In this document: positions 1-25,040 of the stretch, piece by piece
Position numbering within the stretch: the first letter of the stretch is position 1
Layout of the letters: each line of letters begins with the position of its first letter
Source of the DNA: a virus
Virus record (IMG/VR): IMGVR_UViG_3300026140_000011
Coordinates: 1 to 25,040 of that record
Reading direction: 5' to 3' (one strand)
Length of the DNA: 25,040 nt
Notes under the pieces: generated by a model
What the model was told of the DNA's origin: nothing
What the model saw: only the letters and a program-made list of their open reading frames with translations
The model's database searches: none
Made by a program: the position numbers and the translations under genes

Positions 1-300
1 CACTACAAGCTATTCGTTCCGAAGGCTGCAGCAAAACAAACCTACCACGGCGTAACGTCGATCCAACAAAAGCTACAAGAGCGATTTATTAACAAGTTCG
101 GCGGTTATACTAAAACCGAAGCGACGGGCGGTTGGTCAGACGGCAGTCAGACGGTTGAAGAACCAGTGATCGTTTACGACATCTGGACGGACGACGACGG
201 AGAGGCCTTTATAAAGGCTAACTGCCGATGGATGCTCCGAAACACCGATGAATGTGAGGTAATGTCCATTATCAATAATGACATTCATTGGGTGAGTTAA
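1..300 (+). CDS. Hypothetical protein, C-terminal part (5' end outside window)
   Basis: Frame 1 is open from the first base to a TAA at 298-300 and gives 99 residues with no start, so the gene begins upstream. The visible part starts HYKLFVPKAA, continues with an RFINKFGGYT segment, then GGWSDGSQTVEEPV and ends NNDIHWVS. This resembles small phage and haloviral hypothetical proteins with a 'LFVP ... FGG.T ... GW ... EEPV' pattern; I know no function for them. No domain with a known reaction is visible. It is the last gene of a rightward unit and faces the leftward operon that ends at 554, with about 250 non-coding bases between them. The reading frame is fairly certain; the family resemblance comes from memory. 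Confidence 0.6.
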   Translation, partial: HYKLFVPKAAAKQTYHGVTSIQQKLQERFINKFGGYTKTEATGGWSDGSQTVEEPVIVYDIWTDDDGEAFIKANCRWMLRNTDECEVMSIINNDIHWVS

Positions 301-303
301 TAA

Positions 304-357
304 CACCCCCGTCAAGATTAGTATCAGATCGATTACTTTTTTAGCCTAATAGGGGTG
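304..357 (+). terminator. Possible terminator after the first gene
   Basis: CACCCC at 304-309 can pair with GGGGTG at 352-357, and a run of six T lies at 337-342. Archaeal transcription usually ends at T-rich tracts, so the T run is the more convincing element. The rest of 301-553, between the convergent units, holds no gene that I can support. Confidence 0.3.
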
Positions 358-419
358 GATTCGCACGCCCGTTGTGTGTTGATTTTATCTCCATATATAG
401 AAGCACCGCACACCCCGTC

Positions 420-443
420 GAAAAATTATTTTTTAAATTTTTC
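420..443 (-). terminator. AT-rich hairpin, possible terminator of the leftward operon
   Basis: GAAAAATT at 420-427 is the exact inverted repeat of AATTTTTC at 436-443 around an eight-base AT loop. Read leftward it provides two T-rich runs about 110 bases beyond the stop of the last leftward gene (554). An oligo-T terminator for the zinc-finger/HNH operon is the simplest reading. The perfect symmetry would also allow termination of the rightward transcript. Confidence 0.4.
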
Positions 444-553
444 AGATCACACTCAAAAAGGCCAGAATTATCATTAGGACCGATTTATTCTTATCAGACA
501 CAACTATTATATAAAACGTTTGTGTATTCTGCAATAAAATGCGTACGTTGCCG

Positions 554-703
554 CTATCGAAACGGATCAGAGCAGTCAAAAATAACGCCGTGAATTGGAC
601 AAACGAGCTTGCAATGCCGCTTTTTCAACTCGGATGTACACTTTGGACAACCTCTTTCGGATCGAGTATTCGAACTATGCTGTGAACGACCACGTTCAGT
701 CAT
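554..703 (-). CDS. Small zinc-finger protein (49 aa), CPKC type
   Basis: Starting at the ATG at 703 the product is 49 residues: a basic, serine-rich arm of about 18 residues, then CPKC, a lysine-rich stretch, CPIHG and the ending DCSDPFR. C19, C22 and the C35/H38 pair make a compact C-x2-C ... C-x2-H zinc ribbon. Similar micro-proteins ending 'VFDCSD' are common in haloarchaeal viruses and plasmids; no function is known. I chose this start over a longer in-frame one because its ATG overlaps the stop of the upstream 50-aa gene (TATGACTGA at 704-696), the usual coupling in this genome. It is the last gene of the leftward operon. Nucleic-acid binding is inference from the fold type only. Confidence 0.7.
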   Translation of the reverse strand: MTERGRSQHSSNTRSERGCPKCTSELKKRHCKLVCPIHGVIFDCSDPFR

Positions 704-848
704 AGACGGCGGTTTTCCGATCGTAGTCTCGCCAATCGCCATTTTCGACGCCTCTGAACACGCCACCGTTGTGGTATGTCATAGCGTGCTGCTCCATCGA
801 GGCTCGAAAATGCGTATCACAATCGGCGCAATAGTGGTTGCTTCTCAT
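696..848 (-). CDS. Small C2H2-like zinc-finger protein (50 aa)
   Basis: Fifty residues starting MRSNHYCADC and ending DRKTAVYD. The first half reads C-x2-C, FRASMEQH, AMTYH, a classic C-x2-C-x9-H-x4-H spacing, so one zinc ion could be held by C7, C10, H20 and H25. The second half is polar (GVENGDWRDYD) and unlike any domain I recognise. The gene sits ten bases after the 35-aa zinc-finger gene and overlaps the next one by eight bases, so translation is probably coupled. It could bind DNA or RNA or act as a small adaptor; the sequence does not decide. No good Shine-Dalgarno motif is visible, which again suggests coupling to the upstream gene. Confidence 0.65.
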   Translation of the reverse strand: MRSNHYCADCDTHFRASMEQHAMTYHNGGVFRGVENGDWRDYDRKTAVYD

Positions 849-858
849 TTGTAGTTTG

Positions 859-966
859 CTAACACACCCCATACAGTTGCCGAATTAAATCTGCTCGACA
901 AAGGAATTGCTGTTTGTACTGCAACGTTGCTGGCTCGCCGCATTTGTCACAATTTGGTCGTTTCAT
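859..966 (-). CDS. Zinc-binding micro-protein (35 aa)
   Basis: Thirty-five residues: MKRPNCDKCGEPATLQ, then YKQQFLCRADLIRQLYGVC. C6 and C9 form a CxxC knuckle; C23 and C35 can complete a treble-clef-like site. The pattern 'CDKCGEPAT ... FLC' is typical of haloviral micro-proteins of unknown role. The start is well supported: GGAGGTG, a full match to the haloarchaeal anti-Shine-Dalgarno sequence, lies about eight bases upstream, inside the last codons of the HNH gene. HNH translation should therefore deliver ribosomes straight to this start. It is too short for default gene callers and could be missed in databases. Confidence 0.7.
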   Translation of the reverse strand: MKRPNCDKCGEPATLQYKQQFLCRADLIRQLYGVC

Positions 967-968
967 AA

Positions 969-1364
969 TCACGTTACACCTCCGTGAATACGCCCGTGGC
1001 ACTCGTCGCATAGCGTAATTAAGTTGCTACGGGCGTTGCTCCCGCCCGCACCAAGTGGAACGATATGGTGGACGTGTAGCTGCGTATTGTCGGCCCCACA
1101 ACCTTGACACGTCCCATTATCGCGTTTACGGACTGCACGAGCGATTTCGTCCCAGTTATCGGGATAGTCCAACATCGATACGTTCCCAAGGAGATCGCGG
1201 TAATTCTCCGTGTGAATGTCGTCAGAAGTTGAGACGACTCCGCCGTTGTCTCTGCCCACGACTTCGCGGTACCAGACAAAGTTCGCATCGTCACGATGTA
1301 CCGTTAGTATCTCACCGTGCTCATCGTGTTGATATACGTTACCAAGTCTGATCCGTTGGGACAC
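969..1364 (-). CDS. HNH endonuclease (131 aa)
   Basis: The C-terminal half (residues 80-127) is a standard HNH nuclease: CQGC at 86-89 and CDEC at 119-122 bind the structural zinc, H99/H100 in LHVHH form the first catalytic motif, N114 is the middle asparagine and H123/H127 complete the metal site. The family nicks or cuts double-stranded DNA with one divalent metal. The N-terminal 75 residues (VYQHDEHGEILTV, WYREVV) look like a small beta-rich module, possibly for DNA recognition. HNH enzymes in phages help packaging when next to terminase, act as homing enzymes, or attack host DNA. Here it lies in a separate leftward operon, so homing or host attack is as likely as packaging. The start is GTG, preceded by GGGGTTGATC, eight of ten bases matching the anti-Shine-Dalgarno complement. 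It overlaps the 85-aa gene by 26 bases. Confidence 0.87.
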   Translation of the reverse strand: MSQRIRLGNVYQHDEHGEILTVHRDDANFVWYREVVGRDNGGVVSTSDDIHTENYRDLLGNVSMLDYPDNWDEIARAVRKRDNGTCQGCGADNTQLHVHHIVPLGAGGSNARSNLITLCDECHGRIHGGVT

Positions 1365-1596
1365 TCAGATCAACCCCGTGATCGGCAAGCGTTTTATGAA
1401 ATTCTAAATCTGCCTCCAACTGTTCACCAAATGCTTTTAATTGTTCCAAATTTTTATTCCAAACACGTTCTTCTCGCAACGATTCCTTCACATAACGCAC
1501 TTGGTCTTCAGACACGTCTGTCCCAATCGGCCAACAGACCTTCATTTCTCCGACGTGCGTTACTCCAACGTTTTCGGTTCGTATTTCAGTCCACAT
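1339..1596 (-). CDS. Hypothetical protein (85 aa), first gene of leftward operon
   Basis: Eighty-five residues starting MWTEIRTENVGVTHVGEM and ending VPTDQTW. Residues 1-28 are beta-like; residues 29-75 (SEDQVRYVKESLREE, KNLEQLKAFGEQLEADLEFHKTL in part) look like one long amphipathic helix, probably a coiled coil. I do not recognise the family. The gene follows a strong promoter (1626-1663) after an untranslated leader of about 30 bases and overlaps the HNH start, so it is co-transcribed with the HNH and zinc-finger genes. The acidic composition and operon position make it a credible gene. A helper or regulator of the nuclease is possible but not shown. Confidence 0.7.
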   Translation of the reverse strand: MWTEIRTENVGVTHVGEMKVCWPIGTDVSEDQVRYVKESLREERVWNKNLEQLKAFGEQLEADLEFHKTLADHGVDLSVPTDQTW

Positions 1597-1625
1597 AGTA
1601 TCGTTCTCTCCGCCACCGCACCACC

Positions 1626-1663
1626 TATTGTTGTATAAGAACTACGGACATAAAAAGGTTTCG
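1626..1663 (-). promoter_or_regulatory. Promoter of the leftward HNH/zinc-finger operon
   Basis: On the minus strand a BRE, CGAAA (1663-1659), is followed by the TATA box TTTTTAT (1656-1650) and, about 25 bases on, by TACAACAATA (1635-1626), the expected start region. Transcription would begin about 30 bases before the ATG at 1596. The same BRE/TATA and start words recur at 16325-16360. Confidence 0.65.
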
Positions 1664-1900
1664 AAACGTCGCCCCCACAGCAACTATCGCCACACAAAGT
1701 CTAAATCGATGTGCCTCAAACATACCACTTCCAATTAGAGGCCGCTCAGACGCCGCACAATCGCGTTCAATTCGTTCCGAGTGGTTTGGGTCGGACAGCA
1801 TATGAAATCGATTGTACGGCCACTGAGGGCGGTTTAATAGGAAAGGGGGATACGACTTAAAACGGGGCGCGGGATGTTGTCTGCCCCCCATCCACGTTGG
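1664..1900. other. Non-coding spacer between divergent units
   Basis: No gene is supported here on either strand. The open frames present lack acidic haloarchaeal composition and recognisable domains. A weak inverted repeat GGGGC (1864-1868) / GCCCC (1883-1887) and a G-run/C-run pair are visible; I assign no function. Confidence 0.4.
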
Positions 1901-1929
1901 ATAGTTTCGACTATGATAGTTTGAACTAT
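1901..1929. repeat. Two tandem 14-bp palindromes, likely operator pair
   Basis: ATAGT-TTCG-ACTAT (1901-1914) and ATAGT-TTGA-ACTAT (1916-1929) are two near-identical dyads, identical in both arms and differing only at the centre, spaced 15 bp centre to centre. They end about 34 bp before the BRE of the rightward promoter at 1963. Tandem symmetric half-sites at this place are typical of a dimeric regulator's operators. The regulator is unknown. Confidence 0.5.
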
Positions 1930-1962
1930 TATTATTTTGATTATAATAATTACGATTAGTAT

Positions 1963-1976
1963 CGAAACTTTTATAT
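1963..1976 (+). promoter_or_regulatory. Promoter of the 190-aa gene
   Basis: BRE CGAAAC (1963-1968) directly precedes the TATA box TTTTATAT (1969-1976). A start about 25 bases downstream falls within a few bases of the ATG at 2006, so the transcript should be nearly leaderless, as is common in haloarchaea. Between TATA and start lies GACTATTATTACTAC, a relative of the GACTACTAC word found before later genes. Confidence 0.6.
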
Positions 1977-2005
1977 GTTTAAGACTATTATTACTACGTG
2001 TAATA

Positions 2006-2575
2006 ATGGCAATCGAAGAACAAAAAGTCGATCTCACAAGCGGTTGCGGTTCGAGGAGTGAGATGGAAGACAAAAAGACCGAGGATAAATGGGACACGAA
2101 GGATCAACGTGCGGATACGAAGACAACGTACTACGATTCCGACATTGATAATTTGCACGTTAGTCCACGTCGGAAAAAGCAACTGAAACGGATGTTGCGG
2201 TTCCAAGAAGGCGAGCAAGTTAACGTCAAGGAATTTGATTCTCGTGGCTCGCAGAATCATAAGGAAGACAAACGGCGAATGGTATCGACATTTGGTAGCC
2301 AACTGTCTTTGACGCCCGCCCAAAAAGAACGTGTCAAACATCTCGTGATGGACGTGATGGATATTAACTCATTTGGCCCGTACTCATTTGAGCAAGTGAT
2401 TATCGCCACTATTAACGTCGTGGCTCGGGAGGACGAACGTTGGATTGAGGACGAAGACCAGTTCAAAGAGTTTATGATGTACGTTGGCATCACGGACGAC
2501 GGTTCGCCCAATATGAGAAAACTACGGCGACTGCGAACGCTTGTCAGAGAACGAGTCCCGTCACATTCGGTGTAG
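2006..2575 (+). CDS. Conserved haloviral hypothetical protein, possible DNA-binding
   Basis: The product is about 189 residues from the ATG at 2006; a longer in-frame start at 1937 would run through the promoter and add an implausible isoleucine/leucine stretch. Residues 1-85 are a charged, low-complexity arm rich in D, K, E and T. Residues about 100-180 form a helical domain: LTPAQKERVKHLVMDVMD, FGPYSFEQVIIATINVV, then EDQFKEFMMYVG and RKLRRLRTLVRERV. This resembles cyclin-like or winged helix-bundle domains that I associate with haloarchaeal plasmid and virus proteins of unknown role. It is the first gene before packaging, under its own promoter and the tandem palindromes, so a regulator or a DNA-recognition partner of terminase is conceivable. 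No function is proven. Confidence 0.75.
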   Translation: MAIEEQKVDLTSGCGSRSEMEDKKTEDKWDTKDQRADTKTTYYDSDIDNLHVSPRRKKQLKRMLRFQEGEQVNVKEFDSRGSQNHKEDKRRMVSTFGSQLSLTPAQKERVKHLVMDVMDINSFGPYSFEQVIIATINVVAREDERWIEDEDQFKEFMMYVGITDDGSPNMRKLRRLRTLVRERVPSHSV

Positions 2576-2604
2576 TTTTCTCGCAACAATAAAACCTCGA
2601 CCTT

Positions 2605-2725
2605 TGAGTTTTAGCAAAACTCATTCGGCCGAAGTTCCCTCGTGAGAGAACTGCGACTACTACTAATATGAGTCCGTATGAAATCTCATATGGACTCGGG
2701 GTCGTGAGTTGGTGGGACAACTCAC
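2605..2725 (+). promoter_or_regulatory. Hairpin cassette A with GACTACTAC motif
   Basis: Four inverted repeats in a row: TGAGTTTT/AAAACTCA (2605-2623), AGTTC/GAACT (2633-2652), a 12-bp stem with one G.T pair starting GAGTCC and ending GGACTC (2670-2697) and GTGAGTTG/CAACTCAC (2704-2725). CGACTACTAC (2654-2663) follows the second stem. The first stem is a covarying version of one at 7377-7395. There is no T run after the stems, so they do not look like simple terminators. The cassette lies between the 190-aa gene and the packaging genes. Confidence 0.6.
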
Positions 2726-2766
2726 ACAACCGCTCCCGCATACCCGTTTTACATACATATGGCTAA
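2668..2766 (+). CDS. Possible micro-protein (32 aa) inside hairpin cassette A
   Basis: An ATG four bases after GACTACTAC opens a 32-codon frame (MSPYEISYGLGVVSWWDN ... VLHTYG) that stops eight bases inside the next gene. The overlap and the protein-like N-terminal half support it. The product is not acidic, no family is recognised, and two perfect hairpins lie inside the frame, so it may be only an RNA element. Confidence 0.3.
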   Translation: MSPYEISYGLGVVSWWDNSHNRSRIPVLHTYG

Positions 2767-3688
2767 CGAGAAAGAACTACGAGAGGAGGTCGCTGAGTCA
2801 GTTCCAGACGACGTATATCTATTTAAAAGCGACGGTGAAATTTGGGGCAAAGACGATCACGGAGAGTTTAAGATCAAACCGATGGCTGGCTCAGATGAAC
2901 CTCGTGACGACCGTTGTGGTTGGACGATGAAATATACGATGGAGCGGTATGGGCAAATGCGGTATTGTACCGCAATGCCCGAATCGACGTTTTTAGGCGA
3001 GGACGGATCGAAGTACTGTAGACATCACAAATCGGCTGAAAAACTTATGGAACGAGCAGAAGAACTATTCGAGCACGGGTACTTTAGCACAAACTTTGTA
3101 AACTTCGCGGAAAAACTCGATCCAGAAAAGTTCTTGTTTGCGGTCGAGATGTTTGGTGGGCTGGTTGAGATGTCCACACACGAATTTGAGGTGGTCGAAA
3201 AAGAACGCGATATCGATGCCACCGATTCGACGCTCATTGCCGAAGATACGGTCAGCGTTGGGCTGCCGATTCCGACGAACGATATGCTGATGATGCAGGC
3301 CAACGAGCTTTGGACAGCGGCACTCAAAGAAGTGATGAGTCAGAATATGAGCGAGGCCATTTTCAGTGAGGGAATGGAAAAACAATCGGTGGCCGCCTCC
3401 GAGGGGATGGAAGGGCAGATTACGGACACGATTACCGAACCCGAGGAACATCATCTTCACCTACCGCTATCGAGAGTGGCGAAGGATATCAAGAATCACC
3501 TCGAAAATGGCGGTGTCGCCATAGACGACGATGACGGTGGTGTAGTGACGTTCCAGAAGAACGACTACACATTGGACGTATCGCCTTCGGAAACTGACAC
3601 AGACGACGCTGACGACTTCTCAGAGGCCGCTACGGACTTCAGTAAGCAACTGGAAGCAGAAGGCGTCGAAGTTGAGGTAGATGAGTAG
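2759..3688 (+). CDS. Putative terminase small subunit-like protein (309 aa)
   Basis: C53, C70, C87 and H90 (DRCGW, RYCTA, KYCRHH) followed by EHGYFS at 105-110 resemble the C ... C ... C.xH then HG.YS layout of many phage small-terminase-like proteins, where a zinc knuckle precedes the helical part. Residues 92-140 and 195-240 look helical, and the last 60 residues are an extremely acidic tail (DTDDADDFSEAA). A small terminase binds viral DNA and hands it to the large subunit for packaging. Position supports this: terminase large subunit follows after one tiny overlapping gene. The start follows hairpin cassette A. The acidic tail and low overall similarity leave other packaging helpers possible. 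Confidence 0.5.
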   Translation: MANEKELREEVAESVPDDVYLFKSDGEIWGKDDHGEFKIKPMAGSDEPRDDRCGWTMKYTMERYGQMRYCTAMPESTFLGEDGSKYCRHHKSAEKLMERAEELFEHGYFSTNFVNFAEKLDPEKFLFAVEMFGGLVEMSTHEFEVVEKERDIDATDSTLIAEDTVSVGLPIPTNDMLMMQANELWTAALKEVMSQNMSEAIFSEGMEKQSVAASEGMEGQITDTITEPEEHHLHLPLSRVAKDIKNHLENGGVAIDDDDGGVVTFQKNDYTLDVSPSETDTDDADDFSEAATDFSKQLEAEGVEVEVDE

Positions 3689-3809
3689 TAGTATTGCAGT
3701 TCAGTGGTATTTGGCAACACACAAACACGACGAGTCTGACTATCTCCCACAACGCATCGTAAATGATGGCTCAATCGTCTGTCAAAATCCGATGAAGGCA
3801 CGACTATGA
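3681..3809 (+). CDS. Hypothetical micro-protein (42 aa) between TerS-like and TerL
   Basis: The ATG at 3681 overlaps the stop of the TerS-like gene, and the TGA at 3807-3809 overlaps the TerL ATG in an ATGA. The 42-residue product reads MSSSIAVQWYLAT, then HDESDYLPQRIVNDGSIVC and ends PMKARL. Without it there would be a 117-base gap in an otherwise gapless gene string, so translational coupling from TerS-like gene to TerL is the likely reason for its position. No domain is recognised. It is too short for default gene callers. Confidence 0.6.
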   Translation: MSSSIAVQWYLATHKHDESDYLPQRIVNDGSIVCQNPMKARL

Positions 3810-5605
3810 GACTTGACAACGCACCTGACGAACTAAAACAGCGGTTGCCACACGATATTCGACTATATATGAGAAATTTGTGGCAACATCCCAACGATCC
3901 AATGCGAAACTACGACTTTTACGATGACGTTGGACCAAAAGAAGGACCAGACGACGAAGAAGGCGAGTTTTTGCACTACTTGGCTCACGATGACGGTCCA
4001 TTAGTTCCGTCAAATTGGGGCGACATCGTACTTCTTAATTTTGCACGAGGCTGTCTAAAAACGACTACTGCTGTGGCTGCTGCTGATTGGTCAGTTAGTG
4101 AGTTTCCAATAGTTGAGGTCGATATTACTGCACCGCGACAAGAGCAGTTCGGTGAAGTGATGGATCGGTTTAAGGGCGCGGTCAAGAACAGTGGAATGGC
4201 GAAACTTCGTTCGAAGAATAACGTCTCACATCAGAAGTTCGAACGACGACTTGAAGACGACAACGGCGATACGGTCCACGTCGAGGCGGATGTGAAGGCA
4301 CGATCCGCGTGGGGGAAAGGTGACGCCCTCCGTGGACTCCACGGTCATCTCGGCATTATAGACGAGTTTCAGGATGTCGATGAAGCGATGTTTTCGACGT
4401 TCCTCGAAGCCGTCGATCAGTCCGTCCCACAAGTGCCGTATTTCCCGACCATTGTCGTTATTGGCACACCAAAGATGGGTAACTCCTTTTTCCACGAATT
4501 GTGGGAGATGTCGGATCAGAAAGATTGGGACGCCGAGGAACAAGAGTGGGTAAAAAAAGACGAAGCTGATGAGTTTATTCCGACTGAACTGAAGGAACGA
4601 CGACGAGAACTACGTCGTGAGATTGATGAGTTAGAAGACCTTATCGGCAACGATAATGTTGACCAAGACGCCCTCACAGCCGAAATCGAATCGAAGCGAG
4701 AAGCGATGGAATCGATTGAAGGCTACACCGTTACAGGCTGGCACATTGACCAGTATGCGTCTCCGCTGCACGACGATGCCAAAATCGAGTTTAAGAAACA
4801 AAAATACACAGAAAAGAAGTTCAAAAACGAAGTTTTAGCCGAGTTCTACACGCCCGAAAACGACCTTCTGTCAGAAGATCACGTCACTGAACAGTTTGAC
4901 TACGACAGAGGCTTTGCGAAGAAACGACAATACGAAGATTCGACTGTCGTTATGGGCGTCGATTGGGGTGGCGGATCGTCAGAAGGGGCATCAGAAACCG
5001 TCGCAGTGGTCGGGGAAAAGACAACCCACGACGACAGCGATTTCAATATCGATGTGTTGGCGTTGCAGTTCTTGGACCCCGACTTTACCAAACAACAAGA
5101 ATTGGAAGAAATTGAGGATTTGATTCGAGACTACGAAGTTGATCGAGTGGCCGTGGACGAAGGGTATGGGGCCAAACAACGTGAGGATCTTCAAGACGGA
5201 AATAATCTCTGGAACGACGATGGCTATGACAACGTGTGTGGAATCATCTACGGCAATATTAAAGACAAAGACGAACCGAAATTTTCCGATAATTCGTTCG
5301 ATGATTCCTCGTATTGTACCGTTGCACGAACACATATGATTGAAAATATGGTCGCGGACTTTAAACGTGGCCGTATCAACATTCCCGCAGCCGATCTTGG
5401 TGATGGTCGTGAAGGAGATCGACAGCGACTTATTGACCATCTGACCGCTCCCTACACGGATCGGATCGAAACGTCGGATGGCAAAAAGAAACTGAAAGTA
5501 CTGTCGGACAGAAATGATGATGCGTTCCAAGCATTTGTGTACTTGTGGATTGCGTCTGAGCGGTTTGGATCGAGGCGGACACTACGAAAGGTGACAGCAC
5601 GATAA
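3806..5605 (+). CDS. terL: Terminase large subunit (599 aa)
   Basis: The ATP-driven packaging motor and headful/end-cutting nuclease. N-terminal ATPase: a terminase-style Walker A, ARGCLKTTT (residues 80-88, K85), Walker B LGIIDE with D186/E187, and the coupling motif IGTP at 219-222. C-terminal RNase H-like nuclease: D386 in MGVDWGG, D451 in VAVDEG and D571/D572 in RNDDAF are the expected three acidic metal ligands. Residues 255-305 form a charged helical stretch (ELKERRRELRREIDELEDL), probably a coiled-coil linker between the domains. Length is normal for the family. It sits between the 42-aa gene (ATGA overlap) and portal (one-base gap), which fits a packaging operon in which motor and portal are made together. 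Confidence 0.95.
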   Translation: MRLDNAPDELKQRLPHDIRLYMRNLWQHPNDPMRNYDFYDDVGPKEGPDDEEGEFLHYLAHDDGPLVPSNWGDIVLLNFARGCLKTTTAVAAADWSVSEFPIVEVDITAPRQEQFGEVMDRFKGAVKNSGMAKLRSKNNVSHQKFERRLEDDNGDTVHVEADVKARSAWGKGDALRGLHGHLGIIDEFQDVDEAMFSTFLEAVDQSVPQVPYFPTIVVIGTPKMGNSFFHELWEMSDQKDWDAEEQEWVKKDEADEFIPTELKERRRELRREIDELEDLIGNDNVDQDALTAEIESKREAMESIEGYTVTGWHIDQYASPLHDDAKIEFKKQKYTEKKFKNEVLAEFYTPENDLLSEDHVTEQFDYDRGFAKKRQYEDSTVVMGVDWGGGSSEGASETVAVVGEKTTHDDSDFNIDVLALQFLDPDFTKQQELEEIEDLIRDYEVDRVAVDEGYGAKQREDLQDGNNLWNDDGYDNVCGIIYGNIKDKDEPKFSDNSFDDSSYCTVARTHMIENMVADFKRGRINIPAADLGDGREGDRQRLIDHLTAPYTDRIETSDGKKKLKVLSDRNDDAFQAFVYLWIASERFGSRRTLRKVTAR

Positions 5606-5606
5606 T

Positions 5607-7295
5607 ATGAGTGACTTTGACGTACCAGACATTGACGAAACGACGGATAGCACGACCTCATTCGAGATCGATACGGTCGGCGTGCATACGTATTCTGAAC
5701 AAACTGCCGAACGAACTGCGGGTGTTGGCACCGAAGTAGGCGATTCTTCGGACGAGGTGAACCCAAGGCAGTTGATGGGCGATCCCCACATTAACGAGCT
5801 TCGGTGGCTCTATCGCACGTCGATGGGAAAAACGATTATCGACAAACCAGTCGATGATGCGTTTAAAAACGGGTTCGAAATCAAGGACGACGAAGATAAC
5901 AACCGAAGCATCACGAATCTGCTCGAAGATATCGGGTGGGAAGAACACTACAAGCGAGTCAAAAAGAAAGCGCGTCGTGACGGATTTGCGTTGTCGTACT
6001 TCGTTCTTGATGATTCGACCGATGTCGTTGGAAAAGATCCGATGAGCGATGCAGTCACGGTCGAGGGAATTAAGAAGTTAGAGACGATCACGCTCGATGA
6101 TATGGCTCGGTATAAATCTAACCACGGGGCTATTCCAGCGGGCGCTGAAGCAGATCCGTTGGAAGAAATGAATCACGATGACTACGAGATTCGACCCACG
6201 GGAATCGTGATGGATACCGACCCGCAAAGCGACACATATAAGGAACCGCTTGGCTATCTTATTGGCCCGCCCGATTGGATTGACGAGTCGAATCCGATGG
6301 AACGAGTGAAGTTTTACCACGCTAATCGGTTTATTCATCACACTGTTAACGATGTCGTTGATGGCGATCTCGACCAAGATGCGCTTGGCAAATGGGAAGG
6401 CGACTCCGAGTTGGTGTCTATTTATCATTTGCTCCGTGGCCTCAAAAAAGGCAACTGGTCGATTATGCAGACTATCTTTCGCTATGCAGCAAAGATGTAT
6501 CACGTCGAGTTGCCCGAGGACGCGAACGAGGAAGATTGGGAGAACGCCAACGACAATATGGTCAATCTTAACGCCAAGTCGGAGTTGATTACGCCCGCTG
6601 GCTATGAGATTCAAGACTTTGCGACAGATGGGCAGTTGCAGCCCCGAGAGTACTTTGATGTGCTGTTCGAGCAAGTGTGTGCTTCGACGGAAATGACGAA
6701 AAGCGTGCTCTTTGGCACACAGAGTGGCACGGTCAGTGGTTCCGAAACGGACATCAAAAACTACTTCAATCAAGTTGAGCGGGATCGACAAAACGAGTAC
6801 GTGTCTGATATGCAAGCCTTTGCAGCACACGCAATTAAACTTGTCGATAATCGAACGAGTGAGCAATACGATCTCGACTTTGACGTTGAATGGGGTCCAC
6901 TGTTCCGACTATCCGAGTTGGACAACACCGAACGGCTGTCTCGTGTGATGCAAACGCTGTCGTCGGCCATTAACAACTTCATTTTGACGCCCGAGGAGGC
7001 TCGCAACATTCTGCAAGAAGAATGGGCTGATGTCGATGTCGAGTGGGAAGACGAATTTAGTGAGGCCGAAGAAGATTGGCTCAAGACACTTAACGTCGCC
7101 CAAGTTGGCTCGGAAGCAGCATTGCCCGCTGACGAAAATAGCAAGCTGCAAGCCGAGGGCAACCCGCGTGTTGGACAAAATGGCGGTGGAATGGAGTCTG
7201 GACAGCAGACTGCTTCCGAACAACCGACCGCTGATGGCCTCACGTCGAGAGAGATGGACGAAATAGCAGACCGAGTTGTCGAACGATTGGAATAA
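5607..7295 (+). CDS. Portal protein (562 aa)
   Basis: Forms the dodecameric ring at one capsid vertex through which TerL pumps DNA and to which neck proteins attach. Recognised by the DUF1073-type layout: N-terminal LRWLYRTSMGKTIIDKPVDDAF (in part) and GWEEHYKRVKKKARRDG near residues 65-130, the stem/crown region with FIHHT near 245, and the conserved SVLFGTQSGTVSGSETD with KNYFNQVERDRQN near 365-400. The C-terminal 60 residues are acidic and glycine-rich (QNGGGMESGQQ), then a short helix REMDEIADRVVERLE. Size is usual for portals. It follows TerL directly, and hairpin cassette B follows it, so packaging genes end here as a unit. Confidence 0.9.
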   Translation: MSDFDVPDIDETTDSTTSFEIDTVGVHTYSEQTAERTAGVGTEVGDSSDEVNPRQLMGDPHINELRWLYRTSMGKTIIDKPVDDAFKNGFEIKDDEDNNRSITNLLEDIGWEEHYKRVKKKARRDGFALSYFVLDDSTDVVGKDPMSDAVTVEGIKKLETITLDDMARYKSNHGAIPAGAEADPLEEMNHDDYEIRPTGIVMDTDPQSDTYKEPLGYLIGPPDWIDESNPMERVKFYHANRFIHHTVNDVVDGDLDQDALGKWEGDSELVSIYHLLRGLKKGNWSIMQTIFRYAAKMYHVELPEDANEEDWENANDNMVNLNAKSELITPAGYEIQDFATDGQLQPREYFDVLFEQVCASTEMTKSVLFGTQSGTVSGSETDIKNYFNQVERDRQNEYVSDMQAFAAHAIKLVDNRTSEQYDLDFDVEWGPLFRLSELDNTERLSRVMQTLSSAINNFILTPEEARNILQEEWADVDVEWEDEFSEAEEDWLKTLNVAQVGSEAALPADENSKLQAEGNPRVGQNGGGMESGQQTASEQPTADGLTSREMDEIADRVVERLE

Positions 7296-7313
7296 GATAT
7301 TTAAGTAATACTA

Positions 7314-7438
7314 CGACCTCGTTGCGTTCGTGAACGCAACTCTGCCGCAGTTCTTTAAACCAAGAACTGCGACCTCTGAGTTTCAGAGAAACTCATTCGG
7401 TAGTGGTTTTCACTTAAAAGGAAAACCACGACTACTAC
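7314..7438 (+). promoter_or_regulatory. Hairpin cassette B: four perfect hairpins plus GACTACTAC
   Basis: In order: GTTGCGTT-CGTG-AACGCAAC (7321-7340); CGCAGTTCTT/AAGAACTGCG (7346-7371); TGAGTTTC-AGA-GAAACTCA (7377-7395); GTAGTGGTTTTC paired with GAAAACCAC(GAC)TAC (7400-7435). GACTACTAC ends at 7438, 15 bases before the next ATG. The word CGAC follows the second and fourth stems, and CGACCTC precedes the first and third. No oligo-T follows any stem. This is the fullest copy of the cassette in the window. Confidence 0.75.
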
Positions 7439-7453
7439 ATAAACGAAGCACTA

Positions 7454-9655
7454 ATGGATACTGATTCTGTCGTACTCTCCCACGACCGAGGCGTTGCTGC
7501 GTTTGATAACGCAAGCGGTGTTATTGACAGCAGCGACGGCGTTTCGTTTTCGTGGGACGAGGAGCATATCGTTACAGTTGATGCTCCGTCCGATCTCCAA
7601 GGTGCTTTTGACACGAACCAGTTTTACAAGATCGAAGACGCAACTATTGCTCGTCCGATCAAGCAGCCGTATATGGACGACGGCGACGTAAAGTGGTACA
7701 AAAAGCCCGCCGAGGAGCTTCGAAAAGCAGCGTGGTCGTTCGACAACTCGGCATACACAATTGACCACCCGATGACGGGGATGGTCAAGGACGTACACGA
7801 CGTACACGGCTTTTGGCGCTCCGTCCGATATGACGACGATGCAGATCGTCTTCAAGGAGATTTGTATATTCCGTCGAACGACACTGAAGCACTCGAATTT
7901 ATCGAGAAACACAAAGACGTGTCGGCTGGCTACTACAACCGCGTCGTCTCGGAATACGATGGCGACACGGGTGATCTCACTGACGACGATGTTGACGGGT
8001 TCCAAGTCGATATGTACGGCAACCACATCGCGTCTGTTGAACGAGGCCGTTGTTCGTCCGAGGACGGTTGTGGACTCGATTCTAAGCCTACTGGTAACGT
8101 CGTGATGGAAGTATCGGCGTCTTCCGATGCGATGGACCTATCGATTCCAGAGTCGGCTCAGAACGCCGCACAGAACTTTCTCGACGCTGTTGATGATGGC
8201 AAAGTGCCTGATTCGTGTGGTGGGCCAGATGGACTTGGCCGACGCCGAGCACAGATGTTTGCTGATGGCGGCGAGTTGTCAAAAGAGGTATGGGCTACGG
8301 GCGGAACGTCCGCTGTAGCTAATTGGCACGCCCGTCAGGAAGGAAACGAAGACTACGACGAGTCTGAAGTCGATAGCCCGTGGGAAGACTGTGGCTATGC
8401 GATGTTTAAAGCGTGGGGCGGTGCGTCTGCCCGCGACAAAGCAATGTCAATCAAAAGTCAAATCGATGAATCTACCGATGCCAAGACGTATTCGGACGGC
8501 ACAATGGTATCGTGGGGCAACGGGTCTGGCGAAATTGTCGATTCGAAAACTGACGGTTGTTTTGACGAACGCATCGATGGTGACTTTGAAATCTGTGCGT
8601 CGGATGATGAACCCGTCTATCTAATCGACAACGATGGCACGATGGTCGCCCACAAACACGAGACGCTAACAGTCGAGTCGTCTGATGCGTCTACGATGTA
8701 CGAAGGAACCGAAATGATGACGAGCGACCTATCTGAGAACGATAGAGTTGCCTATCATACCGAGGCTATCGTCGCACACAATCCGAGTGACGAAGACGTA
8801 ATTATGTTGGAGTTGCTCGATATGGATGGGAACGAAACCGACGTGACTGTTACCGCAGATCCATCTGAAGTGCAACCGCTGGCTACAACTGACGCACCGA
8901 GTGGGATCTACGTCGATGACGATGGTGACTGGTACGGTGTCGCACCGACCGAGAATGCTGACGAGGAAGCAAAGTACGATCTCAATAACTGTAACGATGT
9001 CAAAGACGCGTGGAACCTTCGAGGTCGTGGCGAGTACGATATCGAACGGTCTACGTTGGAGGCTCGAATCAAACGAGCGGGTGATGCCCACGACTGCCCG
9101 ACCGAAATGAAACCGTGGACAGAAAATAATACAAACATGACTGACAAAGATACTGACAGTTTCGACATCCCCGATCTGTCGATTGATGCGCTTGAGGAAA
9201 AGAACGACAAGGTAGCTGATCTGAAGGCCGAACGCGACTCGCTTAACTCCGATCTCGATGCCTATCGGGACAAGATTACCGAGGCAATTGATGCCTCCGA
9301 GCACATCGAGATGGAGGAGGGCGAGTGCATTTGCGATGCGGCAAAGGACGTTATCGAGGACTTTGACGAGGCTGCTGAACGCGTCGAGTCCCTTGAAGAC
9401 GAATTGGAAGAATATCGCACTGAGGAAAAGCAAGACGCACTTGACGAACTGACCGATCTTGGCGCTGACAGAGACGAGTGGGAAGACGAAACCCTCTCGG
9501 AGATTGAGTCGGAGATCGATCGGCGTGAGGAAGTGCTTGAATCCGCTGACAATACGAGTGTCAAAAACATCGACACGCAGACCGATAGCAACGACGACGA
9601 TGTTGACAGAACGATGAAGGGCACTCGCAAGTTTGGACGCGGGTACGGAGCATAG
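7454..9655 (+). CDS. Multidomain prohead protein: DUF2213-like protease/core plus scaffold (733 aa)
   Basis: Residues about 85-200 match DUF2213-type phage prohead proteins: IDHPMTG (H105), KDVSAGYYNR (S157, G159, Y160) and HIASVERGRC (191-200), a pattern shared with capsid maturation proteases. Residues 230-340 (GLGRRRAQMFADGG, WHARQEG, GYAMFKAWGG) and 343-405 (DGTMVSWGNGSGEI, then DDEPVYLID, TMVAHKHETL) look like two small modules often seen in prohead proteins, the second close to DUF2945-like 'VSW.SS.G' domains. Residues 505-548 (YDLNNCNDVKDAWN) form another helical module. Residues 575-705 are a strongly acidic coiled coil, as in scaffolding proteins. An in-frame ATG at 9137 (M562) could give a separate scaffold, as in lambda C/Nu3. 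It is flanked by hairpin cassettes, so its dosage may be set separately. Confidence 0.8.
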   Translation: MDTDSVVLSHDRGVAAFDNASGVIDSSDGVSFSWDEEHIVTVDAPSDLQGAFDTNQFYKIEDATIARPIKQPYMDDGDVKWYKKPAEELRKAAWSFDNSAYTIDHPMTGMVKDVHDVHGFWRSVRYDDDADRLQGDLYIPSNDTEALEFIEKHKDVSAGYYNRVVSEYDGDTGDLTDDDVDGFQVDMYGNHIASVERGRCSSEDGCGLDSKPTGNVVMEVSASSDAMDLSIPESAQNAAQNFLDAVDDGKVPDSCGGPDGLGRRRAQMFADGGELSKEVWATGGTSAVANWHARQEGNEDYDESEVDSPWEDCGYAMFKAWGGASARDKAMSIKSQIDESTDAKTYSDGTMVSWGNGSGEIVDSKTDGCFDERIDGDFEICASDDEPVYLIDNDGTMVAHKHETLTVESSDASTMYEGTEMMTSDLSENDRVAYHTEAIVAHNPSDEDVIMLELLDMDGNETDVTVTADPSEVQPLATTDAPSGIYVDDDGDWYGVAPTENADEEAKYDLNNCNDVKDAWNLRGRGEYDIERSTLEARIKRAGDAHDCPTEMKPWTENNTNMTDKDTDSFDIPDLSIDALEEKNDKVADLKAERDSLNSDLDAYRDKITEAIDASEHIEMEEGECICDAAKDVIEDFDEAAERVESLEDELEEYRTEEKQDALDELTDLGADRDEWEDETLSEIESEIDRREEVLESADNTSVKNIDTQTDSNDDDVDRTMKGTRKFGRGYGA

Positions 9656-9658
9656 GGC

Positions 9659-9690
9659 TTTATAAGTAAAACCACGACTACTACATAAAC
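9659..9690 (+). promoter_or_regulatory. TATA box plus GACTACTAC element before the capsid genes
   Basis: TTTATAAG (9659-9666) is a good haloarchaeal TATA box. It is followed by AAAACCACGACTACTAC and ATAAAC (9668-9690), 23 bases identical to 7422-7444. Here the 5' arm of the hairpin is missing, so only the motif is kept. A start about 25 bases after TATA falls in ATAAACAG, giving a short leader to the ATG at 9705. Confidence 0.55.
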
Positions 9691-9704
9691 AGAGAGACAT
9701 ACTA

Positions 9705-10262
9705 ATGGCAACTGAATTTTACGTTGAACAGGCCGACCGCTCGCCGCAGAGTGGACTCGTAACTGAGGAGGTCGTCGCTGGCGAACTGATCTCCGACGAC
9801 GGTGACGGTGTTACGGTCCTTACCTTTGCTGATTCTGGCGAGAACGCTGGCCTTGCACGATACGACGCGCAGTCCTTTGCACGGGAGTTCGATGACGACG
9901 TTCGGACCCCGACGTACGATCCGAACGACGATATGCGTAATCGAGCACAGTATCAACTGTTCGAAGACAGCGGCATTTTCCGTATTCGGACTATCGATGA
10001 CGAAGCCGCTGCTGCTCCCGCTATTGAGCATCGTGACGTAGTTGGCTACGTCGATGAAACTGCGGGCGATGCGCCTGCTGATGCCGAGGGTCGTCTGGTC
10101 GAGGAAGGCTACACTAATGGTTCGACCACATTCGACCGTTCGACTGGTAATTTCAAGGCTGTTGGCGTTGCCTATCGACCGTCGCGTCGTAGTGGGCAGA
10201 CCCTTGACGAATACGATTATCCCGTCCGCACGATTATGTTCAGTGAACCCAAGGCAGAATAA
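9705..10262 (+). CDS. Putative capsid decoration or auxiliary head protein (185 aa)
   Basis: A compact beta-rich acidic protein directly before the major capsid gene, the usual place for a head decoration or stabilising protein. Visible segments: GLVTEEVVAGELI, VTVLTFADSGENAGL, a charged middle with YDPNDDMRNR, GIFRIRTIDDE, then DVVGYVDETAG and a C-terminal VAYRPSRRSGQ ... YPVRTIMFSEP. I recognise no catalytic motif. Codon use is rich in C- and G-ending codons, like the capsid gene, which suggests a high-copy structural protein. The TATA/GACTACTAC element just upstream drives it with the capsid gene 14 bases downstream. An alternative is a capsid fibre or turret base. Confidence 0.55.
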   Translation: MATEFYVEQADRSPQSGLVTEEVVAGELISDDGDGVTVLTFADSGENAGLARYDAQSFAREFDDDVRTPTYDPNDDMRNRAQYQLFEDSGIFRIRTIDDEAAAAPAIEHRDVVGYVDETAGDAPADAEGRLVEEGYTNGSTTFDRSTGNFKAVGVAYRPSRRSGQTLDEYDYPVRTIMFSEPKAE

Positions 10263-10275
10263 CGAGGTAATATAA

Positions 10276-11352
10276 ATGGCAACTACTTCATTCCATAGCG
10301 AGGACGACTTTAGCGAGATGGTCGCCCCCGACGAAGATGTAATGCTTGAGCGAGAAGGCCGTGACCGTCGTGGCCTTCGTCGTGAAATCGCCCCGCTGAC
10401 CGAGATGGAGCGGGGTACTCGGCGTATCGAGGAGGGTGACGGTATCTATGTCGCCCCGCAGTCCGATATGCCGACCGCCGAGACTGGCGTTGGTGAGGTC
10501 CTCGGTAACGTCGATATTGTCCGCTACACGGGCGACGACGTGATTATTCCCCGTATGACTCACGGGATGACCGTGGACGCGGAGGATCTTCAGCTTGGGA
10601 ACGCGAACGAGAAGGTTCGCCGTGCCCAAGACGCCGTGATGGAGATGTTCGACATTCAGGCTGATCTTCAGTTCCTTCTCGGCGTTAGTGACGAGAACGG
10701 CAATCAGGTCCAGAAGGGCGTTTTCGAGTGGATGGACGACAACATCCCCGACGAAAACGTCATTAATGCCGCCAACACCGATTACGACAACTATCGGCTT
10801 GACAGCGGTGGACAGCCGTCGAACATCGTTCAGCGTGTCGCCTACGGCAAGACTACGGGCATCTACGCTGACGATGGATGGGATATGGCGCTGTACCCCC
10901 ACAACGTCGAGGCGCTGTGGAACACCATCGACGCGAACAGTGGTGCCGCACTCAAGTCCCAGTGGGCGAACTTCGGTGACGACTCCGATAACGTCGGCGT
11001 CAGTGGCGAGTTTACCATCCCGAGCCACACGGGGCTTCGGACTGCGCCCGACGCCGATGAGACGCTCAAGTTCGACATTACGGGCAACCTCCCCACTGCT
11101 TCGAACGGGGCTGACGACGACGTGATGTGGCTGCTCCCCGACCACGGTGGCGACTTCTTCGAGATGTACGAGCATCCCGAACCGACGCTTATTCAGGAGC
11201 CGATTCGGAAGAACGGAGGCGCACTCGAATACGAGTACTACTGGCGTGCTGGACAGGCATACGGCTTCGGGTCCCACCAGACCGACGACGGTGCGGGTGG
11301 TAGTATCGCTCACGACGCTATCAAGATCGAAAACGTCAGTTCCCTATTCTAA
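10276..11352 (+). CDS. Major capsid protein, HK97 fold (358 aa)
   Basis: Size, position after scaffold and decoration genes, and segments typical of HK97/encapsulin-like capsid proteins identify it: an N-terminal arm of about 50 residues with REIAPLTEMERGT, then GNVDIVRYTGDDVIIPRMTHG (in part), an E-loop-like GMTVDAEDL, the long spine helix NEKVRRAQDAVMEMFDIQADL (in part, residues 110-135), the P-domain stretch WDMALYPHNVEALW and a late HPEPTLIQEPIRKNGG followed by YYWRAGQAYGF, the beta-strand signature shared with encapsulins. Codon choice is the most biased in the window, as expected for the most abundant virion protein. GAGGT about ten bases before the ATG is a moderate ribosome site. The gene ends VSSLF with the 11-base word repeated at 11516. 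Confidence 0.9.
   Translation: MATTSFHSEDDFSEMVAPDEDVMLEREGRDRRGLRREIAPLTEMERGTRRIEEGDGIYVAPQSDMPTAETGVGEVLGNVDIVRYTGDDVIIPRMTHGMTVDAEDLQLGNANEKVRRAQDAVMEMFDIQADLQFLLGVSDENGNQVQKGVFEWMDDNIPDENVINAANTDYDNYRLDSGGQPSNIVQRVAYGKTTGIYADDGWDMALYPHNVEALWNTIDANSGAALKSQWANFGDDSDNVGVSGEFTIPSHTGLRTAPDADETLKFDITGNLPTASNGADDDVMWLLPDHGGDFFEMYEHPEPTLIQEPIRKNGGALEYEYYWRAGQAYGFGSHQTDDGAGGSIAHDAIKIENVSSLF
11336..11346 (+). repeat. 11-bp direct repeat, left copy
   Basis: TCAGTTCCCTA forms the last codons of the capsid gene. The same 11 bases occur at 11516-11526 in the last codons of the 57-aa gene, exactly 180 bp away, so the repeats bracket that gene. Confidence 0.6.
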
Positions 11353-11358
11353 GGTCTG

Positions 11359-11532
11359 ATGGGAATGGGACGAGAATCGTACGATCCGTCGTATCGACAA
11401 TCGAACGTTGATGCGACGTTGGAAGATCACGAAACCCGAATTACCAGACTCGAAAAAATCGCACTGATTGGGTTTGGATATCTCGTTGCGGACGGGGCAG
11501 AAATCGTTTCGACATTCAGTTCCCTACTATAA
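11359..11532 (+). CDS. Coiled-coil and membrane-segment micro-protein (57 aa)
   Basis: Fifty-seven residues from the ATG at 11359 to TAA at 11530-11532. Residues 18-33 (DATLEDHETRITRLEK) are a short coiled coil; residues 34-50 (IALIGFGYLVADGAEIV) are hydrophobic enough for one membrane segment or a helical hairpin; the end is STFSSLL. The coiled coil followed by a hydrophobic helix recalls haemolysin/XhlA-like phage proteins, where a membrane role in lysis is proposed, but the resemblance is only in layout. It stands between the capsid and connector genes with no gap to the latter. A small capsid-associated protein is an equal option. Confidence 0.65.
   Translation: MGMGRESYDPSYRQSNVDATLEDHETRITRLEKIALIGFGYLVADGAEIVSTFSSLL
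11516..11526 (+). repeat. 11-bp direct repeat, right copy
   Basis: TCAGTTCCCTA, second copy of the word at 11336-11346. Both proteins therefore end in SSL plus one residue, followed by TAA. Confidence 0.6.
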
Positions 11533-11955
11533 ATGGACTTGCCATCATTTGCCATCACGGACGATGCTGCGTTAGAGACAGCCGTCCGTGATAAAACGTC
11601 GTATGCAGACAGCGGCGACGAATGGCCGACAACGCAAGCGACGGGCAATATTGAAGATGCCAAGCGTCATTTGTATATGAAGACGGGTTCGGAACGCTGG
11701 TACGAGGACGTTGCGTACGGGCAGGCCCTCGTTGCCATTACAGCAATGAAGGCCAAAGAAGCCGTCGAAAACATTAACATCGACCAGTACGGTATCGGTG
11801 ACGAATCGATTTCCTTTTCGAACGCCGATCCAGACAGTTCCCAACAGATTCAATCGTGGAGTGCTGAGGCTGATCGTGCGTTGAGCGAGTCCGAAGTAAC
11901 GTTCGAAAAGAGAACCGATCTCCCGCTTCAAAACACGAGTAATTACATCGGATGA
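11533..11955 (+). CDS. Head-tail connector/adaptor protein (140 aa)
   Basis: First neck gene after the capsid gene, the usual site for the adaptor that docks under portal. Length and helical make-up fit the gp6/gp15-like adaptor class: residues 10-60 with DDAALETAVRDKTSY and EDAKRHLYMKTG, a central helix GQALVAITAMKAKEAVENI and a C-terminal DRALSESEVTFEKR. There are no catalytic motifs. The ATG directly follows the TAA of the 57-aa gene, and the stop overlaps the next start in an ATGA at 11952-11955, so expression is coupled. The assignment rests mainly on gene order. Confidence 0.6.
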   Translation: MDLPSFAITDDAALETAVRDKTSYADSGDEWPTTQATGNIEDAKRHLYMKTGSERWYEDVAYGQALVAITAMKAKEAVENINIDQYGIGDESISFSNADPDSSQQIQSWSAEADRALSESEVTFEKRTDLPLQNTSNYIG

Positions 11956-12356
11956 GTAGATCGAGCGGCATTCCAAGACGACGTGGGTTGGGCGGCATTA
12001 GTCGTATCATTTCCTCAAGAGCCACGTCGAAGGAGATACGCCGCTATGAGGAAACGACTAACTCACTCGGCAATACTGAACAAAGCCTCGAATCGGAGCA
12101 CATCGAGTCGCTGTGGCTGTTTGCACCGAACGAGGGTATTGGGACGGAAGTCGTTGGCGAACGGCTTGACGGCGCACTGAACGGCCTTTGCGTTGCTGCT
12201 GATACGGTAGATCTGTCTCACAACGATCGAGTAACGCACGGTGGGGTTGAATACGAGATCGATACCATCGTTGGCCATCCAGATGACGACGAACCCGATG
12301 GTACTGCATCACCCAACACTGACTTTTGGGTAATCACGTTCACGAGGCGACAATGA
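11952..12356 (+). CDS. Head closure (stopper) protein (134 aa)
   Basis: A basic N-terminal arm (MSRSSGIPRRRGLGG, residues 1-15) is followed from about residue 50 by a small beta barrel: SLWLFAPNEGIG, then VDLSHNDRVTHGGVEYEIDTI, the 'D.V...G..Y.V' pattern of phage head-closure proteins such as SPP1 gp16 and HK97 gp7 relatives, and a last strand DFWVITFTRRQ. Such proteins seal the portal channel after packaging and provide the tail-binding surface. ATGA overlaps on both sides tie it to the connector before and the neck protein after. The overlap and order make this a solid neck-module gene; the precise role is inferred. Confidence 0.6.
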   Translation: MSRSSGIPRRRGLGGISRIISSRATSKEIRRYEETTNSLGNTEQSLESEHIESLWLFAPNEGIGTEVVGERLDGALNGLCVAADTVDLSHNDRVTHGGVEYEIDTIVGHPDDDEPDGTASPNTDFWVITFTRRQ

Positions 12357-12991
12357 CGGTTAAAGTCGGCGTGTCCTCGAACATCGATTCGGTCATCAAA
12401 AGCGTCGATGACGTACAAGACGACGTTAAGACCGAGTTTCGGCGGAAAGTTTCTAACGCCGTTCGTGTGATGTGGAAAGATGCGTTAGGATATATCGCGT
12501 CCGACCCACACGTTAGTGGCGAATTGATGCAAAGTACTGACTTTACCGAATCGATTGGTAGTACGTCGATGGAGTTTGCCGTCGAAGTGAATCGGCGTCG
12601 ATCCGAATACGCCGCTGTGGTTGAGTTTGGTAGCGGCCTCAAGACGAACACGCCGTTTGAAGGCTCGGAACCGATCCCACCTGATATGTACGACTCAGTG
12701 CCCTCAGACTTCCCGTACGAGAGTCCTGACATTCCGTACAACACTGACGATCCCTCGGACACGCAAGGCTACGAGAAGTTCTACGGATTTACAAAATACA
12801 TCGAGGAATGGATGCGAACAAAGCCGTTGACGCCGAAAAGCGGCAATTACTTTGTCTCAGCGGCCTACATCGCTGCCGAAATTATTGAAAAAGGTAACTA
12901 CGCGCATCCGTTTCTCCGACCCGCCTATTTCGACAACGAACTGCTCATTAAAGAAGCAGCCCAAAACGCACTACGGAGTGTGGCACGATAA
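12353..12991 (+). CDS. Neck/tail completion protein, HK97 gp10-like (212 aa)
   Basis: The ATG at 12353, overlapping the previous TGA, is chosen over an upstream TTG at 12326. Segments DDVKTEFRRKVSNAVRVMW, then VNRRRSEYAAVVEFGSG and a C-terminal YAHPFLRPAYFDNELLI match the HK97 gp10 family, where 'Y...VE.GT' and 'HPFLRPA.' are the hallmark motifs. In that family the protein joins the head closure ring to the tail. Residues 105-140 form a proline-rich insertion (EPIPPDMYDSVPSDFP) not usual in bacterial relatives. The stop shares bases with the next start (TAATG). The family call is one of the safer neck assignments. Confidence 0.75.
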   Translation: MTVKVGVSSNIDSVIKSVDDVQDDVKTEFRRKVSNAVRVMWKDALGYIASDPHVSGELMQSTDFTESIGSTSMEFAVEVNRRRSEYAAVVEFGSGLKTNTPFEGSEPIPPDMYDSVPSDFPYESPDIPYNTDDPSDTQGYEKFYGFTKYIEEWMRTKPLTPKSGNYFVSAAYIAAEIIEKGNYAHPFLRPAYFDNELLIKEAAQNALRSVAR

Positions 12992-13521
12992 TGGCAACAC
13001 GCAAAGCTATCAAAGAGGACTTTATTGCGTCGATTAACGCGGTGCTTGACACCTACGACGCGCATATTACTACCGAGTATCCTAACTCGGAAGAAGCCTA
13101 TCCCGCTGTTGTGTACTCATATGCGGATCGAGAGGTTCCGATGAACAATCGGTCTGCACCAACGAATACTGAAACACTCCAAGACGGGACGGTGCTTGAG
13201 ACGTACTCGACGGTGATGGAAGGCGTGTTCAGCATCGAAATCGTAGACTCGGATGAACTGCGTCGTGAAGATGTGTACGGATCTATCAGAGAGTATTTTG
13301 AATCCTTTGCACATCCGATTAACGACGAATCCGACGTAAACGCCGATGCGTATCGAATCACAGTAAGTGACTCGACGCCGACCAATTTTGAAGACCGCAC
13401 ACCACGCGGTCGTGGTGATGCGATGGACATTTCGGTTTTTCATACCAGACAACAAACACAAGAACTTGACCCAATGGACACGATCAATCAAACGACTGAC
13501 GAACAACGAACAATAGAGTAA
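12991..13521 (+). CDS. Putative tail terminator/completion protein (176 aa)
   Basis: Last gene before the sheath gene, where tail terminator proteins normally lie. An N-terminal helix RKAIKEDFIASINAVLDTY leads to beta strands AYPAVVYSYADREV, VFSIEIVDSD, a helix VYGSIREYFESFA and a last strand DAMDISVFHTR, a plausible alpha/beta fold like gpU or gp17 terminators, which cap the growing tail. The last 20 residues are polar. No catalytic motif is present. The sheath ATG follows three bases after the stop. The call rests on order and fold-like pattern; sequence identity to known terminators is not evident to me. Confidence 0.5.
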   Translation: MATRKAIKEDFIASINAVLDTYDAHITTEYPNSEEAYPAVVYSYADREVPMNNRSAPTNTETLQDGTVLETYSTVMEGVFSIEIVDSDELRREDVYGSIREYFESFAHPINDESDVNADAYRITVSDSTPTNFEDRTPRGRGDAMDISVFHTRQQTQELDPMDTINQTTDEQRTIE

Positions 13522-13524
13522 TAT

Positions 13525-14823
13525 ATGAGCGAAACATACGGAAATATTCAATACGAAGCGACCGTCAAGAGTGGCGGTGTAACGGCAGTTAGTGCCGCTT
13601 TTGAACGAACTGGTGCCATCGTTGGTGAGATGAACGTTGCTGAAGGATCGGCAACGGAAGGTGAAGTGCAGACCCTTACCAATTCCAACAACGTCGATAC
13701 GCTGTTCGGTGACAACTCGGATCTGGCTCGGCAATGTCGAGGGGCCTTCGCAAATGGCGTTGGCACGCTGTATGCGATTCCCGTGACCGAAACGGAAGAA
13801 ACGGACGTTGTTTCGGGGGCTGCAAGCGGTGCACTCAATAACGCGCCCGTCTTTGATCCGAACGTTCACGAAGAACACGACGTTACCGCAACCGACACGA
13901 CTGAAGCAACAACGGTCGATGTCAGCATCGTCTACGACGAAGGGGATGACATCGCAACGCCGTCCGAAGCCAATTCCATTAATCTGAACCCCGTGACGGG
14001 CGAATGGGAGGCTGATGAGTCCTCGGACTACGAGATCGACTATACGTACGGCGATTATTCGGGTGCCATCAAGCAAGCAGCCGAACTACAGCCGCGTATT
14101 GTTGGTGTTGCGACAGCCAACGAATCGCTTGGCAACGATTGGCTAACCGAGGCCAATAGTTACGATACTGACTTCGGGTTTATGCACGGTCTTATCGGTG
14201 CGATGCCCGAGACGGATGCGAACACGTACGACGATTCCTTTGACGATCGTCGTCTGTCCGTCGTTGCTTCTTCACGAGGCTATCTCGATGCTGCCGAAAC
14301 CGAAGAAGCCTACACTATCGGCGCACTCGTGGGCAAACAAGCAAGCAAGGCACTTGGTGACTCAACCACCTACGAGTCGCTTAACGGATTCACGTCGCTG
14401 CGAACGTCGTATCTCAACACTGAGATCCAGACACTTGTTGACAAACAAGTGCTTCCGCTCAAGGAAAGTGGTGGAGTTAAGGTCATTAAAGATATGACGA
14501 CCTCGACTGATCCGCAGTTCGAACGGATCTACGCCTCGGAAATCGTTGACGAGGCGACTGAGATTTCGAGACAGATTTCGGAGAACTTCACTGGTGAAAA
14601 GAACACCGAAGACAATCGACTGCTCCTTCGGGAGTCGCATACGTCTTCGTACGAGGAGTTGTCCGACGACGATCTGCTCGAAGACTACTACGTCCAAGTC
14701 GAAAAGGGCGCAACTGACTTTGAGGTTGATATGACAATTGGACTCGATGTGATTGGACTGATGGACTTTATCGACGTAGAGATAATCATTGGCGATGTCG
14801 TCCGTAACGGAGGTGTCGCCTAA
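13525..14823 (+). CDS. Contractile tail sheath protein (432 aa)
   Basis: Key evidence that this is a myovirus. The N-terminal pattern with SGGVTAVSAAFERTGAIVGE, then NNVDTLFGDNSDLARQCRGA and GVGTLYAIPV is the standard sheath opening, in which each subunit contributes an extended arm. The central part (residues 100-260) contains an acidic beta domain and LQPRIVGVATANESLG. The C-terminal half shows LNGFTSLRTSYLNTEIQTL, QVLPLKESGGVKVIKDMT and ends with YVQVEKGATDFEVDMTIGL, as in sheath C-terminal domains that bind the tube and neighbours. Sheath contraction drives the tube into the cell. The tube gene follows with a TAATG overlap, the conserved sheath-tube pair. Confidence 0.85.
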   Translation: MSETYGNIQYEATVKSGGVTAVSAAFERTGAIVGEMNVAEGSATEGEVQTLTNSNNVDTLFGDNSDLARQCRGAFANGVGTLYAIPVTETEETDVVSGAASGALNNAPVFDPNVHEEHDVTATDTTEATTVDVSIVYDEGDDIATPSEANSINLNPVTGEWEADESSDYEIDYTYGDYSGAIKQAAELQPRIVGVATANESLGNDWLTEANSYDTDFGFMHGLIGAMPETDANTYDDSFDDRRLSVVASSRGYLDAAETEEAYTIGALVGKQASKALGDSTTYESLNGFTSLRTSYLNTEIQTLVDKQVLPLKESGGVKVIKDMTTSTDPQFERIYASEIVDEATEISRQISENFTGEKNTEDNRLLLRESHTSSYEELSDDDLLEDYYVQVEKGATDFEVDMTIGLDVIGLMDFIDVEIIIGDVVRNGGVA

Positions 14824-15263
14824 TGTGGCATCCAACTAACGCGAACGACGTGACGCTGATCGTGAGTCGCGTCGAACGTGACGAGGACGGTACTCGAACG
14901 GGCGCAACGACGATCGGTACGTCGGCTGCCATCACCGTTGACGACTTCGAGCTTGGCACCGAGGAGGATCTTGAGGGGCTGAGTGGCATCGGTAACTCCG
15001 AACCGCTTGGCATCTCTCGTGGTGATATCGAACACACGTTCTCCTTTATGGTCCAAGGTGAAGACGCCGATCTGTTTCAGGATCTCGCTTCCGACGAGAC
15101 GGGCCGTTCCGTCGAGTTAGAGATTCTAATCCGAGCAGAGGATTACAAGGACAAGATGGTTGGCGCACGCGCTGGTACCCGAACCTACTCGGGTTCGAGT
15201 GGCGACCCGACTGAGTTCCAAGTCGAGGGCATTGCGACGGGCCGCGACCAAGGAACTGTCTGA
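14823..15263 (+). CDS. Tail tube protein (146 aa)
   Basis: Short acidic beta-rich protein right after sheath, with the length expected of tail tube subunits. Visible strands: NDVTLIVSRVERDEDG, AAITVDDFELG, a loop LEGLSGIGNSEPLGISRGD, EHTFSFMVQGED, VELEILIRAEDYKDKM and a final FQVEGIATGRDQGTV. The subunits form stacked hexamer rings inside the sheath around the tape measure. C-ending codon use is high, like the capsid gene, in line with high copy number. The ATG overlaps the sheath stop. A terminator-like T8 run follows about 70 bases after its stop. Confidence 0.8.
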   Translation: MWHPTNANDVTLIVSRVERDEDGTRTGATTIGTSAAITVDDFELGTEEDLEGLSGIGNSEPLGISRGDIEHTFSFMVQGEDADLFQDLASDETGRSVELEILIRAEDYKDKMVGARAGTRTYSGSSGDPTEFQVEGIATGRDQGTV

Positions 15264-15265
15264 TC

Positions 15266-15353
15266 GAAAACTACCGTTTTCTCCCATCGTGAGACTCGAT
15301 TACATAGAGTCTACACGCTGATAGGAAACTACTTTTTTTTGTCGGTCGGTTTC
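15266..15353 (+). terminator. Hairpins and T8 tract after the tail tube gene
   Basis: GAAAAC-TACC-GTTTTC (15266-15281) and GTGAGACTC paired with GAGTCT(A)CAC (15289-15316) are followed by eight T at 15333-15340, itself in the loop of GAAAC/GTTTC (15325-15353). The T run is the strongest in the window and fits archaeal oligo-T termination, ending the capsid-sheath-tube transcript. Confidence 0.6.
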
Positions 15354-15370
15354 TTTTCTCATAATAACTA

Positions 15371-15439
15371 CGACCTCGTTGCGTTCGTGAACGCAACTCT
15401 GTAGTGGTTTTACTTTCACGAGAAAACCACGACTACTAC
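15371..15439 (+). promoter_or_regulatory. Hairpin cassette D with GACTACTAC
   Basis: The same 20-base hairpin as in cassette B (15378-15397), including the flanking CTACGACCTC and TCTG, is followed by GTAGTGGTTTT paired with AAAACCAC(GAC)TAC-type arm (15401-15436). GACTACTAC ends at 15439, 16 bases before the ATG at 15456. The two middle hairpins of cassette B are absent. Confidence 0.7.
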
Positions 15440-15455
15440 TTTAATAGAGAGATCA

Positions 15456-16022
15456 ATGAGCGACCTATTTGAAGTTCGTAATAAAACCGAGTCGGGTGCT
15501 GATTGGCGTGGCGAAATTGATGTCGTTGTCGATGACGAACATCACGAACTAACTGTTCGTCAGTTGGTCGATCCCGAGTTTTGGGAAGTGATGAGTCTGG
15601 TTGACACGGACGAACTTGACGAACTGCAGAGTGAACTGCCCGAGGATCTGATGGAAGAATACGACGAGTTGCAGTCCAAAGACAATCTTTCGGGTGAGGA
15701 ACGTGAACGGCTTGAAGAACTACAGTCGGAAGTCGAGTCGGCTGATATTAACATTTTCGATACACTTTCGAAGGACACGTTCGACGGTCTTGTGACGGCT
15801 GCAAAATACGGTGTCGAGCCAGACGCGGAGGACGTTCGGTACGCATTGGCAAACTTTACTGACGACATTGATCAGTTGTATGGTGGTACGTCCAACGAGG
15901 ATGCTGAAGAATACGTGAACGACCACATTATTGGCCCGATGATAGACAACTCGACTGACTTTACGTCGTTTGCCATCGGTATTAAGGTTCTCGGAGCGAC
16001 CTTGGACGACGAGGGAAACTGA
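15456..16022 (+). CDS. Tail assembly chaperone, short form (188 aa, gpG-like)
   Basis: An acidic, helical protein in the slot before the tape measure, where nearly all long-tailed phages encode a chaperone that keeps the tape measure soluble during tail building. The N-terminus WRGEIDVVVDDEHHELTVRQL is beta-rich and resembles the opening of such proteins; residues 50-95 (DELDELQSELPEDLMEEYDEL in part, then SGEERERLEELQSEV) form a coiled coil; residues 100-160 have FDTLSKDTFDGLVTAA and YALANFTDDI. The last codons contain the slippery heptamer GGGAAAC immediately before the TGA, so a fraction of ribosomes should extend into the next frame. It is driven separately by hairpin cassette D. Confidence 0.75.
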   Translation: MSDLFEVRNKTESGADWRGEIDVVVDDEHHELTVRQLVDPEFWEVMSLVDTDELDELQSELPEDLMEEYDELQSKDNLSGEERERLEELQSEVESADINIFDTLSKDTFDGLVTAAKYGVEPDAEDVRYALANFTDDIDQLYGGTSNEDAEEYVNDHIIGPMIDNSTDFTSFAIGIKVLGATLDDEGN

Positions 16023-16043
16023 GGGAGTTGGCGGAATCGCCAA
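16013..16043 (+). promoter_or_regulatory. Programmed -1 frameshift site: GGGAAAC plus hairpin
   Basis: G-GGA-AAC at 16013-16019 is in register with the chaperone frame (codons GAG GGA AAC TGA) and fits X-XXY-YYZ. Lambda G/T uses GGGAAAG. After an eight-base spacer, TTGGCG-GAAT-CGCCAA (16028-16043) forms a perfect six-pair hairpin, the usual position of a stimulator. The stop codon follows the site directly. Confidence 0.75.
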
Positions 16044-16234
16044 TGGGGAAAGAAATGTATCTGTTGCACGACAATGGTCGAAAGTTATTCACGTCGGCCA
16101 AAGAATGTACACCGATGCAACGATTTGTGTACATAATGGCAAAAGACCACCACGAGGAAGACCCACAACAGGCCCATTCAGACCCACACGGTCTTAAACA
16201 AGCAAACCAATTTAATCAGTCCAAACCGTTCTAA
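16019..16234 (+). CDS. Frameshift extension of the tail chaperone (gpT-like part of gpGT)
   Basis: In the -1 frame the region from 15986 to 16234 is open and has no start before an ATG at 16043. After slipping at GGGAAAC the protein continues LRELAESPMGKEM, YLLHDNGRKLFTSAKECTP, MQRFVYIMAKDHHEED and ends NQFNQSKPF, giving a fusion of about 259 residues. In lambda the fused form binds the tape measure while the short form coats it. Independent translation from 16043 (63 aa) is possible but lacks a ribosome site. The position, frame and heptamer all agree with the conserved G/GT arrangement. Confidence 0.7.
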   Translation: MRELAESPMGKEMYLLHDNGRKLFTSAKECTPMQRFVYIMAKDHHEEDPQQAHSDPHGLKQANQFNQSKPF

Positions 16235-16254
16235 CAACATTCCCTCACCTAATC

Positions 16255-16379
16255 GGAAACGTAATTCTACGTTTCCTTCGATTGTGGGATTCTATGGAAT
16301 AGAACCCACACACGCACCGCCCCATATTGTTGTAGGGGTTATAGGATAATAAAGGTTTCGATCTATCTGAGACTACTAC
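16255..16379 (+). promoter_or_regulatory. Hairpin cassette E before the tape measure
   Basis: GGAAACGTA-ATTC-TACGTTTCC (16255-16276, nine perfect pairs) and TGTGGG(A)TTCTA/TAGAACCCACA (16283-16310) are unrelated in sequence to the stems of cassettes B, D and F. CCCC/GGGG (16320-16338) is weaker. The cassette still ends in GACTACTAC (16371-16379), 18 bases before the ATG at 16398. Confidence 0.6.
16325..16360 (-). promoter_or_regulatory. Possible antisense promoter inside cassette E
   Basis: On the minus strand CGAAA (16360-16356), TTTATTAT (16353-16346) and TACAACAATA (16334-16325) repeat the words and spacing of the leftward promoter at 1626-1663. A transcript starting near 16325 would begin at an ATG and could encode 26 codons (16245-16325), or act as antisense RNA to the chaperone gene. 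Confidence 0.4.
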
Positions 16380-16397
16380 ATACATAGAACAAAGGTG

Positions 16398-18204
16398 ATG
16401 CCCCATTTCCGCCATAGAAAATCTTAAACTCGTTGTTGATGTCGATATCGCATCGGCGCTGTCGAACCTCCAAGAGCTACAGCAAGAACTGTCCGACTTG
16501 GCTGACAAGATACAGAGCGTCGATACACGCGGTTCTAAGGGCATCAATATCAACACGCGACTTGATGATCTCGATCAAGAACTAACGCGCATAGCGACCG
16601 AACTGGAAGCATTTGAGGCCACTAACGATCTTGAGATAGACGTGGATCTCGAAGGATTGAGTGGCGAGGTTGCGAAAGTTCGTTCGCAGTTGGCAGCCTT
16701 ACGCGCATCGGAAGGTATAACGATATCGACTGATGTCAAGCGAGCAACGCGGGTGATCCCACAAGGCGACTTTGGCGATATGTCAATGCAAGCAATGTCG
16801 TCTCTTGGAGACTTTAATATTGGTGAGGATTCTGATAAAAATTTTGCAGACGTTTTACGGAACTTTAAGAAAAGCGTAACAGACGCGAAGGAAGAAATGA
16901 GTGCGTTTGATCTTCGGATGACCGATATGCACAATATGTTGGCCCGTCTTGTGCCGCTACTGCTCGTCTTCATCGGTGCGGTGCCTGCTGTTATAACAGC
17001 ACTTGCTGGACTCGCAACCGCTGCTATCTCGGCTGCCTCGGCACTACTCGCCATTGCTGGCTTCGGAGCACTTGGTGTTGGAATGGAGGGCGGTGAGTTT
17101 GATATGGAAAATCTGTCCGAAGTGATGGACGATCTTCGGCGTGATTTCCTCGATGCGTTTGCGCCGTTAGCCGAACGCCTCGAACCGATCTTCCGTGACG
17201 CTGCCGACGCAATGACGCTCTTTTTCAACGCGATCTCCCGTCAAGGCGATGCGTTAATGGAGTTGACGGACGATGCACGAGCGTTCGGGCAGTTTATGAT
17301 GGATTGGGTGCCCGAGGTACTGACGGCGATGGCGTCAATGGCAGAAGCCTTCTCGCCCGTCTTTGGAGCCATTGGTGACGCACTCGATGACGCGCAAGTA
17401 CTACGAACGTTAACGCGTCTCACAATGGAAGTCATCCCCGCTATTGGGCAGATGGCAGATACGATTATTTCGGCCATTCCGTACATTATTAAGATGTCTA
17501 TCGGGTTTGCGATAGTCTCGAACGCCATTATGGACGCGTTGAGTGTCCTCGGTTCGTTCTTGAGAATGATCGGTATCTCGCCCGAGATGTTGGGCATTGT
17601 TGTCGGTTCGATGTTAGCACTCGCCTCAGCAATTGCGCTTACGAATACCGCACTCAACTCGTTTGTGGCGTCGGCAATGGCGTCCGCAATATCTTCGATG
17701 TATTTCTTCTTCCTTTCGTTGGTCAGAACTGGTAGTGTGATGACCGCATTTGCGACAACAACCATCGGGAAAGCTATAATTGGATTGTACAACTATATTG
17801 CCGCTGCAATTAGTGCTGCTGGTGCAAGTGGAACACTTGGAGCATCGATACTGTTCTCAACCAAGGCGTTAGCGGCGTTCTTGACGTTAGCGTCGTTGGG
17901 TGTGTTAGGAGCAGTGCTCGTCCCGATGGCACTTAGTGCGGCGTCATCTTTCACGTCGCTCGGTGATTCGATCAACTACGCCGCTGATGCGATGGGCGAG
18001 TTTAACAGAGTCTCATCCCAAGGCGATGATGGATTCAATCCGTATGACGGCGGTGGTGGTAGCGGTCCTTCTGCCCCGAGTGCTGCGGTGACGGGTCCGA
18101 ACGGAAATGTTATTATCGAGTCGAGTGGTGATCCGAACAAAGATAGATCGAACGGTCGGTATGCAAGTTGGCGTAATGGACGAACGACGGGGAGTGAAAA
18201 CTAA
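16398..18204 (+). CDS. Tape measure protein; start region out of frame
   Basis: Sets tail length inside the tube and is ejected ahead of DNA. Signs: position after the chaperone, a helical/coiled N-terminus (LSNLQELQQELSDLADK, LDDLDQELTRIATELEAFE in part) and long hydrophobic helices (PLLLVFIGAVPAVITALAGL region near 16960, two more near 17580 and 17780-17950), then a glycine-rich end. The frame is open only after a TGA at 16396 and lacks ATG, GTG or TTG until TTG at 16498, yet reads convincingly coding from 16405 (ISAIENLKLVVDVD). The natural start ATG at 16398, preceded by GGTG and GACTACTAC, is in another frame; skipping one C of CCCC (16401-16404) joins them. About 600 residues predict a tail near 90 nm. 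Confidence 0.8.
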
Positions 18205-18668
18205 TGGCTGAAATACGCGTCCGTGACCAAAACGGACAATATATACGGAAGGAAGTACTGTCACGAAAAGCAGCAATTGTCCGTGGTAGAATTGACGGCG
18301 ATGGGGCCATTTCTGAAGACGACGATGACGTATTTAAACCCAAAGTAGCCCAACGAGTCGAGTACGATCATCAAGGTGACATTTCACAAACAAAGACGGT
18401 CTGTGGCGAAACGGAGAAACGTCGTGACGCCGATGAAGGACCAGAGATGACGATTGAGGGCATTATTACGTCCGAGCAACTTCCGAAACTAAAATCGTTT
18501 GAAAACGCCGATGCCACACTCATTTCCGACGTGCATAGTGGTCCGATATACGTTGGCAGACTAACGATTGAGCAAAATACTGATATTACACACTATATCG
18601 AAAACGGTGAAGAAAAGTTAGCGTTCGTGTTTCAGATCCAAACGGGTGAGCAAGATGACAACAGTTAA
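18204..18668 (+). CDS. Putative tail tip/baseplate protein (154 aa)
   Basis: Lies between the tape measure and the hub gene, where myoviruses encode a small tube-initiator or LysM/gpU-like protein. Residues 1-40 are basic (VRDQNGQYIRKEVLSRKAA); from residue 45 the pattern VAQRVEYDHQGDI, MTIEGIITSEQL, ATLISDVHSGPIYVGRLTI and KLAFVFQIQTGE is a beta sandwich reminiscent of tube-like baseplate subunits in which a central 'G..W/Y.G.L.I' strand recurs. No peptidoglycan-type motif is present. It starts in a TAATG overlap with the tape-measure stop and overlaps the hub gene. The family is not certain. Confidence 0.5.
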   Translation: MAEIRVRDQNGQYIRKEVLSRKAAIVRGRIDGDGAISEDDDDVFKPKVAQRVEYDHQGDISQTKTVCGETEKRRDADEGPEMTIEGIITSEQLPKLKSFENADATLISDVHSGPIYVGRLTIEQNTDITHYIENGEEKLAFVFQIQTGEQDDNS

Positions 18669-20415
18669 TCTTGAAGAACTTACGAGTGGTAGCGGGCTTA
18701 CTGTCAGCGATGACGATTTTGTTGGTACGCAAGCCGAGTCGTTGCCACCCGTTGATCTGGATTTTTCGTGTAAAGGAGAAGGATCAAATCCTGAAACGGT
18801 TGTCGATATCAGCCAAGACGATAAGTGGATACGGATTCCCGTTAGCGGTGTTGACGAGTGGATTAACAAAGACGGGCCAGCAGATATTACTCGGACAGCC
18901 AAAGTACAGTTTCCGATGGAGTGGGGTGGCGTCTCGATAGTACAGTTCATCAACGGGTTCCGCAGCCAAAACGGGTTCGAAGAACAGAACGATTCGTATG
19001 ATAAGTGCCGAATATACTTTTGGGACGACTCTCCAACAACCGATAACGAATGGCAGATAGCCCATCACGGCTATGTCGGTGGTGTTGGGCCATCTGACAA
19101 CGGGACAGGCAAGTTTTGGGTGTATGACGTTGCTGATCTGATGAAAGGTGTTGCTGTTTCGAACGGATTTAACAAACCGAGTCTCTATACGGCGTTGGAG
19201 TTTGCGGTTCGAGGCACGGATGAGAACGGCAACAAAGTGGGTATTCAAAACCGAACGCCGTGGGATATAATAAACTACACGGTGTTCGGTATTACTGACA
19301 TTCCAGCACAGAAAAAGTCCAATATTCGTACCGAGATCCCACAGACAGAAGACGTGGCAGAGCAGAGTGAGGCGGTTCGGAGTATCGGCAGTCAATGGGC
19401 GTGGGAATCTATCATCAACCCGCTTTCGGAAACCGTTGGCGATGCAATCGACTCACTCCGCTCTATCATCGACAAAATCGCTCTCGATAGCAACAAGCGG
19501 TTCCAGATTAACCGTCACAATATGATTGACTATATGGAGTGGGTCACGTCGCTTGTTGATGGCCGATGGTGGTTCGAACCGTTTGCTGATGCGCCCGTTC
19601 TTGTTGTCGATGCGTCTGCTATCCGTGACGGCGCTGCAACGAACAGTTACGACCGTCGATACTTCGTTGACCAACAGACGGTCGATGATTGGCGAGATGT
19701 CCAAGAGGAAGCACGCGGTGCAGCAATGTTGGAAGAAGCAGAGCGTCGTGATGATGGCATTAGTGACGATTTCATCACAACGACGGTGGCCGAAAGAGAT
19801 CAAGCTGATTTCCAACTTGGTGACACGATTCCCGAAGACTACTTGCCACCGCACAACTACAACATTTTCGAGCAAGTACGAACGCTCAATAACAATGCGT
19901 TGGCCGATATAAAACCGTTTAACACGTTGGAACTGTATGGTGAAGGGACAACGTTCCGTGAACGGTACAGTATTTTCGGACTAAACGACTTTAGTGAAGC
20001 GTCGTCTGTCGGTGCCTATACTGAAGAATATCCGTTTGTCAAGGTTCAATACACACCACTGTTGGAACGTGCAAGCGGATACGAATATACGGCCCAACCG
20101 ATTGAGTCCGACAACATCTTTCTTGATAGAGCAGAAAACGCTGCAATTAAAGAGTTTCGAAAACACTTGGCCGAGGAAACTGAAGGATCGATTACAATTA
20201 AAGGCGAACCGTACATACTACCGTTCGATTACATCGTTTCGACCCCAGTTTGCAACGAAACGTACGAAAATGTAAACGCCCAACCAATCGAGTGGGAAGT
20301 AAACGGCGTCCATCACAAACGCCACGTCGGTGAGCAGTATAGTACGGATCTCACCGTCTCTATCGCCGTCGAGGATCGGCTAATAAACGTCGAATCCGAA
20401 TACCGAGAAACATAA
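18655..20415 (+). CDS. Putative baseplate hub protein (586 aa)
   Basis: Large acidic protein between the tube-initiator-like gene and the spike gene, the place of gp27/gpD-like hubs that join tube and spike. It shows many beta strands: WIRIPVSGVDEWI, ADITRTAKVQFPMEWGG, GKFWVYDVADLMKG with a following DIINYTVFGIT, then RFQINRHNMIDYMEW, DGRWWFEPFADAPVLVVD, NTLELYGEGTTFRER and a C-terminal VNGVHHKRHVGEQYSTDLT. Residues 355-385 (RDVQEEARGAAMLEEAERRDD) are an unusual helical charged insert. I start it at the ATG at 18655 inside the previous gene; a GTG nine bases upstream is an alternative. The hub role is inferred from size, fold pattern and order. Confidence 0.6.
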   Translation: MTTVNLEELTSGSGLTVSDDDFVGTQAESLPPVDLDFSCKGEGSNPETVVDISQDDKWIRIPVSGVDEWINKDGPADITRTAKVQFPMEWGGVSIVQFINGFRSQNGFEEQNDSYDKCRIYFWDDSPTTDNEWQIAHHGYVGGVGPSDNGTGKFWVYDVADLMKGVAVSNGFNKPSLYTALEFAVRGTDENGNKVGIQNRTPWDIINYTVFGITDIPAQKKSNIRTEIPQTEDVAEQSEAVRSIGSQWAWESIINPLSETVGDAIDSLRSIIDKIALDSNKRFQINRHNMIDYMEWVTSLVDGRWWFEPFADAPVLVVDASAIRDGAATNSYDRRYFVDQQTVDDWRDVQEEARGAAMLEEAERRDDGISDDFITTTVAERDQADFQLGDTIPEDYLPPHNYNIFEQVRTLNNNALADIKPFNTLELYGEGTTFRERYSIFGLNDFSEASSVGAYTEEYPFVKVQYTPLLERASGYEYTAQPIESDNIFLDRAENAAIKEFRKHLAEETEGSITIKGEPYILPFDYIVSTPVCNETYENVNAQPIEWEVNGVHHKRHVGEQYSTDLTVSIAVEDRLINVESEYRET

Positions 20416-20436
20416 TGACGACCAATAAACAAGTTT

Positions 20437-21279
20437 ATGGCTCGTAATAACCCATCCAACCCCTACACCCGAGATCGAAATCACACGTCGAAGGACATTC
20501 AGATGCCGATCTCAAAAGCACGAGTTGTTAATGCTCGCTGTGACGACTGTAACGGCTTCCATACGGTTCGAATTCGCGTCTACGGCGATGGCACATCATA
20601 TTTGGCACCCGTACTGACGCCGATGATTGGATCTGTCTGGATTCCCTCGAAAGGCGATGACGTAGCTGTACTTTTTACACAGTCCGACAAACCGTGGGTA
20701 GTCGGATCGTGGTATGCGTTAGATCGTGTCGAAGACGGCGATGTTGATTTGCCATCCTACGACGTTGGCGATATTCGACTCGGCAACCACAGCGGCTCCC
20801 ACGTCACTGTTCACGACGACGGGCGTATTTCGATCCGCACTGCTGAACAACAGCGTGTCGATATTGACAGCCAAACAGCCTCGATTGAAAAAACGACGGA
20901 TCAAACGATCAGTGGTGGTGACACGTTTGAAATAATCGAGTATAATAGTGAAAAATACGACGACGTAGATTTGTACAATATTGATACGTTTACACTCAAA
21001 GAAGGCGGGTCGTACAATATTACAGCGTCGTGTCTGTTCCCGAACGCTGGTCAGAACAACACGTACAATATTGGGTTATTCGTGAACGACGAGTTGGTTA
21101 AACGAAAGGCCCGCCAAAGCGTCGTTAAAGAGGAACTATCGTTGGACATTTCATACAACGAAAAACTATCAGACGGAGATACCGTTACAGCACGGGTTCG
21201 ACAAGATAGTGGTTCGGATAAGACATTACTCGGTGATCCACGAACAAATGACTTTACGGTACGGAGAGATGGTATTTAA
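20437..21279 (+). CDS. Baseplate spike with OB domain and C-terminal jelly-roll (280 aa)
   Basis: Residues 25-95 are the gpV/gp5/VgrG OB domain: ISKARVVNARCDDCNGFHT, IRVYGDGTSYLAPVL, then the hallmark PMIGSVWIPSKGDDVAVLF and KPWVVGSWY. Residues 105-140 (DIRLGNHSGSHVTVHDDGRIS) give the short beta-helix-like stem. From about residue 155 a separate domain begins, with FTLKEGGSYNITASCLF, YNIGLFVNDELV and DTVTARVRQDS, which looks like a C1q/TNF-type jelly roll as in phage adhesins. CDDC in the OB domain could bind metal. The spike pierces the envelope after contraction; the extra domain suggests surface binding. The ATG at 20437 has no clear ribosome site. Confidence 0.75.
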   Translation: MARNNPSNPYTRDRNHTSKDIQMPISKARVVNARCDDCNGFHTVRIRVYGDGTSYLAPVLTPMIGSVWIPSKGDDVAVLFTQSDKPWVVGSWYALDRVEDGDVDLPSYDVGDIRLGNHSGSHVTVHDDGRISIRTAEQQRVDIDSQTASIEKTTDQTISGGDTFEIIEYNSEKYDDVDLYNIDTFTLKEGGSYNITASCLFPNAGQNNTYNIGLFVNDELVKRKARQSVVKEELSLDISYNEKLSDGDTVTARVRQDSGSDKTLLGDPRTNDFTVRRDGI

Positions 21280-21605
21280 TGGTTACTGACCTACGAGTAG
21301 ATGAAAACTTGGACACGTTCCTCGACGGTGCAAACGATCTTGCCACGATTAGCGGCATTGAGCAGTTAGAACAATCGACTGCGTTGGACGTGCTCAACCA
21401 AGCACAGCAGTTCTCGGGTGGGAGATTGACGGGTACAAACGTTGGCTTGTTAGAGGAACGTGTCCGTACATCGTTGGAGTCCGATCCACAAATCGAAAAC
21501 GTCGTTAACGTATCGGTGGCCGAGTACAATACGGACACGGGTGCGGTGCAGTTGGATGTCGTTGTGACAAATAATGAAGATTTCACAATCGAGTTGATAC
21601 TATAA
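21279..21605 (+). CDS. Baseplate wedge protein, gp25/W-like (108 aa)
   Basis: Length and order fit gpW/gp25, the small wedge subunit that connects sheath to baseplate. Features: an N-terminal LDTFLDGANDLATISGIEQLEQ, a helix ALDVLNQAQQFSGG, then GLLEERVRTSLESDPQIENVVNVSV and a last strand QLDVVVTNNEDFTIELIL, which match the wedge fold's 'L..RI...L..DPRI..V' core with EER in place of the usual ER/R motif. It overlaps the spike stop and the J start by single bases (TAATG), the fixed W-J-I order of myoviral baseplates. Confidence 0.75.
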   Translation: MVTDLRVDENLDTFLDGANDLATISGIEQLEQSTALDVLNQAQQFSGGRLTGTNVGLLEERVRTSLESDPQIENVVNVSVAEYNTDTGAVQLDVVVTNNEDFTIELIL

Positions 21606-23434
21606 TGCCAATCGTAAACGGTTCATACAGACAACAGACGGAAGCAGAGATTCGAAACGACCTCGAAGACGAACTGCGAGCGGAGTTTGGGGCCGATATC
21701 GACCTCACGCAGTCGTCAGTGTTCTCGACGCTGACTGCTGTTCTCGCCTCGACGCTCGCTGACAATCAAGAAGAATCGATTGCGGAAGTCTACGATGCTG
21801 CTTTCCTCGATACCGCAACGGGTGAAGACCTCGATAACGTGGTTTCGATTATCGGGATTCAGCGTCGTTCTGCGATCCATTCGACAGGCGTCCAATGCTT
21901 TATCGGCGTCGATAAGGCCGACCAAGATTACGTGATTCAACGCGGCACGACGGTCCAAACTGAAGGACAACCCATCCAGTTCGAGACGAGCGAAGTGGCG
22001 GTTATGAATCTCGTTGATTCGTTCGAGAGCGGCGATCTAAGCGACTACAGTGGCGACGTTGGTGCAGCCACCGTAAACGTCGATGGATCGGCCACAGACG
22101 GCGATAACGTCCTTACAATGGACGCCACGGACGGCGCTGTCATCTACAAAGACGACATCGAGCAAAAACAAGGCTCGGTGTATCACTGCGACGTGCGTCC
22201 AACTGCGGGTACGGAGCCGACCGTCATTTTCGGAATGGACCCGTTCGATGCGTCGAACTACTATCAAATCGTTTTCGATGAAGCTGCCCAAGAAACACGG
22301 CTTGAAGTAGTCGAGGGCAATACGGTTACGAGTACTATTGACACTGCTGCGACAACAATTACCGCAAACGAATTTCACGAGGTCGAAATTAACTGGTCGA
22401 TAACGAACAATATCGGCATCACCGTGTCCGACGCCGATGGAAATGAGTTATCGACGTTGGGCGGCGACGACGATACGTACACACGAGGCTATGCGGGCTT
22501 TAAGTCCAACGATGCGAACAGTAGTAAGTCGTTCGATTGGTATACCACTTCGGAAGTGAGCGCCAATATCCGTGCCATCGAAGGCGGTGTGGAAGGCAAC
22601 GTCGGTGCCAACTCGATTCAACAACTCGTTTCACCACCGTCGAACGTCGATCGAACGACGAATCTGTATCCTACGGGCGATCCCCAATACGAAGACCGCG
22701 ATCAAAATAGTTTTGCTGTCGGAACGGACGAAGAAACCGACTCGGAACTTCGGAACCGAGCCTCTGAAGCGGTCACTGGTGGTGGTGATGCAACCCACGA
22801 TGCAATCGTTGCGGAGTTGACGAACAACGTCGATAATGTTAGTTCCGTCACCGTCTACGAGAACAAAACTGACATCGACAACACGGGTAGTGGTGGACTG
22901 CCATCCGTGTCGTTCGAGGCGGTCGTCTATGGTGGTACTGATGAAGACGTGGCGAACGCACTATTCGACAAAAAGGCCATCACAGCACGCGACTATGGCG
23001 GTGCGAATGGTACTGCGGTATCCGTAACCGTCACTGCTGATTCGAATGGACAGACGAGAGATATTACGTTTTCTCGACCGACAAAGCTCGACGTGTCGAT
23101 GAGTCTGGATGTCGTTATCGATGATTCATACATCGGTGATGACGACATTCGAGATCAGATAACCCAATACGTCGGTGGCACGTTATCGAACGATTCGACT
23201 ACGATTGGGATCGGTGTTGGCGAAGACGTGCGTGTCGATAAGATCCGCGATATTGTCGTTGGTGACGATAACGGCGTGCTTGGATTCGACAAATCTGTCG
23301 ATGGAACGCCGATTGAAACGACGCCTGCAACGACGACGGTCGATGGTCTTGACATTATTGATGTGGGTGAAAACGAAGTGGCACAGACCGACGCAAGTGA
23401 TGCGACCATTACAATCAACACGAGAGAACGATAA
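21605..23434 (+). CDS. Baseplate J-like protein with inserted LamG-like domain (609 aa)
   Basis: J/gp47-like proteins build the baseplate wedge ring with W and I. N-terminal J part: EIRNDLEDELRAEFGADID, SVFSTLTAVLASTLADN, AFLDTATGEDLDNVVSIIG, then GTTVQTEGQPIQFET (residues 114-128). C-terminal J part resumes at about 318: NIRAIEGGVEGNVGANSI, DEETDSELRNRASEAVTGGG, VTVYENKTDIDN and DIRDQITQYVGG. Between them, residues about 135-315 form a concanavalin/LamG-like sandwich (SFESGDLSDYSG, YYQIVFDEAAQETRLEV, FHEVEINWS, RGYAGFKSND). The flanks TSEVAV and TSEVSA repeat, as if the domain had been inserted there. A glycan-binding role is likely but unproven. Confidence 0.8.
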   Translation: MPIVNGSYRQQTEAEIRNDLEDELRAEFGADIDLTQSSVFSTLTAVLASTLADNQEESIAEVYDAAFLDTATGEDLDNVVSIIGIQRRSAIHSTGVQCFIGVDKADQDYVIQRGTTVQTEGQPIQFETSEVAVMNLVDSFESGDLSDYSGDVGAATVNVDGSATDGDNVLTMDATDGAVIYKDDIEQKQGSVYHCDVRPTAGTEPTVIFGMDPFDASNYYQIVFDEAAQETRLEVVEGNTVTSTIDTAATTITANEFHEVEINWSITNNIGITVSDADGNELSTLGGDDDTYTRGYAGFKSNDANSSKSFDWYTTSEVSANIRAIEGGVEGNVGANSIQQLVSPPSNVDRTTNLYPTGDPQYEDRDQNSFAVGTDEETDSELRNRASEAVTGGGDATHDAIVAELTNNVDNVSSVTVYENKTDIDNTGSGGLPSVSFEAVVYGGTDEDVANALFDKKAITARDYGGANGTAVSVTVTADSNGQTRDITFSRPTKLDVSMSLDVVIDDSYIGDDDIRDQITQYVGGTLSNDSTTIGIGVGEDVRVDKIRDIVVGDDNGVLGFDKSVDGTPIETTPATTTVDGLDIIDVGENEVAQTDASDATITINTRER

Positions 23435-24057
23435 TGGTTCACAACGACATTCCAGACGAACGAAATATCCGATACGCCGAACAGAATTGGGACTCGGCAC
23501 TTGCGTTTACTGGCGGATCGAATACACACACACTATTTAAAGCACTCTTAAGTTCATATAATAGTGTCGATGACGACATTGAGTCACTGTACGAGCAAAC
23601 GCACATCAACTCGGCAACGGGTGCTGAATTAGACCAGTTTGGTGAGTTAGTAAACGTCGAACGGAAAAGCAACGAGTCCGACGCAAAATACCGTGCTCGA
23701 ATCAAAGCAACGTTTCGTGCCTCAACTATGGGCGCAACGTTTGACCAATATGTTGAGTTTTGTACGAGCGTTCTCCAAACAGACGTTGCTAATCTAAACT
23801 TCAACACACCATATGAATCCCAACCAGCAACAGTAATTGTTGGTGCTGACGGGGATGTATATAATTCTGTTGGATTTACAGCCGAAGAAATTGTTTCGCT
23901 GTTAGAAAAAGGAGTTCCTGCTGGTCACAGAGTTGAAGTTGTCGAAGGCGGAACATTACAGTTGAAAGAAGATGGCGAAGGAGACGATCCAACAAAAGGA
24001 CTTACTGCTGACGATATAGACGAAGGTGGAACGTTGTCAGAAGATATTTTAGAATAG
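23434..24057 (+). CDS. Baseplate/tail protein I-like (207 aa)
   Basis: Third member of the W-J-I series. Features: AEQNWDSALAFTGGSNTHTLF, NSVDDDIESLYEQTHINSATGAELDQFGELV (in part, typical of gpI/DUF2313-like proteins: 'A.G..LD..G.L......ESD..YR.RI'), ESDAKYRARIKATFRAS, then FDQYVEFCTSVL and AEEIVSLLEKGVPAGHRVEV. The C-terminal 30 residues are acidic and glycine-rich. It adapts the baseplate rim to the fibres encoded next. Its last 300 bases are more AT-rich than the preceding genes. The J stop and this ATG share a TAATG. Confidence 0.75.
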   Translation: MVHNDIPDERNIRYAEQNWDSALAFTGGSNTHTLFKALLSSYNSVDDDIESLYEQTHINSATGAELDQFGELVNVERKSNESDAKYRARIKATFRASTMGATFDQYVEFCTSVLQTDVANLNFNTPYESQPATVIVGADGDVYNSVGFTAEEIVSLLEKGVPAGHRVEVVEGGTLQLKEDGEGDDPTKGLTADDIDEGGTLSEDILE

Positions 24058-24082
24058 TTAACTCATAAGAAACTCAAACTTC

Positions 24083-24143
24083 GTTGCGTTCGTGAACGCA
24101 ACTCTGTAGTGGTTTGATCGTGCGAGAAAACCACGACTACTAC
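24083..24143 (+). promoter_or_regulatory. Hairpin cassette F with GACTACTAC before the fibre gene
   Basis: The 20-base hairpin GTTGCGTT-CGTG-AACGCAAC recurs exactly (24083-24102), followed by TCTG and GTAGTGGTTT paired with AAACCAC(GAC)TAC-type arm (24106-24140). GACTACTAC ends at 24143, 14 bases before the ATG at 24158. Order and linkers match cassette D. Confidence 0.7.
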
Positions 24144-24157
24144 TCATATAGAAACAA

Positions 24158-25040
24158 ATGGCTTGGACTATCGACAACCGATTCCCGACGTGGGGTGAAG
24201 AAGGTGAATTTCCGCCCGATGGATTTTTCTATACGGGCGGCGATCAAGTTAACGAAAAGCACCTTGATGCGTTGTGGCACAACGTCGAACGGTTAGAAAC
24301 CGATACTCGTGACGCACTTACTGATATCGATAGTAACGAAGATGGAACTGTTGATAATGCAGATCAAGCACAATCAATAGTTGATGGTGGTGGTCTCCAA
24401 GGAAATTTAGTTGCAGCAGATGGAGAAATTGTGTGGGATGAAACTAACACATATATTCCACAAAGTCGTTTGGAAAACGATTCTGTTACAATTAATACAA
24501 ATGAAAAATTAACTGGTGGTGGAAATGTTGAGCTTGGTGGGTCAGAAACTATTGGATTAGACGAAACGACTATAGACCACAACAATTTGTCTAATCGAAC
24601 ACATCAAGAAGATGATTTATCACCTAATTCGATAGATGCTGCCACGGTCAGTACAGGCAATGCACGGATCACAACCGTCTCGGCTATCAATAATGCAGAA
24701 CCCGTTGATGAGCGCATTAAGATAGCCAAACGGACAAATATTAACGGCACAGAGATTTGGTCGTTTAGCGGCTTCTCAGACCTCGTGCGGTCCTCACCGA
24801 CGGTCGTGGATGGAGTGGTATATGTCGGGTCTGACGACAATACGTTGCGGGCAATCGATGCGTCCGACGGCACAGAGATTTGGTCGTTTAGCGACTTCTC
24901 AGACCTCGTGCGGTCCTCACCGACGGTCGTAGATGGAGTGGTATATGTCGGGTCTCTCGACAATACGTTGCGGGCAATCGATGCGTCCGACGGCACAGAG
25001 ATTTGGTCGTTTAGCGGCTTCTCAGGCCCCGTGCGGTCCT
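24158..25040 (+). CDS. Tail fibre/adhesin with PQQ-like propeller, N-terminal part (cut by window end)
   Basis: The frame from the ATG at 24158 stays open to the end (294 codons). The N-terminus MAWTIDNRFPTWGEEGEFPP, then GGDQVNEKHLDALWHNVERLE is the baseplate-attaching part seen in haloviral fibres. Residues 60-180 are low-complexity beta stem material (GGGLQGNLVAADG, NEKLTGGGNVELGGS, IDHNNLSNRTHQEDDLSP). From residue 197 three tandem blades start GTEIWSFSGF and contain VRSSPTVVDGVVYVGS and NTLRAIDASD, a PQQ-like beta-propeller repeat abundant in haloarchaeal surface proteins. It likely recognises the host surface; the propeller may be host-derived. The stem is AT-rich, the propeller GC-richer. 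The 3' end and total blade number are unseen. Confidence 0.8.
   Translation, partial: MAWTIDNRFPTWGEEGEFPPDGFFYTGGDQVNEKHLDALWHNVERLETDTRDALTDIDSNEDGTVDNADQAQSIVDGGGLQGNLVAADGEIVWDETNTYIPQSRLENDSVTINTNEKLTGGGNVELGGSETIGLDETTIDHNNLSNRTHQEDDLSPNSIDAATVSTGNARITTVSAINNAEPVDERIKIAKRTNINGTEIWSFSGFSDLVRSSPTVVDGVVYVGSDDNTLRAIDASDGTEIWSFSDFSDLVRSSPTVVDGVVYVGSLDNTLRAIDASDGTEIWSFSGFSGPVRS
24746..25040 (+). repeat. Tandem 123-bp repeats encoding propeller blades
   Basis: Units start GGCACAGAGATTTGG at 24746, 24869 and 24992, with a period of 123 bp (41 codons), the third cut by the window end. Units one and two differ at only a handful of bases (for example TCTGACGAC against TCTCTCGAC), so they are a recent expansion and a likely site of unequal recombination. 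Confidence 0.9.

Follow-up and report, generated by a model that had tools for sequence, protein, structure and literature searches.

Intergenic repeats of the haloarchaeal myovirus HF2 are proven promoters, and one class of them is confined to the late module (PMC8707807). These repeats carry a TATA element at about −26 and conserved letters around the transcription start; in repeat IR4.5, a 9-bp inverted repeat replaces the start motif (PMC8707807).

Mobile elements that consist of little but hairpins have already been described from mitochondria, bacteria and haloarchaeal chromosomes. In bacteria, Rickettsia palindromic elements are inserted in frame in protein genes, to which they add short segments. 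The palindromic elements of Haloquadratum (PATEs) have no transposase of their own and create no target duplication, and those made of the termini only are 52 bp long (PMC3119063). No report of hairpin-only mobile elements in archaeal viruses was found in the literature searched.

The analysed DNA (the window), a 25 kb IMG/VR fragment, comes from a haloarchaeal myovirus. Its nearest isolate is HATV-2 (Soleiviridae), with 42% identity for the putative major capsid protein, for which a family match was sought and none was found. G1 (L008/L024–L025), one contig from the same virus, overlaps the window with one mismatch and extends further downstream. The longest relatives used were G2 (L011/L026–L028, 57.9 kb) and G4 (L013/L029–L032, 64.5 kb, read on its late-gene strand). 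Searching genome contigs with the capsid protein and terminase for proviruses or hosts returned no relatives. The cassettes of the window resemble the HF2 class I and II repeats (Hafunaviridae) as a repeated intergenic motif that lies upstream of genes, is restricted to the late module, and has a TATA element at a fixed distance and a conserved start region. They differ in sequence and virus family, and activity was measured in HF2 whereas the promoter here is predicted. A DNA search with window positions 7300–7445 against phages gave no haloviral match.

An earlier note on this DNA had described the cassettes as hairpins punctuating the late region and had missed that GACTACTAC, the word that ends the late cassettes, also precedes late genes at 9676 and 16371. 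GACTACTAC occurs seven times in the window, always on the + strand (0.03 copies expected), and six of the seven copies are upstream of late genes. No stem abuts the copies at 9676 (RNA-fold z-score +0.9) and 16371; the 9676 promoter has the 3′-arm letters AAAACCAC and lacks the 5′ arm. Further downstream in this virus, 20 kb of sequence contained no copy in an intergenic, late-type position. At the same late junctions, relatives carry lineage variants: GACTACTAC in L018, L087 and L091, AACTACG in L014–L016 and L088–L090, CGTCAGTACGG in L012 and G4, and ACTACTAAT in G2.

When 47 sites from 14 related contigs were aligned on ACTAC, we observed an AT peak at −17 to −13, AAC at −7 to −5, an A at +10, and a pyrimidine followed by purines from +13/+14; the sites were chosen by eye for the core, and the evidence lies in the positions outside the core alone. 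Individual sites may be without a good TATA. Expressed relative to the predicted start, the common anatomy is an AT-rich or TATA element at about −30, A[CG]TAC at −14 and a pyrimidine/purine start. In relatives, the core and the ATG are separated by varying distances, and the spacing of TATA and core is constant where a TATA is visible. This spacing is that of a predicted haloarchaeal promoter with its start at +14, and the constant 3′ end of the cassettes is most likely the core of a virus-specific late promoter, judging from sequence. Such a promoter would comprise a TATA-like element at about −30 (missing at some sites), GACTACTAC at about −15 to −7, and a purine start about 14 bases past the first A of ACTAC, with a leader of 8–14 nt. 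At G4:3185–3250 (on contig L013), a late promoter is duplicated in tandem, with TTTTAAAGCGAACCCGTCAGT present twice, and the upstream copy merges into a CCCGTCAGTCGATGACGGG palindrome.

Table 1. Features of the window and double-hairpin units of relatives that lie away from late promoters
Feature	Position	Strand	Remarks
Unit B2A2	2598..2654	+	Stems 2605-2623 and 2633-2652 (second imperfect); CGACCTT flank
Unit B1A2	7314..7371	+	Stems 7321-7340 and 7346-7371; CGACCTC flank
Unit B2A1	7370..7429	+	Stems 7377-7395 and 7403-7429; linker TTCGGTA; head to tail with B1A2 at 7314..7371
Unit B1A1	15371..15430	+	Stems 15378-15397 and 15404-15430
Unit B1A1	24076..24134	+	Stems 24083-24102 and 24109-24134
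Probable sixth unit	16247..16308	+	Stem 16255-16276, linker TTCGAT, bulged stem about 16283-16308; assigned by eye
T8 run	15333-15340	+	Precedes the 15366 cassette; may terminate the tube operon (putative function)
Late promoter core to predicted start	2655..2670	+	GACTACTAC
Late promoter before protease	7413..7445	+	TATA-like CTTAAAAG 7413-7420, core 7430-7438, predicted start 7445, ATG 7454
Late promoter before scaffold gene, without hairpin	9659..9691	+	TTTATAAG 9659-9666, core 9676-9684, predicted start 9691, ATG 9705
Late promoter core before chaperone gene	15431..15446	+	Predicted start 15446, ATG 15456
Late promoter core before tape measure gene	16371..16386	+	No abutting stem; start predicted
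Late promoter core before 24158 gene	24135..24150	+	Predicted start 24150
Terminase	3806
Portal	5607
Protease	7454		ATG
Putative scaffold gene	9705		ATG; assigned by position
Putative major capsid protein	10276		Assigned by gene order and the earlier note's map
Sheath	13525
Putative tube gene	14823		Assigned by position
Putative chaperone gene	15456		ATG; assigned by position
Tape measure	about 16398
Baseplate genes	21605 and 23434
Unit away from late promoters	G4:60762	-	CGACCTC..TCTGTAG..GACCTC
Units away from late promoters	L012:336, G4:2443		Linker TTCGATA
Unit away from late promoters	G2:26		TTCGGTAGTGGTTT, same words as window 7396-7409
Unit away from late promoters	G2:54156-54255		Between divergent genes

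Two of the late genes in Table 1 have unusual sequence features. In the tape measure gene (16398–16420), the ATG at 16398 is in frame with an immediate stop, and a different frame, from about 16414, encodes the conserved N-terminus IENLKLVVDVD; in relatives ATGGCAGCCATAGAAAATCT forms a single frame, and the letters of G1 are those of the window. Either the frame shifts here, or the start is unusual, or the sequence contains an error. The 24158 gene contains near-perfect 123-bp tandem repeats from 24744 to 25040 (41 aa, DASDGTEIWSFSGFSDLVRSSPTVVDGVVYVGS..), an array that leaves the window and goes on in G1.

Perfect inverted repeats are enriched in the window. With arms of at least 8 and loops of at most 12, 17 were observed, compared with a mean of 4.8 and a maximum of 10 in 200 dinucleotide shuffles; with arms of at least 9, there were 7 against 1.2 expected. 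Non-coding DNA, about 1.4 kb in total, holds ten of the 17; these are located in or next to the five loci named earlier, where every named stem was found in its place. Five alignable units of the form B–linker–A occur in all four combinations of two B and two A hairpins (Table 1), which upholds the described mixing of four stem types, although the CAGTTC-type stem at 2633 is imperfect. The hairpins at 16255, listed with the other cassettes, are a different, bulged pair, and this probable sixth unit is about 65 bp 5′ of a promoter core. All five units point the same way and adjoin the 5′ side of four late promoters, with the pair at 7314–7429 arranged head to tail. The cassettes are modular and non-random and stand at boundaries of late transcription units, as had been proposed. 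RNA-fold z-scores were −6.8 for 7314–7438, −5.8 for 16250–16320, −2.9 for 15371–15440, −2.7 for 24076–24144 and just −0.8 for 2598–2664. Rfam covariance models gave zero matches at the gathering threshold.

In searches with individual words, GTAGTGGTTT..AAACCACGACTAC was limited to contigs of the same virus, and the 16-mer AAACCACGACTACTAC retrieved 50 stretches, mostly from unrelated contigs, which then served as controls. Haloarchaeal plasmid matches to 7311–7333 fell within an annotated gene and were taken as a coding coincidence. A reading of the internal CGACCTC words as degenerate tandem promoters was rejected because CGACCTC also flanks double hairpins at the non-promoter sites G4:60762 and L012:336.

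A letter-blind search for two adjacent perfect hairpins, which is biased towards perfect stems, identified 39 units in 426 kb of the window and its relatives, against about one per shuffled set. Among the controls, the unrelated viral contigs (332 kb) contained 4 units, and HF2, HSTV-2 and HVTV-1 (178 kb together) contained 2, neither of them in HF2. In a larger set, there were 45 double hairpins in 598 kb of relatives and 6 in 510 kb of controls. The family consensus, about 50 bp long, is ACCTC, hairpin B, T(T/C)..TA, hairpin A starting with GT, and (G/A)AC. All five flank and linker letters are present in 13 units, while 0 control or shuffled units have three; the letters were derived from part of the scored set, and the contrast with the controls is weightier than the score itself. 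Stem letters differ from copy to copy across the family. At an orthologous non-coding site (G4:2443/L012:336), the stems show compensated pair differences and the linkers are identical; the L019/L012 comparison at G4:2443 offered no clean empty site. In relatives, units occur on both strands, between genes and in frame within genes. A covariance model of the kind suggested in the earlier note, built from the five window units (R1), did find relatives, but these were weak and all in G2. Model R2 identified untrained members in G4 (E values 2e-5 and 4e-4), L107, L108, L128 and L109, and none in HF2, HSTV-2, HVTV-1 or HATV-2.

Further hairpins were seen at two other kinds of site. The chaperone–tape measure gap, where the window has a hairpin pair, holds a hairpin of changed letters at a constant place in three relatives (CCCCTATACTATAGTAGGGG, L088:5447–5466; TCCCTACTATAGTATAGGGA, L089:2704–2723; TCCCCTTACTGTAGTTAGGGGA, G4:20410–20431), followed by the word TACTTAA. 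The stem GTTGCGTTC..GAACGCAAC recurs at L084:1941–1960 and L085:3623–3642, on two viral contigs that encode no homologues of window proteins. In L084 it follows an adjacent hairpin, with ACCTC upstream.

Units are gained or lost between close relatives. The chaperone leader of L088 contains a 49-bp insertion that corresponds to a reverse-oriented unit with AGG on both sides, and it is absent from L089 and L090. At the N-terminus of the portal gene, relatives about 89–95% identical in aligned DNA differ by extra bases that are all in frame: 0 in L106, 21 in L109, 51 in L108, and 72 in both L107 and L128. In G4, a 182-aa protein has 18–19 extra in-frame residues and the DNA polymerase has 20; both segments lie over a double hairpin, and the respective orthologues lack them. 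Some of the portal steps (+21) are half units, for which slippage fits as well as insertion, and the presence/absence differences could partly reflect deletion. The A stem of the 24083 locus is mismatched in L095 and broken in the close strain L094, yet both retain GACTACTAC. This identifies the promoter as the conserved part of the cassette and the stems as its labile part.

The earlier note had favored RNA stems that serve in processing, 5′-end protection or translation control of late mRNAs, as a conserved punctuation system. Stable predicted RNA folds are consistent with this idea, as is the retention of hairpin A pairing through three two-sided changes among the five window units. Those changes, however, are whole-stem swaps, which represent few events and no independent substitutions, and pairing is lost in L094 and weakened in L095. 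The predicted starts lie 3′ of the stems, so the stems would be absent from any mRNA begun there, and what stays constant in the cassettes is a promoter motif in DNA, found with and without stems. Relatives lack a double hairpin at most of the orthologous late junctions; elsewhere double hairpins occur on either strand and within reading frames, and close relatives gain and lose copies. We therefore regard an RNA function as very improbable. Termination or insulation, in which polymerase reading through from the upstream late operon would stop or pause before the next late promoter, is somewhat less improbable though still unlikely. The arrays do lie between an operon end and the next late promoter, the read-through RNA of 7314–7438 is predicted to fold strongly, and in Haloferax volcanii a hairpin without a T run stopped 59% of transcripts (PMC7237163). 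As had been stated, no T-rich tract of the archaeal U-tract type follows the stems at the window cassettes; the T8 run of Table 1 precedes one of them. Against termination are the missing hairpins at most orthologous junctions, the units within genes and between divergent genes, and the broken stem of L094.

Alternatively, the palindromes might be operators, centred on the TATA position and upstream of it, which would bind a late-promoter regulator of viral or host origin. In five window units, hairpin A is indeed centred over the TATA position, 13.5–15 bp before the core, and some relatives have palindromic TATA boxes there. This placement follows from the length of hairpin A, which is about 27 bp and ends at the core. 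Without the window the centring is weak (z about 2), and TATA-centred dyads were rejected as a general rule. With at least four different stem sequences, there is no single operator, and units are also found distant from promoters. We give operators as little credence as RNA stems.

Taken together, the data make it probable that the cassettes are compound, consisting of a late promoter core joined to copies of a multiplying double-hairpin element; the hairpins are most likely elements that are mobile or expand by themselves and have settled next to late promoters. Template switching in palindromes re-makes perfect arms, so perfectly paired stems with differing letters need not have been selected as RNA. 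We propose that, within this haloarchaeal myovirus group, the element multiplies both in intergenic positions and in frame inside genes, and that it would spread by copying of a hairpin-forming single strand, either through replicative template switching or through a transposase supplied by the host. The stems would stay perfect through such copying and not through an RNA function, and any effect on expression would be secondary. A Y1 transposase (PF01797) was found in none of five related records, with control genomes positive; a host transposase may act in trans. Against this explanation count the missing Y1 transposase and the arrangement of the window units, which all point one way and abut late promoters; this arrangement could reflect a selected role.

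The units show two hallmarks of mobile double-hairpin elements: paired hairpins that recur in many copies with the same flanks and linker, and sites that are occupied or empty in close relatives (L088 versus L089 and L090, the portal series and the G4 proteins). They resemble mitochondrial double-hairpin elements, which are described as short palindromic or hairpin sequences that do not code for protein and are considered mobile (for example PMC5910586, PMC7218506). The mitochondrial elements belong to organelle genomes and are unrelated in sequence; the present ones reside in archaeal viruses and also in frame within genes. Like Haloquadratum PATEs and small mobile repeats, the units are palindromic and have no transposase of their own; PATE palindromes, however, are alike between copies and resemble IS605-type ends, whereas here the stems vary and the flanks and linker are constant (PMC3119063). 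Compared with the longer, bacterial palindromic elements of Rickettsia, the viral units are about 50 bp and consist of two hairpins. Rather tentatively, and with more doubt than confidence, we suggest that they are minimal double-hairpin mobile elements peculiar to this virus group. Each copying would restore their stems to perfect palindromes, and the elements would enter virion genes in frame and would prefer, or have been recruited to, the late promoter, thereby altering late gene control.

The shared late-promoter anatomy makes late gene control directly testable in a poorly studied virus family. If the proposal for the hairpins is true, small viral genomes would hold active palindromic elements that add in-frame segments to the portal protein and settle at promoters, and they would offer a compact system for learning how hairpin elements copy themselves without a transposase of their own.
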